Below, piece by piece: positions 1-64,000 of a stretch of DNA of 64,000 nucleotides. Source of the stretch: G963667425 sp963667425 [NCBI: bacterium] (GTDB lineage Bacteria > UBP6 > UBA1177); the NCBI GenBank assembly GCA_963667425.1, contig OY763407.1, positions 2,046,001 through 2,110,000 of the forward strand, written 5' to 3'. A program made the position numbers and the translations under genes. The first letter of the stretch is position 1. Each line of letters starts with the position of its first letter. The notes below the pieces were generated by a model. The model did not search any database. It was not told the origin of the DNA and saw nothing but the letters and a program-made list of their open reading frames with translations.

Positions 1-1
1 A

Positions 2-457
2 ATCTATTCAGATGAAAATTATCTAGATAAAATAAAAAAACTTTTAGAACAAAACCCTGATAAGAACTTTATACTGGGATTAAACAATATCGGACATCTT
101 AATTTTGCCAATAAAGTGTCATCATTAAATAACGTTTCTTTTTTTATAGATTTTTATCTCTATATTGCAAACAGATTTTCGGCAAACTATTACACTAAAC
201 AATCGCCTAAAATTGTTGCAGCTTACAAATGGCTTGAAAAAAAATCTGATTTTTATTCTGAAATTCCTCTGATTGAAACAGGTAAAACATTTAACCCGCC
301 TCTGTTTTTATCTGTCGGATGTTTTCGGAAACATAATGAAGACGGATGTGCAAACTGTTTAAAATCCTATGCATACAATATAGATGGAGACAAATTCAGA
401 TTCAGAATAATTGGCAAAGAGTGTAAAACATATTTATTTAAGGAAACACAAAAATGA
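2..457 (+). CDS. C-terminal part of a peptidase U32-like protein (5' end outside window)
   Basis: The reading frame is open from the left edge of the window to a TGA at 455-457, so this is the last ~151 residues of a longer gene. A GTG at 116 could be taken as a start, but nothing suggests it is used. The segment reads like the tail of U32-family peptidase/hydroxylase-associated proteins: GLNNIGHL, then [11 protein letters not shown], then a Cys-containing end ([20 protein letters not shown]). The family call is by resemblance only and is moderate to weak. The stop overlaps the start of the next gene (ATGA, 454-457), so the two are translationally coupled. Confidence 0.55.
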
Positions 458-870
458 AAAGTTATAGAAAAGAATTATGGTTCAACACATCAAAAAGACG
501 TGATTACATAAATATAACACACACAGTTCAGGAAGAACTTAATAAAAGTGGAATCAGGGAAGGATTATGTCTTGTAAATGCAATGCATATAACAGCTTCA
601 ATTTTTATCAATGATGATGAATCGGGGCTTCACTCTGATTTTGAAAAATGGCTTGAAAACCTGGCTCCCGAGAAACCATACTCACAATACAATCATAACG
701 GATATGAAGATAATGCGGACGCGCACTTAAAACGTCAGATAATGGGCAGAGAATGTGTTGTTGCCATTACAGATGGAAAACTGGACCTGGGGCCATGGGA
801 ACAGATTTTTTACGGTGAATTTGACGGGATGAGAAAAAAACGTGTTTTACTAAAAATTATTGGAGAATAA
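454..870 (+). CDS. YjbQ/UPF0047 family protein
   Basis: The protein has 138 residues, the normal length for the UPF0047/YjbQ family. Members have weak thiamine-phosphate synthase activity in vitro, and their cellular role is unsettled. Family hallmarks are all present: H-x-T-A-S-I near residue 46 followed by an acidic N-D-D-E, the DNADAHLK segment near residue 90, and the C-terminal [16 protein letters not shown] with R-x-K-R. The start overlaps the stop of the U32-like gene by four bases, so the pair is probably one operon. The stop (868-870) directly abuts the stop of the convergent chemoreceptor gene with no spacer, leaving no room for an intergenic terminator. Confidence 0.93.
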
Positions 871-3834
871 CTAAAAATTCTCTTCCGAATATTTTCCAAA
901 ATCAGCATCATCAAGTGAAATCATTTCTGAATCATTATTTTTGTTTTTATCTTCAAGAACTGCCGCTGCATTTTTCTGATTTATCATCATTCTTTCAGAA
1001 CGTGAACTTGTATTTCTGTAATTATAGGCATTAACTTCAAATTCTTTTAATTTAAATTTTTTCATCATTGATTTAAGGTTTACAGCCTGACTGCTTAACT
1101 GCTCGGAGGCTGCAGCACTCTCTTCCGCACTTGCAGTATTTGTCTGAGTTACAGTTTCTATCTGCTGAAGTGCCTGACTTATCTGGCTGAGCCCCACCGC
1201 CTGCTCTTTTGAAGATTGAGCTATTTCAGTAACGACAGAAGTAACTTTGGAAGATTCCAACACTATTTTATCAAGTATTTTAGCCGTTTTGTCAGAAAGC
1301 TCAGCTCCAGCTTTTGCTTTATAAACAGCATCACCAATCATATCAGCCGTTTCCTTGGCTGCACTGGCACTTCTTGCAGCCAGACTCCTGACCTCTTCAG
1401 CAACAATAGCAAAACCTTTCCCATGAATACCTGCTCTTGCAGCTTCAACAGCGGCATTAAGCGCAAGTAGATTAGTCTGAAATGCTATTTCATCAATAAC
1501 CTTTATTACCTTTGAAATATTATCACTTGATTTTTTAATATCGTCCATAGCATTTTTCAGCTCCATCATCTCTATGTTACCATTTTCAGCAGCATTAAAC
1601 GCTTCTGTTGAGAGCTTTCTGGCTTCCTGAGCATTATGAGAATTATCATTTGTCCGTTTCTCAACTTCCTGAAGAGAACTTGTGATTTCTTCAAGACTGG
1701 CCGCCTGCTCTGTTGCACCCTGAGAAAGAGACTGTGCAGCTCCTGACACTTGCTGAGAACCACCTTCAACTTGCTCAGAAGCTGTAACAATATTAGCAAT
1801 AATACTGTTAAGATTATCAGTTGCCGTCTGGGCAGAATTTTTTATATCCATAAACTGCCCTTTGTAGCTTCCAACAATATTTTCTGTAAGATCTCCTTCA
1901 GCCAAAGCACCAAGCATCATGGTTATTTCATTTAAAGGAGCATTATAAGCATCACTTACATCATTAATACTCTGAACCATGTTTTTCCAGTTGCCCTGAA
2001 ATTTTGAGACATCTGCTTTATTGTTAATATTACCGTTTCTAACAGCCTGAGCCTGAAGCGTAATTGCATTGACAAGTAAATAAAGAGTATCTACAAGCGT
2101 GTTGATAGAATCTTTAACCTTTTCATATTCACCTTTATAATGGTCATCTATTTTTTTCAAAGGTTTACCGGCTGAAGCTTCATTTAAAAATATAATAACC
2201 CGTTCAAAGGGACCAACTATTGCATCAAGAAGATTATTAAGACCTGTTATAAGTTCTTTGTAAGCTCCTTCATATTTAAAAGCGTCTCCTCGTTTGGAAA
2301 GATTGCCGTTTGTACCTGCTTCTGCAAGCATACGGATATCTTTTGAAAGCGACTTAAGATTATTCATACATTTAACTGAAGCAGGAATAAGTTTATCTTC
2401 GTCACTTTTCCTTCCCATTCTCTCAAATCTTTCAAAAATATTAAAACGTCCTTTTGAAAGCTCTTCAAACCCATCTGTTATCTCTTCAAGCTTTTCGACA
2501 ATGCCATTAATATCATTTTTAAGTTCTCCAAAAACGCCCGAATACTTCCCTGCAACTTTTTTCTCAAAATTATTAACAGCAATTTTCCCACAAACAATTT
2601 TAACTTCATTTATTGGTTCATTAACAGCTTTTACAAGATTATTTGCGCCATCAATAAGTGCAGCAAACGAACCATGGAATCTGGAAACATCAGCCTTAAC
2701 AGAAAGATTCCCCTTCTGAACACTTTCAATTACAGATGACATTTCAGCAATCAACCCTTTAATCACATTCTGCATATCTCTGAATTTATCTGCCATAATA
2801 CCAATCTCATCTTCCTGATCGATGTTGATTGCTTTACCCATATCTCCTTTTGCAATTAATTCAGCACTGGAAACAAGTTCTTCAAGCGGCACTGTAATAG
2901 ATTTTGAAAGCATATACGCAATAACAATAATAAAAACAGCAGAAAAGAAAAGAACCAGCAAAATAACCGTTGATGCCACCTTTGATGCTGTACTCATTTT
3001 TTTGTCAATATCATTGTTTATTGAATTCATAAGATTCTGAGATTCTGTACCGACTTTAGTCAATCCCGCCATTATTTCCGACTGCTTATCAACAAGATCT
3101 GTATAGGCTAGAAATGCCGTTTTTAATTCTTCAAGAGAATTTATTATATTGTTTGTCAGAGCAACCCCGGCAGCAGTTGCCATTTGAGATCTCAGCTCTG
3201 TCATATATTTTTTAGAAGCATCAATATTATTAAGAGCAGCCTCTTTATCTGCAACTCTCAAAAAACCACGGTAAATCGCAATATTTTCTTTAGCTACAGC
3301 AAAATATTCTCCGGCATTAACAATATTCATATAACGAATAACAGCAGAACGATCTGAAGGATGTAACTTTAAAAAATCCTTTGCAACAGTTTGAAACTTT
3401 GTCAGTGATTTCTCTGTAATACTCTGATTTTTCTGAAACACTGAAACCAGCTCAACTCTTTTCTTATAAGAATCGGCATATTCTCTGAATTCTGAATTAT
3501 ATTTTGTAAGAAGCCCCTCTATTTTCTTTAATTCGGCATCTGTTTCCGAATCCACCCTTCCATTTAGAAGCTTTATCTTTTTTACGGCTTTAGTAAATTC
3601 CTCTTCCGATTTTTGAATATCCTCTTCAGAATGAGAAGATTTATAGGAGACAACACGCATACGCATTGCCCCTGTAATGCTGTTTAATTCAGAGATCTCT
3701 TTAGACCTTGCATTGTATTCCTGACTCTTGTTTAAAGATAAATAGCCTGCCATACCTATAATCAAAGCAAAAAAGAATATTGCTGAAAATGTAACAACAA
3801 GTCGATTTTTGATTTTTAAATTCTTAAATTTCAT
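871..3834 (-). CDS. Methyl-accepting chemotaxis protein with serial HAMP-like modules
   Basis: The protein is an inner-membrane chemoreceptor that signals to CheA/CheW. Its 987 residues are large for the family. TM1 is about residues 12-34, followed by a ~250-residue helical periplasmic segment, then TM2 about 287-309. From 310 to ~690 there are several successive HAMP-like units with recurring motifs such as VNEPINEV and [16 protein letters not shown]. The cytoplasmic coiled coil follows, with the hairpin tip [18 protein letters not shown] at about 784-801 (the CheW/CheA contact). I see no C-terminal CheR-binding pentapeptide of the NWETF type. The gene is monocistronic, with a likely promoter at 3868-3896 and an SD (TTGGAGGC) just before the ATG. 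The ligand cannot be told from sequence. Confidence 0.95.
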
Positions 3835-4152
3835 AACGCCTCCAATATATTTCTAACATTTATCTAATATTTACATTATGTATCTTTAAAATTCAAATAA
3901 CATAATAATAATATTTAAATTAAGAAACTTCAAATTTCAAACATCTAAAATAAAACTTAAAGAAAAGAATACATTGCAAGCGTAAAATAGTCAAGCAATA
4001 TTTATATATTACAAAAGAAGTGGAAAATATCAGGTTAAAAGCTATTTGCATCATTTTCAGACTTTTAGTATTAAAAAAAATGAGTTTTACAAAAGAATTA
4101 TTTAAAGATGCAATATCAGATAAATTAACATTTTAGATTAAAAAACAACTAG
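3835..4152. other. Intergenic region between chemoreceptor gene and rsmI
   Basis: About 318 bases of very AT-rich DNA lie between the chemoreceptor start and the rsmI stop. Apart from the chemoreceptor promoter and its SD, I see no reading frame with a credible start, no stable hairpin and no RNA gene. The rsmI transcript must end somewhere in it, but no clear intrinsic terminator is visible. Confidence 0.6.
3868..3896 (-). promoter_or_regulatory. Probable sigma-70-type promoter of the chemoreceptor gene
   Basis: On the minus strand TTGAAT (3891-3896) is followed after 17 bases by TAAATA (3868-3873). It lies about 35 bases upstream of the chemoreceptor ATG. The -10 box is weak, so confidence is moderate. 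Confidence 0.45.
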
Positions 4153-4956
4153 TTAAGAACAGCCAGCTTTTATAAAAAAATCCTTTAAAGCATTTTTTCT
4201 TACATCAGGAGCGACAACTTCATATACATCACAAATATCCTTCAAAGAAAGACCTTTGTTTTTTAATATCAAAGCAAGCTTAAAAACTTCATCATCAGGC
4301 AGTTTCTCTTTATCCGAAGGCTCAACAAGAATTGCAAATTCACCTTTTTCGGTTACAGCCTGATCCTTGTAAACAAAAACCTCTTCAAACTTTTTGGTAA
4401 GCTCTCTTCCAACAACAACTCTTTTAGTTTTTCCCTCCAGAAGAGATAGTAAATTTGTAATCCTTTTAGGACTTTCATACAGCACAAAAGGGACACCTGA
4501 AGAAAAAAGCTTATCCAGCACCTGATTCCGCACACTGCCGGTTGAAGGGAGAAAACCTCCGAAAAGAAAAACATCGCTTTCCGAACCTGAGACAGAAAAA
4601 AGAGAAATTGCAGCCGAAGCACCCGGCACAGGAACAACCTTCATCGATTTTTCCAAAACCTCTCTTACAAGAAACTTACCTGGATCTGAAACACACGGTG
4701 TTCCGGCATCAGAAACCATTGCAAGGTCTTTTCCTTCCTCAAGCATTGTAACAAACTTTTCAAGATCCTTCTTTTCTGAAAATTTATGATAAGAATTGAG
4801 CGACGTTCTTATGTTAAAATAATCAAGAAGCTTCTTTGTCTCTCTGGTATCTTCCGCAAGAATAAGATCCACATCAGATAAAATTCTTTTTGCTCTTTCA
4901 GTAATATCCTCAAGATTTCCAATAGGTGTGGCAACAACATAAAGAATCCCTTCCAT
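4153..4956 (-). CDS. rsmI: 16S rRNA (cytidine(1402)-2'-O)-methyltransferase RsmI
   Basis: RsmI 2'-O-methylates C1402 in the ribosomal P site, using SAM, in the cytoplasm. The 267 residues match a standard RsmI. The tetrapyrrole-methylase fold is recognisable from LYVVATPIGNLEDITERA at the start, LAEDTRETKKLL, then VSDAGTPCVSDPG (about 85-97), VVPVPGASA and LYESPKRI. The C-terminal helical part is shortened. It is the last gene of smpB-yraN-rsmI, starting two bases after the yraN stop, so it is certainly co-transcribed. This is a core housekeeping gene with nothing odd in codon use. Confidence 0.96.
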   Translation of the reverse strand: MEGILYVVATPIGNLEDITERAKRILSDVDLILAEDTRETKKLLDYFNIRTSLNSYHKFSEKKDLEKFVTMLEEGKDLAMVSDAGTPCVSDPGKFLVREVLEKSMKVVPVPGASAAISLFSVSGSESDVFLFGGFLPSTGSVRNQVLDKLFSSGVPFVLYESPKRITNLLSLLEGKTKRVVVGRELTKKFEEVFVYKDQAVTEKGEFAILVEPSDKEKLPDDEVFKLALILKNKGLSLKDICDVYEVVAPDVRKNALKDFFIKAGCS

Positions 4957-4958
4957 TA

Positions 4959-5342
4959 TTAAAACTCCGCATCAAAAGCATTTTCAATATAATCTATATC
5001 CGCCGAACCATTTTCGCTGAAAACGACACCTGCAACATCAAATCTGAAATCCTTATCCTTATCAAACAAACGATTCTTCTGTATGTAATAATTTGCAGTT
5101 CTGACAATATGTCTGATTTTTACCCGGTCAATAGTCTCGATCGGAGAACCATCTTTCCACATAACCCTTGACCAGCTTCTAACCTCAACAAAAACTATGA
5201 GCGATTCTTTTTCAGCAATAATATCAATCTCGCCACCCTTCATATAAAAGTTTCTGTCAAGAATTTTAAAACCATCGCCAGCAAGCTTTTCAGCTACAAG
5301 TTTTTCAGCTTCATTTCCTTTGCTGCGACTGTTTTCCATCAT
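4959..5342 (-). CDS. YraN/UPF0102 family endonuclease-like protein
   Basis: This is a small 127-residue protein of the UPF0102 family, whose fold is that of restriction-endonuclease-like and Holliday-junction-resolvase-like nucleases. Visible core: G-x-x-A-E-K-x-x-A near residue 11, then GGEIDIIAEKESLIVFVEVR, which carries the family D and E residues, with R in place of the usual K of the E-x-K motif. The true cellular substrate is unknown. It overlaps smpB by four bases (ATGA) and is followed by rsmI, a common neighbour in many bacteria. Confidence 0.92.
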   Translation of the reverse strand: MMENSRSKGNEAEKLVAEKLAGDGFKILDRNFYMKGGEIDIIAEKESLIVFVEVRSWSRVMWKDGSPIETIDRVKIRHIVRTANYYIQKNRLFDKDKDFRFDVAGVVFSENGSADIDYIENAFDAEF

Positions 5343-5791
5343 CTATACCTTTCGGTCATTCTCCGAACATCTCTTTCCTGATCCTTCTTTTTCAGAGCCT
5401 CTCTTTTATCATAAAGAGCCTTACCCTTCACAAGAGCAATAGTAATCTTTGCACGACCATCTTTAAGATAAATCTCCAGAGGCGTAAGAGTAAAACCCCT
5501 TTCCTTTATTTTCTGATAAAGCTTAAGAATCTCCTTTTTATGCAGAAGAAGTTTTCTCGCGCGCTCTTCATCATGATTCCAAATATTTCCATGACTATAA
5601 ACAGAAATACTAAAACCCATAAGCCACATCTCGCCATTTTTTACAATAGCAAAACTATCCTTAAAATTAACCTTCCCGTCTCTTATAGACTTAATTTCCG
5701 TCCCCGTAAGAACCAAACCAGCTTCAACTTTTTCAATCACTTCATAATTATGCCAAGCTTTTCTGTTTCTGGCAACACTTTTTATTCCCAT
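5339..5791 (-). CDS. smpB: SsrA (tmRNA)-binding protein SmpB
   Basis: SmpB binds tmRNA and brings it to stalled ribosomes for trans-translation. The protein has the classic start MGIKSVARNRKAWHNYEV, then LTGTEIKSIRDGKVN and the basic C-terminal tail ending in KKKDQERDVRRMTERYR. I place the start at 5791 (150 residues). An in-frame ATG at 5821 exists, but the promoter -10 box (5820-5825) covers it, so it would not be transcribed, whereas 5791 has an AGAGG upstream. It is the first gene of smpB-yraN-rsmI. I looked for ssrA (tmRNA) upstream and did not find it in this window. Confidence 0.96.
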   Translation of the reverse strand: MGIKSVARNRKAWHNYEVIEKVEAGLVLTGTEIKSIRDGKVNFKDSFAIVKNGEMWLMGFSISVYSHGNIWNHDEERARKLLLHKKEILKLYQKIKERGFTLTPLEIYLKDGRAKITIALVKGKALYDKREALKKKDQERDVRRMTERYR

Positions 5792-5819
5792 AACAATCCC
5801 ATCCTCTAAGTTCCGCACC

Positions 5820-5847
5820 ATTTTATGTCAGAGTGCAGAAATATCAA
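5820..5847 (-). promoter_or_regulatory. Promoter of the smpB-yraN-rsmI operon
   Basis: On the minus strand TTGATA (5842-5847), 16 bases, TAAAAT (5820-5825). Transcription would begin near 5813. This excludes the ATG at 5821 as the smpB start and supports the one at 5791. Confidence 0.65.
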
Positions 5848-6182
5848 ACAAAACTGTAAAAATGATTTTTATAGTGTATTAATCAGCAATTTTGAAAATG
5901 AATTTTTATTAGAAAATAATATTTAAGAATCTTTTATAAAAAAAATATTCAAAATGTTCAGCGTTTCAAAAAGTGTGGAAATCAGCGCTATCAATTTTCT
6001 CTAAACATTAATACACAAGGAAAATGACTTCTCCAGTATTTAAAAAAGTCAGAAAGAAGAAGCATCAACCTCTAAAACCCATCAAAAAAAAACTTCGATT
6101 ACTTGACAACTATTTAAAATGATAAAAAAAATTGTCGCTACAATAAATTGATACTTTATTAATTTTATTTGGAGTAGAAATT
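5848..6182. other. Intergenic region upstream of smpB, edge of the decay zone
   Basis: Roughly 335 bases separate the smpB promoter from the damaged LRR gene. A TTGACA at 6103-6108 has no matching -10 box at 16-18 bases. A Shine-Dalgarno (TTGGAG, 6170-6175) sits just before the ATG at 6183. I see no tmRNA, tRNA or other structured RNA and no other gene here. Confidence 0.5.
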
Positions 6183-6649
6183 ATGAAGAATTTTTGTTGT
6201 TTTTATTATTTGTTCTGATTGCAAACATTACGTTAGCTTTTGGTCCAATTGTTATTCCACCAATTAATACGGATTTACTTCCTGTTAATTTTTCTGATTC
6301 AGAATTTGAAGCATGTGTAAGAGAGAATCTTGGTTTATCTTCCTCGAATCTTATGGTGACAGTTGGTGCAGCTAGAGATATTACAGAACTATATTGTTCA
6401 GAATATAATATTGTTAATTTTGAAGATGTTGCAAAACTTCCAAATTTAAATCAAATAGAGTTAAGCGATTTAGTTATAAATGTCTTAGATGAAACAAATG
6501 ATGACGATGATGAACCATGTCCTAACGATCCTCCTATTGGTCCAGATGATGACAATATTTACATTCATAGAAACATCTTAATTAACTTGGTAATGTATCA
6601 GATTAGATCTTATATTAATCAGAATATTTTTATTATTATTCAGCCTTAA
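6183..6649 (+). pseudogene. Frameshifted, truncated leucine-rich-repeat secreted protein
   Basis: The ATG at 6183 has a good SD (GGAG at 6172-6175) but its frame closes after 11 codons. One base off, the frame continues from 6191 as a perfect signal peptide core (FLLFLLFVLIANITLAFG) and then ~135 residues, so one base is missing within the first codons (an A/T run). The mature part begins like the N-cap of internalin-type LRR proteins: FSDSEFEACVRENLGL, then DITELYC and LPNLNQIELSDL. Only about one repeat is left. It then turns into an acidic stretch (DDDDEPCPNDPP) and an AT-driven tail that overlaps the end of the convergent peptidase gene by 14 bases. I read it as a decaying gene. Translation from TTG 6194 is possible but has no SD. 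Confidence 0.5.
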
Positions 6650-8575
6650 AATAATCAAACTCAAGTGTCTTAACAAAGAATTCAATTAACATTTCCTGAT
6701 TTTTCCACATTGAATGTCCTTTGTCAGGATCCATATAAAGATAAACATCTCTATCCTTTGAAAGATTGTTTTCTTTTAGCTTCATTGCAAATTTTTCAGC
6801 ATGTATTGCCCCTACAAGACTATCCTGCACCCCTCCTTTTATTAAAATATCAGGATAATATGTTTTTTTTATGTTATGGTATGGCGAATACGTAAGAATA
6901 TTTTTCAGATTTTCTTCATTGGCAGGATCACCATAATCTGCTGTCCAGTATTTTCCGCTTTTTATATTTGTATAGTTGACCATATCTGTAAGAGGCGTTC
7001 CTATAATTGCCGATCTTATCATATCTGCATCTCTGGTTACAGCAACGGATGTAAGTAATCCTCCCTGACTTGAGCCAATAATTCCCAGCTTTTCTTTTGA
7101 AGTGTAGCCTTTGTCAATAAGAAATTGCATTGCATAATGAAAATCTCTGAAAGTTGTATTTTTATTCTTACCTGCTCCGGTTTTATACCACCTGTCGCCA
7201 TATTCTCCTCCGCCTCTTAAATGTACAACAGCATAAATACCACCTTTTAGAGCCCATAAATTGAAAAATGAAGAAAATTGAGGAAACAATATCATCCTAA
7301 AACCGCCGTAACCATAAAGAATTAAAGGATTGTTGCCATCAAATTTCATATCATCCCTGTAAATTACGTCAATTGGTATCTGCGTTCCATCAAACGAAGG
7401 ATAAAATAAAAGTTCGTGACGTAATCGTCCTAGATCTGCTTTAATTTTTATTTCAGATTCCTTTTTTAAACCTTCTTTTTCTGTATAACTGTATAAAATA
7501 CCTTTATCCAGATATGATGTCCAGTAGATATAAAGTTTACCGCCTACTGTTTTATAATCAGTAACTGTTCCCCCTTCGGGTATGCCGACATTTTTTAATG
7601 TACTTTTTTCAGTATAGTAAATATAAAATTGATGCGAGACATTTTCAAACATTTTAAAAACAAGATTTTTATCTGAAGTACCAAATGCTTCAATTATATG
7701 CTTTTCATCATTTTCAATAATAGTCTCACTCTTTAAAGTTTCAGGACTTACTTTTAATATTTTATAGTTATAGGCATTACCTTCATTTGTTCTAATATAA
7801 AGAATATCATTTGAAAAAAATCCTGAATAGTTATCTTTATATTCATTTACAAAAGGTTTAAATTCCTCCCTTTCAATATTATAGAAAAAACCTTTGTCTT
7901 TTTTGATGTACCAAGGTTATCAAAAATTGCCAGCCATTTTTTGCTTTCAGATATTTTATAAGTAACAAAAGATGTTTCTTCCTTGCTTTTATATATCAGC
8001 TTGTCATTACTTGTTCCAACTGTTTTGAGATAGAGAACATATCTAAACTCTTCTTTTGTTGTATAAAAATATCTTGTATCATCAAGCCATTTAATTCCAC
8101 ATTTGTTCCAGAAATGCTCTTTTACTTCTATCTCTTTTTTATTTTCAATATCAAAAAGAATTAATTTAGAAAAATCACCTTCCTTGTTGTCCCTGTAAAG
8201 AACATATTTGTAAGTGGGAGATATTTCTGGCAATAAAATAGTGTGGTTTTCTTTGGCTTTTAAGATAAGTTCGCTATTTTTTTCAGTAATTAAATAAAGC
8301 TCCCTCCCGTTTTCAACCTTGACCGCTTTTTCTTCAGACATAATCCTTGAATGCTTATTTAAAGGATTAAACAGGTCAAAATCTTTCTTTATCTTTTCTG
8401 AAAGCTCTGTATGAAAAATTTGTTCCGCTTTTTCTCTCTCTTTTTTGACAAAATTATGAACTTTATTTTCATCAACCTCTATTGCATTATATATCTTATA
8501 TCTGCTTTTATTATTTATATTTAGTAATAAGACTCCTAAAAATATTAAAATACATATTAAAAAAAACTTTCTCAT
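6636..8575 (-). pseudogene. Prolyl oligopeptidase family serine peptidase (S9), interrupted by a -1 frameshift
   Basis: Two reading frames together make one ~646-residue S9A peptidase. The 5' part (8575-7847) has an N-terminal membrane anchor or signal (residues 4-20) and the start of the beta-propeller. The 3' part, readable from about 7916 down to 6636, has the rest of the propeller and the alpha/beta-hydrolase domain: GYGGF, HLRGGGEYG, nucleophile GSSQGG, Asp in GGVQDS and His in DKGHSM, so the catalytic triad is intact. The frames meet at TCA-AAA-AAG-AC on the minus strand (7906-7896), and a single -1 slip joins them exactly. An unslipped ribosome makes a 242-residue dead-end product. It could be a homopolymer deletion (true or sequencing error) or programmed frameshifting. 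A promoter is still visible upstream. Confidence 0.8.
7852..7904 (-). promoter_or_regulatory. Slippery heptamer A-AAA-AAG followed by an inverted repeat
   Basis: On the minus strand the heptamer A-AAA-AAG (7904-7898) lies in the zero frame in the exact phase needed for -1 slippage, as in dnaX. Two bases later begins AAAGGTTT (7895-7888), complementary to AAACCTTT (7859-7852), giving an 8-bp stem with a 28-base loop. The spacer is shorter than usual for a stimulatory structure, so function is uncertain. Confidence 0.35.
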
Positions 8576-8605
8576 TTATAACTCTTTATAAAAAAATCGC
8601 TCATG

Positions 8606-8634
8606 TTTATATCACAATAAAAATAGTTGCACAA
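8606..8634 (-). promoter_or_regulatory. Promoter of the prolyl oligopeptidase gene
   Basis: Minus-strand TTGTGC (8629-8634), 17 bases, TATAAA (8606-8611), about 30 bases before the ATG at 8575. Its preservation hints that the interrupted gene is still transcribed. Confidence 0.5.
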
Positions 8635-8736
8635 GAAACAATTCCAAAACTCTGTATACAAGTAAAAAATAACCACTTTGAATAAAATTTAGAAATTATA
8701 TCGAATTCTGCAAGTAAAAAAAACAGTGTCACATAG

Positions 8737-9558
8737 AATATAAATAATTTTCTTATTACCAAAGGCGGAAACTATCTTTACATCTATTATGACAAGCTAT
8801 TCAAAACAGGAACCAGTTATGAAAACCTTACATGGAACTGGATAAGTCTTGGAGAAGGTAAAGCATATAATCCAAATATAGTTGATAACAGGTTGGCATT
8901 TTACCTTGATAATTTTAAAGGTTATATATGCGATCTTGATAAGACACCAAAATCACTTGATGAATGCAGATTAATAAACAGAACAGTTGATGGAGCAGAT
9001 GAAAAAATAAGACATTTAATAATTGATAAAAACAACAAAGATATTCTTTATTTTAATCCTTTAGGAATGACAGATGGCTTTATGAGAGTTGACACATCTA
9101 AAACGCCATGGGAATATACAAAATTTGAAATGCAGGATAATGAGCCAAACACATATAGTCTGGCAATGACTCAAATAAAAGATTCTTTTGTTACATATTT
9201 AAACATTTATCTTCCAGATGAAACGATGGATAGCAGGACAGGTAAAGTCTGTTTTTACAGACTGGATAAAAAGAAAAGTTACTGTTCCAAGCCGATAACA
9301 TGGATAGATGCAGAAACAGGCAAAGAAGAATCAAAATATGATCAGTCACATGCAGAATTTTGGGGACATTACCTTGCATGGTAGGACTCTGATACACCAT
9401 CAGTCTATTTAAGAGATATGGAGTGCTACTGCGACCTTCACCCGGAAATCTGCCCTTATGATGATTACACCCCAAATCCCCAGTGCCCTAAAAACATAAA
9501 GACAGGTGAACATGAATGCATTGATGCTGACACTGAATCACCTGATGAAGATATTTAA
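8737..9558 (+). pseudogene. Remnant of a surface beta-propeller-like protein, N-terminus lost and internal amber stop
   Basis: An open frame begins right after a stop at 8734 without start codon or SD, with protein-like sequence at once (GGNYLYIYYDK, AFYLDNFKGYICDLD). It runs to a TAG at 9382-9384, after HYLAW. The same frame then continues with clearly coding, Cys-rich sequence (DSDTPSVYLRDMECYCD, then HPEICPYDDY) to TAA at 9556-9558. A-W-x-D followed by a VYLRD strand is typical of TolB/WD-like propeller blades, where x is often Gln. A CAG-to-TAG change would explain the stop. The end (DADTESPDEDI) resembles the acidic linkers of other lipoproteins here. Function is unknown; it is almost certainly not expressed as a full protein. 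Confidence 0.6.
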
Positions 9559-9623
9559 ATTTATTCCAAAGAATCTCGGTTAAATGATATAGAACTTCAA
9601 GAACTTTAAATCAATGTTCTTAG

Positions 9624-10130
9624 TTACCCTTTCTTTTCTGATATTTTTTTCTTAATGTAGTTATTGAGTCCACCGGCGTCCATGATGCCTGCTACTTCAG
9701 GCGGGAGTGGCGGAAATGAAAAGACTTCTCCTGATGAAATTGTAAGTGTTCCTTTTTCGGTATCTATTGTAACAACATCACCTCTTCTTACTTTGTCTTT
9801 GACATTTCTAACTTCAAGGGTTGGGAGTCCTGCATTTATGCAGTTTCTGAAATATATTCTCGAAAAGCTTTCTGCAACTACAGCTCCCATTTCAAGGTAT
9901 TTAAAGCAGAAGGCGGCCTGTTCTCTGCTTGAACCGCATCCGAAATTTTTACCTGCAATGATTATATCGCCTTTTGAAACTTCTTTAATAAATGCAGGAT
10001 CTTCATCTTCAAGTGCATGAAGAGCCATTTCTTTAGGATCTGTAACTGTGTAGGTATATTTCCCGGGAAAAATAACATCTGTATTTACATCATCGCCATA
10101 AATAAAAACTCTTCCTTTTATAACTGACAT
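9624..10130 (-). CDS. leuD: 3-isopropylmalate dehydratase small subunit family (LeuD-like)
   Basis: This is the small (swivel-domain) subunit that joins LeuC to form the [4Fe-4S] hydro-lyase. Its 168 residues fit the short archaeal/bacterial LeuD type. Motifs: G-R-x-F-x-Y-G-D-D-V-N-T-D-V-I-F near the start, the substrate-specificity loop GKNFGCGSSREQA (about 62-74) and NAGLPTLE. The frame is open further upstream, but AAGGAGGT at eight bases before ATG 10130 fixes the start. It is the last gene of the aldolase-leuC-leuD operon and lies ten bases after leuC. Leucine biosynthesis is the default reading. Homoaconitase-like or dimethylmalate-type hydratases look the same at this level, and leuA and leuB are not adjacent. 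Confidence 0.88.
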   Translation of the reverse strand: MSVIKGRVFIYGDDVNTDVIFPGKYTYTVTDPKEMALHALEDEDPAFIKEVSKGDIIIAGKNFGCGSSREQAAFCFKYLEMGAVVAESFSRIYFRNCINAGLPTLEVRNVKDKVRRGDVVTIDTEKGTLTISSGEVFSFPPLPPEVAGIMDAGGLNNYIKKKISEKKG

Positions 10131-10140
10131 GGTTACCTCC

Positions 10141-11397
10141 TTATATTTCATCCGGTGTTGCGATTCTTCCCTTAAGTGCAGATGCCGCTGCCACATAGGG
10201 CGATGCCAGATATATGTATGCTGTGTTGCACCCCATTCTGCCTCTGAAGTTTCTGTTTGCAGTTGAAACTGTAACTTCACCAGGAGCCATTACTCCTTCA
10301 TGGGCACCTAAGCATGGTCCGCATCCTGGGTTTAGTATGATTCCGCCTGCTTCAACAAAGACTTTTAGAAGACCTTCTTCCATAGCCTGTAAATATATTT
10401 CACTGCTTGCAGGGAGTACCAGAAGTCTTGTGTTTTTGTTAATTTTTTTGCCTTTAAGAAGCTCGGCAGCCATTCTGAAATCTTCAATACGACCATTCGT
10501 ACATGTTCCAAGAAGAACCTGATGTACTCTGACATTTTTGAGTTCATCAGCATTTTTAGCATTATCAACACTGTCAGGGCATGCAATTGTAAAAGGAACA
10601 TTTTCAACGTTTATTTCTATTGTCTCGGCATATTCAGCATCAGGATCAGGATATATAGGGTTATAGGAGCCAGCGTTTATATTTCTCTCCTCAAGGTATT
10701 TGAAAACCTTTTCATCGGGTGCACAGTAGCCATTTTTAGCTCCAAGTTCAACAGCCATATTTGTTAAAACGAGCCTGTCTGCCAGAGAGAGGGATTCAAC
10801 ATATTCTCCGCTGAATTCTATTGATTTGTAAAGTGCACCATCAGCTTTTATCCTGCCTGCAATATAAAGAAGAACGTCTTTGGATGTAAGATATTTTGAT
10901 GGTTTACCGCTTATAACTATTTTCATTGATTCAGGAACTTTAAGCCAAATCTCGCCTGTTGCCCATATTCCGGCAGCTTCACTTCTTCCGATACCTGTCG
11001 AAAATGCACCTAAAGCGCCATAAGTTGTGGTATGGGAATCGGAGCCGACAATGAATTTTCCTGGTAGAGCAAAGCCTTCTTCAACCATAACCTGATGGCA
11101 TACACCTCTGCCGCAGTCATAAAAACTTTCTATTTCCTGTTCTGCAACAAACATTCTTATTTTCTGATGATTAGCTGCAGCTTTTTCATTTGCTGCAGGA
11201 ACTATATGGTCAAGAATAATCACAGCCTGATTTTTATCATAAAGATTTTCTCCTCCCATTTTTTGAAATGTTCCAAGAATTGCGGCAGCATTGTCATGAG
11301 TGAGAACATAATCAGGTTTGACTGAAACAATTGTTCCCGCCGTAAGATCTTTGCCTAATTTCATTGAAAAGATTTTTTCTGCAAAACTCTTTCCCAT
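10141..11397 (-). CDS. leuC: 3-isopropylmalate dehydratase large subunit family (LeuC-like)
   Basis: This is a cytoplasmic aconitase-family hydro-lyase large subunit (418 residues, the short LeuC2/homoaconitase-type form). The three iron-sulfur ligand cysteines are visible in LLGTCTNGR (about residue 298) and PGCGPCLG (about 359 and 362). Also present are VGSDSHTTTYGALGAFSTG and the N-terminal VLTHDNAAA. With LeuD it should isomerise 2-isopropylmalate to 3-isopropylmalate or a related 2-alkylmalate. It sits 23 bases after the aldolase gene and ten before leuD, with an SD (AAAAGGAGAG) before the ATG. The same caveat on exact substrate applies as for LeuD. Confidence 0.9.
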   Translation of the reverse strand: MGKSFAEKIFSMKLGKDLTAGTIVSVKPDYVLTHDNAAAILGTFQKMGGENLYDKNQAVIILDHIVPAANEKAAANHQKIRMFVAEQEIESFYDCGRGVCHQVMVEEGFALPGKFIVGSDSHTTTYGALGAFSTGIGRSEAAGIWATGEIWLKVPESMKIVISGKPSKYLTSKDVLLYIAGRIKADGALYKSIEFSGEYVESLSLADRLVLTNMAVELGAKNGYCAPDEKVFKYLEERNINAGSYNPIYPDPDAEYAETIEINVENVPFTIACPDSVDNAKNADELKNVRVHQVLLGTCTNGRIEDFRMAAELLKGKKINKNTRLLVLPASSEIYLQAMEEGLLKVFVEAGGIILNPGCGPCLGAHEGVMAPGEVTVSTANRNFRGRMGCNTAYIYLASPYVAAASALKGRIATPDEI

Positions 11398-11420
11398 AAG
11401 TCTCTCCTTTTAAAAGGTTT

Positions 11421-12059
11421 TTATCGTCCCATTAATGTATCTATAGCTGCTAGCTGTTCAGGCAGCATTTTTCTCTGTGTTCCCATAATATCGGTTATAA
11501 GTGTAAGACGTGCAGAAGATTCTATAAGTTCAAGTTTATTAAATGCAGAAAGAAGAGATGAGCCAACTGCAAGTATTCCATGGTGTTCCATAACTACTGT
11601 ATCTGCATTTAAAGTGTGCTCGGAAACTATTTCTGCAAGTTCTGGTGTTCCCATAAGCGCATACGGTGCAAAAGCCGGTTTTCCTGTAAGAGCCCATGTT
11701 TCACCTGCAAGGTCTGTCCTTATCTCTTTTTCCGGAGAAACTGCAAAAGCTGTTGCTGTTGAAGGATGAGCATGTACTACAGCTTTAACATCACTGCGTT
11801 TTCTGTAAATAGCCAGATGCATTCCTGTTTCCATACTTAATTTAAACTGCGGTGTCAGATTTTCTCCATCAAGAGTAACAACACCTATTTCATCTCCCTG
11901 AAGTCTGCATTTATCGGTTTGAGAAGGTGTAATAAGAACATGTGTTTCATTTATTCTAAAACTTATATTTCCACCTGATGTCGTTGTAAGTTTCTGGGCA
12001 TAAAGCCTTCTCATGAAGTATGCAACTTCTTCCATATCTTTTTTATAGCTATTAAACAT
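11421..12059 (-). CDS. Class II aldolase/adducin family protein
   Basis: The protein has 212 residues and the fold of L-fuculose-phosphate and L-ribulose-phosphate aldolases/epimerases. These are Zn enzymes that cleave or epimerise sugar phosphates. Seen in order: TTSGGNIS (about 26-33, phosphate binding), KLSMETGMH with the catalytic Glu, Zn ligands in HAHP (about 94-97) and in MEHHG (about 155-159). The exact substrate cannot be told; fuculose-phosphate, methylthioribulose-phosphate and sugar-acid aldolases share these motifs. It is the promoter-proximal gene of an operon with leuC and leuD, which is unusual and suggests a shared short-acid pathway. It has a strong SD (AGGAGGT). Confidence 0.88.
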   Translation of the reverse strand: MFNSYKKDMEEVAYFMRRLYAQKLTTTSGGNISFRINETHVLITPSQTDKCRLQGDEIGVVTLDGENLTPQFKLSMETGMHLAIYRKRSDVKAVVHAHPSTATAFAVSPEKEIRTDLAGETWALTGKPAFAPYALMGTPELAEIVSEHTLNADTVVMEHHGILAVGSSLLSAFNKLELIESSARLTLITDIMGTQRKMLPEQLAAIDTLMGR

Positions 12060-12089
12060 AAATACCTCCTAATTCAATATTGCAATAAA

Positions 12090-12119
12090 GTTATAGCTTT
12101 TTAATTATGTTTTTGTCAA
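12090..12119 (-). promoter_or_regulatory. Promoter of the aldolase-leuC-leuD operon
   Basis: Minus-strand TTGACA (12114-12119), 18 bases, TATAAC (12090-12095), about 30 bases before the aldolase ATG. No leader-peptide attenuator or T-box is visible in the short leader. Confidence 0.6.
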
Positions 12120-12147
12120 ATTAATAGAAATTATCATGAAAAAAGAT

Positions 12148-13446
12148 TTAAGGCATAAGTTCGGTGTTTTTCAAAATGATTTTTTTTAAAATAATCTCAT
12201 CTCTGTTTTCATAGGAATTTTCAGAAGTTTTTTCTATGGAACCTATAATGTAAGCAACATCATCTTCTGAAATTTTTATTTTATAAAAGGAACTGTTTTC
12301 ATCTGCTTCGATTTTCATCTCAGCAGCAATTTCGCCGTAATTATCCAGCCGGACAATAACAGAATAAGAATCATCAGAATCATATTTATAAGCCAAGACA
12401 TAGGCATTGCCTTTACTGTCAAAAGAAATATCGTATAAAAAATAATAAGGGAAACTATTAGAATAAATATTTCTCCACACGTTATTGCCTTCAGAATCCA
12501 TTTTCATCATAAATGGATACTTTTGTGATGAATATTCTTTATAATCATATAGCAATACAGAATACTTCCAATCATCATCCGCTTCTCCAAGTAGATAAAT
12601 ATTACCGAACTTATCTTGTCTTACTCTATAAAAAAATTCATCAAGTTGCGTTTTAAAAACTCTTTCCTTTTTAATTTTGTATGAAGAATCCATTTTTAAG
12701 AAAGAAATATCATAGGCAGGATAATCAGAGCTCTTATTATAATATACAGTTCTTTGAACACGCCTTAAAAATATAAAATCGTTATTTGATGTCTTAAAAA
12801 ATTTAGAGACCGTTGATCCTTTTTCAAAAACAAATTTATTTAACATTTTACCTTCAGACCCTATTTTATATATAAAAGAAGAATCTTTGGCATCATTATA
12901 AAATCCGACATAAAGATTATTCTGGCTGTCATATAGTATAGAAGAAGCATAGGATTCATAAGCTTCGTCAACATATGTCGTCCATAATGAATCACCGGAA
13001 GAAGTAACCTTTAAGACAAAGAACTTATTAAAACCTGGAGGATCAGCATAAGGATTAACCCAAACAAATCTTTTAAGAAACAAAAAAACGGATCCATTCT
13101 CATCCATTGACATAGCGAGTGCAGTATCGTCATCTTCTGAACCGAACTGCTTTTCCCAAATTAAATTTCCATTAACATCCAGTTTCTGTATAAAGGCATC
13201 TTTGCCCCCGATGTTAAATGTATCATGAAAATGACCATAAGTACTTCCACTCAAATAGAGATACCCATTATTATCAATAAGCAGATCAGAAGCAACGTTA
13301 TCTCCGTCTGTAAAAATATTTATGCTCCAATCCTGACCATTATCAGCAATTTTATTTATTAATTCAGGATTATTATCAACTGAATCATCACAGGCAGTTA
13401 ACAAAAAAAAACAAAAAAATGCGTAAAGCAAAAACAAACGTTTCAT
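12148..13446 (-). CDS. SBBP/beta-propeller repeat lipoprotein
   Basis: This is a surface or periplasmic lipoprotein of 432 residues. The start at 13446 is chosen because a GAGGTG SD precedes it and it gives a clean lipoprotein signal ending in LLTAC (Cys19). The mature part is a beta-propeller-type repeat protein. Blades recur with the pattern D-x-x-G-N/D-x-Y/V and partner strands such as GGKDAFIQKLDVNGNLIWEK followed by GSEDDDTALAM, which is the SBBP signature. Later blades (SQNNLYVGF, KFGNIYLLGEAD, SKGNAYVLAY) are more divergent. Such proteins are abundant in Myxococcota-like genomes, and their ligand is unknown. It is monocistronic with its own promoter. Confidence 0.8.
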   Translation of the reverse strand: MKRLFLLYAFFCFFLLTACDDSVDNNPELINKIADNGQDWSINIFTDGDNVASDLLIDNNGYLYLSGSTYGHFHDTFNIGGKDAFIQKLDVNGNLIWEKQFGSEDDDTALAMSMDENGSVFLFLKRFVWVNPYADPPGFNKFFVLKVTSSGDSLWTTYVDEAYESYASSILYDSQNNLYVGFYNDAKDSSFIYKIGSEGKMLNKFVFEKGSTVSKFFKTSNNDFIFLRRVQRTVYYNKSSDYPAYDISFLKMDSSYKIKKERVFKTQLDEFFYRVRQDKFGNIYLLGEADDDWKYSVLLYDYKEYSSQKYPFMMKMDSEGNNVWRNIYSNSFPYYFLYDISFDSKGNAYVLAYKYDSDDSYSVIVRLDNYGEIAAEMKIEADENSSFYKIKISEDDVAYIIGSIEKTSENSYENRDEIILKKIILKNTELMP

Positions 13447-13476
13447 TTGATACACCTCGACATTTATTTTCACAAT

Positions 13477-13505
13477 AACATACTAGTTAATAAACCTTTT
13501 GTCAA
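13477..13505 (-). promoter_or_regulatory. Promoter of the SBBP lipoprotein gene
   Basis: Minus-strand TTGACA (13500-13505), 17 bases, TATGTT (13477-13482). The -35 box begins just after the hairpin that ends the upstream methyltransferase gene. Confidence 0.65.
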
Positions 13506-13539
13506 ATAAGCACTGGATGCGGAGTTTATCCACATCCAG
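13506..13539 (-). terminator. Hairpin downstream of the methyltransferase gene, probable terminator
   Basis: The arms 13513-13523 and 13529-13539 form an 11-bp stem with a 5-base loop. One position pairs only as G-U in minus-strand RNA (C-A mismatch on the plus strand), so the structure is made for the minus-strand transcript of the gene ending at 13551. The following tract (TGCTTATTTG) is only partly U-rich. Confidence 0.5.
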
Positions 13540-13550
13540 CTATTTACGAA

Positions 13551-14318
13551 CTATTTTTCAGCAATAATAAGCATTTCAAAATCTTCTGTAGTAAGAGTAT
13601 CTTCTCTTGAGTATGCGCCAAGTTTCGCACCAAAAATATCTATTTTCTTAAATCCTAATGTTTTAAGAAGCCATGTTATTTCACTTGGAACATAATATCT
13701 CTGATTTGTATCAAGAACCAGATTCTTACCCGAATCATCCTTTATTTCAGTAATATCATAATTACGAAAGGTCATAAGATCGAACCTGTTGTTACTGTAA
13801 GTTGCGCCTCCGTCTTTTTTTGATGCTGCACAAAATTTCTGTACAGAATAATAAAGAGGAAAAAGTCCATTTAGAGTTGTAAAAATAATTTTACCTTTGC
13901 TCTTTAAAGATTTTGCAACATTTTTAAGTATTTCAAAATTCATTTCATCTGTTTCCATCAGAGAAAAACCGCCTTCACAAAGCATAATAGCAACATCAAA
14001 TTCTGAATTAAAAGGAAGATTCCTTGCATCCTGCTTTAAAAAATTAATGCTGAGTCCATTTTTTTCTGCATTTTCCCTGGCTCTTTCAAGCTGATTTTCT
14101 GAAAGATCTATTCCCATAATGTCATAACCTCTTTTAGAAAGTTCAACTGAATGTCTTCCAGTACCACAGCCTACATCAAGTATTTTTAAACTTTTATTGT
14201 AACTGATTTCTTTTTCTATGAAATCACATTCACCGAAAGTGCCTTGAGTAAAACATTCTTTTTCGTAAGTTTTTGCGTAATTTTCAAAAAGAGTTTCGTA
14301 CCATTGTTTTTTGGTCAT
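13551..14318 (-). CDS. Class I SAM-dependent methyltransferase
   Basis: A 255-residue soluble methyltransferase of the Methyltransf_11/25 type. The Rossmann motifs are clear: motif I ILDVGCGTGRHSVEL (about 45-59), the acidic end of strand 2 in MGIDLSENQL (about 69-78), motif II DVAIMLCEGGFSLM, and the post-II segment KGKIIFTTLNG. The substrate is not predictable; small molecules are more likely than RNA given the plain fold without extra domains. SD GGAGAAT precedes the ATG at 14318. It is divergent from the porin operon, sharing the intergenic region with two inverted repeats that could be regulatory. Confidence 0.85.
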   Translation of the reverse strand: MTKKQWYETLFENYAKTYEKECFTQGTFGECDFIEKEISYNKSLKILDVGCGTGRHSVELSKRGYDIMGIDLSENQLERARENAEKNGLSINFLKQDARNLPFNSEFDVAIMLCEGGFSLMETDEMNFEILKNVAKSLKSKGKIIFTTLNGLFPLYYSVQKFCAASKKDGGATYSNNRFDLMTFRNYDITEIKDDSGKNLVLDTNQRYYVPSEITWLLKTLGFKKIDIFGAKLGAYSREDTLTTEDFEMLIIAEK

Positions 14319-14360
14319 AATATTCTCCTAAACAACTTTAATTTTATATTTTATTAATTA

Positions 14361-14377
14361 TGAGACTTTAAGTCTCA
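14361..14377. promoter_or_regulatory. 17-bp palindrome upstream of the methyltransferase gene
   Basis: TGAGACTT-T-AAGTCTCA is a perfect inverted repeat with a single central base. It lies about 43 bp upstream of the methyltransferase start, where an operator would overlap its promoter. With a one-base loop it is more likely a DNA-binding site than an RNA hairpin. TGAGAC recurs at 14425-14430. Confidence 0.4.
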
Positions 14378-14400
14378 TGCTCCCAGCTTTAATAAATTAC

Positions 14401-14421
14401 AATATAACCCTTAGTTATATT
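14401..14421. promoter_or_regulatory. Second inverted repeat in the divergent region
   Basis: AATATAAC-CCTTA-GTTATATT forms an 8-bp perfect inverted repeat with a 5-base centre. It sits 23 bp from the first palindrome, in the 313-base region between the divergent methyltransferase and porin genes. Role unknown; operator or cruciform are the options. Confidence 0.35.
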
Positions 14422-14548
14422 GACTGAGACACACGATCCTTTTTAGTTGAGTGAGAAAGCTTCAAAAAACCTCTTTTGTTTCATCACGTAAAAACTTAGT
14501 AAGATTAACTTCAAATAAAAATTTGTCAATAAATGTTTTTTTTCACAA

Positions 14549-14571
14549 TTAACAATTAACTAACATTTAAC
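14549..14571 (+). promoter_or_regulatory. TTAAC direct repeats, candidate Pho-box-like activator site
   Basis: TTAAC occurs at 14549, 14556 and 14567, the last two spaced 11 bp apart, i.e. one helical turn. Response regulators of the PhoB/PhoP type bind direct repeats with an 11-bp period next to a poor -35 box. Here the last copy coincides with the -35 of the porin promoter. The link to phosphate is inferred from the genes downstream. Confidence 0.3.
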
Positions 14572-14595
14572 TCATTACCTTCTCAATTTTAAACT
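14567..14595 (+). promoter_or_regulatory. Probable promoter of the porin-phosphatase operon
   Basis: TTAACT (14567-14572), 17 bases, TAAACT (14590-14595). Both boxes are imperfect, as expected for an activator-dependent promoter. The SD (CAGGAG) lies before the ATG at 14632. Confidence 0.4.
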
Positions 14596-14631
14596 GTACT
14601 TTCAGCTAACAACTTTTTTGCAGGAGATTTT

Positions 14632-15903
14632 ATGAAGTCATCGCTGTTGTCTTTTTTAGTTATAACTATTTTCTCTTTTTCTCTTTTTGCAGGAATAACT
14701 ATCTGGGAAGATAAAGAACAAAAATCAAAACTGGAAATATCAGGATACACACAAACAAGATTTGAGCATATTAATAATGACGGAAATAATGAAGAACAAA
14801 GTTATGATGAATTTACTTTAAATAAGGCAAGACTGGGTTTTCAGGGAAACTTTACTAAATGGCTCACTTTCAAAACAGAGTTCGATATTTGGGATTTTTA
14901 TGCACCAATGCAGCCTACAGAAGTTTATGCCGGATTCCCATTAAGTCGTCATTTTTATCCTAAAATAGGTTATGTAAAAACACCTGTCATTTATCTTAAT
15001 ATGATGTCAGGTTCAAAAACATTATTTGCAGACAAACCAATGATTATTTCAGGACACATCGGTAAAAGCGGAAGTACACATTCAGGACAAAAAATGTTTC
15101 CGGCTAATAACACAGGTGTTGTTGTCGAGGGAGATTTATTTCCTTTTGAAGGTTTTGATTTTGGAAAATATATAAAGAAAGGACTTGTTCATTACAATGT
15201 AGGTGTTCAGAATGGAGACAAAACTACAGGAAAAAATGAAGAATTCATGTACAGCGGCAGACTTTCAATTAATCCTTTTGGCTATAATGAGATAAAAGAT
15301 TCATGCAAATATGATGATAATCCTTATTTTTCTATTGCTGTAAACTATGGAACAAATATTGATGCTGAAGTTACTCCTCCCAAAGATGCAACAATGTGGG
15401 GTTTTGATGGCTATGCAGGCTGGAAAGGAATATCACTAGGTGGCGGATGGTATGTTTTCAGAAGTAAAGCTGATTCTTCCAAAGTTGATGAATATACAGA
15501 ATATCCATGGCAATCTGAAGGTTTTTTCATTCAGGCTGGAGCATACATACCAATATGGAAGTTAAAAGATACTCTTCAGCTTAAATTCAGATATGAAATT
15601 TATGATCCTTATGCAGAAGTTCCAAGTGAAAGGCCTGACCATGCTGAAGGAAAAGATGCATATGAAAAATATTACGATTTTTTTATACCTAAAACTCTTA
15701 ATGATCGTAAATCATCAAAAATATCAATGGGCTTTGATTTTCATATATCTCCTCTTCTCGGAATTAAACAAAATGTGAAAGCCACATTTGAATATAATAT
15801 AAAAAATGAACTTGAAGATTTTCAGGATCCTTCGACTGGTGAATTAAAAGATACTCAAATTAGAGACAACAATTTTATAATGCAACTTCAGTTTGCTTTG
15901 TGA
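14632..15903 (+). CDS. Outer-membrane porin, phosphate-selective porin (OprO/OprP)-like
   Basis: A 423-residue protein with a signal peptide (about 1-21, FSFSLFAG) and a beta-barrel pattern throughout: alternating aromatic and charged strands such as LEISGYTQTRFE, NKARLGFQGNFTKWLTFKTE and KIGYVKTPV, ending in the terminal strand NFIMQLQFAL. The aromatic third-from-last pattern fits an outer-membrane insertion signal. The overall build follows the phosphate-selective porin O/P family (N-terminal strand, then K/R-rich loops). Ion selectivity is not proved. It is followed eight bases later by an acid-phosphatase-like lipoprotein, which supports a role in phosphate uptake. Confidence 0.75.
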   Translation: MKSSLLSFLVITIFSFSLFAGITIWEDKEQKSKLEISGYTQTRFEHINNDGNNEEQSYDEFTLNKARLGFQGNFTKWLTFKTEFDIWDFYAPMQPTEVYAGFPLSRHFYPKIGYVKTPVIYLNMMSGSKTLFADKPMIISGHIGKSGSTHSGQKMFPANNTGVVVEGDLFPFEGFDFGKYIKKGLVHYNVGVQNGDKTTGKNEEFMYSGRLSINPFGYNEIKDSCKYDDNPYFSIAVNYGTNIDAEVTPPKDATMWGFDGYAGWKGISLGGGWYVFRSKADSSKVDEYTEYPWQSEGFFIQAGAYIPIWKLKDTLQLKFRYEIYDPYAEVPSERPDHAEGKDAYEKYYDFFIPKTLNDRKSSKISMGFDFHISPLLGIKQNVKATFEYNIKNELEDFQDPSTGELKDTQIRDNNFIMQLQFAL

Positions 15904-15911
15904 GGTGACAA

Positions 15912-17495
15912 ATGAATAAGAAATTATTATTACTTTTCTTTGTTTTGCTTTTTATGGTTTTTGGCTGCGATGTTCAGGACAGCGCAACATTACCTGATCC
16001 GTCCGAATATGAGGATGATATTGCAGAACAGCCGGATAACACGCCTGAGCCTAAACAGGACAAAGATATAACAGACAATGACACTTCTTCTCCAGATTTG
16101 AGTAATGACAATGATGAAGAGACTTCAGATTCCACAGAAGAAGATCCTGATATTGATGATGTTGAAGAAGACAAAATTATAGATGAAACATGCGGATTAC
16201 ATAAGGGCGATGAATCTGTTTTTTCTAAAGTTCCGGCACTTGAGCCTATGAATGCTGAAGAGACACTTGGAGACTCTCCTGAACCAAGATTTGTCCACTT
16301 AAGCTGGCAGAGCAACCCTGCTATTTCAATGTCTTTCACATGGCAGACAAAAGATTCAGGTAGTGGAAACATGACAAAATCAACCATTGTAAAAGTATGT
16401 AAAAACGAAGACATGAATGACTCATGTACAGAAATCAATAGCACAAATAACGGCAAAATGATAGGATCTGCAACAATTCTTCCTTATAGTAGTGATTATA
16501 AAACCATGCACGTTGCTGAAATATGCGGTCTTGAACCTTCAACAAAATATTACTATCAGGTAGGCGGAAGAGACGGTTCAGGCAATGAAGCTTTTTCAAA
16601 GGTTTATCATTTCAGAACTGGAATAGATCCAAGGCTTCCTTCCGAACAAAGCTCTTATAAATTCGTTGCCATGGGAGACAGCAGAGGAGCTCCTGATAAA
16701 CTTGCTCAAACTATAAAAGCAGCTCTTGATGAAGATCCTGATTTCATTATTCACAGTGGAGATTTCTGTTCTGACGGCAGGACCCAGTCAGATTGGGAAA
16801 ATCTTTTCACTGCTTCAGAAGAACTTCTTCCATATGTTCCAATAATGGGTATTCATGGAAATCACGAGTACAGCGGCGTAAACTATTATGCACAAATGGC
16901 TTTCCCCGGTAACGAACAATGGTATTCCATGGAATATGGCAATGCTGAATTTGTTATGCTCAACGATATTTCAGGTGGAATTTTTGCTATAGGCCAGAAT
17001 TCAGATCTTGTAAAAAACAATTCTATATCAAATGAACAAAAAGCTTTTATATCTGATACATTCGCAGCACACACCGACAAAACATGGAGATTTGTTGCGC
17101 ATCATAGACCAATAAAAAGTGAAACCAGCGATCTAACTCATGGTGGTAAAATGAATACAGATCTTCGTGATGCATGGGGACCTGTTTTTGAACAATATAA
17201 AGTAAATATGGTCTTTAATGGACATGATCATTTCTACCAGAGATCAAAACCTCTTATAAACGTAAAATCAGGTGGAACAGTTACATCAGCGGATAAAGGG
17301 GTTAATTATATAGTTACAGCTGGTGCAGGTGCGTCTCTTTATGACACAAAAGAGACAGATCTTGTTGCAAAAACAGCAAAAGCTATTCATTTTTGTCTCA
17401 TAGAAATAAATGGTTCATCTATAGATCTTACAGTTAAACAACTTAGTGATGGAACAGTTTCAGGTATTATTGACACCTTAAGCTTTAGTAAATAA
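15912..17495 (+). CDS. Purple-acid-phosphatase-like metallophosphoesterase lipoprotein
   Basis: A 527-residue exported phosphatase. The lipoprotein signal ends in FMVFGC (Cys19). Residues 25-90 are a Pro/Asp/Glu/Ser-rich spacer. A fibronectin-III-like domain follows (about 110-240), ending in LEPSTKYYYQVGG. The catalytic domain contains the metal ligands in order: GDSRG (about 254), SGDFCSDG (about 284), GNHEY (about 315), AHHRP (about 395) and GHDHFYQR (about 436). This is the five-motif pattern of purple acid phosphatases, although the first motif is D-S-R rather than D-x-G. It probably hydrolyses phosphomonoesters outside the inner membrane, feeding phosphate to the porin neighbour. Confidence 0.85.
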   Translation: MNKKLLLLFFVLLFMVFGCDVQDSATLPDPSEYEDDIAEQPDNTPEPKQDKDITDNDTSSPDLSNDNDEETSDSTEEDPDIDDVEEDKIIDETCGLHKGDESVFSKVPALEPMNAEETLGDSPEPRFVHLSWQSNPAISMSFTWQTKDSGSGNMTKSTIVKVCKNEDMNDSCTEINSTNNGKMIGSATILPYSSDYKTMHVAEICGLEPSTKYYYQVGGRDGSGNEAFSKVYHFRTGIDPRLPSEQSSYKFVAMGDSRGAPDKLAQTIKAALDEDPDFIIHSGDFCSDGRTQSDWENLFTASEELLPYVPIMGIHGNHEYSGVNYYAQMAFPGNEQWYSMEYGNAEFVMLNDISGGIFAIGQNSDLVKNNSISNEQKAFISDTFAAHTDKTWRFVAHHRPIKSETSDLTHGGKMNTDLRDAWGPVFEQYKVNMVFNGHDHFYQRSKPLINVKSGGTVTSADKGVNYIVTAGAGASLYDTKETDLVAKTAKAIHFCLIEINGSSIDLTVKQLSDGTVSGIIDTLSFSK

Positions 17496-17501
17496 AAAAA
17501 T

Positions 17502-18173
17502 ATGAAAAATCTATACTTTTTATTAATTTTTCCTCTCATTTTCCTTTCCTGTACAAAAAAAACCGTTCTCATTAATGAAAATCTTGATGAGAACGGTCGT
17601 TCAATTCTTTTTAAAGCAGTTGAAAATTCTGATGAAAATGAAACCTCAAAACTTATTTCTGAAGGATACGATGTCAACAGAACAGATCTAAATGGGTTTA
17701 CACCGTTAATGGTTGCTGTAACCAAAAAAAACTCAGCAATAATAAGAAAGCTTATAAAAGCAGGGGCAGATATCGACAAACTTGACACAAAAAACAACAC
17801 TTCACCACTTCTTTACGCATTTCATTTTGATAATTTGAAAGCTGTGGAAATTTTAGTAAATTCAGGAGCTGATGTTTCAATTAAAGACTATTATGGTAAA
17901 AATGCATTAATGTACGCATGTGTTTCTCTTGATGATTCAGAAATTTCTCTTTTAAAAAAAATTATTAGAAAAAAAGACATAAACAGCAAAGATAGTGGTA
18001 ATTCAACACCTTTAATGCATGCAGCAGGAACAGGTCACCTTGAAGCAGTCAAACTGCTTATTAAAAAAGGGGCTGATATAAATGCTGTAGACAACAAAGG
18101 GTGGACTGCTTATGATTATTCTTTTGGTGAAGATAAAAAAGCTGTGAGAGAATACTTTGACAGTTTAAAATAA
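17502..18173 (+). CDS. Ankyrin-repeat lipoprotein
   Basis: A 223-residue protein with a lipoprotein signal ending in IFLSC (Cys17). About five ankyrin repeats fill the mature chain: GRSILFKAVE, GFTPLMVAVTKKN, TSPLLYAFHFDNLKAVEILV, GKNALMYACV and STPLMHAAGTGHLEAVKLLI, with the usual GADI turns. Ankyrin domains bind proteins; the partner is unknown. It follows the phosphatase gene by six bases and is in the same operon. Its stop lies only three bases from the convergent trmD stop. Whether it helps the phosphatase or porin, for instance as a folding or inhibitor partner, is speculative. Confidence 0.85.
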   Translation: MKNLYFLLIFPLIFLSCTKKTVLINENLDENGRSILFKAVENSDENETSKLISEGYDVNRTDLNGFTPLMVAVTKKNSAIIRKLIKAGADIDKLDTKNNTSPLLYAFHFDNLKAVEILVNSGADVSIKDYYGKNALMYACVSLDDSEISLLKKIIRKKDINSKDSGNSTPLMHAAGTGHLEAVKLLIKKGADINAVDNKGWTAYDYSFGEDKKAVREYFDSLK

Positions 18174-18176
18174 AAA

Positions 18177-18884
18177 CTATTTTAATTTATTTAGAATTTC
18201 AATTGGTATATCTTTTATTATATCAGGTCTCTGTTTTATTGTATTTTCAATGGAATTAATCAGCTTCCATTTTTCTATTTTAGAATGATTTCCTGATGTT
18301 AGAACATTGGGAACTTTTAAGTCTTTGTAAATCCTAGGCATTGTATACTGATCATGCTCAAGCAGAGAAACTGAAAAGCTTTCTTCTTCTGCAGAATGTT
18401 CATTGCCTAAAACACCCGGCACAAGTCTTGAAACTGCATCAATTACAGTAAGAATACCTATTTCTCCGCCTGTAAGAACAAAATCGCCAATGGAAAGCTC
18501 TTCTGCATCAGTAAGCTCTAAAAACCGCTGATCTATCCCTTCATAATGTCCGGCAATTAAGATTATCTGCTCATAGCTGTTTAGAAAATTACGTGCCATT
18601 TTCTGATTAAAAACTTTTCCTCGAGGGGAAAGATAAAAAGTTTTGACCTTTTCAAGTTTTTCTATTGAAGTGTAACAATTATATAACGGTTCGGCCATCA
18701 AGATCATTCCTGCGCCACCGCCGAAAGGGTAGTTGTCAACTCTTTTATAGCCGCCAAGTCCAAAATCTCTAAGCTGATGAAAATGAATTTCACAGAAATT
18801 TTCCTGAAAAGCTCTTTTCATCATACTTGTAGAAAGAGGTGAGTCAAAAAAGGAAGGAAAAAGTGTTATAACATCAAATCTCAA
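18177..18884 (-). CDS. trmD: tRNA (guanine(37)-N1)-methyltransferase TrmD
   Basis: TrmD makes m1G37 in tRNAs reading CCN/CUN/CGG and prevents +1 frameshifting. The 235-residue protein starts with MRFDVITLFPSFFDSPL and has the family motifs NYPFGGGAGMILMAEP (about 60) and the SAM-binding trefoil-knot region from HYEGID to FVLTGGEIG. It is the last gene of ffh-rpsP-khpA-rimM-trmD. Its start overlaps the rimM end by 11 bases, indicating translational coupling. This is a textbook arrangement with no oddities. Confidence 0.97.
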   Translation of the reverse strand: MRFDVITLFPSFFDSPLSTSMMKRAFQENFCEIHFHQLRDFGLGGYKRVDNYPFGGGAGMILMAEPLYNCYTSIEKLEKVKTFYLSPRGKVFNQKMARNFLNSYEQIILIAGHYEGIDQRFLELTDAEELSIGDFVLTGGEIGILTVIDAVSRLVPGVLGNEHSAEEESFSVSLLEHDQYTMPRIYKDLKVPNVLTSGNHSKIEKWKLINSIENTIKQRPDIIKDIPIEILNKLK

Positions 18885-19341
18885 GGAGTTCCTCCTTTAA
18901 AAGGATAACTTTATCCTTAAGAACTTTCGTTATTTTATCTCTATGCGGAATAATAATGTCTACATCATCATTTATGACTGAAAGCAAATAATAGTCTTTT
19001 ATTTTGGAGAAAGAAGCTATTTCACCAACAAACTTTCCATTTAAAGTTTCCATTTTCATTCCAATAAGATAATCAACTGTATTATTACAAATTTCATTTT
19101 CAGGAAGAGCAAAATTTTCATTTTCAAAAAAAGCCGCATCATGTTCATTATCAACGGAATCAATCCGAATATGAAAACCTTTAGAAACTTTTATTATTGA
19201 TTTTAAGACAAACTCTGTTCCAAGTTCAGCATGAAAAAGATGTTTTATATCTAAAAGAAAGTCGGCATCATTCAGAGACGAAATAAAAAGAAGAGTACCA
19301 TCACTTTTTATTACTCTGCTAAACTTGCCGACAGTAAACAT
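18874..19341 (-). CDS. rimM: Ribosome maturation factor RimM
   Basis: RimM assists assembly of the 30S head and binds S19. The protein is short (155 residues) and divergent; the N-terminal beta-barrel begins VGKFSRVIKSDGTLLF in place of the usual V-G-x-I-x-x-x-x-G-x-x-G. The PRC-barrel half is easier to see, with DYLIGMKMETLNGKFVGEI and a final IIPHRDKITKVL. The call rests largely on position between khpA and trmD plus the PRC-barrel pattern. Gaps are six bases to khpA and an overlap with trmD. Confidence 0.85.
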   Translation of the reverse strand: MFTVGKFSRVIKSDGTLLFISSLNDADFLLDIKHLFHAELGTEFVLKSIIKVSKGFHIRIDSVDNEHDAAFFENENFALPENEICNNTVDYLIGMKMETLNGKFVGEIASFSKIKDYYLLSVINDDVDIIIPHRDKITKVLKDKVILLKEELLEI

Positions 19342-19347
19342 AACTTA

Positions 19348-19578
19348 CTATTCTATAATCTCAAGAATTGTCTTCTTTTGATCTCTGCTGCTTGCCGCAC
19401 TGAGAACAACTCTAAGTGCTTTAGCTATTCTACCTTCACGACCAATAACTTTACCGAGATCCTCTTTCGCAACTCTAAGTTCAATAACGGTTGTTGTATC
19501 TCCAACAACTTCTTCAACTGAAATCTGATCAGGATGATCAACGAGATAACTTGCGATGTTTGCAATAAGCTCTTTCAT
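19348..19578 (-). CDS. khpA: KH-domain RNA-binding protein KhpA
   Basis: A 76-residue single KH-domain protein (UPF0109). It has the GxxG loop in GKVIGREGRIAKALR (about 42-56) and the typical start MKELIANIASYLVDHPD. KhpA binds many RNAs, often with KhpB, and influences cell division in Gram-positives. It sits in its standard place between rpsP and rimM, 16 bases after rpsP, with SD GGAGGC. Confidence 0.95.
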   Translation of the reverse strand: MKELIANIASYLVDHPDQISVEEVVGDTTTVIELRVAKEDLGKVIGREGRIAKALRVVLSAASSRDQKKTILEIIE

Positions 19579-19594
19579 ATAAGCCTCCAGAATA

Positions 19595-19840
19595 TCAGAG
19601 TCCTTTTTTTACTTTTTTTGCAAGAGAAGCAACTGTATCTGAACATGTAGCTCCCTTTGCAAGCCAACTGTTAAGTTTTTCAAGATCTATATTGATTTCA
19701 GCAGGATCTGTGTTAGGGTTGTAGTGACCAAGTCTGTCAAGGAAAAGTGTATCTCTTTTCTTTCTGCTATCAACAGCAACAACACCGTAAACAGGTTTCT
19801 TTTTGCATCCGCCTCTTGTCAATCTAATACTTACGCTCAT
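19595..19840 (-). CDS. rpsP: 30S ribosomal protein bS16
   Basis: An 81-residue bS16. It begins [20 protein letters not shown] where most homologues have IRL-x-R-x-G-x-K-x-x-P-x-Y. Then come [11 protein letters not shown] and RLGHYNPN, which are strongly conserved. It is the second gene of the SRP/16S-processing operon, 35 bases after ffh, with a good SD (GGAGGTT). The C-terminus is short and basic (KKVKKGL). Confidence 0.97.
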
Positions 19841-19875
19841 TTTTAATAAAACCTCCGAACAAAAATAATTTATTA

Positions 19876-21213
19876 TTACATTCCGCCAAATTTTTTCATA
19901 AGGTTGCCAAGACCAAATTTATTGATCTTTTTAAGCATTTTTTTCATCTGAAGATACTGATTTATAAAAGTATTTATATCTTTTACTTCAGTTCCGCTAC
20001 CAAGCGCTATTCTTCTTCTTCTTGAAGCATTGAGAATTTCAGGATTTCGTCTTTCTTTTTTAGTCATTGAACATATTATAGCTTCAATTCTCTTAAGCTC
20101 TTTGTCCATGTCTACTTTTCCTTCCATTTTCTTGAGCTGAGACCCCATACCAGGAAGCATTCCAAGTACATTTTCCATTGGTCCCATTTTTTTCATCATC
20201 TTCATTTGTGAAAGGAAATCTTCAAGATCGAAATTATTATTCCGCATCTTTTTCTGCATTTTAATAGCTTCATCCTGATCTATCGTTTCCTTTGCTTTTT
20301 CAACAAGAGAAAGGACATCTCCCATACCTATTATTCTTGAAGCTATACGGTCCGGATGAAAAAGCTCTAAAGCATCTGTTTTTTCACCAACACCTACAAA
20401 TTTCACAGGAGCCCCTGTTACAGCATTAATTGAAAGAGCTGCACCACCTCTGGCATCACCATCCATTTTTGTGAGGACGACACCTGTTATAGTAAGTCTT
20501 TTATGAAATTCTTCTGCAACGTTAACAGCGTCCTGACCGGTCATGGCATCTGCAACAAAAAGAATATCTGAAGGATTAACAGCTTTCTTTATGTTGGTGA
20601 TTTCATCCATAAGGACCTCATCCACCTGCATACGTCCTGCTGTATCAACGATTACCACATCGTAAGCCATATTTTTTGCATGAGCGACAGCTTTTAAAGC
20701 TATATCGACAGGATCCATACTAGTGTTGGACTCAAAAACATCAACACTGATAGATGATGCAAGTTTTTTAAGCTGATCTATAGCTGCAGGTCTGTAAACA
20801 TCGGCAGGAACAAGAAATACGCTTTTTCTAAGCTTGTTTTTTATATATACTGCAAGTTTTGCAGCAGAGGTGGTTTTTCCGCTACCCTGAAGCCCTGCCA
20901 TAAGTATAACTGCCGGAGGTCTTACACTAAAGTTTAAAGAATGATCTCCTTTTCCAAGTGCAGCAACAAGCTCATCATGAAATATTTTAACAAACTGCTG
21001 GCCCGGAGTTATGCTTTTCATAACCTCTTCACCAACAGCTCTTTCAGAAACTCTTTTTATAAAATCTCTTACGACTTTATAATTAACATCCGCCTCAAGC
21101 AGACTGAGTTTTATTTCACGGGAAGCTTCTTTTATATTTTCTTCAGAAAGCTTTCCCATTCCTCTTAATTTTTTAAATGTATTTTCCAGCCTATCTGTAA
21201 GCTGATCAAACAT
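19876..21213 (-). CDS. ffh: Signal recognition particle protein Ffh (SRP54)
   Basis: Ffh is the SRP GTPase that binds signal sequences and 4.5S RNA and targets ribosomes to FtsY at the membrane. The 445 residues hold the N domain ([18 protein letters not shown]), the G domain with P-loop [15 protein letters not shown] (about 107-121), [31 protein letters not shown] and [16 protein letters not shown]. The Met-rich M domain ends in LMKKFGGM. It is first in the operon under a strong promoter. No 4.5S RNA gene is seen nearby. Confidence 0.98.
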
Positions 21214-21242
21214 AGACGAACCCTCTCAAAAAAAGCGAATAA

Positions 21243-21270
21243 ATTATACAAATGGACTCTTCATAGTCAA
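21243..21270 (-). promoter_or_regulatory. Promoter of the ffh-rpsP-khpA-rimM-trmD operon
   Basis: Minus-strand TTGACT (21265-21270), 16 bases, TATAAT (21243-21248), close to consensus. The -10 box lies 29 bp upstream of the ffh ATG. Confidence 0.85.
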
Positions 21271-21322
21271 GGTTTTAAAGAAAAAGGAGCCAAAAACACA
21301 ATAATAAAAAGTATTTAATTAA

Positions 21323-23449
21323 TTATTCACTTCTTAGCTGTTGTTGTACTCCGTTATTTCCCTTATTACCATCACTCTCTCCACCTTTACCAGCAGCTCC
21401 CAAAACAAAGGATGCTTTAGAAACATCTATTTGTGAAGATTCTATCATAATTACACCAATAGAAGGACCGCCGCCACCGCCGCCGCCAGCTCCACCAGCT
21501 CCACCAGCTCCACCGTTGCCTCCAAAACCGCCGCAACCTGCATCGTCCTGATCAGAACTATATGCACCTGGAATACCGCCATTGCCACCTGTACCACCTG
21601 TGCCACCAACGCCACCTGTGCCGCCATTACCACCTGTACCGGTTTTTATTTCTGTGTAATCAAAATATATTTTCATAGACGAATTTACCCATACAGCAAA
21701 TGAACCGCCACCACCAGCTCCACCAGTACCGCCAGCTCCACCACATCCAGCTCCTCCACCACCACCGCCGGCAGAACCGTATGTTGAACAGTCACTAAAA
21801 GCATTGTTATCTTTGTGTCCTTTTCCACCGCCACCGCCGCCACCGGAAACACCTCTCGTTCCTTCCAAACCATCCCCTCCTTTAGAGGGAATATATGAAG
21901 AAGAATCGGCATAACCAAAAGCACTGCCAGCCTGACCATCATCACCTGCATCTCCATTATGACCATTTCTTCCATTTGCAGCATATGTGGGAATTGGGTT
22001 TCCATCCGTTGAACAGGAAAGATCACTAGTCAAAGTTCCGCCTGTACCAGTATTTATTCCATTATCCTGACCCTGAAGATTGTTGTTTGAACCTTCAACA
22101 CCTTCTGAACCGTCGTAGCCAGGGTATCCGCCATCGCCACCTTTTGTTCCACATGCCGAATAACCTCCCGAACCGTAAGCAGGCTGACTACAGTTTCCAC
22201 CACAACCAATAAGGTCATCATCACTTTCACAGCCTGGAGCTCCAGTTCCACCATTACTACCAGAAGCTCCTGTAGCACCTGTAATACCGTCAAGACCTTT
22301 TTTGCCATTTCCTGAAACTATATAGGAATGTCTTATGGAAATGTTCATACTACTGTTTATAAAAATACCATAGGAAGATTCCCCATTTTCCTCAGCATCA
22401 TCAGCATTAATAGAAATATATGTCATTTCAATATTTTCACATTGAGAAATTATAACAGGTTTGTTAGAACCTTTAATTGTAACAAAATTTGAAGTAGATC
22501 TTACCCAATCAGGATAACCGCTATAGCCACCATAAAGGGATACATTGCTTTTTAGCGTTACTGGTCCGTCATATTCACCTTTTGCAATAAGTATTGCAGG
22601 TTTATATTCAGCTGTTGCAAGCACTAAAGCTTTTGTTATACTTCTGACAGGAAGATCTTTTGTTCCTTCATTAAGGTCACTGCCATAAACTGAATCTACA
22701 AAAATAGATTTTTCAATGTTTCCATCTATTCCGTCACCATTACTGTCTATAAAGTTATCGTCAGGTTTGTCTTCTGTTATATTAGGTTTTGTTTCACATG
22801 TTGATGTGTCAAATCTAACGCAGTTTGCTGTACAGTAGGCTGTTCCTCCTGAAAATGTGGAAGAATCTATCAGCGTGCATAGTCTGGAATTTCCATCACA
22901 AACCTCATTAGCCTGAATTGTACCGTCACCACAGGTAGTAACAACAACATCACTGTCTGGAAGAGCATTGTCATCATCAGAAAAATCTTCATCAGATTCT
23001 ATATCTAAATCAGGATCAATATCAGTAAAAATATCAAGATCATCTTTTTCAATATCTGAATCCATATCGTTTTCAGAATCTGAAACAGGTATATCTTCAT
23101 CGTTCATATAATCTTCATCATCAATCAAAGAATCATTATCAATATCAGGAATTTCAGCATAGTCAGCATCAAAAACGGCTATATCTTCATCATTTCTTTC
23201 TCCAGGTCTGCAATAGCCATCTGTTGCACAATAAAAACCATCAAGGCATGCATCGTTTGTCATGCATGTATACAATGTTGAACATTCTCCTTCTTTCACA
23301 CCTGTGTCATTAACCTTTCCAGCAGAAAAATCACAGTATGTTCCTGTTTTGCATTCGGTATCATTAAGGCATGTGTTATCTGTTTTTTTATCATCACATG
23401 CAGAAACAAAAAATAAAAGCAATGTGATAAAAACTAAATAAAACTTCAT
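21323..23449 (-). CDS. Gly-rich, Cys-rich surface lipoprotein with acidic linker and beta-helix-like region
   Basis: A 708-residue lipoprotein. Start 23449 is chosen because GAGG lies seven bases upstream and it yields a clean signal ending in FFVSAC (Cys18). Order: a Cys-rich EGF/Dickkopf-like part (about 26-88) with C-x-N-D-x-E-C and CLDGFYC; an Asp/Glu-rich linker of ~80 residues (about 90-170); a CGDGTIQANEVCDG motif of the DUF4215 type; a DUF1565/pectate-lyase-like beta-helix part (DSVYGSDLNEGTKDLPVRSI, then SLYGGYSG, about 250-380). Last is a Gly-rich tail (about 385-690) with collagen-like G-x-x runs and stretches such as GGGGGGGKG. It is likely an exposed surface protein with unknown function, under its own promoter. 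Confidence 0.8.
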   Translation of the reverse strand: MKFYLVFITLLLFFVSACDDKKTDNTCLNDTECKTGTYCDFSAGKVNDTGVKEGECSTLYTCMTNDACLDGFYCATDGYCRPGERNDEDIAVFDADYAEIPDIDNDSLIDDEDYMNDEDIPVSDSENDMDSDIEKDDLDIFTDIDPDLDIESDEDFSDDDNALPDSDVVVTTCGDGTIQANEVCDGNSRLCTLIDSSTFSGGTAYCTANCVRFDTSTCETKPNITEDKPDDNFIDSNGDGIDGNIEKSIFVDSVYGSDLNEGTKDLPVRSITKALVLATAEYKPAILIAKGEYDGPVTLKSNVSLYGGYSGYPDWVRSTSNFVTIKGSNKPVIISQCENIEMTYISINADDAEENGESSYGIFINSSMNISIRHSYIVSGNGKKGLDGITGATGASGSNGGTGAPGCESDDDLIGCGGNCSQPAYGSGGYSACGTKGGDGGYPGYDGSEGVEGSNNNLQGQDNGINTGTGGTLTSDLSCSTDGNPIPTYAANGRNGHNGDAGDDGQAGSAFGYADSSSYIPSKGGDGLEGTRGVSGGGGGGGKGHKDNNAFSDCSTYGSAGGGGGGAGCGGAGGTGGAGGGGSFAVWVNSSMKIYFDYTEIKTGTGGNGGTGGVGGTGGTGGNGGIPGAYSSDQDDAGCGGFGGNGGAGGAGGAGGGGGGGPSIGVIMIESSQIDVSKASFVLGAAGKGGESDGNKGNNGVQQQLRSE

Positions 23450-23482
23450 ATAAGACCTCATAAATTTAAATTATGCAGAGAA

Positions 23483-23510
23483 ATTATACGGATATAAAGA
23501 AGAATCTCAA
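23483..23510 (-). promoter_or_regulatory. Promoter of the Gly-rich lipoprotein gene
   Basis: Minus-strand TTGAGA (23505-23510), 16 bases, TATAAT (23483-23488), about 34 bases before the ATG at 23449. Confidence 0.8.
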
Positions 23511-23528
23511 TAACTTTATACAAAATTA

Positions 23529-25262
23529 TTATTTAGGACGAATACCGGGAGTTACCTCTTTTTCATACCACTGAAAATTATCAAGAAGAACTGTTGTGTC
23601 ATATGAATGATCCGGTCCATATGGTACTGAGCCTGTTTCCCATACTGCAAATCTAAGTGTGATTTCTTCTCCTGGAACTACGTTTCCTGAAGCAGCAAAC
23701 CAACCGGTTCCACCATGTCCATCACATTGTTTTCCTATTATAGGAATTGTTGTACATTCATACTGAAAACCTGTTCCAGCAAGTTCTTCAGGCTGTTCAC
23801 ATGCGTCACATTCGCCATTTTTGTTTCCACCGCCAATTCCTCCAATGCCTGAACCAGAGCAACCTTCTTTATCACATCTTCTGAAAATTCCATTAGGAGC
23901 TATGCTAACACCCATTGGATTTTTCTTATCATCAACAGCCATATTTTTATCCCAGTTATTTTTTCTTTCACTATTGGGGTTAACTTCATTAAATGTTGAA
24001 TCCAGAAGCGCTATAAAGAAATCGTTATATTCTGTGCAGACAAGACCGGGAAATTCAATTGAAAAAAAGTAAAAATCAAAAGAAAAAGCATTGGCATTTA
24101 TTGGAACCTTCATTTTAACTGTCAGCATTATAGGATCCTGAACTGAAGGACTTTCTGTTCCACTACATTGATCGTCAAGCTCTTCAGTTGAAATAACACC
24201 TTCACCTTTACATGCTTCAGATTCAGGAAATTTACAATTTTTCTGACGATTTATCCAGTCTGTTGGCACTTTACTTGCTGTTTTCATATCTCCGGCATCC
24301 AATGTAGCTTCACTGGCATTCATTGTAGGAGAATTGTAAGGACCAGTTGAAAGTATTGTCAAAAGGTCACTCTTATTTGCGGTTATAACATTACCAAATT
24401 TATTTGCAACGGCATATGTTTTATATTTGTCATCAAAATATGGTTCCGTAAGACTTGGTCTCTGAATTTCAGGAGGCAGCTGTGAGTTTCCATCTGAACC
24501 CTGTGTGGCAGGACCATCACAGATACTTTCAGTAACAGGATCTCCTGCCAGAGAAAGTGTTGCTGAAATATAACCTTCACAAGTATCCATTGCTTTAGCT
24601 AAATACTCTCCATTGTTTTTAATTCCGGACATTGAAACACCTGAATCACAGGTTACTACTTCATCTATTTCACCATTACTATTATCATCAAGTCCATTAT
24701 TTGGCACTTCAAAAGCATTTGGATTTATTAATGCAGGATCATGTCCCGGACACTCTTCCGGAATGTCACAGGCATCATTTTCACATCTTATATAACCGTC
24801 ACCATCCTGATCGGTATGTGCAGGAAGATTATCAGGATTACCATCACAATCAGAATCAATACCATCCACTTCACATGCTTCAGGTTCCGGATTAATTTGC
24901 TCACTACATTCAGTCCATCTTCCATCAGCACCGCAAAGAGATGTTCCTGCTTTACAAATGCCTACGTTTTCCATTTCCGCTGTACCAACCCACTCGCATT
25001 TTTTTGTTTCTCCAGGGGTACATTCCATTGTCTGAGGATCATTATCCGGTTGAGTGTTTGAATCATTATCAGATGTATCATCAGGATTTTCTATGATAGC
25101 ATCAGCATCACTTAAAACTTTTTCGCAAACATTTGTACTTTGATTACACACTTCATTTGTGCCACAATCTTCATTTGTTTCACATTCCAGCGCATCATCT
25201 GATGATGCACAGGATAATGTAAAGACTAAAAAAAACAGTGTAAAAATAAGACCTAACTTCAT
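23529..25262 (-). CDS. MopE-like/choice-of-anchor-L-type lipoprotein, paralogue A
   Basis: A 577-residue lipoprotein (lipobox TLSC, Cys18), third in transcription order of three tandem paralogues. Order: a short Cys knot ECETNEDCGTNEVCNQST; an acidic linker; CTPGETKKCEWVG and CGADGRWTEC with several Cys; a MopE-like metal motif with D-x-D-G-D-G-Y, DPALINPNAFE and NGLDDNSNGEIDE (about 140-205); then a ~350-residue C-terminal domain like choice-of-anchor L, with CEGYISATLSLAG, FSFDFYFFSIEFPGLVC, DFFIALLDS and a final TVLLDNFQWYEKE. Compared with its sisters it has an extra insert (about 248-270, SDGNSQLPPEIQRPS) and a GIGGIGGGN loop. Function is unknown; surface adhesion or Ca-dependent binding is a guess. 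It has its own promoter. Confidence 0.78.
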   Translation of the reverse strand: MKLGLIFTLFFLVFTLSCASSDDALECETNEDCGTNEVCNQSTNVCEKVLSDADAIIENPDDTSDNDSNTQPDNDPQTMECTPGETKKCEWVGTAEMENVGICKAGTSLCGADGRWTECSEQINPEPEACEVDGIDSDCDGNPDNLPAHTDQDGDGYIRCENDACDIPEECPGHDPALINPNAFEVPNNGLDDNSNGEIDEVVTCDSGVSMSGIKNNGEYLAKAMDTCEGYISATLSLAGDPVTESICDGPATQGSDGNSQLPPEIQRPSLTEPYFDDKYKTYAVANKFGNVITANKSDLLTILSTGPYNSPTMNASEATLDAGDMKTASKVPTDWINRQKNCKFPESEACKGEGVISTEELDDQCSGTESPSVQDPIMLTVKMKVPINANAFSFDFYFFSIEFPGLVCTEYNDFFIALLDSTFNEVNPNSERKNNWDKNMAVDDKKNPMGVSIAPNGIFRRCDKEGCSGSGIGGIGGGNKNGECDACEQPEELAGTGFQYECTTIPIIGKQCDGHGGTGWFAASGNVVPGEEITLRFAVWETGSVPYGPDHSYDTTVLLDNFQWYEKEVTPGIRPK

Positions 25263-25312
25263 AGCCGGACTCCTGCCTAAATATTATAAGAGTAAAACAC
25301 CAATTATTGATG

Positions 25313-25340
25313 AGTATATAACATTAATAAATAAATTCAA
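25313..25340 (-). promoter_or_regulatory. Promoter of paralogue A
   Basis: Minus-strand TTGAAT (25335-25340), 16 bases, TATACT (25313-25318). A TATAAT at 25283-25288 also lies closer to the start but lacks a matching -35. Confidence 0.6.
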
Positions 25341-25389
25341 CATGAAAAAATAATATTTTTTACAGAAATGTTGAAAAATATTTGATTTT

Positions 25390-27027
25390 TTATTTAGGGC
25401 TTATACCTGGCTCAACTTCTTTTTCATACCATTTAAAATTATCAAGAAGAACTGTAGAATCAAAAATGTGATCCGTTCCGCCATCCCATATTGCAAATCT
25501 AAGAGTTATCTCTTCACCAGGAACGACATTACCAGAAGCCGAGAACCAGCCTGTACCGCCATAATTTATAGTGTCCATTCCAAAGAGACCGCCTGTTTCA
25601 CTCTCAAAACCGGTTCCTTTAAGCTCTTCAGGCTTCTCACAGGCATTACATTCGCCATGAGTATTACCACCTACACCAATAATTCCAGCAGAACCTGAAC
25701 AAACATCTTTATTACATCTTCTAAAAATACCGTTAGGTGCAATGTTTACACCCATTGGATTTCCTTTATCATCAACAGCCATATTTTTATCCCAGTTATT
25801 CTTTTTATCACTATCAGGATTTACATCATTAAATGTTGAATCTAAAAGAGCAATAAAAAAATCGTTAAAAGCTGAACAGACGTAACCAGGGAATTCTATT
25901 GATAAAAAGTAAAAATCAAAAGAAAAGGCATTGGCATTGATAGGAACTTTTACTTTTACAGTAAGCATTACAGGATCCTGTACTGAAGGAGCATCTGTAC
26001 CTGTACACTGATTATCAAGCTCTTCTGTAGAAATTGTTTCTCCACAGGCTTCTGATCCTGGAAATTCACAATTTTTCTGTCTATTCATCCAATCAGAAGG
26101 AACTTTACTGGCTGTTCCAAGGTCTCCTGAAGAATCCGATGTAGGAGAATCATAATCTCCAGAGGAAAGAATTGTCATCAGAGAACTTCTAGCAGGCATT
26201 ATTGAATTACCAAATTTATTAGCCACAGCATAGGATTTTGAAGAACTATCAAATTTAGGCATTGAAGCACTTCCTGAGTCGGCTTCTCCTGCTAACGAAA
26301 TTGTTGCAGAAACGTAGCCTTCACAAATATCCATGGCTTTAGCAAGATATTCACCATTTCCTTCAAGCCCTGTCATTGAAACACTGCTGTCACATGTTAC
26401 AACTTCATCAATTTCACCATTGCTGTTATCATCTATACCATTATCAGCAACTTCAAAAGCATTCGGATTTATCATTGCAGGATCAAATCCAGGACACTCT
26501 TCAGAAATATCACAGGCATCATCTTCACATCTAAGAAAACCATCGCCGTCCGCATCTGTATGTGCAGGAAGATTATCAGCTTCACCATTACAATCAGAAT
26601 CAATATCATCGGCTGTACATGCCTCTGGCTCTGGATTTACCTGACCGGTACATTCAGTCCACCTTGCGTCAGCTCCGCATACAGAAGTTCCGGCTTTACA
26701 TATTCCAACATTTTCCAGCTCTTCACTCCCAATCCAAGCACATTTCTTTGTTGTTCCAGGAGTACAAGGTTCATCTGAATTATCAATATCAGGAGTTTCA
26801 GAAACAGCATCTGCATCCGGCAAGGATTCATTATCAGCAACGACATCCAAGTCCTCAGAAGCCTGATCATAGTCTGAAACCTCAGCAATATTTTCACAAA
26901 TATTTAATGAGAGATTACATACTTTCTCTGAAGGACAATCTTCATTGGATTCACATTCAAGATTATCTTCTGAAGGTGCACAAGAAACGACACCTATAAA
27001 AAATAAAATCAAAAAAACATATTTCAT
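25390..27027 (-). CDS. MopE-like/choice-of-anchor-L-type lipoprotein, paralogue B
   Basis: A 545-residue lipoprotein (lipobox GVVSC, Cys16), middle copy of the tandem set and the shortest. The domain plan is the same: SNEDCPSEKVCNLS, acidic linker, CTPGTTKKCAWIG, CGADARWTECTGQVNPEPEAC, then D-A-D-G-D-G-F and NGIDDNSNGEIDEV, and the anchor-L-like domain with FSFDFYFLSIEFPGYVC and DFFIALLDSTFNDV, ending in NFKWYEKEVEPGISPK. Relative to A and C it lacks most of the insert between the SLAGE and YAVANKFG segments. It lies 33 bases after copy C with no clear promoter between, so the two are probably co-transcribed. Role unknown. Confidence 0.78.
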   Translation of the reverse strand: MKYVFLILFFIGVVSCAPSEDNLECESNEDCPSEKVCNLSLNICENIAEVSDYDQASEDLDVVADNESLPDADAVSETPDIDNSDEPCTPGTTKKCAWIGSEELENVGICKAGTSVCGADARWTECTGQVNPEPEACTADDIDSDCNGEADNLPAHTDADGDGFLRCEDDACDISEECPGFDPAMINPNAFEVADNGIDDNSNGEIDEVVTCDSSVSMTGLEGNGEYLAKAMDICEGYVSATISLAGEADSGSASMPKFDSSSKSYAVANKFGNSIMPARSSLMTILSSGDYDSPTSDSSGDLGTASKVPSDWMNRQKNCEFPGSEACGETISTEELDNQCTGTDAPSVQDPVMLTVKVKVPINANAFSFDFYFLSIEFPGYVCSAFNDFFIALLDSTFNDVNPDSDKKNNWDKNMAVDDKGNPMGVNIAPNGIFRRCNKDVCSGSAGIIGVGGNTHGECNACEKPEELKGTGFESETGGLFGMDTINYGGTGWFSASGNVVPGEEITLRFAIWDGGTDHIFDSTVLLDNFKWYEKEVEPGISPK

Positions 27028-27060
27028 ATCAGATGCTCCATAAAAATAATTAAATATTTT

Positions 27061-28767
27061 TTATTTAGGGCTTATACCAGGTTCAACCTCTTTTTCGTAC
27101 CATTTAAAATTATCGAGCAAAACGGTCGTATCATATGAATGATCTGTGCCATATTCAACAGATCCTGTTTCCCATAGAGCAAACCTGAGTGTTATTTCTT
27201 CACCAGGGACAACGTTTCCGGAAGCTTCATACCAGCCTGTACCGCCATGTCCTTCACATGTTTCAAAAAAGATAAATGAAGTACATTCATATTCAAATCC
27301 TGTTCCTTCAAGCTCTTCTTCATCAGCGCATGCATCACATTCTCCATAAGTATTGCCTCCTCCTGAATCCGAGCAGCCACTTGGCATACATTTTCTGAAA
27401 ATACCATTTGGAGCTATATTAACACCCATCGGGTTTCCTTTTTCATCAACAGCCATGTTCTTATCCCAATTATTTTTTTTATCGCTATCAGGATTGACTT
27501 CATTAAATGTAGAATCTAAAAGAGCAACAAAGAAATCGTTATACTGAGAACAGACAAGACCAGGAAATTCTATTGAGAAAAAATAAAAATCAAAAGAAAA
27601 AGCATTAGCATTTATTGGAACTTTTACTTTTACAGTAAGCATTATCGGATCCTGTACTGATGGAATTTCCTTTCCTTCGCACTGATTATCCAGTTCTTCT
27701 GTAGAAATCGTTTCTCCACAAGCCTCAGAGCCAGGGGATTTACAGTCTTTCTGTCTATTTATCCAGTCTGTAGGTACTTTACTTGCTGTTTTCATATCAC
27801 CGGCTTCCAGTGTAGCTTCAGTAAAGTTCATCGTTGGAGAATCATAATCACCTGTTGAAAGTATTGCCATTAAGGAACCTTTTTCTGATGTTATAACATC
27901 TCCGAATTTGTTCGCAACGGCATATGTTTTGTAATTATTATCAAAATATGGCATTGTAAGACTTGCCCTTGCACTTCCATTTATAGTTTCTGTAACCGGT
28001 TCTCCTGCAAGAGAAATTTCAGCTGAAACAAATCCGTCACAAATATCCATAGCTTTGGCAAGATACTCTCCATTACCTTCTATGCCTGTCATAGAAATTC
28101 CGGTTTCACAAATAGGAAGTTCATCTATTTCACCATTACTGTTATCATCAATTCCATTACCTGCAACTTCAAAAGCATTTGGATTTATCATTGCAGGGTC
28201 ATAACCAGGACACTCAGATTCGATATCACAGGCATCATCTTCACATCTGAAAAATCCATCACCATCAGAATCTGTATGTGCCGGAAGATTATCAGGATTA
28301 CCATTACAATCAGAATCTATTCCATCTGCCAGACATGCTTCTGCTTCAGGATTTACCTGGCCACTACACTCGCTCCACTTAGCATCAGCACCGCATATTG
28401 AATTTCCCGCCTTACAAATACCTACATTTTCAAGTTCTTCACTTCCTACCCATGCACATTTTTTTGTTGTCCCAGGAGTACATGGCTCATCAGATGTGTC
28501 AACATCAGGATCAGGCGTTTCGATAATTTCATCTTCGTCTTCATCAGGCGAAATAATATCAGGATCTGAAACAGGAATTTGCGAATCTATATCTGCAGCA
28601 GGTTCTTCATCAACTATTTCTGCTATTTCTTCACATACATTTAGAGAAAGATTACATGTTTCACCTGCCAAGCAATCTTCATTGGATTCACAGTCGACTT
28701 CATCATCTGAGGTGCAGGACAAAAATGCAATAAATATAAAAAACATTATAAGTAAACAAAACTTCAT
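27061..28767 (-). CDS. MopE-like/choice-of-anchor-L-type lipoprotein, paralogue C
   Basis: A 568-residue lipoprotein (lipobox AFLSC, Cys18), first in transcription order. Order: SNEDCLAGETCNLSLNVCEE; an acidic linker (about 38-92) rich in D/E/P; CTPGTTKKCAWVG and CGADAKWSECSGQ; MopE-like D-S-D-G-D-G-F and NGIDDNSNGEIDEL; then the anchor-L-like domain, FSFDFYFFSIEFPGLVCSQ, DFFVALLDSTF, MPSGCSDSGGGN, ending NFKWYEKEVEPGISPK. It keeps the long TEATLEAGDMKTASKVP insert shared with A. Blocks shared by all three copies look nearly identical, so duplication seems recent or converting. It has its own strong promoter. Confidence 0.78.
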   Translation of the reverse strand: MKFCLLIMFFIFIAFLSCTSDDEVDCESNEDCLAGETCNLSLNVCEEIAEIVDEEPAADIDSQIPVSDPDIISPDEDEDEIIETPDPDVDTSDEPCTPGTTKKCAWVGSEELENVGICKAGNSICGADAKWSECSGQVNPEAEACLADGIDSDCNGNPDNLPAHTDSDGDGFFRCEDDACDIESECPGYDPAMINPNAFEVAGNGIDDNSNGEIDELPICETGISMTGIEGNGEYLAKAMDICDGFVSAEISLAGEPVTETINGSARASLTMPYFDNNYKTYAVANKFGDVITSEKGSLMAILSTGDYDSPTMNFTEATLEAGDMKTASKVPTDWINRQKDCKSPGSEACGETISTEELDNQCEGKEIPSVQDPIMLTVKVKVPINANAFSFDFYFFSIEFPGLVCSQYNDFFVALLDSTFNEVNPDSDKKNNWDKNMAVDEKGNPMGVNIAPNGIFRKCMPSGCSDSGGGNTYGECDACADEEELEGTGFEYECTSFIFFETCEGHGGTGWYEASGNVVPGEEITLRFALWETGSVEYGTDHSYDTTVLLDNFKWYEKEVEPGISPK

Positions 28768-28806
28768 TGTTTTCTCCTAAGATGTAGTTTGTTTATGCAC
28801 CTAAGA

Positions 28807-28834
28807 ATTATATAATTTATTAAAGAAATTTCAA
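28807..28834 (-). promoter_or_regulatory. Promoter of the tandem lipoprotein genes (copy C, probably also B)
   Basis: Minus-strand TTGAAA (28829-28834), 16 bases, TATAAT (28807-28812), about 40 bases before the ATG at 28767. Confidence 0.78.
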
Positions 28835-28849
28835 GTTCATTTTATAAAA

Positions 28850-28875
28850 GATAAAACAAGGTAATCAAAAACCTT
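28850..28875 (-). terminator. Weak terminator-like hairpin after folK
   Basis: Minus-strand AAGGT (28875-28871) and ACCTT (28862-28858) form a short 5-bp stem with an 8-base loop, followed by GTTTTATCTTTTAT. It lies about 20 bases after the folK stop and just before the next promoter. The stem is weak. Confidence 0.35.
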
Positions 28876-28893
28876 ATTTTTCACATAAAACCA

Positions 28894-29403
28894 TTATAAT
28901 AGTTCTGATAATTTTCCCAGACAAAGAATAGATTGAGATGGAAACTTATCTTTTATTTCAATGATTTTTTCCTTAATATAAAGGCGTTCGCGCCAGAAAA
29001 AACTTCTTTCCCTTAAAACTTCGTAGACAGGAACCATAACAAAAAGTCTTTTATCAAATTCAATATGAGGGATTGTTATGTCTCTTGAAGAATACTCACC
29101 TTCACTCCAGAAAATAATATCTATATCTATTGTTCTTGGTCCTTTAGGGATATTTCTTTCACGTTTTAAATATAGTTCTGTAAGCCTTATTATCTGCAAA
29201 ACTTCATCCGGCATAAACTTACAGCTTACAACAGCCGCCAGATTATAAAAATTTTCCTGATCTGCATAATCAACAGGAGCTGTCTCATAAATACTTGAAA
29301 GAATATCAACGGAAATACCTTTTTCCTTGAGAAACAGCAATGCTTTTTGTATGTTGTCTGACCTATTCCCGAGGTTTGTTCCTATTGAAAGAACATAATG
29401 CAT
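28894..29403 (-). CDS. folK: 2-amino-4-hydroxy-6-hydroxymethyldihydropteridine diphosphokinase
   Basis: FolK transfers pyrophosphate from ATP to 6-hydroxymethyl-dihydropterin in folate synthesis (cytoplasm). The 169-residue protein has the N-terminal LSIGTNLGNRSDNIQKAL, YETAPVDYADQENFYNLAA (about 40-58), the ATP and Mg site KRERNIPKGPRTIDIDIIFW (about 80-99; the two Asp are the Mg ligands) and IPHIEFDKRLFV. It starts one base after the stop of the MMPL-type transporter and so belongs to the end of the tol-pal transcript, an odd place for a folate gene. Confidence 0.95.
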   Translation of the reverse strand: MHYVLSIGTNLGNRSDNIQKALLFLKEKGISVDILSSIYETAPVDYADQENFYNLAAVVSCKFMPDEVLQIIRLTELYLKRERNIPKGPRTIDIDIIFWSEGEYSSRDITIPHIEFDKRLFVMVPVYEVLRERSFFWRERLYIKEKIIEIKDKFPSQSILCLGKLSELL

Positions 29404-29404
29404 T

Positions 29405-31609
29405 TTACCTCTCCCGATAAAGTTTTAAATTAAACTTTACACATATTGCAGGCAATATCACCAAAGCTCCTATCATACACGTGGAGATGGAAAGTGCAAT
29501 AAGGTATCCGAAGAATTTTATAGGTTCAAAAGATGAAAGAATAAGAACAGAGAAGCCTATAACCACGGAAAGTGCATTAAAAACAATACCTCTTCCAACC
29601 ATTTTAAGAGAAGCGGTAACTGCATTTTCACTGCTGTTTCCTTTTGACCTCTCATCACGATATTTCCAGAGAAAATGTATTGTATAGTCAACACCGACTC
29701 CAATCATTATAGAAGAAAGCATAGCTGTGGAAATATCAAGTGTTACACCTGAATATCCCATAAAACCAAAAAGAAAAATTAGCGCTATCGCCAGCGGAAT
29801 AAAAGAAATCAAACCTGCCACAAATGATTTGAAAAAAATCATTACAAGGAACGTTATTATAAAAAGAGAAGCAATAAGAGTAAATACCTGCCCTGAAACA
29901 ACTTTATCTATAAGTTCCGTAAAAATAGATGCCGAACCGCCTGAAAAAGGAAAAAGTGTATCACCAGCTATAAGAGCATCAATCTCTTTTTTTACAGATT
30001 TAATTGCTGAATTACTTTCACTTGTAATCTGAACCATTATCTGAGCTTTTTTTCTGTCAAATGTCATAAGACTGGAAACTGATGCAGGATCATTCATCAT
30101 AATACCACTATAATACTGCTGAAGACGTCCGTAAGTTTTAGGAAGTTCAGATTTACCTCCTCCAACTACAGAAATACTTTTAAGAACTCTTGCAATAGAC
30201 ATTGTATTGCCGACATTTTTCAATTCAGAAATTCTGGATTCAAGATTATCTATTTTCTGCAGAACCTCAGGATTATTTAAATCACCTTCAGCTATTATAG
30301 AAATAACCTGTGCACCGCCGAACTCACTATTAATGAGTTTTGACATTTTTACGATATCACTGTCAGGACCATAAAAATTAACAGGATTGGAATCAACTCT
30401 AATATACTTTATTCCTATCGCGGCAACAACAGTAAAAGCTACAACCAGCAAAAGAATTTTCCCTGAATTTTTTGTAATAACGACAGCAGCTTTTTCTATA
30501 AATTTATCCGCTATAGACAATTCAGAATTTACCGATTCACTAGTTTTATCTTTGTTTTTATCAGTTATAACAAGAAGAGCAGGTACAAAAAGAAGACTTG
30601 CAAAAAGAGCAAAAACAACACCTATTGAAGAAAGGATTCCAAGCTGACCGGCAGGAATTATTATATGGGTTACCAGACAAAGCAGACCAGCAACAGTTGT
30701 AAGACCTGTAGCAAGAACCGGAGCAGTAAGTTCAGAAACAACCTTTGAAGCAATTTCCCTGTTTGTTCTCAAAGAATTTTCCTTTTTCTCAAGCTGATAT
30801 CTGCTTACAATATGAATTCCGTAATTGTTTGCGATAGCTATAAGAATTACCGGAAGCAGAATCGTTACCATCTGAATCTTCCACCCCAGAATCGGGATAA
30901 GACCCATTCCAACGAGGATAGACATCACAACAACAACAAGAGGCATAACAACCCCTTTTGCCTCCCGGAAACAAAAAAACAGAAAAAGAATCATTAAAAT
31001 TATTCCTGCAGGCATAAACAAAGCCATATCTTTAGGAATATCGTCCTGAATTATTTCGTTTACAAATGGCATTCCGCCAAAAACGACATCCTCATCACCT
31101 GGAAGACCAGCAACAATTTCTCTAAGTTTCTTTGTCATTTCATATTCAGGAGCAGCCGAGTCAAGAGAAATAATAATGGAAGCTGTTCTGAAATCTTTAG
31201 AAATCATTCTACCATAAACCATATCCAGAGACTTAAGTTTTGATTTCAACTCTTCGGAAGTTTTTGTTTTAAGAGAATCCATAAAACCAGGAAAACCGGT
31301 TATTGAGTTTACCTGTTGAACCCCTTTTACTGTTTTAACTTTTTCCGCTATAGATGCTATTCTTGACATGCTTTTTTCAGACAGAAGAGTATCTGAAGTG
31401 AAAAGAAGCATTGCCATTTTTGTTCCACCAAAAAAAGTTTCTATTTTTTTTAATGCAACTCTTGATTCCATATTTTCAGGCAACATGTTCTGAACATCAG
31501 GATCAACCTGAGCCATAGGAAGAAATGCACCTAAACCAATAGATATCAATGCGAATAAAACAATAATCTTATATGGATTACTGGTTATATAATCTGAAAA
31601 TTTTTTCAT
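29405..31609 (-). CDS. RND-superfamily (MMPL/HpnN-like) transporter
   Basis: A 734-residue inner-membrane protein with the 12-TM, two-half RND plan. TM1 is about 15-32, then a periplasmic domain to ~190, TM2-6 about 195-345, TM7 about 385-402, a second periplasmic domain to ~560, TM8-12 to ~725. VDPDVQNMLPENMESR after TM1 and TVAGLLCLVTHI/MIGVGVDYTIHFLWKYR in the two membrane halves are typical of MMPL/hopanoid-transporter-like exporters, which move lipids rather than drugs. No adaptor gene is beside it. It is 31 bases after pal, so it is co-transcribed with the Tol-Pal genes and may act in outer-membrane lipid handling (inference). Confidence 0.88.
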   Translation of the reverse strand: MKKFSDYITSNPYKIIVLFALISIGLGAFLPMAQVDPDVQNMLPENMESRVALKKIETFFGGTKMAMLLFTSDTLLSEKSMSRIASIAEKVKTVKGVQQVNSITGFPGFMDSLKTKTSEELKSKLKSLDMVYGRMISKDFRTASIIISLDSAAPEYEMTKKLREIVAGLPGDEDVVFGGMPFVNEIIQDDIPKDMALFMPAGIILMILFLFFCFREAKGVVMPLVVVVMSILVGMGLIPILGWKIQMVTILLPVILIAIANNYGIHIVSRYQLEKKENSLRTNREIASKVVSELTAPVLATGLTTVAGLLCLVTHIIIPAGQLGILSSIGVVFALFASLLFVPALLVITDKNKDKTSESVNSELSIADKFIEKAAVVITKNSGKILLLVVAFTVVAAIGIKYIRVDSNPVNFYGPDSDIVKMSKLINSEFGGAQVISIIAEGDLNNPEVLQKIDNLESRISELKNVGNTMSIARVLKSISVVGGGKSELPKTYGRLQQYYSGIMMNDPASVSSLMTFDRKKAQIMVQITSESNSAIKSVKKEIDALIAGDTLFPFSGGSASIFTELIDKVVSGQVFTLIASLFIITFLVMIFFKSFVAGLISFIPLAIALIFLFGFMGYSGVTLDISTAMLSSIMIGVGVDYTIHFLWKYRDERSKGNSSENAVTASLKMVGRGIVFNALSVVIGFSVLILSSFEPIKFFGYLIALSISTCMIGALVILPAICVKFNLKLYRER

Positions 31610-31640
31610 TGAGAATCCTCTGGGATTGAAAAAGAATCAA

Positions 31641-32345
31641 TTAGAAATTAGTTTTTACTATCTCAACACGTCTATTCTGGTACCATGAATCTTCATCGTG
31701 ACCATCACTGACAGGTCTTTCCTCGCCGTAAGAAATGATCTTAATTCTGTTTGCATCAATACCAAGCATAACAAGCGCTTTTTTCACTGCCTGAGCTCTC
31801 TTTTCACCAAGAGCCATATTATAGTCTATACTACCTCTTTCATCTGCATGGCCTTCAGCTCTTATAACTGCTTCCTCAAAATTTGTCATCCAGTTATAAA
31901 TTCTTTTGATGTAAGCTTCATCTTCATCTCTAATCTCATATTTATTATATTCAAAATGGATTAGAGGAAATTCCATATCAGGATTGGCAGGGTCATCTTT
32001 ATCCATTTCAACGACCTTTTTTTCCTTCTGAACTACAACTTCTTTTTTAGGCATACATTCGTCCGGATGTGTCCTGTAATACTCAAGCATTGCATCTGCC
32101 TTTTCCTTAACCTTAATGAAAAGCTCTTTTGCTTCATCATTTTTCTCTTTAGCATAAGCTTCTCTTGCCTTGTTCAGCAATTCTTCAGCTGCCACATAGT
32201 TTTCTTTATCACAATCTTTTGCTAGAGCTGCGTCTCTAAATGCCTTTTCTGCAAGTTTGCGTTCCTCTTCGGGTGGCTGTGTACAACTCACAGCAAGCAG
32301 TGCAATAACCAATACGATAAAAGACATAAAACCTTTTTTTAACAT
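31641..32345 (-). CDS. pal: Peptidoglycan-associated lipoprotein Pal (OmpA-like)
   Basis: Pal is the outer-membrane lipoprotein that holds peptidoglycan and is moved by Tol to the division site. The 234 residues have a lipobox LLAVSC (Cys21), a long charged helical region (about 25-110) with TPR-like AAEELLNKAREAY, and a C-terminal OmpA domain: LIHFEYNKYEI, AEGHADERGSIDYN (about 167), LGEKRAQAVKKAL and ISYGEERPVSDGH, ending NRRVEI. The N-terminal helical part is longer than in enterobacterial Pal. It follows tolB by about 20 bases. Confidence 0.93.
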   Translation of the reverse strand: MLKKGFMSFIVLVIALLAVSCTQPPEEERKLAEKAFRDAALAKDCDKENYVAAEELLNKAREAYAKEKNDEAKELFIKVKEKADAMLEYYRTHPDECMPKKEVVVQKEKKVVEMDKDDPANPDMEFPLIHFEYNKYEIRDEDEAYIKRIYNWMTNFEEAVIRAEGHADERGSIDYNMALGEKRAQAVKKALVMLGIDANRIKIISYGEERPVSDGHDEDSWYQNRRVEIVKTNF

Positions 32346-32365
32346 TCATTCCTCCATTTCATACA

Positions 32366-33679
32366 CTACTTAAGTTCTTCAAGCTCAGGGGACCACGACG
32401 GTGTGATCACCTCACCATTGCCTGAATATATTAAAATTTGCCTGTTACCTGTTATATTAGATATAAAAAGAGAATTCTTCCCAGTTCTGTCAGAAGAAAA
32501 AACAATTAATCTGCTATCTGGAGAAAAAGAAGGATTTTCATTCTTCTTTTGATTCTGTGTAAGTCTTAATATAATCCTCGACTCCAGATCAAAAAGAAAA
32601 ATATCAAACCTGTAATATTCATCTCTTCCTGTAAAAACAATATGCTTTCCATCAGGAGAATACTCCGGATCCTGATTATAGTTGCCCTGCGCTGTAAGTC
32701 TTTCAACTCTGGAAGGGTTATCGATAAAAAGTCTATATATTTGAGGCGTTCCTGATCTATCTGAAACAAAAGCTATCTGCTTTCCATCAGGAGAAAAAGA
32801 AGGAGCCGTATCAACAGAAAGATTTTTTGTCATTCTTGTAAGACTTCCGTTTTTAAGATTTTTGACATATATTTCAGAATTACCGTCACGACTAAGTCTA
32901 AGAGCAATACTGTTTCCGTCAGGAGAAGCATCCGCACTGGTGTTAAGTCCTTCATAACCTGCAATAATTCTTGTTTTAAGCGTTTTTCTATTTATCGCAT
33001 AAAGATATGGATTGCCTGTTGAGTAGGAAGTAAAATATATTTCGTTGCCATCATGACTCCATGAAGGAAGAGCAATAATTGAATTCGAAGAATAAAGAAC
33101 TCGTCTGTCACTGCCATCAAATGAAGTCGTAACAAGAGAATATGCTCCCGCATTTTTTTCTACAAAAACAATTTTTGAAGAAATAAAATTTATCGTTTCG
33201 CCGGTCAGTATTAAAACAAGTTCTCTGACAAACTTGTGAACTGCCATACGCATTCCTTCCGGAGAAGATGTATACTGTTTATGAATAACTTTCTTACCTT
33301 TTGCAACATCATAAAAAGCTATTTCAAGAACAGATTCTTTCCCCTCTTTAACAAAACCTTTTACAAGTCCGTTTGCTCCAATATTAAGCCAGTTTTTAAA
33401 ATCTTTTACATCCAGATCAATACTTGGTGCCTCCAAAAAGCCCTTGGGATTAAGAAGTGCAAAAAAACCGGTAAGTTCAACATCTTTTCTCAAAGTTGAA
33501 GTAAGTTCTTTGGAAAGTTCACTTTCTTTTCCATCGCTGTTTAAAATATCTTGAGCAGCAATAGAATAATCTTCAAATCCGCCCTGATTGACCTCACCTA
33601 CAAGTTGAGCAGACAATGAAGATACCGTAAAAATAACTATAAAAAATGCAGCAGATATTAATCTGGTACGAAAGTCCAT
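32366..33679 (-). CDS. tolB: Tol-Pal system protein TolB
   Basis: TolB is a periplasmic beta-propeller that links TolA with Pal. The 437-residue protein has a signal peptide (to about 25, SSLSAQ), the N-terminal domain (GEVNQGGFEDYSIAAQDIL; GFFALLNPKGFLE) and propeller blades with the TolB motif: NEIYFTSYSTGNPYLYAI, ASPDGNSIAL, APSFSPDGKQIAFVSDRSG, PEYSPDGKHIVFTGRD and PSFSPDSRLIVFSSDRTG. The start overlaps the end of tolA by 22 bases. Confidence 0.95.
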   Translation of the reverse strand: MDFRTRLISAAFFIVIFTVSSLSAQLVGEVNQGGFEDYSIAAQDILNSDGKESELSKELTSTLRKDVELTGFFALLNPKGFLEAPSIDLDVKDFKNWLNIGANGLVKGFVKEGKESVLEIAFYDVAKGKKVIHKQYTSSPEGMRMAVHKFVRELVLILTGETINFISSKIVFVEKNAGAYSLVTTSFDGSDRRVLYSSNSIIALPSWSHDGNEIYFTSYSTGNPYLYAINRKTLKTRIIAGYEGLNTSADASPDGNSIALRLSRDGNSEIYVKNLKNGSLTRMTKNLSVDTAPSFSPDGKQIAFVSDRSGTPQIYRLFIDNPSRVERLTAQGNYNQDPEYSPDGKHIVFTGRDEYYRFDIFLFDLESRIILRLTQNQKKNENPSFSPDSRLIVFSSDRTGKNSLFISNITGNRQILIYSGNGEVITPSWSPELEELK

Positions 33680-34416
33680 CTAAACCCCTCCTTAAGAACA
33701 CGTTTCTTTAAATCCTTATCTGTAGGAAGCGGCAAGGTTGCTGTTTTTTTTATAGCTTCAATAACAGAACTGTCATAAACCTTGTCACCGGAAGAAACCT
33801 CAATATTCATTCCGTATAACTCACCGGCAAAAGTTATTCTTGCTGACACTTCGACTTTTAATTGTGCAAGCTTTTCCTTAGCAATTATACTTGGTATTTT
33901 CCAATTGCTTTTCATTATTTTCTGAATCTGTCTAAGATAAAGATTCCCTTTTATAGCAAGAGTTTCATCAGTTACATCCCCATCTTTTGCCCCATCTTTT
34001 GATCCTTCATTTGAAACTTCTGCTCTAGGATCATTTTTTATATTTTTCAGTTCATTATCTATAAGAGAGGCCAGATCCACTTCCTTCTTTTTTGCAACAG
34101 GTTTATTTTCTTCCTTTTTTGGTTTTTCAACCGGTTTTAAAGAATTTCCTTTTTCATCTTTTACAGCTTTAACGGCAGCAGTTTCCTTCTCCTTGTAAAT
34201 TCTCGGAAGTAGTTTTTCTTCACGCTTTTTTGTTCCGAATTTTACAAGTCTTGCCTCTACAGATTCAAATTTTATATCCGGACCTGAACTGAACAGGTTG
34301 CCTGAAAAACGTAAAAGCACAACAAACCCCAAATGCAGAGCTATTGACATACAAAAAACCAACCAGAATAATTTTTCTTCTTTACCTTGTCTCTGAAAGA
34401 CAAAAGCAACAGACAT
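33658..34416 (-). CDS. tolA: TolA/TonB-type energy transducer
   Basis: This 252-residue protein takes the TolA place between tolR and tolB. It has one N-terminal TM helix (about 22-41), a Lys/Glu/Pro-rich periplasmic spacer (about 60-130, KEENKPVAKKKEVDL) and a TonB_C-like C-terminal domain: YLRQIQKIMKSNWKIP, KVEVSARITFAGELYG and VYDSSVIEAIKKT, ending in WTFVPD. The spacer is much shorter than in E. coli TolA, as in many non-enterobacterial systems. It overlaps tolR by one base. Confidence 0.85.
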   Translation of the reverse strand: MSVAFVFQRQGKEEKLFWLVFCMSIALHLGFVVLLRFSGNLFSSGPDIKFESVEARLVKFGTKKREEKLLPRIYKEKETAAVKAVKDEKGNSLKPVEKPKKEENKPVAKKKEVDLASLIDNELKNIKNDPRAEVSNEGSKDGAKDGDVTDETLAIKGNLYLRQIQKIMKSNWKIPSIIAKEKLAQLKVEVSARITFAGELYGMNIEVSSGDKVYDSSVIEAIKKTATLPLPTDKDLKKRVLKEGFRWTFVPD

Positions 34417-34841
34417 TATTCCACCTCTAAAGCTTCCGTTACCATTGAAATTTTTGCAATCCCTGCCTTTTTGGCAATAGCCATGATGCGGACGACATAT
34501 CCGTAACTAAGTTTTTTACTGGCATAAAGATAAAGCTCACCTTCTTTCTGAAGTTTATTATTATATTTAAGCTTGTCTTCCAGTTCTTTTATAGGAATTT
34601 CAGTTTTATCAACATAAATTTTTTCATTGTCAAGAACACGAAGAACAAATTTATCTTTAGGACTTTCTATAGGAACTGTTTCTGTAGCAGGCAGATCAAG
34701 GTCAACTCCCTGCTCTATCATTGGAGCCGCAACCATAAAAATTATCAGAAGAACAAAAACTATATCCACCATTGGAGTGATATTCATTTCAGCAAGAACT
34801 TTACGTTTTTTTGAGAAATTAGATTCATCAAAATTCATCAT
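34416..34841 (-). CDS. tolR: ExbD/TolR family protein
   Basis: TolR is part of the proton-driven TolQR motor. The 141 residues have the cytoplasmic start, one TM helix (about 22-43) opening with MNITPMVDIVFVLLIIFMV, which carries the essential Asp, and a periplasmic domain. ATETVPIESPKDKFVLRV and IYVDKTEIPIKELEDKL are typical. It overlaps tolQ by four bases (ATGA) and tolA by one, so the three are translationally coupled. Confidence 0.93.
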   Translation of the reverse strand: MMNFDESNFSKKRKVLAEMNITPMVDIVFVLLIIFMVAAPMIEQGVDLDLPATETVPIESPKDKFVLRVLDNEKIYVDKTEIPIKELEDKLKYNNKLQKEGELYLYASKKLSYGYVVRIMAIAKKAGIAKISMVTEALEVE

Positions 34842-35560
34842 AAAAGCTCTCTCCTGACTCTTCCTGTAAAGTCTGAAGCCACATTTGATATTTCAGATTC
34901 AAATTTCTGTATTTTACTTCCGAGATAGTTATAAAAAATAGCTGCCGGAATAGCTGCAATCAGACCTGCAGCAGTAGTAACAAGAGCTTCTGAAAGCGAC
35001 GGAGCTATTGTTCCAAGAGTTGCAGTACCTGTTTTTCCTATAACATCGAAAGCATTCATTATTCCCCAGACTGTTCCGAAAAGACCAAGAAAAGGAGAAA
35101 CTGCAGCCGTTGTTGAAAGCAGCGTCATTTTATTTTCAAGAAGCTGAACACTGACTGCACCTTCCCTAAACATTGCTCTTTTCACATCTGCTACAATAGT
35201 TTCAATTGCATTGAGATCCATTTCTCTTTTTTTGTCAGACCATATTTTTTTTATTTCGTTAAGCTCTTCTACCCCTTTTTTAAAAGCCATTGCAACAGGA
35301 GAATCTGAAAAAAAAGAAATTTTTTCCACTACGGAAGAATAATCTGAGTTTTTCCAGTACATTTCTCCGAATTGTTCAGTTGCAATAATTCCTTTACGAA
35401 ACAGAATAAATTTGTAGATAATAACAGCCCAGGAAGAAACAGATAAAAATGCCAGAAATATCATAATAAACGAAACTGTAAGCGTCGAATTGGTGAAAGC
35501 ATCAGTAAAAGATATTGATGAATAAATATTTTCAAGAACTTTGGTAAAATTGTGCATCAA
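34838..35560 (-). CDS. tolQ: MotA/TolQ/ExbB proton channel family protein
   Basis: TolQ forms the pentameric proton channel around TolR. The 240 residues have three TM helices: about 26-46, then 138-158 and 178-200. The family core is visible in LSTTAAVSPFLGLFGTVWGI (channel helix 2) and EALVTTAAGLIAAIPAAIFY (helix 3, with the conserved Thr). It is the first gene of tolQ-tolR-tolA-tolB-pal, and its promoter is the best sigma-70 consensus in the window. Confidence 0.93.
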   Translation of the reverse strand: MMHNFTKVLENIYSSISFTDAFTNSTLTVSFIMIFLAFLSVSSWAVIIYKFILFRKGIIATEQFGEMYWKNSDYSSVVEKISFFSDSPVAMAFKKGVEELNEIKKIWSDKKREMDLNAIETIVADVKRAMFREGAVSVQLLENKMTLLSTTAAVSPFLGLFGTVWGIMNAFDVIGKTGTATLGTIAPSLSEALVTTAAGLIAAIPAAIFYNYLGSKIQKFESEISNVASDFTGRVRRELL

Positions 35561-35623
35561 AGAATATCCTCCCCTCAGTAGAGATACCAGACAAATCGCA
35601 AAGGAGCAGTATCAAGCCAATGT

Positions 35624-35651
35624 ATTATAAAAATAGTTAGTATTTTGTCAA
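35624..35651 (-). promoter_or_regulatory. Promoter of the tol-pal operon, perfect consensus
   Basis: Minus-strand TTGACA (35646-35651), 16 bases, TATAAT (35624-35629). Both boxes match consensus exactly. The leader before tolQ is about 55 bases and has an SD (GGGAGGA). Confidence 0.9.
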
Positions 35652-35667
35652 TAAAAAGCGATAGTAC

Positions 35668-36057
35668 TCAAACTCTCCGCTTATTTGCGGCAAAAGAAAG
35701 TTTTGAATGAAGTTCATTCAACATAAAAGGTTTATAAAGAATACTATTTATGCTTGAAGATTCTTCACATACGCCTGAAAGGGCATTTGTATCTCCGGAA
35801 ATAACTATAGTGTAAGCATCCTGTGAAACCCCTTCAGATTTTATCCTGAAGGCAGCATTTTTCCCATCAAGTTTAGGCATATGATGATCAAGGATAACTA
35901 CATCGTAAGCAGAACCCTTGCATTTGTTGACAGCTTCCATACCGTCGCCAACAGCATCACATTGACATGAAAACAAATCTCTGCACATACAGAGAAGCAT
36001 CTCACGATTTGAAGGATCATCTTCAGCAATAAGAACTGAGAGACCTATTCTTTCCAT
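35668..36057 (-). CDS. Single-domain response regulator (CheY-like receiver)
   Basis: A 129-residue stand-alone receiver domain with no output domain. Acidic pocket EDD at about 12-14, phospho-acceptor Asp in VVILDHHMPKLDG (about 56), the Thr/Ser switch in TIVISGD (about 85) and Lys in ILYKPFM (about 108). L-D-H-H-M-P is typical of receivers found with hybrid kinases. The kinase partner is not in the window. It reads toward tolQ but has its own promoter, and tolQ has another, so it is probably a separate unit. Confidence 0.9.
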   Translation of the reverse strand: MERIGLSVLIAEDDPSNREMLLCMCRDLFSCQCDAVGDGMEAVNKCKGSAYDVVILDHHMPKLDGKNAAFRIKSEGVSQDAYTIVISGDTNALSGVCEESSSINSILYKPFMLNELHSKLSFAANKRRV

Positions 36058-36102
36058 GATTAAGCCCTTTAAAATTTGATTAACAAAAAACCACTCAAAA
36101 AG

Positions 36103-36130
36103 AGAATAACAAAGCGTCCTGCTAAGTCAA
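36103..36130 (-). promoter_or_regulatory. Promoter of the stand-alone receiver gene
   Basis: Minus-strand TTGACT (36125-36130), 16 bases, TATTCT (36103-36108), about 45 bases before the ATG. Confidence 0.65.
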
Positions 36131-36258
36131 CAAAAAAAGAACATTATAATTAAGATTATTTTATTTTGTCATAATTAAAAACCACATTCACAGCAAATCA
36201 TTAAAAAACCTATTTTTTATCCATATGTTTTAAAGTTTGAGCACAGTTAAAAACAAAC

Positions 36259-36287
36259 TTGAAAGAAATTTCAACTTAAAGTAACAT
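36259..36287 (+). promoter_or_regulatory. Probable promoter of the rlmI-like gene
   Basis: TTGAAA (36259-36264), 17 bases, TAACAT (36282-36287). Transcription would start near 36294, past the ATG at 36290, which argues for the TTG start at 36326. Confidence 0.5.
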
Positions 36288-36325
36288 AAATGGAAACTCA
36301 ACTTTTAAAAGAGGGAGATAAGAAT

Positions 36326-37507
36326 TTGAGTCAAAAAAAAATAACACTGAAAAAGGGAAGAGAAAAGCTCGCAAAGAACCATAATCCATGGATATTTTCA
36401 GGAGCAATTCAAGACATAGGCGGCAATGTTAATGATGGTGATTTAGTTCTTGTGGAAAGCAGCGACAGAGACTTTCTTGCATGGGGACATTACAATAGCA
36501 AGTCAGGAATAGCATTAAGACTTTTAGAATGGAATAAGAATATCATTCCGGATTTCAACTGGGTAAAAGAAAAAATATTTTATGCCTGCGATATGCGAAA
36601 ACATCTGAAAAATAAATTTAATACAATTTACAGAATTATATTTTCAGAATCAGACATGCTTCCGGGAATTATATGTGATGTTTTTGAAAATGTTGGTGTT
36701 TTACAAATTTCAACGCCAGGTTTTGACAAAATGAAATATGAAATCGCCTCTATAATAAAAGAAGCTGCAAATCTTGAATCTGTTTATGAGAAAAGTGATG
36801 GTGATGGAAGAAGAATTGAAGGCTTAACTGAATCTACCGGAGTTCTTGTCGGCAATCTTAACTCAACAAAGTTTGTAGCAGTTGAAAATTCTATAAAATA
36901 TGAAATAAATCTTCTCAGTCAGAAAACAGGATTTTTTACTGATCAGAGAAACAACAGAGAACTTTTTGGCAGATATGCCTATGGTGAAATGCTTGATATG
37001 TGTGCTTTTTCAGGTGCATTTTCAATAAATGCCTTAAAAAAAGGGGTAAAACATTCAACTTTATGTGACATATCAAAAGAATCAAAAGAGCTCATTGATA
37101 AAAACATGTCACTCAATGAAATTGATTCAGAAAAATATTCTTTCATACAGGGCGACGCTTTTGACCTTCTCAGAAATATGAAAAATGAAAGCATTAAATA
37201 TGATTCTATAGTTTTAGATCCACCTAAACTCGCTCCATCATCAAAATATCTGGAAAAAGGGCTCAAAGCATATAAGGATATAAATTTTAATGCACTTAAA
37301 CTTATAAAAGAAAATGGAATTATGGCTACTTTTTCCTGTTCAGGAGCTGTATCAATGGAAAAATTCAGAGAAGCTGTTGCCTTTGCAGCGAAAGATTCTG
37401 AAAAAGAACTTAAAATAATACATCAGCTTCATCAGGGAGAAGATCATCCAATAAGGGTAAGTGCTCCTGAAACAGAGTATTTAAAAGGTCTTTTAATCAG
37501 AGCATAG
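36326..37507 (+). CDS. RlmI-like 23S rRNA (cytosine) methyltransferase with PUA domain
   Basis: A 393-residue SAM-dependent RNA methyltransferase of the COG1092 family (RlmI-type, m5C in 23S rRNA). An N-terminal PUA domain (LKKGREKLAKNHNPWIFSGAI, GDLVLVES, WGHYNSKSGIALRLL) is followed by the EEHEE-like part and the Rossmann domain. QKTGFFTDQRNNR, then DMCAFSGAFSI (motif I) and the catalytic motif VLDPPKLAPS, then ATFSCSGAVS, are all diagnostic. I choose the TTG at 36326: GGGAG stands eight bases before it, family members start right there, and the promoter places the ATG at 36290 outside the transcript. The ATG version would add 12 residues. Confidence 0.9.
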   Translation: MSQKKITLKKGREKLAKNHNPWIFSGAIQDIGGNVNDGDLVLVESSDRDFLAWGHYNSKSGIALRLLEWNKNIIPDFNWVKEKIFYACDMRKHLKNKFNTIYRIIFSESDMLPGIICDVFENVGVLQISTPGFDKMKYEIASIIKEAANLESVYEKSDGDGRRIEGLTESTGVLVGNLNSTKFVAVENSIKYEINLLSQKTGFFTDQRNNRELFGRYAYGEMLDMCAFSGAFSINALKKGVKHSTLCDISKESKELIDKNMSLNEIDSEKYSFIQGDAFDLLRNMKNESIKYDSIVLDPPKLAPSSKYLEKGLKAYKDINFNALKLIKENGIMATFSCSGAVSMEKFREAVAFAAKDSEKELKIIHQLHQGEDHPIRVSAPETEYLKGLLIRA

Positions 37508-37529
37508 TTCAAAAGATTTTTAAATAGAA

Positions 37530-40500
37530 TTATGCTTTTACAGCTTTCTTTTCTTTTCTTCTAAGTATAAAAGACGTTACCGAAGTATAAAGAGTTGGTA
37601 TAACAACAAGCGTTACCACTGTTGAAACAAGGAGACCTGCAACAACAGCTGTACCCATTGGCTGCCAGGTTTCATGACCATCTCCGGACATAAAAACAAG
37701 AGGAAGCATACCGCATATAGTAGTTGTGGCAGTCATTAAAACAGGACGAAGTCTGCTTACGCCTCCAAATTTAACAGCATCAATAAGAGACATTCCCTTT
37801 TCTCTCTGTAGCATATTGATGTAATCTATAAGAACAATGGCATTATTAACAACAATACCTACAAGAATAATAAGACCAAGCATAGCCGGCATCGAAAGAG
37901 AAAAACCTCCTACAAGGAGACCTGCAAAAACACCTGTCATGGAGAAAGGTATAGAAACAAGAATTATAAGCGGATCAATAAAAGATTCGAACTGTGCAGC
38001 CATAACAAGATAAACAAGAATAATACCAAGAAGGAAAACAAGAAAAAGATCACCACTTGTCTCTGCCTGCTCTTTAAGGTTACCACCATAAATAACAGCA
38101 ACATCAGGAGATAGATTGAGATTTTTAATTTCTCTATCCAGATTTGCTGCAACAACACTTATCGGAACGCCATCAGCTCTTGCACCTACTGTAATAATTC
38201 TCTCTTTATTGAGCCTGTTTATAGCAAGATGTGTAGTTCCTTCTTTAATCTCCGCCACATCACGAAGTTTAACAGTATTGCCAGTCATGGTTTTCAGTTC
38301 AAGATCCTTAAGCTGTTCAAGAGAGTCTCTATCTATTTTACGAAGTCTCACCATAATATCATATTCTTCACCGTCATCTCTAAAAACAGAAGACTTACTT
38401 CCATAAAAAGCAGTTCTTACTGTAGAAGCAATCATCGAAACGTTAAGACCTACCTGACTTGCTCTTAATCTATCTATTTTTACTTCTATTTCGGGTTTAA
38501 GCATATTTGCGTCACTTGTAATATCCTTTAAACCTTTCATGTTTTTCAGAATATTAACTATTTTCTCACCTGCTTCAGATGCCTTATCAAAACTTTTATT
38601 GGCAACCTGAATAGTAATAGGCTTCTGACCACCTGAAAACATCTGAGACATACTGCTGGAAGCTCTTATGTCTATCTTTTCAAGCCCAGGAATTTCTTTA
38701 AGAATTCTATCTCTGACTTTGGCAGCATAAAAAGACATCGGAACTTTTCTTCCATTATTAAGGGTAGTTGCCTTTAAACCTGCTTTACCGGTATTTGTTC
38801 CATCAATACTTCTCGAAAATCCGCTTTCAGATTCTCCGCCTCTTGCATAAAGCATCTGAGCTTCAGGAACCTCTTCTTTCATTATTCGCATCATATGCTG
38901 GCCAATCTTTAAAGTTTCCTCAGTTTTTGTGCCCAAAGGAAGCTCATATTCTATGTAAAGATCGCCTGAATCCTGTTCAGGAATAAAGTCCATACCTATT
39001 ATACTAGGAATAGCCATTGAAATGATAAATATCACAAAGATTCCAAGTATGGTTTTCCATCTGTTTTTCAGAGTATAGGAAATTATTTTCCCATATCCTG
39101 ATTCCATCTTATCCATAAACCATTTACTGGCTCTGAAAATTACATTTTCTTTGCCATCAGCCTTTTCCTCTTTAAATCCAAGAATTCTTGAACTAACCAT
39201 AGGGGTAAGCATCATAGCTGCCATAAGAGATGCAGTAAGAGTAAGGATAACAACACCTGCAAGCTGTTTAAACATAACACCGCTTAGACCGCTTATAAAG
39301 AAAAGCGGAGCAAAAATCATAACTGTAGTAAGAGTAGAGGCTAAAACAGCACCGCCAACTTCACTGGTTCCATCTATTGCAGCCTGTACACGACTTTTAC
39401 CCATTTCAAGATGACGGGTAATATTGTCCAGAACAACAATCGAGTTGTCAACAACCATACCTATGGCAAGCGAAAGAGCCATAAGAGAAATCATGTTAAG
39501 TGTATAATTGAAACCATATAAAAAAGCAAAAGCAATAACCAGAGAGGCAGGAATAGAAAGCGCAACAATAATACTTGAACGGATTCTTCTCAAAAAGAAA
39601 ATAACTACAAGAAGAACAAAAAGCCCACCATAATAAACAGCCTGGGAAAGGTTTTCAACCATGTTTTTAATAAAAACAGAACTGTCCATAATAGTTGAAA
39701 GTTCCATTCCATGAGGAAGCTTTCCTTTCATCTCATTTATTTTTTTATTTATTGCATTGGCAACTTCAACAGTATTACTTCCAGACTGTTTCTGAATCAT
39801 CATGAAAACCATGTATTTTCCATTAAGAAGGGCAAACTGGTCAAGCTCCTTTCCCCCCCAGAAAACTTCGGCTACATCTTTAACTCTAATAAGACCTTTT
39901 GGTGTACTGGCTACAATTGAATTTTTTATCTCTTCAACATCTTTAAGCTCACCGGGGACTCTGATAGTATAATCGTAAGCACCAAGCTGAATTGAACCTG
40001 CAGGAAGAGAAAGATTATCTGCGCTTACAGCACTGGTAAGATCAGAAAGTGAAAGATTTAAAGCTGAAAGCCTCTGAGCATCTGCCGCAACTACAACCTG
40101 TTTTTCTATCTGATTAAACATAATAGCGCTTGCAACACCGGGAATTCTCTGTAGCGGTTCGGTTATATATGTCTTTATGTCGTCATAAAAAAATCTGACA
40201 TCCTCAGATTCAGAAGTGATACCGAAAAACATTACCGGAAACATCGAAAAATTAAACTTAAAAACAATAGGCTGATCTATATCATCAGGAAGTTCACTTG
40301 AAGCAAGAGAAATCTGATCTCTTACGTCATTTGCAGCTTCATTAAGATCTGTTCCATATTTAAACTGCAAAGAAACCGTAGAAACATTTTCCATAGATCT
40401 GCTCGTAATATCTTCCAGATTACTAATCTGTGAAAGAGCAGATTCCAGAACTTTTGAAACCTTTTCCTCAACTTCTTCAGCTCCGGCGCCAGGATATGCT

Positions 40501-40646
40501 GTGATAACACTAATTGCAGGCGGTTCTATTTCAGGGAAAAGATCTATAGGTATAAATTTTAGCGAAAAAAGACCAAACAAAATCATTACAGTAAAAATAA
40601 CTATTATTAATACTGGTCTTTTTACAGCCAGTTTTGGTAAATTCAT
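37530..40646 (-). CDS. RND efflux pump, inner-membrane subunit (AcrB/HAE1-like)
   Basis: A 1038-residue resistance-nodulation-division pump with the usual 12 TM helices and two large periplasmic loops. It starts MNLPKLAVKRPVLIIVIF and has DLFPEIEPPAISVITAYPGA with the E-E-V-E-x-K-V-S segment, typical of the family. The TM4 proton-relay segment is IGMVVDNSIVVLDN; the second Asp of the AcrB-type D-D pair is Asn here, as in several RND subfamilies. The second half repeats the pattern with LGLIILVGIVVNNAIVLID. It is the last gene of a tolC-tetR-adaptor-pump operon. Substrate unknown; drugs, bile-like compounds or lipids are possible. Confidence 0.94.
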   Translation of the reverse strand: MNLPKLAVKRPVLIIVIFTVMILFGLFSLKFIPIDLFPEIEPPAISVITAYPGAGAEEVEEKVSKVLESALSQISNLEDITSRSMENVSTVSLQFKYGTDLNEAANDVRDQISLASSELPDDIDQPIVFKFNFSMFPVMFFGITSESEDVRFFYDDIKTYITEPLQRIPGVASAIMFNQIEKQVVVAADAQRLSALNLSLSDLTSAVSADNLSLPAGSIQLGAYDYTIRVPGELKDVEEIKNSIVASTPKGLIRVKDVAEVFWGGKELDQFALLNGKYMVFMMIQKQSGSNTVEVANAINKKINEMKGKLPHGMELSTIMDSSVFIKNMVENLSQAVYYGGLFVLLVVIFFLRRIRSSIIVALSIPASLVIAFAFLYGFNYTLNMISLMALSLAIGMVVDNSIVVLDNITRHLEMGKSRVQAAIDGTSEVGGAVLASTLTTVMIFAPLFFISGLSGVMFKQLAGVVILTLTASLMAAMMLTPMVSSRILGFKEEKADGKENVIFRASKWFMDKMESGYGKIISYTLKNRWKTILGIFVIFIISMAIPSIIGMDFIPEQDSGDLYIEYELPLGTKTEETLKIGQHMMRIMKEEVPEAQMLYARGGESESGFSRSIDGTNTGKAGLKATTLNNGRKVPMSFYAAKVRDRILKEIPGLEKIDIRASSSMSQMFSGGQKPITIQVANKSFDKASEAGEKIVNILKNMKGLKDITSDANMLKPEIEVKIDRLRASQVGLNVSMIASTVRTAFYGSKSSVFRDDGEEYDIMVRLRKIDRDSLEQLKDLELKTMTGNTVKLRDVAEIKEGTTHLAINRLNKERIITVGARADGVPISVVAANLDREIKNLNLSPDVAVIYGGNLKEQAETSGDLFLVFLLGIILVYLVMAAQFESFIDPLIILVSIPFSMTGVFAGLLVGGFSLSMPAMLGLIILVGIVVNNAIVLIDYINMLQREKGMSLIDAVKFGGVSRLRPVLMTATTTICGMLPLVFMSGDGHETWQPMGTAVVAGLLVSTVVTLVVIPTLYTSVTSFILRRKEKKAVKA

Positions 40647-40662
40647 TTTTTACTCCATTAAA

Positions 40663-41784
40663 TTAGTTGTTAACTCTTACGGACTGACCTTCTTCAAGTC
40701 TTCTTCCGCCACCAATAACAACTGTCATATTTTCAGAGACACCATCTTTTATAATAGTATAACCATCGATTGTTTCACCAATAACAACATCAGTGGTATA
40801 AACGGTTTTGTCATCTTTAACAACATAAACAAGACCTGTCTCATTATTACGGGTAAAAATTGAGTTTCTTGGAAGAACAGGAAATTCAACTTCAGGAAGA
40901 GCAATTGTAACCCTTGCACTCATTCCGCTTTTTATCAAATGATCACCGTTCTCCATAACTATTCTTACTTTTGCACTTTTTGTAGACTCATCAATTTTAC
41001 TGTTTATCATTTCTATTGTGCCATTGAATGTTCTATCAGAAAAACTATCTATTTTTATAGTTACATCCATACCTTTTTTTACAAGAGGAATATCCATTTC
41101 GCCAACAAAGACATCAAGTTTCATTTTATTGATATCCACTATTTCAAAAACAGGAGTCTGAGGAGAAGCCATTTCTCCTACATCTTTTAATCTTGAAACT
41201 ATGTAGCCATCAAAAGGAGCCTTTATAACTGTATAACTAAACTGCTGTTGTGCATTTTTAAGCGCACTGGCAGCCGATTCTTTTTGAGCATTTACAACTG
41301 AAAGAGCAGCTTTTGTCTGTTCATATCCACTTTTTACTGCATCAAAATCACTCTTTGATATAGAATTTTGTTCAAAAAGTTTCTGATAACGTTCATAATC
41401 TGCTTCTGCTTTATTAAAAGCTGCTTCTGCCTGCTGAACACCAGCTTCAGCAGCACTCATCTGACTCTTTGCAGCAGCAAGAGCAATAGAATAATCTGTT
41501 GTATCCAATTGAACAAGCTTTTCCCCTTTTTTTACACTTGAACCTTCATCAACAAAAAATTTTGAAACTGTTGCACTTACTTTAGGGGTAAGAAACGCAC
41601 TGGTGATAGCCCTTACAGTAGCAGGCGTTTCATAATTTCTTTTAAATTTTTTATTTTCAAGATGAGTCACATTTACAAGGTTATTTTCTGCAATTCCCTT
41701 ATCTGCAACCTTTTTAGAACAACCTGAAAAAACAGCAATTAAAACAACAAGAAAAGCAAAAACCAAGGTCTTTCTTAATTTCAT
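40663..41784 (-). CDS. RND efflux periplasmic adaptor (membrane fusion protein)
   Basis: A 373-residue lipid-anchored adaptor (lipobox AVFSGC, Cys22) that bridges the pump and the TolC-type duct. Domains: membrane-proximal and lipoyl half VSKFFVDEGSSVKKGEKLVQLD (about 73-94 in total), a coiled-coil hairpin of Ala/Glu-rich heptads (about 100-175), the lipoyl return IKAPFDGYIVSRLKDVGE, the beta-barrel part and the C-terminal domain (NSIFTRNNETGLVYVVKDD). It follows tetR by 16 bases and precedes the pump by 16 bases. Confidence 0.93.
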   Translation of the reverse strand: MKLRKTLVFAFLVVLIAVFSGCSKKVADKGIAENNLVNVTHLENKKFKRNYETPATVRAITSAFLTPKVSATVSKFFVDEGSSVKKGEKLVQLDTTDYSIALAAAKSQMSAAEAGVQQAEAAFNKAEADYERYQKLFEQNSISKSDFDAVKSGYEQTKAALSVVNAQKESAASALKNAQQQFSYTVIKAPFDGYIVSRLKDVGEMASPQTPVFEIVDINKMKLDVFVGEMDIPLVKKGMDVTIKIDSFSDRTFNGTIEMINSKIDESTKSAKVRIVMENGDHLIKSGMSARVTIALPEVEFPVLPRNSIFTRNNETGLVYVVKDDKTVYTTDVVIGETIDGYTIIKDGVSENMTVVIGGGRRLEEGQSVRVNN

Positions 41785-41800
41785 TATTTATCTCCAAAAA

Positions 41801-42454
41801 CTAATTTTTACCAATTACACCATTTACAAGAAATTCAACCACATCAGGAAGCGTTTTATCATCCATGTAAAAATCCACATTTATTTTTTTCTTATATTCA
41901 TCCATCATATCTTCAGTTTTTTTTGCCATATGAAAGTAACCAACCATAAAATTAAGAAGAATTGCAGCTTTTTCCTCCAACTTATCTTTCGGAAGAGCAG
42001 GATTCAATATTTTACTAAGCAAATCTGCAATAAAATTCTTTTCTTCATTATGAATTTTTATCATTGAATCAACAAGAAGCGGAGAACTAAAAACAAACTT
42101 CTGCATTTCGCTTATTACAGAACTTGACATATTCTGAAAAAACTTAGGAACAAGACGTTCATCATGCTTAAACATTCTCATACGAAGATTCAGATATGCT
42201 TTAAGTTTATCAGTCGGACTTTTACACTTTTCAAGCTCTCTAGCTATAAGTTCAGCTATTTTTACAGCAACAAGATCCATTCCTGCAAGAATAACATCCT
42301 CTTTTGAATTGAAATAGTAATAAATCCCTGACTTTGTAATACCACATTTTCTCGCTATATCAACAAGAGTTATTTTTTCAATTCCAAACTCTTTCACAAG
42401 TTCCATAAAAGCGGCAACAATACGCTCTTTTTTTTCTGTAGCCTTATCTCCCAT
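41801..42454 (-). CDS. TetR-family transcriptional regulator
   Basis: A 217-residue TetR-type repressor. The N-terminal HTH is clear: RIVAAFMELVKEFGIEKIT, then VDIARKCGITKSGIYYYFNS (about 32-51), followed by KEDVILAG. The ligand-binding domain is helical and diverged. It is encoded inside the efflux operon, between tolC and the adaptor gene, overlapping the tolC stop by one base (TGATG). The natural reading is a ligand-relieved repressor of its own operon. A palindrome over the operon's transcription start (43820-43834) is the candidate operator. Confidence 0.92.
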   Translation of the reverse strand: MGDKATEKKERIVAAFMELVKEFGIEKITLVDIARKCGITKSGIYYYFNSKEDVILAGMDLVAVKIAELIARELEKCKSPTDKLKAYLNLRMRMFKHDERLVPKFFQNMSSSVISEMQKFVFSSPLLVDSMIKIHNEEKNFIADLLSKILNPALPKDKLEEKAAILLNFMVGYFHMAKKTEDMMDEYKKKINVDFYMDDKTLPDVVEFLVNGVIGKN

Positions 42455-43767
42455 CAGAAATCTCCTTTTTTGAGAGCATCAACATCAACGCCCATAGCAA
42501 CAGCCATATCTGAAAAAGCCATTTCCCTGCCATAGACTGCCGTAAAATAACTATTTCTGGCACTCCTGTAGGCAACCGATGCTTCTAAAAGATCCGTTTC
42601 AGTTGTAAGCTTCTCTTTATATTTATTCTCTTCTATTCGAAGATTTTCCTTAGCAGATTTTATTTCAGCCTCAGCTATTTTTATCTCTTCATTTTTTACA
42701 AGTAAATCATTATAAAGCTTTACCAGCTGAGCTTTTAACATTTTCTGAGAATCCATATTTGCGAAACGAGTCTTTACAGTATTTGACCTGGCTTTCATAT
42801 AGCCATTATAATCTCCAATCCAGTTGAAAAGCACATTCCAGCTGGCAGAAGCACCAAAAAACATTGTTCCTCCAGGTTGAGAAGAAACAGCATCCCAGTT
42901 TCTTGAATAACCTGCGACAAGAGAAAGAGTTGGAATAAAAGGCTGAAATGCTGCATTTTCAGCTTTTTCACTTGCCTCTGTAGCTTTGTTTAATATTTTT
43001 ATTTCTTTACTGTTGTTATTCTGAGAAGAAACAGCACTGTTCAAAGAAAAGGCAACCTCAGAATCAGCTACTGAAGCGGCAGCTAAATCAAAAGAATTCT
43101 CATCAACATTCATGAAAATAGCAAGCGTTGTTTTTATGTAGGCTTTCATGCCGGTAACATTCATTTTTTCTTTTTTTAGCTTTGCCTCTTCAAGTTCTAT
43201 TTTCAGAACAGCTCTGACATCTGAAACACCAGCATCAACAAAATTCTTAGCCATCGTTTTATAACTTTTTACCTGTTCCTCGCTTTCTTTTAAAACCTCT
43301 TCAGATTTTACAAGAGTCTGATATGTGTAGTACAGAGTGATAACTTGTTTTACAAGATTATTTCTTGTAAGGGATTCCTGGTATTTAGCTATTTCATAAG
43401 CCAGTTCATTTGCTCTATATCCATTCCATATACTCCATAAAGGAGTTAAAGGCTGAGCAACCGTAATATCAAAAGTTCTTGATTTATCTGGAAGCGTAAC
43501 AGGAATTTCCATTCCGGCAATAACCATAGGATCGGCTTCAGGGTTATATTTAAGAGCCGTATATTTGGCAGAAACAGATGCTGTCGGAAAGAAATTCATT
43601 AAAGCTTCATTTTTAGAATATCTGGCTTCCTCAGCTCCAGCTTCCGAAGACTTAATCTTATCACTCTCTTTTAATGTAAGAGAAATACATTTATCAAGAT
43701 CAAGCTCTTCTCCAAAAGCATTTAATAATGTAAAAAAAGATAAAAACAATATCAGTATCAACCGCAT
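42454..43767 (-). CDS. TolC-family outer-membrane efflux protein
   Basis: A 437-residue exit duct. The start at 43767 has GGAGG six bases upstream and gives a proper signal peptide (MRLILILFLSFFTLLNAFG). The frame is open 14 codons further, without an SD. The two OEP repeats are visible: EELDLDKCISLTLKESDKIK with AEEARYSKNEALMNFFPTAS, and in the second half TEASEKAENAAFQPFIPTLS and NLRIEENKYKEKLTTETDLL with EASVAYRSARNSY. Long coiled coils fit the periplasmic tunnel. It is the first gene of the operon tolC-tetR-adaptor-pump. Confidence 0.92.
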   Translation of the reverse strand: MRLILILFLSFFTLLNAFGEELDLDKCISLTLKESDKIKSSEAGAEEARYSKNEALMNFFPTASVSAKYTALKYNPEADPMVIAGMEIPVTLPDKSRTFDITVAQPLTPLWSIWNGYRANELAYEIAKYQESLTRNNLVKQVITLYYTYQTLVKSEEVLKESEEQVKSYKTMAKNFVDAGVSDVRAVLKIELEEAKLKKEKMNVTGMKAYIKTTLAIFMNVDENSFDLAAASVADSEVAFSLNSAVSSQNNNSKEIKILNKATEASEKAENAAFQPFIPTLSLVAGYSRNWDAVSSQPGGTMFFGASASWNVLFNWIGDYNGYMKARSNTVKTRFANMDSQKMLKAQLVKLYNDLLVKNEEIKIAEAEIKSAKENLRIEENKYKEKLTTETDLLEASVAYRSARNSYFTAVYGREMAFSDMAVAMGVDVDALKKGDF

Positions 43768-43819
43768 AAGAACCTCCGCAACGATTTGAACAACAGATTT
43801 TTTGAACAAACATACAAAA

Positions 43820-43834
43820 AAGTCAAAAAGACTT
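43820..43834. promoter_or_regulatory. Palindrome over the start of the efflux operon, candidate TetR operator
   Basis: AAGTC-AAAAA-GACTT is a 15-bp inverted repeat that overlaps the -10 box and expected start point of the tolC promoter. It could instead act as a weak terminator for the upstream ychF-like gene, because minus-strand RNA has the hairpin followed by TTTTTTG. Confidence 0.45.
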
Positions 43835-43859
43835 ATACTCTAAAAATTTTTAATGTCAA
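43832..43859 (-). promoter_or_regulatory. Promoter of the tolC-tetR-adaptor-RND operon
   Basis: Minus-strand TTGACA (43854-43859), 16 bases, TATAAG (43832-43837). The leader to the ATG at 43767 is about 58 bases. Confidence 0.75.
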
Positions 43860-43910
43860 CTGTAAAAACAGAGATTTATGTTATTTTTATATTAGAAATA
43901 AATGTGCGAA

Positions 43911-44933
43911 TTATACATTAAATCTGAAATTAACAATATCACCGTCTTTCATAGAATATTCTTTTCCTTCAAGTCTGAAAACACCGGCTTTTTTACATTC
44001 AGATTCACTGCCATACTTTATAAATGTTTCAAAATCAATAGTTTCAGCACGAATAAAACCTCTTGCAATATCAGAATGAATCTTACCGGCAGCATCAACA
44101 GCCGGTGTACCGTCTTTTATAGGCCATGCCCTAACTTCATCAGGGCCTGCTGTAAGAAAAGAAATAAGACCAAGCGCGGCATATGTTTCTTTTATAAATC
44201 TTGTTTTAGCCGTCTCTGTAAGCCCGAAACCTTCAAGAAATTCAAGCTGTTCCTCTGGAGAAAGTTCAGCCAGCTCCTTTTCTACTGTTGCACAAATAGA
44301 AAAAGCTGTTGTTTTCTCTTTTTTCAGAAGACCTGCCAAATCTGCAGGAATATCATTATCTCCTTCAGACTGATTAACAAGAACTATTCTTTTTTTAAGT
44401 GAAAGAAAATTATAGTTACTGACTTTTTCAAGATCTTCATCACTAAGAAATGAAAAATCAACACATTCTCCACCTTCCAAGGCATCTTTCAATTTCTGTA
44501 AAACACCAAGTTCTGGAGGATTTTTCTTTTCTTTTTTTTCTCTTTCCAGCCTCTTTTCTATTACAATAAAATCTGAGATCATTATATCTTCTATTATTTT
44601 CTTATATTCAAGACATGGATTCTTAGCATCGGAAGTCATAAGAGAATCAAAATTTCTCAGAACTATAACTAAAAGTTCTGTTTTCTGAATCATATTTTTT
44701 ATTTTAGGAGAAATAACAGCATCTCTTGATGAAGGTATTGCAAAATCTGACAGAATAAATTCAGCATATGTTTTTTTCTTTGGAGCATAAATTTCCGAAA
44801 GAGCATCAATTCTTTCATCAGGAACTTTTATTGTCCCCATATTTTCTTCTTTTTTGCCATTTTGAACACCTGTCAGAATTTCAAAAACAGATGTCTTCCC
44901 TGAAAAAGGAAGCCCTATAAGTGCAGCTCTCAT
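43911..44933 (-). CDS. YchF/OLA1-like GTPase/ATPase
   Basis: A 340-residue P-loop protein close to YchF (Obg-like ATPase, ribosome-associated). P-loop GLPFSGKTS (about 7-15), followed by GTIKVPDERIDALSEIYAPK, which is a YchF hallmark. The G4 position reads N-Q-S-E, matching the N-x-x-E of ATP-preferring OLA1/YchF rather than N-K-x-D. A C-terminal TGS domain (GPDEVRAWPIKDGTPAVDAAG, HSDIARGFIRAET, then KDGDIVNFRFNV) is complete. It is shorter and more divergent than classic YchF (~363 residues), and G3 looks altered, so it may be a related subfamily. It is a single gene with its own promoter. Confidence 0.88.
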   Translation of the reverse strand: MRAALIGLPFSGKTSVFEILTGVQNGKKEENMGTIKVPDERIDALSEIYAPKKKTYAEFILSDFAIPSSRDAVISPKIKNMIQKTELLVIVLRNFDSLMTSDAKNPCLEYKKIIEDIMISDFIVIEKRLEREKKEKKNPPELGVLQKLKDALEGGECVDFSFLSDEDLEKVSNYNFLSLKKRIVLVNQSEGDNDIPADLAGLLKKEKTTAFSICATVEKELAELSPEEQLEFLEGFGLTETAKTRFIKETYAALGLISFLTAGPDEVRAWPIKDGTPAVDAAGKIHSDIARGFIRAETIDFETFIKYGSESECKKAGVFRLEGKEYSMKDGDIVNFRFNV

Positions 44934-44966
44934 TCAAATATCTCCCAAACAAAATTTCTGGCAGCC

Positions 44967-44995
44967 AGTTTAGTCAAAGAAATAAGCTTTGTCAA
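44967..44995 (-). promoter_or_regulatory. Promoter of the ychF-like gene
   Basis: Minus-strand TTGACA (44990-44995), 17 bases, TAAACT (44967-44972), about 34 bases before the ATG at 44933. Confidence 0.65.
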
Positions 44996-45052
44996 TTTTG
45001 AAAAACCTAGAATAACTCTTGCAAAAGAAAAAAAACCGAAACAGCCTAAAAA

Positions 45053-45079
45053 ACAAAAAAAGACCTCAAAAGAGGTCCT
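45053..45079 (-). terminator. Intrinsic terminator of the tRNA-Lys/tRNA-Glu transcript
   Basis: Minus-strand GACCTC (45077-45072), loop TTTT, GAGGTC (45067-45062), then seven U residues (45061-45055). It lies about 28 bases after tRNA-Glu. Confidence 0.8.
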
Positions 45080-45106
45080 ATCTTAATTCTCTTCTACCAA
45101 AAAAAA

Positions 45107-45181
45107 TGGCAACTCCAGGGGGACTCGAACCCCCGCTGCCGGCGTGAAAGGCCGGTGTCCTAACCACTAGACGATGGAGTC
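45107..45181 (-). tRNA. tRNA-Glu (anticodon TTC)
   Basis: A full cloverleaf is readable. The acceptor stem GACTCCA pairs with TGGAGTT, the anticodon loop is CTTTCAC in a CCGGC/GCCGG stem, and the T loop is TTCGAGT in a GGGGG/CCCCC stem. CCA is encoded. The D-loop has TAGTGGTTAGGA. It lies 13 bases downstream of tRNA-Lys in one transcript. Confidence 0.95.
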
Positions 45182-45194
45182 ACTTCAAAAAAGT

Positions 45195-45271
45195 TGGTAT
45201 GGCTGCTGGGACTCGAACCCAGGACCCTCTGATTAAAAGTCAGATGCTCTAGCCTACTGAGCTACAGCCAC
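45195..45271 (-). tRNA. tRNA-Lys (anticodon TTT)
   Basis: Acceptor stem GTGGCTG with CAGCCAT (first pair G-U), D-arm AGCTCAGTAGGCTAGAGC, anticodon arm CTGACTTTTAATCAG, T-arm CTGGGTTCGAGTCCCAG, encoded CCA. It is transcribed together with tRNA-Glu. Confidence 0.95.
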
Positions 45272-45306
45272 ATTCCCAGTTCGCCGTATCAACGACCAAC
45301 GCGGCT

Positions 45307-45334
45307 ATACTAATCAAATGAGACCAGCTGTCAA
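45307..45334 (-). promoter_or_regulatory. Promoter of the tRNA-Lys/tRNA-Glu unit
   Basis: Minus-strand TTGACA (45329-45334), 16 bases, TAGTAT (45307-45312), giving a short leader before tRNA-Lys. A GC-rich discriminator (GCCGCG) follows, as is common for stable-RNA promoters. Confidence 0.65.
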
Positions 45335-45404
45335 ACTTTTTTTTAGTTTTTTTTCAACCGAACTAAAATATCAAAAAATATCAGCGTGTTATACATCAAA
45401 AAAA

Positions 45405-45824
45405 TCAGCCTTTTTTATCAAGTTTTCCATATTTATTTGCAGAACCTTTGTAATATTTCATTTTTCCTTTGTTCTGCTGAAGCATTTTAAGTTCTTCTTT
45501 TATTCTGATAAGAGATTTTTTTACAAGCTCCTGATTAAGAGCTTCCTGTTTAAGAGCATCATCCAAAACTTTTAACCCGTATTCTCTTTCCTTTTTTAAA
45601 GGATTTTCAGGGTCCTCATTTAATGACAGGTCCTTGTTGTCCATTTCTATAAGCTCTTTAATTCTAAGGCATTCAGTTAAAATTCTATCCTTTTTATTTA
45701 GAAGTGAATTCATTTTATCAATATCAGGATTCTGCTGTTTTAACTGAAATTCTATTTCACGGTTTATTACTGACAGTTCTTCATAGTTATTGTTAAGACG
45801 GATCAAAAGTTCCTGCTTAGCCAT
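45405..45824 (-). CDS. Coiled-coil protein, possibly a flagellar FliT/FlgN-like chaperone
   Basis: A 139-residue, highly charged, all-helical protein with no signal peptide or TM. Long heptad stretches run across most of it (LNNNYEELSVINREIEFQLK, MNSLLNKKDRILTEC, LKVLDDALKQEALNQELVKK), and the tail is basic (GKMKYYKGSANKYGKLDKKG). Size and layout recall flagellar export chaperones such as FliT/FlgN, whose tails are similar, but sequence evidence is thin. Its start overlaps the end of the PilZ gene by eight bases, so it is made together with a c-di-GMP effector, which fits a motility role. Confidence 0.6.
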   Translation of the reverse strand: MAKQELLIRLNNNYEELSVINREIEFQLKQQNPDIDKMNSLLNKKDRILTECLRIKELIEMDNKDLSLNEDPENPLKKEREYGLKVLDDALKQEALNQELVKKSLIRIKEELKMLQQNKGKMKYYKGSANKYGKLDKKG

Positions 45825-46581
45825 CAGCTACCTTTTTTCTTTTATGTATTTCCTCTATTTGTCTTTCCAGTATATATTTTGCTATAAGCTCTCTATCCTG
45901 TTTCTGTATATGAACAAATTCAGCACCAACTTTAAAATATGCACCGGCAGAAGAAAATGCTTTTGAAATAGTTTTTACTTGTACAGAAGCATTTATAAAA
46001 ATTCCTGAAGAAAAATATAAAGAGGCCTCAAAAACATCATCTGCTGTAAAATCATTATGATTCTGCGCTTTAAAAGAAAGTCCTCCCTCACTTATATCAA
46101 AAACCCGGAAGCTTTCTTTTTCAAATTTACTGTTAAAAGAAATATTAATATCATTATCGACTGTTGTTGAAACTCTGAAAAAACGTCTTCTCTGCTGCCT
46201 GCATATCGATGAAGGAAACTTAACAACAAAATAACCTGATTTTTTATCATAACCGGCAATAATGGTTTTAAATGCACACCAGACTTTGTCAACAGAATAC
46301 AAAAATACAATTATTTTATTCTTTATAAGTTCATTTACAAGTGCTTCAGACATAAGCTTGTCAATAAGAATAAGTACTTCTCCTCCTCTCTGGAGAATTT
46401 TAAGGAAAAGAGTAGTACCGTTAATATAAATATTTTTTCTTTTTGAATAAACTTTTACGTCAATTCTCGTCGCCGCCTCAATTGCAGAAACAATATTTTT
46501 CTGAATAGCTACAGCTTCATCTAAAATCTGTATGTTGTCTGATGGTTTTTTGTTCTCAAGTAAAAAATCGAAATCCTTCAT
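45817..46581 (-). CDS. YcgR-like PilZ-domain protein
   Basis: A 254-residue cytoplasmic protein. The N-terminal ~120 residues form a YcgR-N-like beta domain. They lead into the switch helix and the c-di-GMP-binding R-x-x-x-R motif SSICRQQRRRFFRVS (about 124-138). The second PilZ motif is DISEGGLSF (D-x-S-x-x-G, about 163). The C-terminal part ends in a helix with many Lys/Arg (EEIHKRKK). Proteins of this build slow flagella or control exopolysaccharide when c-di-GMP rises. Overlaps of 4 bases with the Zn-ribbon gene and 8 with the coiled-coil gene make a tight three-gene operon. Confidence 0.85.
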   Translation of the reverse strand: MKDFDFLLENKKPSDNIQILDEAVAIQKNIVSAIEAATRIDVKVYSKRKNIYINGTTLFLKILQRGGEVLILIDKLMSEALVNELIKNKIIVFLYSVDKVWCAFKTIIAGYDKKSGYFVVKFPSSICRQQRRRFFRVSTTVDNDINISFNSKFEKESFRVFDISEGGLSFKAQNHNDFTADDVFEASLYFSSGIFINASVQVKTISKAFSSAGAYFKVGAEFVHIQKQDRELIAKYILERQIEEIHKRKKVADG

Positions 46582-46925
46582 TTAGGTAAAACCACATTTT
46601 TACGTTTACTTTTTCGCTCTTCTCTCTTTATTTCCTCATAGCAGAGTTTGCAGATTATCTTCCCGCCTTCTTTCATCGGAGGATTTTTTGTCTTCAATAC
46701 TTTATGACAAAGATCACATACATATGAAAAAACAAACTGCCCTTTATTTTCATCAAACTCTTTTTTTACTTTTCCAATTTTCTTTTCAAGATTAAATTGA
46801 GAAAGACACTCATCACAATAATAATTTCTTGAACCATCAGGAACAAAATCCACAAAAGCTGTTTTTCCACATTTAGCACATTCAATACGGTGTTTAATAT
46901 CAGCCTTTTTATCAAGTTTACTCAT
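46578..46925 (-). CDS. Double zinc-ribbon protein
   Basis: A 115-residue protein with four Cys pairs. The first ribbon is CAKCGK (about 16) with CDECLS (about 37), and the second is CDLCHK (about 70) with CKLCYE (about 92). This gives two treble-clef/zinc-ribbon folds separated by a charged helix, with a Lys/Arg-rich tail (KREERKSKRKNVVLPK). Such proteins bind RNA, DNA or protein; I recognise no named family. Its stop overlaps the start of the PilZ gene (ATGA), so it heads this operon. An SD (GGAG) precedes the ATG. Role unknown. Confidence 0.75.
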   Translation of the reverse strand: MSKLDKKADIKHRIECAKCGKTAFVDFVPDGSRNYYCDECLSQFNLEKKIGKVKKEFDENKGQFVFSYVCDLCHKVLKTKNPPMKEGGKIICKLCYEEIKREERKSKRKNVVLPK

Positions 46926-46975
46926 ATCTAAAGCTCCATAATTCCGAAAGGATTTCCCTTTGTTTAACGAAAGAT

Positions 46976-47003
46976 AGTATATTAAAATTTAGCCTTCTGC
47001 AAA
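46976..47003 (-). promoter_or_regulatory. Promoter of the Zn-ribbon/PilZ/coiled-coil operon
   Basis: Minus-strand TTTGCA (46998-47003), 16 bases, TATACT (46976-46981). It is divergent from, and only 8 bp away from, the xseB promoter -35 box. Confidence 0.6.
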
Positions 47004-47011
47004 GTTTTATA

Positions 47012-47039
47012 TTGAAAATTAAGTACCAAGGAATAGAAT
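47012..47039 (+). promoter_or_regulatory. Promoter of the xseB-ispA-dxs-ispG operon
   Basis: TTGAAA (47012-47017), 16 bases, TAGAAT (47034-47039). Transcription would start near 47046, just upstream of xseB. Confidence 0.75.
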
Positions 47040-47072
47040 TACCGGACATCGGAATGAAAAATGGAGAATATC

Positions 47073-47276
47073 ATGCCGAAAAAAAAAGAACTTTTCTCAC
47101 AAAATATAAAAGAACTTGAAAATATTGCATCCCAATTAAATTCAGGTGAGATAGAAATAGAAGAAGCTGTAAACCTTTATAAAAAAGGAAAAACTCTCAT
47201 AGTATCAATGAAGGAATATCTTAAAAAAGTTGAAAAGGAAATAGAAATTATCGAAGAGAGTTTTTCAGATAAATAG
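47073..47276 (+). CDS. xseB: Exodeoxyribonuclease VII small subunit
   Basis: A 67-residue helical XseB. The body ELENIASQLNSGEIEIEEAVNLYKKGKTL is diagnostic (family L-E-x-I-V-x-x-L-E-x-G-x-x-x-L-E-E-A). It binds several copies per XseA to make the single-strand exonuclease. ATG 47073 is preceded by TGGAG at seven bases; the in-frame ATG at 47061 supplies that SD and would add four residues (MENI). The large subunit xseA is not in the window. It heads the isoprenoid operon, an arrangement (xseB-ispA-dxs) common in Proteobacteria. Confidence 0.92.
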   Translation: MPKKKELFSQNIKELENIASQLNSGEIEIEEAVNLYKKGKTLIVSMKEYLKKVEKEIEIIEESFSDK

Positions 47277-47284
47277 GAGCCCAT

Positions 47285-48154
47285 ATGCAGTGGAAGAATT
47301 TTCATTCCATAAAAAAACCGATAATAGAGAATTATATTGATGAAACTATAAAAAATCTTGCTCCCGAAGGGATATTGAGAGAAGCAATGTTATATTCAAT
47401 ATCTGCCGGAGGGAAAAGACTCAGACCTTTTTTTGCAATACTTACAGCAAATCTCTTGAATAAAAAAGAAAAAGCTGTTTATCCATATGCGGCCGCGCTG
47501 GAAATGATTCACACATACTCATTAATTCATGATGATCTTCCTGCCATGGATAACGATGATATGCGAAGAGGAAAACCAAGCTGTCATAAGGCTTTTTCAG
47601 AAGATATAGCAATTCTTGCAGGAGATTCGCTCTTAACGGATGCTTTTAAAATTATTTTCTCTTCAGAATTAAACCCTGAAGGAGGCAAATATCTTGCCGA
47701 TGCAGCCGGAAGCAGAGGAATGGTGCTCGGACAAATACTTGACTGTAAAACACAAACCATAGAAAGAAATATTGAATCGTTAGATATAATTAACACTTTA
47801 AAAACATCAAAATTAATAATGGCATCTCTTGCCGGTGCAGCAGCCGCACTTGATTCTACATCTGAAGAAATCGGAATTCTTGAAACATATGGAATGGAGC
47901 TTGGACTGGCATTCCAGATAACGGACGACATTCTGGACATTACTGCTGAAGAATCAGAACTTGGCAAACCGGTAGGAAGCGATGCTCAACTTGGAAAAAT
48001 AACATATCCGGCACTTCTTGGAATCGAAAAAGCAGAAGAAGAAGCTAAAAAACATGTGGACAAAGCGATTAAAGCAATATCAGAACTTCCTGAAAACAAG
48101 TATCGCCAGATGTTAATAGAAATTGCCGAATACATGATCGGGAGAAGATCTTAA
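47285..48154 (+). CDS. ispA: Polyprenyl (farnesyl/geranylgeranyl) diphosphate synthase
   Basis: A 289-residue trans-prenyltransferase that condenses IPP with DMAPP or GPP in the cytoplasm. GGKRLRPFFAIL (about 38-49), the first Asp-rich motif HDDLPAMDNDDMRRGKPSCH (about 81-100, with the two-residue insert of the bacterial FPP type) and the second, TDDILD (about 213), are intact. The two residues before motif one are S-L-I, so product length (C15 or C20) is open; C15 is typical. It lies eight bases after xseB and is followed three bases later by dxs. Confidence 0.95.
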   Translation: MQWKNFHSIKKPIIENYIDETIKNLAPEGILREAMLYSISAGGKRLRPFFAILTANLLNKKEKAVYPYAAALEMIHTYSLIHDDLPAMDNDDMRRGKPSCHKAFSEDIAILAGDSLLTDAFKIIFSSELNPEGGKYLADAAGSRGMVLGQILDCKTQTIERNIESLDIINTLKTSKLIMASLAGAAAALDSTSEEIGILETYGMELGLAFQITDDILDITAEESELGKPVGSDAQLGKITYPALLGIEKAEEEAKKHVDKAIKAISELPENKYRQMLIEIAEYMIGRRS

Positions 48155-48156
48155 CA

Positions 48157-50007
48157 ATGATGGAAAAAATTAAAAATGCGACATTAAAAGAACTTGAACT
48201 CATTGCTGAAGAGACCAGAAGAGAAATAATCGATGTTATATCCAAGAATGGAGGGCACCTCGCTTCTTCTTTGGGAACTGTAGAACTAACTCTGGCTTTA
48301 CTTAAAGTTTTTAATCCACCACAGGACAAGATTATCTGGGATGTCGGACACCAGGCATACCCTTACAAAATACTTACAGATAGAAAAAACGATTTTGCAA
48401 CAATCCGTCAGAAAGGCGGTATCAGCGGATTTCCAAAAATGACTGAATCAATATATGATTCTTTTGGTGCAGGACACGGAGGGACATCAATTTCTGCTGC
48501 ACTTGGAATAGAAACTGCTCTTCGAATAAGAAAAGATGACTCAAAAGTAATTGCGATTATTGGAGACGGTTCAATGACAAGCGGACTGGCATTTGAGGCA
48601 ATGAATCAGATATCTCCAGATAAAAACGGATTTATAACTGTTTTAAATGACAATGATATGTTCATCTCAACAAGTGTAGGATCACTCTCATCATGGTTCA
48701 GTAGAAAACTTACAGGAAAAAGATATAACAGTATAAGACAGGAAATAAAGTCAGTTATAATGAAACTGCCACCTATATTCAGAGGTGAATATATACTTGA
48801 AATAATAAGAAAAGCGCTTGAATCATCAAAATCTCTGATGACTCCGGGTATACTTTTCGAAGGCTTGGGCTATCAGTATGTAGGCCCGATTGATGGTCAC
48901 AATATAAAAGAACTGGAAGAAACATTTAAAGACGTGTCTCAGACAGATGGACCAGTTCTTGTTCACATTCACACAAAAAAAGGGAAAGGTTATCTTCCTG
49001 CAGAAGAAAATCCATGTGATTTTCACGGTGTAGCTCCATTTAAAAAAGATACAGGTGAACCAAAAGCTAAATCACACCCATCATTTACAGGGTATCTTTC
49101 AAATTATTTACCGTCACTTTTCAGAAGAAATTCAGAACTCATAGCAATAACAGCAGCAATGCCCGATGGAACAGGGCTTAAAAAGCTTCAGGAACAAATG
49201 TCGGCAAGAGTTTTTGATGTCGGCATGGCAGAAGGACATGCGGTTACATATGCGGCAGGGCTTGCAGCTGGCGGCTTAAAACCATTAGTATGTATCTATT
49301 CTACCTTTCTTCAAAGAGCTTTTGACAACATAATTCATGATGTTGCTCTCCAGAATCTCCCTGTAATATTTTTAATAGACAGAGCAGGCGTTGTAGGCGA
49401 AGACGGTCCGACTCATCATGGACTTTTTGATATCTCCTATATGAGAATGATACCGAACATGACTGTTATGGCACCAAGAAACGAACAGGAAATGGCAAGA
49501 ATGATTGAACTTGCCATAACAATGGAAACACCTGCTGCTATAAGATATCCAAGAGGCTCAGGTGTTGGAAAACGTTTTTATAACAGACTTTCTCCTGTTC
49601 ATTACGGAGAAGGAATAGTTTTACGTAAGTCAGAAAGCAAAACACTTATTATATCTGTCGGTAACATGGATATTCAGGCATTAGATGCGGCATCAATACT
49701 AGCGAAAGAAGGAATATTCGTCTCAATATTTGATCTTTCGTTTATAAAGCCGCTTCCTGAAAATTTGTTTAGTTTTATAACAGACAACGAAATAGATAAA
49801 ATTATAACCATAGAAGATGGAATCAAAGCAGGTGGTGCAGGTTCAGCAATACTTGAAGAAATAAATGAAAGAAAAATTTCTGCAGAAATAAAAACAATAG
49901 CAATCAGAGATACTTTTCCAGGAATAGGAACACAGGAAGAATTGAGACATGAAAGCAGTATTACGTCCAGACAAATAGTTGATGCTGTAAGAAAAATGGA
50001 AAAATAA
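48157..50007 (+). CDS. dxs: 1-deoxy-D-xylulose-5-phosphate synthase
   Basis: Dxs is the thiamine-diphosphate enzyme that starts the MEP pathway from pyruvate and glyceraldehyde-3-phosphate. The 616 residues have LASSLGTVELTLALLKVF, WDVGHQAYPYKILTDRK, FGAGHGGTSISAALG, the TPP/Mg motif IIGDGSMTSGLAFEAMN, and in the transketolase-like half FDVGMAEGHAVTYAAGLA, DRAGVVGEDGPTHHGLFD and RYPRGSG. Start and spacing (3 bases after ispA) show coupling. ATG-ATG at the start leaves one residue ambiguous. Confidence 0.97.
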   Translation: MMEKIKNATLKELELIAEETRREIIDVISKNGGHLASSLGTVELTLALLKVFNPPQDKIIWDVGHQAYPYKILTDRKNDFATIRQKGGISGFPKMTESIYDSFGAGHGGTSISAALGIETALRIRKDDSKVIAIIGDGSMTSGLAFEAMNQISPDKNGFITVLNDNDMFISTSVGSLSSWFSRKLTGKRYNSIRQEIKSVIMKLPPIFRGEYILEIIRKALESSKSLMTPGILFEGLGYQYVGPIDGHNIKELEETFKDVSQTDGPVLVHIHTKKGKGYLPAEENPCDFHGVAPFKKDTGEPKAKSHPSFTGYLSNYLPSLFRRNSELIAITAAMPDGTGLKKLQEQMSARVFDVGMAEGHAVTYAAGLAAGGLKPLVCIYSTFLQRAFDNIIHDVALQNLPVIFLIDRAGVVGEDGPTHHGLFDISYMRMIPNMTVMAPRNEQEMARMIELAITMETPAAIRYPRGSGVGKRFYNRLSPVHYGEGIVLRKSESKTLIISVGNMDIQALDAASILAKEGIFVSIFDLSFIKPLPENLFSFITDNEIDKIITIEDGIKAGGAGSAILEEINERKISAEIKTIAIRDTFPGIGTQEELRHESSITSRQIVDAVRKMEK

Positions 50008-50008
50008 A

Positions 50009-51079
50009 ATGGAAAAAAGAAAAACAAGAGAAATAAAACTTGGAAAAATTACAATAGGTGGAAACAGAAAACCAGCAATTCAGACAATGATTACAACGCC
50101 TCTTTCAAATATAGATGAAGCAATCAAAGAATCTCTAAAAGCATACTCTTTAGGCTGTAAAATTGTAAGAACGGCATTTAAGGATATTGCAGAACTTGAA
50201 AATTTACAAAAACTTACAGCCGGTTTTCCTGGAGAAATAATTGCAGATATCCATTTCGATTACAAACTTGCAATAGCAGCAGTTGAAAGTGGTGTTTCAG
50301 GAATTAGAATAAATCCAGGCAACATAGGATCCAAAGATCGAGTTGTAAAAGTTATAGAAGCTCTTGGGAAAAAACCAAAAACAGCGCTTAGAATAGGCGT
50401 GAACAGCGGTTCAATAGAAAAAGAATTAAAAAACATTCCTCTTCACGAAGCAATGATTGAAAGTGTAAAAAAATGGACACACTTCATCGAAGAAGAGCTG
50501 CAATATAAAAATTTTAAAATATCTGTAAAAGCAAGCAGTATAAATGAAACGCTAAAAGCATGCAAAGCTATTTCTAAATTTACAGATGCACCTTTTCATG
50601 CAGGAATAACCGAAGCAGGAGGAGGAATTGAAGGCATTATTAAATCGGCGGCCGGACTTGGAGTACTAATAAACAGCGGATTTGCAGATACTTTCAGAGT
50701 AAGCCTCTCAGATAAAATAGAAGAAGAAATTAACACAGGCTTTGCCATTCTTAAAAGCATGGATTTGCTTGAAACAGGAATTGAAATAATAAGCTGTCCA
50801 ACCTGTGGCAGAACAAAAGGTCCTGTAATAGCTTATCAGAAAAAATTAACAGAAATACTCAATAACTCTGAAAAAAGCAGATGGCTTAGAAAACCGCTTA
50901 AAGTTGCAATAATGGGATGTGAAGTAAATGGTCCTGGAGAGGCATCTGATGCAGATATAGGAATAGCATTTGGACAAAACTGCGCAATAATGTTCGAAAA
51001 CGGAAAACAGACAGAAAAACTAAATAGTCAGGAAGAAGCTTTCAATATATTGATTAAGAAAATAGACGAACTTTCCTGA
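50009..51079 (+). CDS. ispG: 4-hydroxy-3-methylbut-2-enyl diphosphate synthase (IspG/GcpE)
   Basis: IspG is the [4Fe-4S] enzyme reducing MEcPP to HMBPP late in the MEP pathway. The 356 residues show the TIM-barrel start (IGGNRKPAIQTMITTPLSNI), EIIADIHFDYKLAI, GIRINPGNIG and RIGVNSGS. The iron-sulfur ligands are SCPTCGRT (about 262-267) and MGCEVNGPGE (Cys at about 303), followed by ADIGIAFG. It starts one base after the dxs stop. With ispA and dxs in one operon, the first, a late and the chain-building steps are co-expressed; dxr, ispD, E, F and H are elsewhere. Confidence 0.97.
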   Translation: MEKRKTREIKLGKITIGGNRKPAIQTMITTPLSNIDEAIKESLKAYSLGCKIVRTAFKDIAELENLQKLTAGFPGEIIADIHFDYKLAIAAVESGVSGIRINPGNIGSKDRVVKVIEALGKKPKTALRIGVNSGSIEKELKNIPLHEAMIESVKKWTHFIEEELQYKNFKISVKASSINETLKACKAISKFTDAPFHAGITEAGGGIEGIIKSAAGLGVLINSGFADTFRVSLSDKIEEEINTGFAILKSMDLLETGIEIISCPTCGRTKGPVIAYQKKLTEILNNSEKSRWLRKPLKVAIMGCEVNGPGEASDADIGIAFGQNCAIMFENGKQTEKLNSQEEAFNILIKKIDELS

Positions 51080-51140
51080 CACAAAAAATATTCAGTTAAA
51101 AACAGCTACTTTTTTGAAAATATCAAAGCTTGAAACAAAA

Positions 51141-51329
51141 CTAAAAATTATGACTTGGAGATGGCGGCGGCGGCGGCGGATTAGGATTTCCAGGTCTCGG
51201 AGTTGGATCTGGTGGTGGAGGCGGCTCCATAGATTCAGGATAGTTACAGGAAAATGTATAGTTACATGCATATAAATTTATCTGAAATAAAGAGATAAAT
51301 AAAAATAGTAACATAAAAACTTTTTTCAC
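51141..51329 (-). CDS. Small secreted proline-rich peptide
   Basis: Only 62 residues, but well supported. A GTG start is preceded by GGAG at seven bases, and a TTGACA-17-TAAAAT promoter sits just upstream. The chain has a clean signal peptide (KKVFMLLFLFISLFQINLYA), a Cys pair in CNYTFSCNYPES, then a Pro-rich tail: PPPPPDPTPRPGNPNPPPPP. Cleavage after LYA leaves ~41 residues that could cross peptidoglycan or bind a surface partner; it is not a lipoprotein because no lipobox is present. Function unknown. No relatives come to mind. Confidence 0.6.
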   Translation of the reverse strand: MKKVFMLLFLFISLFQINLYACNYTFSCNYPESMEPPPPPDPTPRPGNPNPPPPPPSPSHNF

Positions 51330-51359
51330 TTTTGCACTCCACTAACGAAATGATAAATT

Positions 51360-51388
51360 ATTTTAAAATTACAAATACTTTTTGTCAA
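51360..51388 (-). promoter_or_regulatory. Promoter of the small Pro-rich peptide gene
   Basis: Minus-strand TTGACA (51383-51388), 17 bases, TAAAAT (51360-51365); strong match, 31 bp upstream of the GTG start. Confidence 0.75.
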
Positions 51389-51422
51389 GAACTTTAAAAT
51401 AAAAAATCATAAAAAAATGAAT

Positions 51423-51451
51423 TTGACTTCAATTTTTTTTTCATTTATAAA
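51423..51451 (+). promoter_or_regulatory. Promoter of the isocitrate/isopropylmalate dehydrogenase gene
   Basis: TTGACT (51423-51428), 17 bases, TATAAA (51446-51451). It is divergent from the small-peptide promoter. Confidence 0.75.
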
Positions 51452-51503
51452 TTAAAAGAAGTCAGAATCTGGTGTTTATTCATATTTAAAATGGGGTTTT
51501 TTT

Positions 51504-52631
51504 ATGACAAAGTACAGAATCGCATGGTTACCTGGAGACGGTGTAGGCAAAGAAGTTATGGAAGCGTTAAGAATCGTACTTGATGCCGTAGAACTTGATG
51601 CGGAATATATTCACGGCGACATAGGATGGGAGTTCTGGTGTAATGAGGGAGATCCTCTGCCACAAAGAACCATAGAAATGATGAAAACAACCAACTGTGC
51701 AATGTTTGGTGCAATTACATCAAAACCTCAAAAAGAAGCAAAACTCGAACTCAAATCTGAACTTCAGGATAAAAACCTCAGCTATTTTTCACCTATAGTA
51801 AGACTTCGTCAGGAATTTGATCTTTACTGTAATCAGCGTCCTAATCTGGCTTTCCCTGGATGTGAACTCAACGTAAAAGATGATATTGATGTAACTGTTT
51901 TCAGAGAAAATACTGAAGGAAGCTATGCAGGAGTTGAATTTGGTCCAGTTCCGCAGGAACTCAAAGAAACACTCCTTAAATATGCACCTAAAATGCAAAG
52001 ATTTATGAACGAAAAAGATGATGATATAGCAATATCAACAAGAATCATAACAAGAAGAGGTGCTGAAAGAATAATAAGAGCTGCTTTTGAATATGCAGAT
52101 AAATTCGGCAAACCAAGAGTAACACTGGCAGAAAAACCAAACGTTCTCAGAAAAACAGGCGGATTAATGTCAGAAGTGTTTGATGCTATTGCTGCTGAAT
52201 ATCCGCATATAACAAGCTGGACTGACAATATAGATGCAATAGGCATGTGGCTTGTAAGAAATCCTGAAAAATATGATGTAATCGTTGCAGAAAACCTCTT
52301 TGGCGACATTCTTTCCGACATAGCAAGTCAGCTTGTAGGCGGGCTCGGATTTGCACACAGCGCAAACATAGCCTCAAATTATGCAGTTTTTGAACCGGTT
52401 CATGGAAGCGCACCAAAATATGTTGGACAATATAAAGTTAATCCGATGGCAATGATACTTTCAGGAAGAATGATGCTTAACTACCTTGGTGAAACCGAAA
52501 AAGCAGATAGAGTTTACAGAGCAATCGCCGAAGTAATAAGAGAAGGCAAAGTTCTTACCTATGACCTCAAAGGAACAGCAAAAACTCTTGAAGTTGCAGA
52601 AGAAATAGCAAGAAAAGCTGTTTCATATTAA
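51504..52631 (+). CDS. Isocitrate/isopropylmalate dehydrogenase family protein
   Basis: A 375-residue beta-decarboxylating dehydrogenase. In order: WLPGDGVGKEVM, the substrate Arg segment VRLRQEFDLYCNQRP (about 97-111), FRENTEGSYAGVEFG, RIITRRGAERIIRAAF, EKPNVLRKTGG, the metal site DNIDAIGMWLV and AENLFGDILSDIASQL (the Asp ligands), and the coenzyme loop PVHGSAPKYVGQYKVNP. The family covers LeuB, NAD-type Icd, homoisocitrate and tartrate dehydrogenases, and I cannot settle the substrate. F-R-E-N-T-E-G-x-Y-A-G is closer to NAD-IDH or homoisocitrate types than to E. coli LeuB. It stands alone, 40 kb from leuCD. Confidence 0.9.
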   Translation: MTKYRIAWLPGDGVGKEVMEALRIVLDAVELDAEYIHGDIGWEFWCNEGDPLPQRTIEMMKTTNCAMFGAITSKPQKEAKLELKSELQDKNLSYFSPIVRLRQEFDLYCNQRPNLAFPGCELNVKDDIDVTVFRENTEGSYAGVEFGPVPQELKETLLKYAPKMQRFMNEKDDDIAISTRIITRRGAERIIRAAFEYADKFGKPRVTLAEKPNVLRKTGGLMSEVFDAIAAEYPHITSWTDNIDAIGMWLVRNPEKYDVIVAENLFGDILSDIASQLVGGLGFAHSANIASNYAVFEPVHGSAPKYVGQYKVNPMAMILSGRMMLNYLGETEKADRVYRAIAEVIREGKVLTYDLKGTAKTLEVAEEIARKAVSY

Positions 52632-52730
52632 AACTGAATCAAAAATTCAATTATCAAAACTTATAATAGACAGTACCAACCAAAAAATCTAATAATTATA
52701 AAACATTGCACTTTACACAACTTATAAAAA

Positions 52731-52758
52731 TTGACAAACGCCGTTCAATACATAGAAT
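52731..52758 (+). promoter_or_regulatory. Promoter of tRNA-Leu
   Basis: TTGACA (52731-52736), 16 bases, TAGAAT (52753-52758), start point about 7 bases before the tRNA. Confidence 0.8.
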
Positions 52759-52771
52759 CTTTTTGCGGTTT

Positions 52772-52858
52772 GCCGGAGTGGTGAAATTGGTAGACGCACT
52801 GGATTCAAAATCCAGCAGAGGCAACTCTATGTCGGTTCGAGCCCGACCTCCGGTACCA
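52772..52858 (+). tRNA. tRNA-Leu (anticodon CAA)
   Basis: An 87-base class II tRNA. Acceptor GCCGGAG with CTCCGGT, D-arm with AAATTGGTAGACGC, anticodon arm CTGGATTCAAAATCCAG (anticodon CAA), variable arm AGAGGCAACTCT, T loop TTCGAGC, encoded CCA. It reads UUG codons. Confidence 0.95.
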
Positions 52859-52885
52859 TCTTTTTTAAGCACTTACAAATTCAAT

Positions 52886-54415
52886 TTATAGATGATTCTC
52901 TTTTATTACTTTATTTATTTCATCATATGACAAATTTGGAGATAAATAATAATCAACACTAAAACCATTACCTTCAATATTTTCTATAGGCGTTATTATA
53001 CCCTTAATAGTTTGATAAAACTTAAATTTTCTATTAGGAATTCGCCAAACTATTCCTGTTTTTCCTGAAATAAATTCAACCACATTTCCATAAACAAGCA
53101 TTCCTCCACTTCTTTCTCCAAATCTCAATATATTATTATTGTTATTTGCAATAAATAAAAAATCTTCTGCTGCTGAAAATGTATATCTATTCTGAAGAAA
53201 AATAATTTTACCGTTGTATATATTAGAATCATTTTCAACTTTTGCAGGAAAATTTACCAAGACATCATTTAATTTAATGGAACTCTCTTTTTGCAAAGAT
53301 TCAAACCTATGCTCCATTTCTTTTTCAAAATAACTCTTTAAATCTTTATCTGTTTTATAAAGAATATACTTCCTTACAATACTATTATAGGAAAGAGCAC
53401 CGCTTTCTTTATTATTTATATCGTTCCAGCCAATAAACAAGCTATCATTTTTTTGAATATTCATTTTTGTAAGCCACTCTTCTATGTATTCTGTGCTTCC
53501 ACCAGTATTATTTCTTAAATCAATAACAAGATACTTATGATTTTTATGTTTCACTGCATCATTAACGAACTGCTTTAGTTCATTATTATATTTATCCTGA
53601 AAAGAGCTCAACCTAATAAATCCTATGTCACCATTATCTATATAACTATAAACTTTTATTCCTCTTTCTTTTGGTGACTCATGTTTTACTTTTGTAAAAT
53701 CAAATTTCTTTTCCTTATTATTCATTTTACAAAAAGCTGTAATTTTATCTGAAGAAGCAAATGCCGATATGACAATTATAGTTTTAATTTTTCCCTCATT
53801 ATCAATATATTTCTTTTTTTCTAATGTATTTTCAAAAATCTTACCTATTCTTTTGTCTTTTTCATCTGTCAAGAATCGGCAATTTTTTTGAAGAGGTAAT
53901 AAACTTTCTGACGGAAAATCCGTAATATATTCATTTTTTATCCAACCATTTATTTCAAACAGTGATGCTGTTATGTTGACTGTAAAAGCAAAATGTCTAT
54001 CTAATACATATTTCTGCATTTCAATATATATTGGAAAAATAGCTTCCGCTAAAGTCCACTCTTTTTTTTCTTTTAATCTATTTAAATGTTTTTCAAAAAA
54101 TTTATCTATATCCATCTGAAGTGAAAGCTCATAGTAACCACTATAGGTTTTTAGCAAAACATCTTTCAGTTCTATTACATCAGAGACAAGATCCGCTGTT
54201 TTAAAAACAGAGTTTTCTCGCAAAGGATCTGTTTCTCTTTCAGATAATAATTTTTGTAAACAGTTACTGTCCTTATTCAAAATATATTTAGCATTAAAAT
54301 CTTTTATATCAAAATATATTTCAGCATCTTTTCCGCAAATATTCTCTACAGTTTTCTCAAACGAAAAAACATTGCTAAACACCATCATAAGCATGAAAAA
54401 CAAAAAGAATCTCAC
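52886..54415 (-). CDS. Peptidase S41 (C-terminal processing protease-like) family protein
   Basis: A 509-residue exported protein. GTG 54415 is taken as start because GGAGG lies five bases before it and it gives a compact signal peptide (RFFLFFMLMMVFSNVFSF); the ATG at 54427 overlaps that SD. A large helical N-terminal region is followed by the S41 core: YSYIDNGDIGFIRLSSF, VIDLRNNTGGS (about 316), the nucleophile segment RYTFSAAEDFLFI (Ser about 413) and FGERSGGMLVYG. No PDZ domain is evident, so it is nearer to the Tsp-like/photosystem D1 C-terminal protease fold without PDZ. It lies 78 bases after cvpA; a hairpin between them suggests separate expression. Confidence 0.8.
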   Translation of the reverse strand: MRFFLFFMLMMVFSNVFSFEKTVENICGKDAEIYFDIKDFNAKYILNKDSNCLQKLLSERETDPLRENSVFKTADLVSDVIELKDVLLKTYSGYYELSLQMDIDKFFEKHLNRLKEKKEWTLAEAIFPIYIEMQKYVLDRHFAFTVNITASLFEINGWIKNEYITDFPSESLLPLQKNCRFLTDEKDKRIGKIFENTLEKKKYIDNEGKIKTIIVISAFASSDKITAFCKMNNKEKKFDFTKVKHESPKERGIKVYSYIDNGDIGFIRLSSFQDKYNNELKQFVNDAVKHKNHKYLVIDLRNNTGGSTEYIEEWLTKMNIQKNDSLFIGWNDINNKESGALSYNSIVRKYILYKTDKDLKSYFEKEMEHRFESLQKESSIKLNDVLVNFPAKVENDSNIYNGKIIFLQNRYTFSAAEDFLFIANNNNNILRFGERSGGMLVYGNVVEFISGKTGIVWRIPNRKFKFYQTIKGIITPIENIEGNGFSVDYYLSPNLSYDEINKVIKENHL

Positions 54416-54459
54416 ACAAACCTCCACAATATTTAGGCTTATTTTATAATATTTATATA

Positions 54460-54487
54460 AAGATTTATATTAAAAAAAATAAATCTT
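54460..54487 (-). terminator. AT-rich hairpin after cvpA, probable end of the bat operon
   Basis: AAGATTTAT (54460-54468) and ATAAATCTT (54479-54487) form a perfect 9-bp inverted repeat with a 10-base loop, seven bases after the cvpA stop on the minus strand. It has few G-C pairs and only a moderate U tract, so it is a weak terminator at best. Confidence 0.4.
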
Positions 54488-54493
54488 AATTTT

Positions 54494-54952
54494 TTAAGCA
54501 CTTACAAATTCAATTATTTTTCTGCCGAAATCAAAAAAGTAACTTCGTGTTAAATATGGTTTAAGTTCAACAAGAATTCCTTTTGACTGAAGATATTTCA
54601 AAGTATATACCATAAGGAGCAGTATTATCATAAACTTGACCAGTCCTGCAAAAACGCCAAGAAATTTATTGAATCCTCCAGTGATACCTTCTTTTTGCTC
54701 AATAAGTCCACTGAAAAGCCAAAGCAGCAGCTTTGAAACAAGAAAATAAAAAATCACAAATAAAACAGGCGTTACAATAAAAGATGCTGATCCTGCATAA
54801 TCAACTATAAAACTTTTTACTGAAGCAAAGGAGTAGAGAACAAAACAGCAGATAAGTGTAAAAATTCGCACTATTTCACGATATCCGCCACCAAGATAAC
54901 CTGAAATAAGCGACAGTACAAGTATAACGGCAATAGAGATATCAATTATCAA
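54494..54952 (-). CDS. CvpA family membrane protein
   Basis: A 152-residue inner-membrane protein with four TM helices (about 4-22, 28-46, 58-80, 100-120). The CvpA pattern is visible in DISIAVILVLSLISGYLGGGYREIVR at the start and GGFNKFLGVFAGLVKFMIIL in the middle. CvpA homologues are linked to envelope stress, colicin V export and bile resistance. Its start overlaps batE by four bases, so it is the last member of the bat operon, a placement I do not know as standard. Confidence 0.88.
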   Translation of the reverse strand: MIIDISIAVILVLSLISGYLGGGYREIVRIFTLICCFVLYSFASVKSFIVDYAGSASFIVTPVLFVIFYFLVSKLLLWLFSGLIEQKEGITGGFNKFLGVFAGLVKFMIILLLMVYTLKYLQSKGILVELKPYLTRSYFFDFGRKIIEFVSA

Positions 54953-55662
54953 TTAGACCGCCTTTTAAGAAGAGCCATATTCTGAATTTCAAGCCATCCT
55001 TCCTCATTTGTTTTAAAATTTTTAACTCTTGCCCATCCATTGTTTGTTTCTTCAACAATCAAAGTATCACCCTCTCCTGTTTTTCCTATTGATGTAAGGG
55101 CATTATCAGGACCGGATTTAAGATCTGTCTGAAATAGAGCTATAGCAGTTTTAATTGAGTAATATTCGTTATGACGATAAAGAAAAAATGCTGTAAAGAA
55201 TATAGCTGCTGTGAAAAGAGGAATCAAAGCTATTTTTATTTTCCATGATGGTTTAAACATAAAGAAAATAAGTGCTGCAACTACAAAATATATAGAAAGC
55301 ATAAAAAGGATCAATGGGATTTCAAGCGGTGCGTTTTTTTCCATAAGAGAGTGTGGTATTTTTAATGAAAGATTTTCTTCCAGTATTTTAAGATTATGCT
55401 CTGCCTCCTTAAAATCGGGAGCAACCTGAAGTGTCTGAAGATAAAAATAGACCGCATGTCCATATAGCTCTTCTTTTTCTGAAACCACACCTAAATTATA
55501 AAGAAGAAGCGGATTGTCAGGATCCTGTTTCAATTCATTTAAAAAGATTGTTTCCGCTTTATGATAATCTTTTGCAACATATGCATCAAATCCTGAATCA
55601 GAAGCATAAAGGACAGGTGCTGTAACAACTAACAACAGTATAAACAATATTATTTTTCTCAT
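54949..55662 (-). CDS. batE: BatE-like TPR and SH3-domain membrane protein
   Basis: A 237-residue protein of the aerotolerance operon. Signal peptide (about 1-20), two TPR units (AYVAKDYHKAETIFLNELKQ; PLLLYNLGVVSEKEELYGHA, about 27-90), two TM helices (about 115-135 and 143-160), then a bacterial SH3 domain (KTGEGDTLIVEETNNGWARV; EEGWLEIQNMALL, about 193-230). That is the standard BatE build. It overlaps batD by four bases and cvpA by four. Such proteins support oxygen tolerance or envelope integrity in Bacteroides and Leptospira relatives. Confidence 0.85.
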   Translation of the reverse strand: MRKIILFILLLVVTAPVLYASDSGFDAYVAKDYHKAETIFLNELKQDPDNPLLLYNLGVVSEKEELYGHAVYFYLQTLQVAPDFKEAEHNLKILEENLSLKIPHSLMEKNAPLEIPLILFMLSIYFVVAALIFFMFKPSWKIKIALIPLFTAAIFFTAFFLYRHNEYYSIKTAIALFQTDLKSGPDNALTSIGKTGEGDTLIVEETNNGWARVKNFKTNEEGWLEIQNMALLKRRSN

Positions 55663-57392
55663 TTAAGACCTCCTCTATTTCTAAGGAGTGTAATTGCTTC
55701 TTTTTTAAGCTCGTTAAGATTCTGTTCCTGATTACCGCTATATATTGCATGTTGAATTTTTGTTGTAAAAGCGATAGTGTTTTCTATATTTTTACCATAT
55801 TTCTTTTTTAAATCATTAATTTTCTCACCTTTAAAAGAAATATTGTAACAGTTAAGAAAAGAATCATAAAAAAGATTCAGCAAATCACTTGGATTTTCTG
55901 CTTCAGCAAATTTGCGTTCCCAGGTACTGCGGTATTTTGAAGCATAAGCTTTCTTTTTATTTATGGAATTAATGGTAAGCCAAATCATAAATGTTAAAAT
56001 CAAAATCACCAGAGGAATAACGAGCATAAGCATAAACCAGATCGTTTCTGTCATTGGCAAAGTTGAATAAGTTTTTAAATTTGACGATAAAGTTCTTATT
56101 ATTTCAAAAGGTTTTGCAGAAACTTTTTCATTATTATCGTCAAGAGCAGTTGAAACTGTGGCGGATATTTTTACCGGCTTACTTTGAATAGTGTAATATC
56201 CATCTTTTTTATTAAAAAACTCCTTTTTCAAAGAAGGTATTTCATATTTTCCTTCCTGAAGAGCCTTTATCATGAATTTAAACTCTTTTTTTCCGCAGTA
56301 TTCTCCATTGGAAACATTAGCTGTTGTCTTTTTTTCAGGGTCAAATATTTTCAGTCCATTTATTTCAGAGAGTTCTAATTCTACTGCATTAAAATTACCA
56401 CAGCCGCTTACAGTATATGTAACTGTATCAAAAAGCTTGTCTTTAGAAAGATTAAGCGTTGTCTTATCCTGAAAAAGTTCATACGCCCCATATGTTGCAT
56501 CAGGATGATTGGCTTTATCAGGAAGCGGAAGTAACTTTATATCAAGTTTAGGGCTGCTTATATTAAAAGTTTTTGTACTAAATCCAAATCCAGAGCCAAC
56601 CGCTACTTTTAAAATTAGCTGCGTTCCTTCGATTGAAGAGGCTCCTGGCTGAGGAAGAAGAAGATATCTTTTGAGCAGACTTTGTCTATATCCTACACCA
56701 TCAATAAAAACAGGTGTGTTTGTTAGGGAATTTGGACTTTGAAGAGTTTCGCTCCAACTATTCTGAAAATGAGGTTGCTCAACAAATGATAAATTTGATA
56801 TTGATCTGTTGAGATATAAATACCATCCTGCAACAAATGGTTCACCTTCATAAAGATCGCCCTTGTTTTCAGGAACAATTCTTAAAAAATAATTTTTTGT
56901 CCTTTTTTCCCATTCTGTAAGCGGTGCGGAAAAGCGATCTATATTTTCATTTGCAGAATCGTCACTTGTGTTACTATTCATAGTTGCACCGGGAAGATTA
57001 TTTAAAGAACCGGAAACAATTATTGTAAGTGTATTTGATTTTATAGATTTGCCTGACTCTGTATAAACTTTTGCAGGACCTATGACAAAAGTTCCCTCTT
57101 TTGTTGGAGTAAGTTCATAAGTGTAAGTTTTTACATCTTTTTTAGTCATTTTTCCATTAATTATATTAACAGAAGATGATGATGACGTTCCACCTTCCAT
57201 GACGTTGAAATTATCAAAAGACGGCGGTTCAACTTTCCCGACATCATCATCACTATCATCGAGTACTTCCATTTGAAGAACTATCTGCTCGCCTGCCGCA
57301 ACTTTTCCTTTATCTGCGGAAAGAGTTACTTTTGTAGCAGAAAGTAGTATCGGAAATATAAGAAATATTATAAAAAGTGCCTTTTGCACCAC
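55659..57392 (-). CDS. batD: BatD family protein (oxygen-tolerance/aerotolerance)
   Basis: A 577-residue exported membrane protein. Signal peptide (to about 19, LLSATK), then repeated Ig-like BatD domains: VTLSADKGKVAAGEQIVLQM, NFNVMEGGTSSSSSVNIING, the TYTYELTPTKEGTFVIGPA strand that is the family signature (about 91-109), a second such unit at ~160-290 and a third at ~300-400 with EFKFMIKALQEGKYEIPSLK. One TM helix near 448-470 and a cytoplasmic tail of ~105 residues follow. It lies between batC and batE, overlapping batE. Confidence 0.93.
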   Translation of the reverse strand: MVQKALFIIFLIFPILLSATKVTLSADKGKVAAGEQIVLQMEVLDDSDDDVGKVEPPSFDNFNVMEGGTSSSSSVNIINGKMTKKDVKTYTYELTPTKEGTFVIGPAKVYTESGKSIKSNTLTIIVSGSLNNLPGATMNSNTSDDSANENIDRFSAPLTEWEKRTKNYFLRIVPENKGDLYEGEPFVAGWYLYLNRSISNLSFVEQPHFQNSWSETLQSPNSLTNTPVFIDGVGYRQSLLKRYLLLPQPGASSIEGTQLILKVAVGSGFGFSTKTFNISSPKLDIKLLPLPDKANHPDATYGAYELFQDKTTLNLSKDKLFDTVTYTVSGCGNFNAVELELSEINGLKIFDPEKKTTANVSNGEYCGKKEFKFMIKALQEGKYEIPSLKKEFFNKKDGYYTIQSKPVKISATVSTALDDNNEKVSAKPFEIIRTLSSNLKTYSTLPMTETIWFMLMLVIPLVILILTFMIWLTINSINKKKAYASKYRSTWERKFAEAENPSDLLNLFYDSFLNCYNISFKGEKINDLKKKYGKNIENTIAFTTKIQHAIYSGNQEQNLNELKKEAITLLRNRGGLK

Positions 57393-57454
57393 AGTAGCCT
57401 CCTTTTTATCTAACCTTTTTTAACATAAAAATGATTTTTTGCAATTAAACATTT

Positions 57455-58276
57455 TTACCATACCTGTCCGTCGTTGTCTCCATTTCCTTTTTTCTGTATC
57501 ATAAACTGAGGCACCTGAAGTTTTTTGCGTTCTTTAAATTTGTTTAACATCTCTTCCGCATCTTTCTTTTCCCCTTTTTTATCTTCTTTTTTGACTGATG
57601 CAGATTCTTTTTCCTCTTTTTTATCTTTTTCTTCTTTGTTTTCTTCCTTATCACCGCTTGTTTGTTTCATTTCATCATCTTTTTTTTCATTCTGCTGATT
57701 TTGCTGCTGTTGTTGCGGATTATTTTTTTCTTCATTTTTCTGATTTTCTTCATTTTTATTCTGCTGATCCTGATTTTTTTCCTTATCATCCTTATTTTCG
57801 TTGTTTTTATCCTGATCCTGCTGTTGTTGCTGTTTCTGCATTTCCAACAGTCTTTTAGTAACTTCAATATTGGATGCCGTTTCTCTTGTAGGTTTTTCTT
57901 TCATCGACTTTATGTAAAAATCAAGAGATTCTTTATATTTTTTAGTATCAGCAAAAGCATTACCCATATTATGAAATATCTTTGAACGAAGATCTTTTGT
58001 TTTTGCTTTGCCAAGAGCTTTTTCATAATTTTCAATGGCTTTGTCATATTTTTTGTCTTTCTGATAAACAGCTCCAAGATTATAAAACAATTCACCGCTG
58101 TCAGGATATGCTTTTATTTCCTTTTCTATCAACTCTCCTGCTTTATCATTTTTACCTTGCGCAGAAAGCTCTTTTGCCTCTTTATTATTTGCATTTTCCT
58201 TTTTAAAAAGATCTAAAGCAAAGGCCGTGTTAAAAACAAACAAACACGAAACACATAATAATATTAATTTTCTCAT
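57455..58276 (-). CDS. batC: BatC-like TPR protein with Gln/Asn/Lys/Glu-rich tail
   Basis: A 273-residue exported TPR protein. Signal peptide (about 1-20, FNTAFA), two to three TPRs (GELFYNLGAVYQKDKKYDKA, KIFHNMGNAFADTKKYKESL; about 30-135), then ~110 residues of very low complexity. The latter includes runs such as QQQQQDQDKNNENK, QQNKNEENQKNEEKNN and EEKDKKEEKES, and it ends in FMIQKKGNGDNDGQVW. BatC forms a complex with BatB and BatA in Leptospira and Bacteroides. It overlaps batB by four bases. The low-complexity tail probably makes a flexible periplasmic spacer. Confidence 0.85.
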   Translation of the reverse strand: MRKLILLCVSCLFVFNTAFALDLFKKENANNKEAKELSAQGKNDKAGELIEKEIKAYPDSGELFYNLGAVYQKDKKYDKAIENYEKALGKAKTKDLRSKIFHNMGNAFADTKKYKESLDFYIKSMKEKPTRETASNIEVTKRLLEMQKQQQQQDQDKNNENKDDKEKNQDQQNKNEENQKNEEKNNPQQQQQNQQNEKKDDEMKQTSGDKEENKEEKDKKEEKESASVKKEDKKGEKKDAEEMLNKFKERKKLQVPQFMIQKKGNGDNDGQVW

Positions 58277-59253
58277 CTTTCAGCCCCCTTTCTTCCTGTT
58301 GAAGCTATAGCAAAGAAAAGGAAAAACATTATGATACCCATAAATAAAGGTAATTGAAACATTTCTACATAAACAGGTATTTGACTTTCTCCAGTTTTTA
58401 CTCTGTTTTTGAATTTTGCAACATACTGAGAAAATGTTTCTCCTTTTTTTATCTCATCTGCAGAAAGCACAGTCTTACATTTTTCGAAAAAATCTTTATT
58501 CATTTTAGTTATGACCATGTTTCCTTGTTTGTCTTTAAGATAACTGCCATTAACACTGACTGGTGCACCTTCAACTGAACCGACAGGTAAAAATGCAAAG
58601 TGAATATGATTTTTCTGCTGCAACTCTTTTATTTTATCAAAATCAAGCGAAGGATCTTCTCCATCAGAAATAATGACAAGAAGTCTGTCGCTGTTTTCAC
58701 TTGATGTTGACAGCGTTTCTGTTGCAAGCTCTATCGCTTCCGTAATTGCTGTTCCGTTTTTGTTTATCATCCCCGGTTCCAGAATTGATATAAGAGAAAG
58801 AGCTGTATTGTAATCAGATGTAAGCGGAAGCTGTAAAAAAGCATCTCCGGCAAAAGGAACAAGAGCGATTCTATCTCCATTTAGTGACGAAACCATATCC
58901 ATCAGCTGATTTTTACCAAGCTCCATTCGTGAACCTTCGGCATCTTCCGCAAGCATGCTTAAACTTGTGTCAAAAACTACTGCTATATCCATCCCCTCAG
59001 ACTCAAAATGAAGCTCTTTAGTAATTGTCTGTGGTCTCGCCGCTGCAACAGTTAAAAGTGAAAAAGCTATAATAAGAATAAATCTTTTCATCCATATTCT
59101 TTTAACACTGCAAAAAAGAATCTCTTTTTGCTGCCACTTTGAAAATTTATTTACAAAAAAATCTCTTTTTCTTCCTGCAATATAAAAATAAATTATCAGT
59201 AAAGGAAGCCATATAAAAGGCAAAAGCAGATATCTCCAATCAGCAAAACTCAT
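58273..59253 (-). CDS. batB: BatB-like VWA-domain membrane protein
   Basis: A 326-residue membrane-anchored von Willebrand factor A domain protein. TM1 about 8-26, a second hydrophobic segment about 52-70, the VWA domain with MIDAS motif VVFDTSLSMLA (D-x-S-x-S, about 90), the Thr in LTSDYNTALS and Asp in VIISDGEDPS, and a C-terminal TM helix (about 300-318). The MIDAS is complete, so metal-dependent protein binding is expected. It overlaps batA and batC by four bases each. Confidence 0.92.
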   Translation of the reverse strand: MSFADWRYLLLPFIWLPLLIIYFYIAGRKRDFFVNKFSKWQQKEILFCSVKRIWMKRFILIIAFSLLTVAAARPQTITKELHFESEGMDIAVVFDTSLSMLAEDAEGSRMELGKNQLMDMVSSLNGDRIALVPFAGDAFLQLPLTSDYNTALSLISILEPGMINKNGTAITEAIELATETLSTSSENSDRLLVIISDGEDPSLDFDKIKELQQKNHIHFAFLPVGSVEGAPVSVNGSYLKDKQGNMVITKMNKDFFEKCKTVLSADEIKKGETFSQYVAKFKNRVKTGESQIPVYVEMFQLPLFMGIIMFFLFFAIASTGRKGAER

Positions 59254-60239
59254 CTTTCAACCTCCGGAAAAACAGGAATTATCAATGTGAAAATTCTGGA
59301 AATTATAAACAGAATCATTGCTGCCAAAATAAAAATTGGTGCATATTCCTTATAGAATCTTATTTTATTTGTCGGAACAGGACTTTTTTCAAGTTTATCT
59401 ATATCGGCAAAAGCTTTTTTAAGATCTTCAGGAGTTACAGACTGGTAAAATCTGCCACCGGAAGTTTCAGCAACACTTTTAAGTAGTTTGGGATTGGCAG
59501 TGACCTGTACATTTGTATAACTTTTCATTCCAAACATATTTGTTGTAGGATATGGAACCATACCTGATTTTCCAATAAGAATGGAATAAATCTTTACTCC
59601 CATTTTTTTTGCAATCTCTGCTGCCTGAAGAGGTTCAAGATTACTGCTGTTGTCATCGCCATCGCTTAAAAGTATTATTACTTTACTTTTACTTTTGCTT
59701 TTCTCAAGCCTTGAAAGGGCAAGTCCAAGTCCATTGCCAATAGCTGTTCCGTCCTCAACGACTCCTGTTTTAAGAGAGGCTAATAACCTTCTAAAAACAG
59801 CATAATCACTTGTAAGGGGCACTTGAAGAAAACTATCGCCTGCAAAAAAAACAAGACCAAGTCGATCTGTTTTTCTGCTCTCAACAAAATTATCTATAAC
59901 TCTTTTTGCAGTTTCGAGTCTGTTGTCCGGCTGAAAATCAAGTGCTTCCATTGAAGTTGAAATATCAAGTGCAACAAAAATATCCTTGCCCTGTATCGGA
60001 GGTGTAACTTCTTTTTCAAGACTTACAGGCCTTGCAAGGGCAATAATAAGTATTAATACTGCAAAAATATCCAGAAAAGGCGTTATATAAAAACTGTTAT
60101 CAGCGTTTTTTCTCATATTTCTGAAGTTTGAATAGAAAATTCCCAGCAATCTTTTTTTGCCGACAAATTTTTTTACAAGAAAAAACAACAAAATCAAAAT
60201 CGGTGCTAAAAGCAGAAACTCAGGATTTTGAAACTGCAT
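59250..60239 (-). CDS. batA: BatA-like VWA-domain membrane protein
   Basis: A 329-residue sister of BatB. Start 60239 has AAGGAGG six bases upstream and yields the usual beginning (MQFQNPEFLLLAPILILLFF); the frame is open ten codons upstream without SD. TM1 about 6-21, TM2 about 48-66, VWA with MIDAS VALDISTSMEALDFQPDNR (about 87), LTSDYAVFRR, and ILLSDGDDNSS. The C-terminal TM is about 303-325. It overlaps the upstream membrane-protein gene by 20 bases and batB by four. Confidence 0.92.
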   Translation of the reverse strand: MQFQNPEFLLLAPILILLFFLVKKFVGKKRLLGIFYSNFRNMRKNADNSFYITPFLDIFAVLILIIALARPVSLEKEVTPPIQGKDIFVALDISTSMEALDFQPDNRLETAKRVIDNFVESRKTDRLGLVFFAGDSFLQVPLTSDYAVFRRLLASLKTGVVEDGTAIGNGLGLALSRLEKSKSKSKVIILLSDGDDNSSNLEPLQAAEIAKKMGVKIYSILIGKSGMVPYPTTNMFGMKSYTNVQVTANPKLLKSVAETSGGRFYQSVTPEDLKKAFADIDKLEKSPVPTNKIRFYKEYAPIFILAAMILFIISRIFTLIIPVFPEVER

Positions 60240-61089
60240 TTTCTGCCTCCTTTGGTTCCATAGTATCAACCAGAGATTTAAATTTATTTATAAGAGAATC
60301 ATAGACTGTTTTTTCCATTGACACACCGGCAAACTTAAAAGCATCACAATTATTCATTATAAAAACAATTTCTTTGACTGCCACTTCATCACTAACATTT
60401 CTTTTTATATATCTTTTAAGCTCTCCTGTTGTCATTTCAGGAATGTTACTATCAAGTCTTTTACCTAAATAAAATTTTATTCCCATAGAAATTGAATCTA
60501 TATAACCATGTTCATCATTATTAAGGTAGCAGTTTTGAGCCTTTTCGAGGTAAAGGAGGGCAACCTCTTTTGGAGTAAACTCTTTAATAAGTTCCGCAAA
60601 AGCCTGTTTTTTTCTGGTTTTAAGCTTAAACAAAATAAAAACGGCAACCATTAGCAATGTTACTACTGCCAAAGCGTATAATATCACATACGTTTCAACA
60701 TAATAATCAACCATCCCCCACATATCTGAAAGCTTATTATCTTTTTCATCTGTGTTTGCTTTAACTTTAAAAGATATTTTTCCAGCACTATATGTATTAC
60801 CGTTATTATTAATTAACACTTCAGGCGTTTCAAGCTCTCCAAAATCAAGTGGTGTTATTGTTATCTCCCACTTTCCGTTATCATTCTTAAAGGGTTCTGA
60901 AATAAAAAACTTATCACTTTCCGATTTAAACGAGGCGGTAACTTCTCCATCAAAAGTTTTATCAAGAAACAAATGATTTTCTTCTCCAAAAAATATTTCT
61001 TTTTTTTCCAGAGAAACAGCTATTTTTTCAACAGCCATTAATCCATGAAATAAAAGAATAGGAAAAATCAAAAACAATATCTTTTTCAT
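60220..61089 (-). CDS. Bat-operon membrane protein with Ig-like domain (DUF4381-like)
   Basis: A 289-residue protein found between the DUF58 gene and batA, the usual site for a small DUF4381-type member. Signal peptide (about 1-19), an extracytoplasmic beta domain (about 20-115; WEITITPLDFGELETPEVLI), one TM helix (about 133-155) and a cytoplasmic helical domain (about 160-285: EFTPKEVALLYLEKAQNCY, MTTGELKRYIKRN). The assignment rests on layout and position. It overlaps the DUF58 gene by four bases and batA by 20. Confidence 0.75.
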   Translation of the reverse strand: MKKILFLIFPILLFHGLMAVEKIAVSLEKKEIFFGEENHLFLDKTFDGEVTASFKSESDKFFISEPFKNDNGKWEITITPLDFGELETPEVLINNNGNTYSAGKISFKVKANTDEKDNKLSDMWGMVDYYVETYVILYALAVVTLLMVAVFILFKLKTRKKQAFAELIKEFTPKEVALLYLEKAQNCYLNNDEHGYIDSISMGIKFYLGKRLDSNIPEMTTGELKRYIKRNVSDEVAVKEIVFIMNNCDAFKFAGVSMEKTVYDSLINKFKSLVDTMEPKEAENAVSKS

Positions 61090-61946
61090 CTTTTAACCTT
61101 CTCTGATCTTTTTAATCCTATTGTAAGATCCCCTATAAAATCTTCTTTATTTTCTATCCATATAACAGGCATTTTAAGTCTTGCAAATTTAGAGTCTATA
61201 TCCTTTTTAAAAGAATCTTCAAAAGAGTTGGAACCTGAAGACATATCAATAACTATTCTTTTACCGGTTTCAGGATCAACTGTTCTTAAAAAGCCTCTAC
61301 CAAAAGGGGAAAATTGTGTTTTATCATATATGGCAACAGGAACAACTTCGTGTCTTCTTCTGGTGTGTTTGAGATGATCAGGAAAATTATCAAAAAACAT
61401 ATCAGAAATAAAAAAAACAAGCGCTTTTTTCTTCATTATTTGATTTAAATATTTAAAAGCTTCATCAGGAGAGGTCTTTTTCCCTTCAGATTCAGCAGTA
61501 AGCATTCTTCTTATTACTGTAAGCAAATGATTTCTACCTCTTCTTGGCGGAATAAATTCTTCTGTTGTTCCTGAAAAAAGTAGCAAACCAACCTTATCGT
61601 TGTTTTTTATAGCAGAAAAAGCAAGCGTAGCGGAAACAGATGCGATTGTTTCCTGAATTGAAAGTTCACTGCCATACATAGTAGAACCTGATATATCAAC
61701 AAGCAGAATTACTGTAAGCTCTCTTTCTTCCTGAAATTTCTTTATAAAAGGCTTGTTCATTCTTGCAGTTACATTCCAGTCAATCAGCCTTGCATCATCA
61801 CCTTCCGTGTACTCTCTTACTTCCTGAAATTCCAGACCCTGTCCTTTAAAAAGAGAATGATAAATTCCCTGAAGAGAACTATCCACCTGCTTTTTGGCTT
61901 TAAGTTCAATTTTTCTTATTTTTTTTAAAATCTCTTCCTGAAACAT
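61086..61946 (-). CDS. DUF58 domain protein of the bat operon
   Basis: A 286-residue cytoplasmic DUF58/VWA-like protein. Family signature EYTEGDDARLIDWNVTARMNK (spread over about 43-63) leads to the VWA-like part VILLVDISGSTMYGS (about 79-93), then FSGTTEEFIPPRRGRNHLL and FFISDMFFD. It is the promoter-proximal gene of the bat cluster. In other genomes a moxR ATPase stands directly upstream; here the next gene is a divergent cheY, so moxR is missing from this locus. Confidence 0.92.
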   Translation of the reverse strand: MFQEEILKKIRKIELKAKKQVDSSLQGIYHSLFKGQGLEFQEVREYTEGDDARLIDWNVTARMNKPFIKKFQEERELTVILLVDISGSTMYGSELSIQETIASVSATLAFSAIKNNDKVGLLLFSGTTEEFIPPRRGRNHLLTVIRRMLTAESEGKKTSPDEAFKYLNQIMKKKALVFFISDMFFDNFPDHLKHTRRRHEVVPVAIYDKTQFSPFGRGFLRTVDPETGKRIVIDMSSGSNSFEDSFKKDIDSKFARLKMPVIWIENKEDFIGDLTIGLKRSEKVKR

Positions 61947-62002
61947 AAGCGTTTTTCCTTCAAAACCACATCAAACTTTTCACAATAACAATAAACATTA
62001 AA

Positions 62003-62031
62003 AAAATATTCCTTAATATATAAAGTGTCAA
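62003..62031 (-). promoter_or_regulatory. Promoter of the bat operon
   Basis: Minus-strand TTGACA (62026-62031), 17 bases, TATTTT (62003-62008), leader of ~55 bases before the DUF58 ATG. Confidence 0.55.
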
Positions 62032-62040
62032 AAAATATTC

Positions 62041-62068
62041 TTGAAATAATTTGAATAGAAAGTAAAAT
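62041..62068 (+). promoter_or_regulatory. Promoter of cheY-cheX
   Basis: TTGAAA (62041-62046), 16 bases, TAAAAT (62063-62068), 9 bp away from the divergent bat promoter. Confidence 0.7.
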
Positions 62069-62104
62069 GTCTTAGGAATTGCGCTATTCATGCGGAGGTT
62101 TTTT

Positions 62105-62485
62105 ATGGCAATTGATACATCGATGAGGGTTCTGGTTGTTGATGATTTTGCAACAATGAGAAGAATTGTTAAAAATCTTTTAAAGAGGCTTGGAATTGAA
62201 GACATAGAGGAAGCTGAAGATGGGCTCCAGGCTTTGCAGAAACTTAAATCTGAGAAATTCGATTTGATAGTTAGTGACTGGAATATGCCTAATATGACAG
62301 GTATAGAACTTCTTCAAACGGTAAGAAATGATCCTGCCATGAAAACGATTCCGTTTTTGATGGTTACAGCTGAAGCTGAAAAAGACAACGTTTTTCTTGC
62401 CATAAAAATGGGTGTAAGCAACTATATTGTAAAACCATTTACGGCGGATGTTCTTGAAGAAAAACTTAAAAAAATATTTGGTTAA
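62105..62485 (+). CDS. cheY: Chemotaxis response regulator CheY
   Basis: A 126-residue receiver. ATG 62105 is chosen because GCGGAGG stands six bases upstream; the ATG at 62090 overlaps this [21 protein letters not shown] carries the acidic pair, [18 protein letters not shown] the phospho-Asp (S-D-W-N-M-P is the CheY hallmark), MVTAEA the Thr and IVKPFTA the Lys. Closely resembles flagellar CheY. cheX follows 26 bases downstream, so signal and its removal are encoded together. Confidence 0.95.
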
Positions 62486-62511
62486 CACTTGGACAGCTAA
62501 AGGAGAAACTT

Positions 62512-62985
62512 ATGAACGTTGAATATATTAATCCGTTTCTTACTTCAACAATAAATGTTGTTTCAACAATGGCATTCATGAAAATTGAAGCTGGAACACC
62601 ACATATAAATAGAGGAAGCGCAACAACCGGAATCGTAACAGGCGTTATTGGCCTTGCTGGTTCAAGTGTTCTGGGTTCCGTTATAATTTCTTTTTCGAAA
62701 GAAGCCATTCTTGCAATTGTGTCAAATATGCTTGGTGTTGAATATGACAGCGTTGATGATGATGTACAGGATGCTGTTGGAGAAATAACCAACATGATCG
62801 TTGGTGGAGCAAAAAGAATTCTTTCCGAAAAAGGATTTAAGTTCAATCTTGCTATACCTACAATTATAAAAGGTGAAGATGTTTCTCTTAACCTTAAAAC
62901 CAGAGGTCCAAGAGTTGTTATTCCTTTTACAATTGTTGACAACAGCGCAACATTTACAGTTGAAGCCTGTATAGAAGAGCATTAA
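62512..62985 (+). CDS. cheX: CheX-family chemotaxis phosphatase
   Basis: A 157-residue CheX/CheC-like CheY-P phosphatase. It begins NVEYINPFLTSTINVVSTM as in CheX. The catalytic helix carries E-x-x-N in GEITNMIVGGAKRILSEKG (about 88-106). G-I-V-T-G-V-I-G-L-A-G-S and VIPFTIVDN give the beta strands. It would dephosphorylate the neighbouring CheY; presence of CheX is typical of Spirochaetes, delta-group and some Firmicutes. An SD (AAAGGAG) precedes the ATG. Confidence 0.92.
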   Translation: MNVEYINPFLTSTINVVSTMAFMKIEAGTPHINRGSATTGIVTGVIGLAGSSVLGSVIISFSKEAILAIVSNMLGVEYDSVDDDVQDAVGEITNMIVGGAKRILSEKGFKFNLAIPTIIKGEDVSLNLKTRGPRVVIPFTIVDNSATFTVEACIEEH

Positions 62986-63126
62986 ATTCTTTTCAATAAT
63001 TTTTCTAAATCTACTTTTTTAAAATTAAACTATATAATTTTGCTTTTTTTAATGATTTTTGAATGTTTCGCTACTTTTTGGTTTTACCCATAATTGTTGA
63101 AAGTGAACCTAATTTTGTAAAACTGA

Positions 63127-64000
63127 TTAATTTGTTGAATCAAGAACTTTTTTAGTTTCAAGATATTCTTCATTTACATCGAGAATTGTTTTTTGAAATT
63201 GTTCTTCAGTCATATTAAAGTAGTTTATAAAATTATTGTCTAAATGATAATGGAGAGAATCAATACCTGTTCCGGAACCTGCCATCATTGCAACAATATC
63301 AGCAATATGAATAAGAAAACATATTGGTTTTTCACCATCTGGAGCTTCAGATGGTGTATGATGATATCTTGCAATAATCTCAAAAACTTCGGGAAGCTGC
63401 CAATGTTTAACAAGTATTTCTCCAGCCTCAGCATGGTCTATTCCAAGAAAATCTCTTTCAAGTTCAAGATTATCAGAGTTGTTTTGTTCATTCATTTTTT
63501 TTACAATATTTTCATACTGTTTTTCCAAATATGTTGAAAGAAGAGATTTTCCTATATCATGAACCAAACCTGCAGTATAAGCAAGACCTCCATCAACTTT
63601 ATCCTTTAAATAAAGTGCCAGAAATCTTGCAGAAATAGCTGTTTTTAAAGAATGTTCCCAAAGTTCTCCACTTTGAGCTCTGTAACCTCCAAGCTCATTT
63701 TTAAAAACATCAGGAGCTGCACTTTCCATAGTTATTGCAGTAAGAGCTCTATTTCCAATCAAAGGTAAAGCCTCATGTACAGAAACTATTTTTCTTGAAA
63801 AAGAAAAAGCTGAAGAATTAACTGTTTTAAGTATTTTACCTGAAAGAACAGAATCGCTTTCAACAATTATTGCAACATCTTTATAACTAAAATCTGTTTT
63901 ATCAAGAATCTGTAATAATTTATATGCAGATTCAGAAATAACAGGAACAGATTTTATCTTTTTATTGATTTCAGATCTTGCATCAACCTTTTTAACAGTA
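63127..64000 (-). CDS. HDOD-domain signalling protein (5' end outside window)
   Basis: The frame is open from 63127 to the right edge, at least 290 residues; a TTG at 63762 is internal. It is an HDOD domain, recognisable from VKKVDARSEINKKIKSVPVI, then VAIIVESDSVLSGKILKTVN, AFSFSRKIVSVHEALPLIG and the HD-like part LVHDIGKSLL, DHAEAGEILVKHWQLP, RYHH. HDOD proteins are non-enzymatic relatives of HD-GYP domains and often act with chemotaxis or c-di-GMP modules. It converges on cheX with a 141-base gap that holds nothing recognisable. Upstream domains may lie beyond the window. Confidence 0.88.
   Translation of the reverse strand, partial: TVKKVDARSEINKKIKSVPVISESAYKLLQILDKTDFSYKDVAIIVESDSVLSGKILKTVNSSAFSFSRKIVSVHEALPLIGNRALTAITMESAAPDVFKNELGGYRAQSGELWEHSLKTAISARFLALYLKDKVDGGLAYTAGLVHDIGKSLLSTYLEKQYENIVKKMNEQNNSDNLELERDFLGIDHAEAGEILVKHWQLPEVFEIIARYHHTPSEAPDGEKPICFLIHIADIVAMMAGSGTGIDSLHYHLDNNFINYFNMTEEQFQKTILDVNEEYLETKKVLDSTN

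What the first reader, a model, noticed from the sequence alone, without database searches (positions are those of the whole stretch)
23529..28767. Three tandem paralogous lipoproteins with variable inserts and a shared choice-of-anchor-L-like domain
Copies of 577, 545 and 568 residues share order and near-identical blocks but differ at the acidic linker, at one insert between SLAGE and YAVANKFG, and at a loop after GIFRRC. Two have their own promoter. Conserved core with variable loops in tandem suggests diversification of surface ligands, possibly with recombination between copies. Next to the Gly-rich lipoprotein it forms a 7.5-kb surface-protein island.
Basis: partly seen in the sequence, partly recalled or inferred. 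Interest (0 to 1): 0.62.

Follow-up and report, generated by a model that had tools for sequence, protein, structure and literature searches.

The report
Three tandem surface-type lipoproteins, old duplicates
A bacterium of a little-known candidate phylum carries three side-by-side copies of a probable surface binding lipoprotein; they are old duplicates of a family common in that phylum, with no sign of recent recombination between the copies.

Summary
They belong to a family found strongly in 25 of 28 genomes of one candidate phylum that includes UBP6_UBA1209. Architecture: lipobox, four-Cys module, acidic linker, MopE-like module with acidic loops, C-terminal beta-sandwich. The choice-of-anchor L model matches over its cut-off in copy B only, but in 25 of 28 genomes. 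The trio is one clade (100/100); four other lineages show their own sister tandem copies. Recent recombination between copies is not supported: silent divergence is high and even, silent three-way sites split 54/52/47, clustering tests are negative. Selection is purifying. The variable loops vary at the same places between genomes (Spearman 0.64). Copy B is the odd one: alone of 28 subfamily rows it lacks two segments that the other 27 keep. No phase-variation signature was found. Best explanation: an old lineage-specific tandem expansion of surface adhesin or substrate-binding lipoproteins. Ligand and surface location are inferred, not shown.

The parts
27061..28767 (-). copy C, lipoprotein, 568 aa, first of the three in transcription order
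   Evidence: ORF, alignment, NF038133 21.4 bits under the cut-off, tree
25390..27027 (-). copy B, lipoprotein, 545 aa, the short copy
   Evidence: ORF; NF038133 39 bits over the cut-off, residues 286-529; alone of 28 rows lacks two segments
23529..25262 (-). copy A, lipoprotein, 577 aa, longest insert after SLAGD
   Evidence: ORF, alignment, NF038133 22.4 bits under the cut-off
28807..28834 (-). sigma-70-like promoter candidate of copy C (11 of 12)
   Evidence: consensus scan, not above shuffles in number
25441..26172 (-). choice-of-anchor L match in copy B, residues 286-529
   Evidence: beta-sandwich model pTM 0.72
24648..25022 (-). Cys-rich and MopE-like module of copy A, residues 81-205
   Evidence: PF11617 under gathering score; three acidic motifs
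25023..25118 (-). acidic linker of copy A, residues 49-80, variable
24459..24542 (-). variable insert after SLAGD in copy A, residues 241-268
23817..23873 (-). variable loop after GIFRRC in copy A, residues 464-482
   Evidence: low-confidence loop in the model

Best explanation
Three secreted, lipid-anchored binding proteins made by old tandem duplication in this lineage. Signal peptide and lipobox give a lipid anchor, probably in the outer membrane with the protein facing out (inferred). An acidic patch, a four-Cys module and an acidic linker hold it off the membrane; a MopE-like module with acidic, probably calcium-binding, loops is a stiff stalk (inferred). A C-terminal jelly-roll-type beta sandwich of the choice-of-anchor L kind carries the variable loops, likely the ligand-facing part (inferred). 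Copies diverged by point mutation and, in B, loss of segments, under purifying selection (shown by sequence). Most likely job: attachment to, or holding of, glycan or protein substrates at the cell surface, with the copies differing in ligand preference (inferred).
For: Lipobox and family-wide architecture; choice-of-anchor L over cut-off in B and in 25 of 28 genomes, 0 of 14 control genomes; beta sandwich with weak likeness to MAM, adhesin and carbohydrate-binding modules; 79 of 82 members with a recognised lipobox have two or more acidic residues in the seven positions after the Cys, against 44 of 79 other lipoprotein-like ORFs, recalling the Bacteroidota surface export signal (PMC5080379, passages); trio monophyly 100/100; dS 1.18-1.34 and dN 0.18-0.23; relatives' neighbours include an IgGFc-binding lipoprotein, a PNGase F-like protein, a subtilase-like protein and a protein with a thermolysin-propeptide motif. 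Precedent in another choice-of-anchor domain: choice-of-anchor A lectins of Acanthamoeba bind cellulose (PMC6541295, abstract and passages).
Against: No ligand, location or expression data. Structure models are of low confidence (mean pLDDT 59.9 and 61.3) and no structural match is significant. The acidic patch is not specific: the window's Pal-like lipoprotein also passes the test, and family members are related, so 79 of 82 is not 79 independent cases. Choice-of-anchor A and L are separate families; that they are alike in function is not shown.
Confidence: 0.6

Rival explanations
1. Antigenic-variation-style diversification: copies swap segments by gene conversion, or are switched on and off.
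For: Tandem copies with near-identical blocks and variable loops; one of the compared pairs in another genome, G006 C68 7655/9316, has a nominal cluster of silent identity, p 0.032 of 24 uncorrected tests.
Against: Silent runs not longer than in shuffles (p 0.08, 0.67, 0.76), densest 25-codon stretches p 0.59, 0.57, 0.39, maxchi p 0.41, three-way silent sites 54/52/47. No inverted repeats of 20 bases or more and no unusual tracts. Silent sites are near saturation, so very old exchanges would not be seen.
Confidence: 0.06
2. Structural envelope lipoproteins or stalks facing the periplasm, without ligand binding; loops vary because nothing constrains them.
For: Loop divergence in the trio follows divergence between genomes (Spearman 0.64); purifying selection on the core; acidic patch not specific.
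Against: Repeated tandem expansion, the sandwich domain of a kind known from surface proteins (family description recalled), Cys-rich secreted make-up and neighbours with extracellular domains.
Confidence: 0.2
3. Copper-handling proteins like MopE.
For: PF11617 matches, E 8.7e-6 to 8.6e-4, all under the gathering score.
Against: MopE's copper site uses two His and a kynurenine (PMC3423442, passages), not this motif; the matched stretches look like calcium-type acidic loops (type recalled).
Confidence: 0.04

Closest known systems
choice-of-anchor L domain proteins (NCBIfam NF038133)
   Same: C-terminal domain over the cut-off in copy B and in members from 25 of 28 genomes
   Different: N-terminal lipid anchor, Cys and MopE-like modules in front; extra segments in this subfamily push A and C under the cut-off (cause inferred)
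MopE-type metal-binding motif proteins (PF11617)
   Same: the acidic D-x-D-x-D-G-like and D-x-D-C-D-G motifs
   Different: under the gathering score; the C-terminal domain is of another kind
Bacteroidota surface lipoproteins with an export signal
   Same: acidic residues just after the lipid-bearing Cys
   Different: another phylum; exact position and preceding residue differ; not tested for export

Membership tests
choice-of-anchor L (NF038133) | score over the curated cut-off of 27 bits | tested here: met
   met by B (39 bits), not by A (22.4) or C (21.4) on their own; A and C are 70-74% identical to B over their length
choice-of-anchor L (NF038133) | significant match to a solved structure of the family | tested here: inconclusive
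   no chain at E 0.001 or better; best VIA Z 7.9, rmsd 3.4 over 140 residues; no sequence match in the PDB at E up to 1
MopE-type motif (PF11617) | score over the gathering score of 27 bits | tested here: not met
   19.9, 22.9 and 26.3 bits
MopE copper protein | copper site of two His and a kynurenine | not tested
   site taken from PMC3423442 (passages); not mapped onto these proteins
lipoprotein | signal peptide ending in a lipobox Cys | tested here: met
   LSC, VSC and LSC in A, B, C by sequence; 82 of 103 family members by a simple pattern, others mostly with mis-called or cut starts by eye
surface lipoprotein with an export signal | surface exposure | not testable with these tools
   needs an experiment

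The most novel reading that the evidence does not exclude
In this candidate phylum a lipid-anchored form of the choice-of-anchor L domain has become a multi-copy surface binding system that expands by tandem duplication separately in many lineages, exported by an acidic signal after the lipid Cys like that of Bacteroidota; the trio binds different ligands, and copy B, which lost loops otherwise kept throughout the compared subfamily, has a new one.
Probability: 0.2. Interest if true: 0.5.

Novelty: new member of a known kind. Interest (0 to 1): 0.28.

Why it matters
It gives an uncultured phylum a defined, phylum-wide set of probable surface proteins whose ligands can be tested by expression, and an example of repeated tandem expansion without signs of recent recombination. 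It overturns nothing.

Tried and rejected
Gene conversion: rejected for recent events. Phase variation: no support. Viral carriage: 26 stretches of viral contigs matched a pattern, none was confirmed. Plasmids: no megablast match (near mode only). Solved relatives by sequence: none at E up to 1. Conserved locus: TolB is in 28 of 28 genomes and the MMPL neighbour in 24 of 28, but among the fetched loci only G019's window-type copy lies beside Pal/TolB, with an HSP90-like gene between, so the position is not generally kept. Link with the Gly-rich lipoprotein: suspected from cluster c37 and dropped, because the likeness is one stretch of 55-60 residues and c37, as tested in G007, is subtilase-like; matches to the Gly-rich protein at E 1e-20 are in 17 of 28 genomes and none of the listed places lies in a stretch that I fetched for the family. 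Literature: 'choice-of-anchor L' 0 papers, 'choice-of-anchor' with 'domain-containing protein' 9, 'choice-of-anchor' 20; nothing on this family seen in those listings. Other listings were seen as listings only, apart from the papers cited. Fold families absent from the VIA list mean nothing either way.

Full report
What is there. Three ORFs on the - strand encode lipoproteins of 568 (C), 545 (B) and 577 (A) aa, in transcription order, 70-74% identical over their length. NCBIfam's choice-of-anchor L model matches all three, over its cut-off only in B; Pfam gives a MopE metal-binding motif under the gathering score. Each has a lipobox, a four-Cys module, an acidic linker, a MopE-like module with three acidic motifs and a C-terminal beta-rich domain.

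Who has it. No whole genome is held for the window. One scan of genome contigs confirmed nine loci; five titles name a ruminant and one reads UBP6_UBA1209. All 9 of their genomes have 5-11 matches. In the phylum of G001, 28 of 28 genomes match at E 0.001, but G010-G012 only weakly (best 7.5e-10), the other 25 at 9.2e-127 or better. The same three lack the choice-of-anchor L domain: 25 of 28 are positive, 0 of 14 controls. By Ffh they are distant (44-45%); the nearest genomes are G007, G020, G019 and G005 (75-77%), with 27 of 28 genomes giving an Ffh match, so the window's own genus is probably not held. Placement in the phylum rests on this and on the locus titles, not on a species tree.

Family tree. 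I fetched 80 regions; some matches were not fetched, so counts per genome are lower bounds, and the genomes may be incomplete. A profile found 106 ORFs; 103 went into the tree and three under 180 bits were dropped. The window copies are one clade on a long stem; a careful tree of 40 chosen rows gives 100/100. Tandem copies that are each other's sisters occur also in G013 (100/100), G007 (100/98), G025 (93/88, not starred) and G019 C152 (SH-aLRT 99). Among the 103 rows I counted 16 tandem arrays, one in the window and 15 in 15 of 25 genomes; several join different subfamilies. Sister status could also come from old homogenisation of an older array; the data do not separate these for the deep past.

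Recombination and selection. Fourfold sites agree in 44-49% of cases against 35-36% by chance; dS is 1.18-1.34 and dN 0.18-0.23. Runs of silent identity are not longer than in shuffles, three-way silent sites split 54/52/47, maxchi p is 0.41. Of 24 tests over 12 pairs (nine tandem, three between genomes) one is nominally positive, a G006 pair at p 0.032, uncorrected. Near-saturated silent sites leave little power for very old events. By region dN/dS is 0.03-0.14 in the MopE module, core and C terminus, and 0.17-0.52 in the N terminus and loops: relaxed, with no sign of positive selection by this crude measure.

The variable loops. In 22 bins of 25 residues from residue 51 on (the first two bins left out), divergence in the trio follows that among 13 relatives, one per genome (Spearman 0.64, p 0.001), and within the G007 and G013 pairs (0.63, 0.66) (28 of the 103 rows). 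So the loops are generally free positions. Copy B stands out: of these 28 rows it alone lacks the ETGSVxYG-type loop, and it alone shows the 6-aa gap before GD; it also has the shortest stretch after SLAGE. The ten rows of other subfamilies lack the ETGSVxYG loop as well. Loss in B is the simplest reading, and probably why only B passes the cut-off (inference).

Structure. Full A with 13 rows: mean pLDDT 59.9, pTM 0.57. C-terminal domain of B with 13 rows: 61.3 and 0.72. Long strands make a beta sandwich and much of the variable sequence falls in low-confidence loops. Foldseek's top rows include the MAM-Ig module, the Epf adhesin, Kgp adhesins and carbohydrate-binding modules, none at E 0.001; the best VIA Z is 7.9. 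This fits an adhesin- or lectin-like sandwich and proves no function.

Surface and context. By a simple pattern 82 of 103 members have a lipobox; 79 of the 82 have two or more acidic residues in the seven positions after the Cys, against 44 of 79 other lipoprotein-like ORFs in the same loci. In Bacteroidota two acidic residues after a positive or polar one can suffice for export (PMC5080379, passages). The window's Pal-like lipoprotein passes the loose test too, so this is a hint. Neighbours in relatives include an IgGFc-binding lipoprotein with a similar N terminus in G001, and in G007 a PNGase F-like protein, a subtilase-like protein and a protein with a thermolysin-propeptide motif, whose clusters recur in part in G005, G019 and G020. 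UBP6 was reported among amino-acid degraders of digesters (PMC7382037, passages).

Verdict. Real and well described; an old, phylum-typical tandem expansion; recent recombination and switching not supported; ligand unknown.

Noticed in passing
window 21323-23461 (-): Gly-rich lipoprotein with a partial match to the LIC10774/LIC10365 family surface protein model (E 6.6e-11, far under its cut-off); matches at E 1e-20 in 17 of 28 genomes. A stretch of 55-60 residues is shared with subtilase-cluster proteins of G005, G007 and G019.
   Followed up: partly
G006:C68:44363-46075 (L102 5804-7591): A window-type family member interrupted by an in-frame TAG, at the head of a four-gene array: a decayed copy or an assembly error.
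   Followed up: no
L105 (G007:C1): A PNGase F-like protein beside a subtilase-like protein and a family member, a possible glycoprotein-degrading set; the clusters recur in L099 (G005) and L137 (G019).
   Followed up: partly
L087 9854-11947 (G001:C28): IgGFc-binding-domain lipoprotein next to family members, with a similar N-terminal Cys module and acidic linker: shared front module, other C-terminal domain.
   Followed up: partly
L004: Record titled uncultured Spirochaetales, but its genome G004 is listed in the phylum of G001 together with the UBP6_UBA1209 genome; the title is probably a wrong label.
   Followed up: no
window 25228-25235: An A8/T8 run in the signal-peptide part of copy A; such runs are common in this 34% GC window (39 of 8 or more), so no claim is made.
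   Followed up: partly
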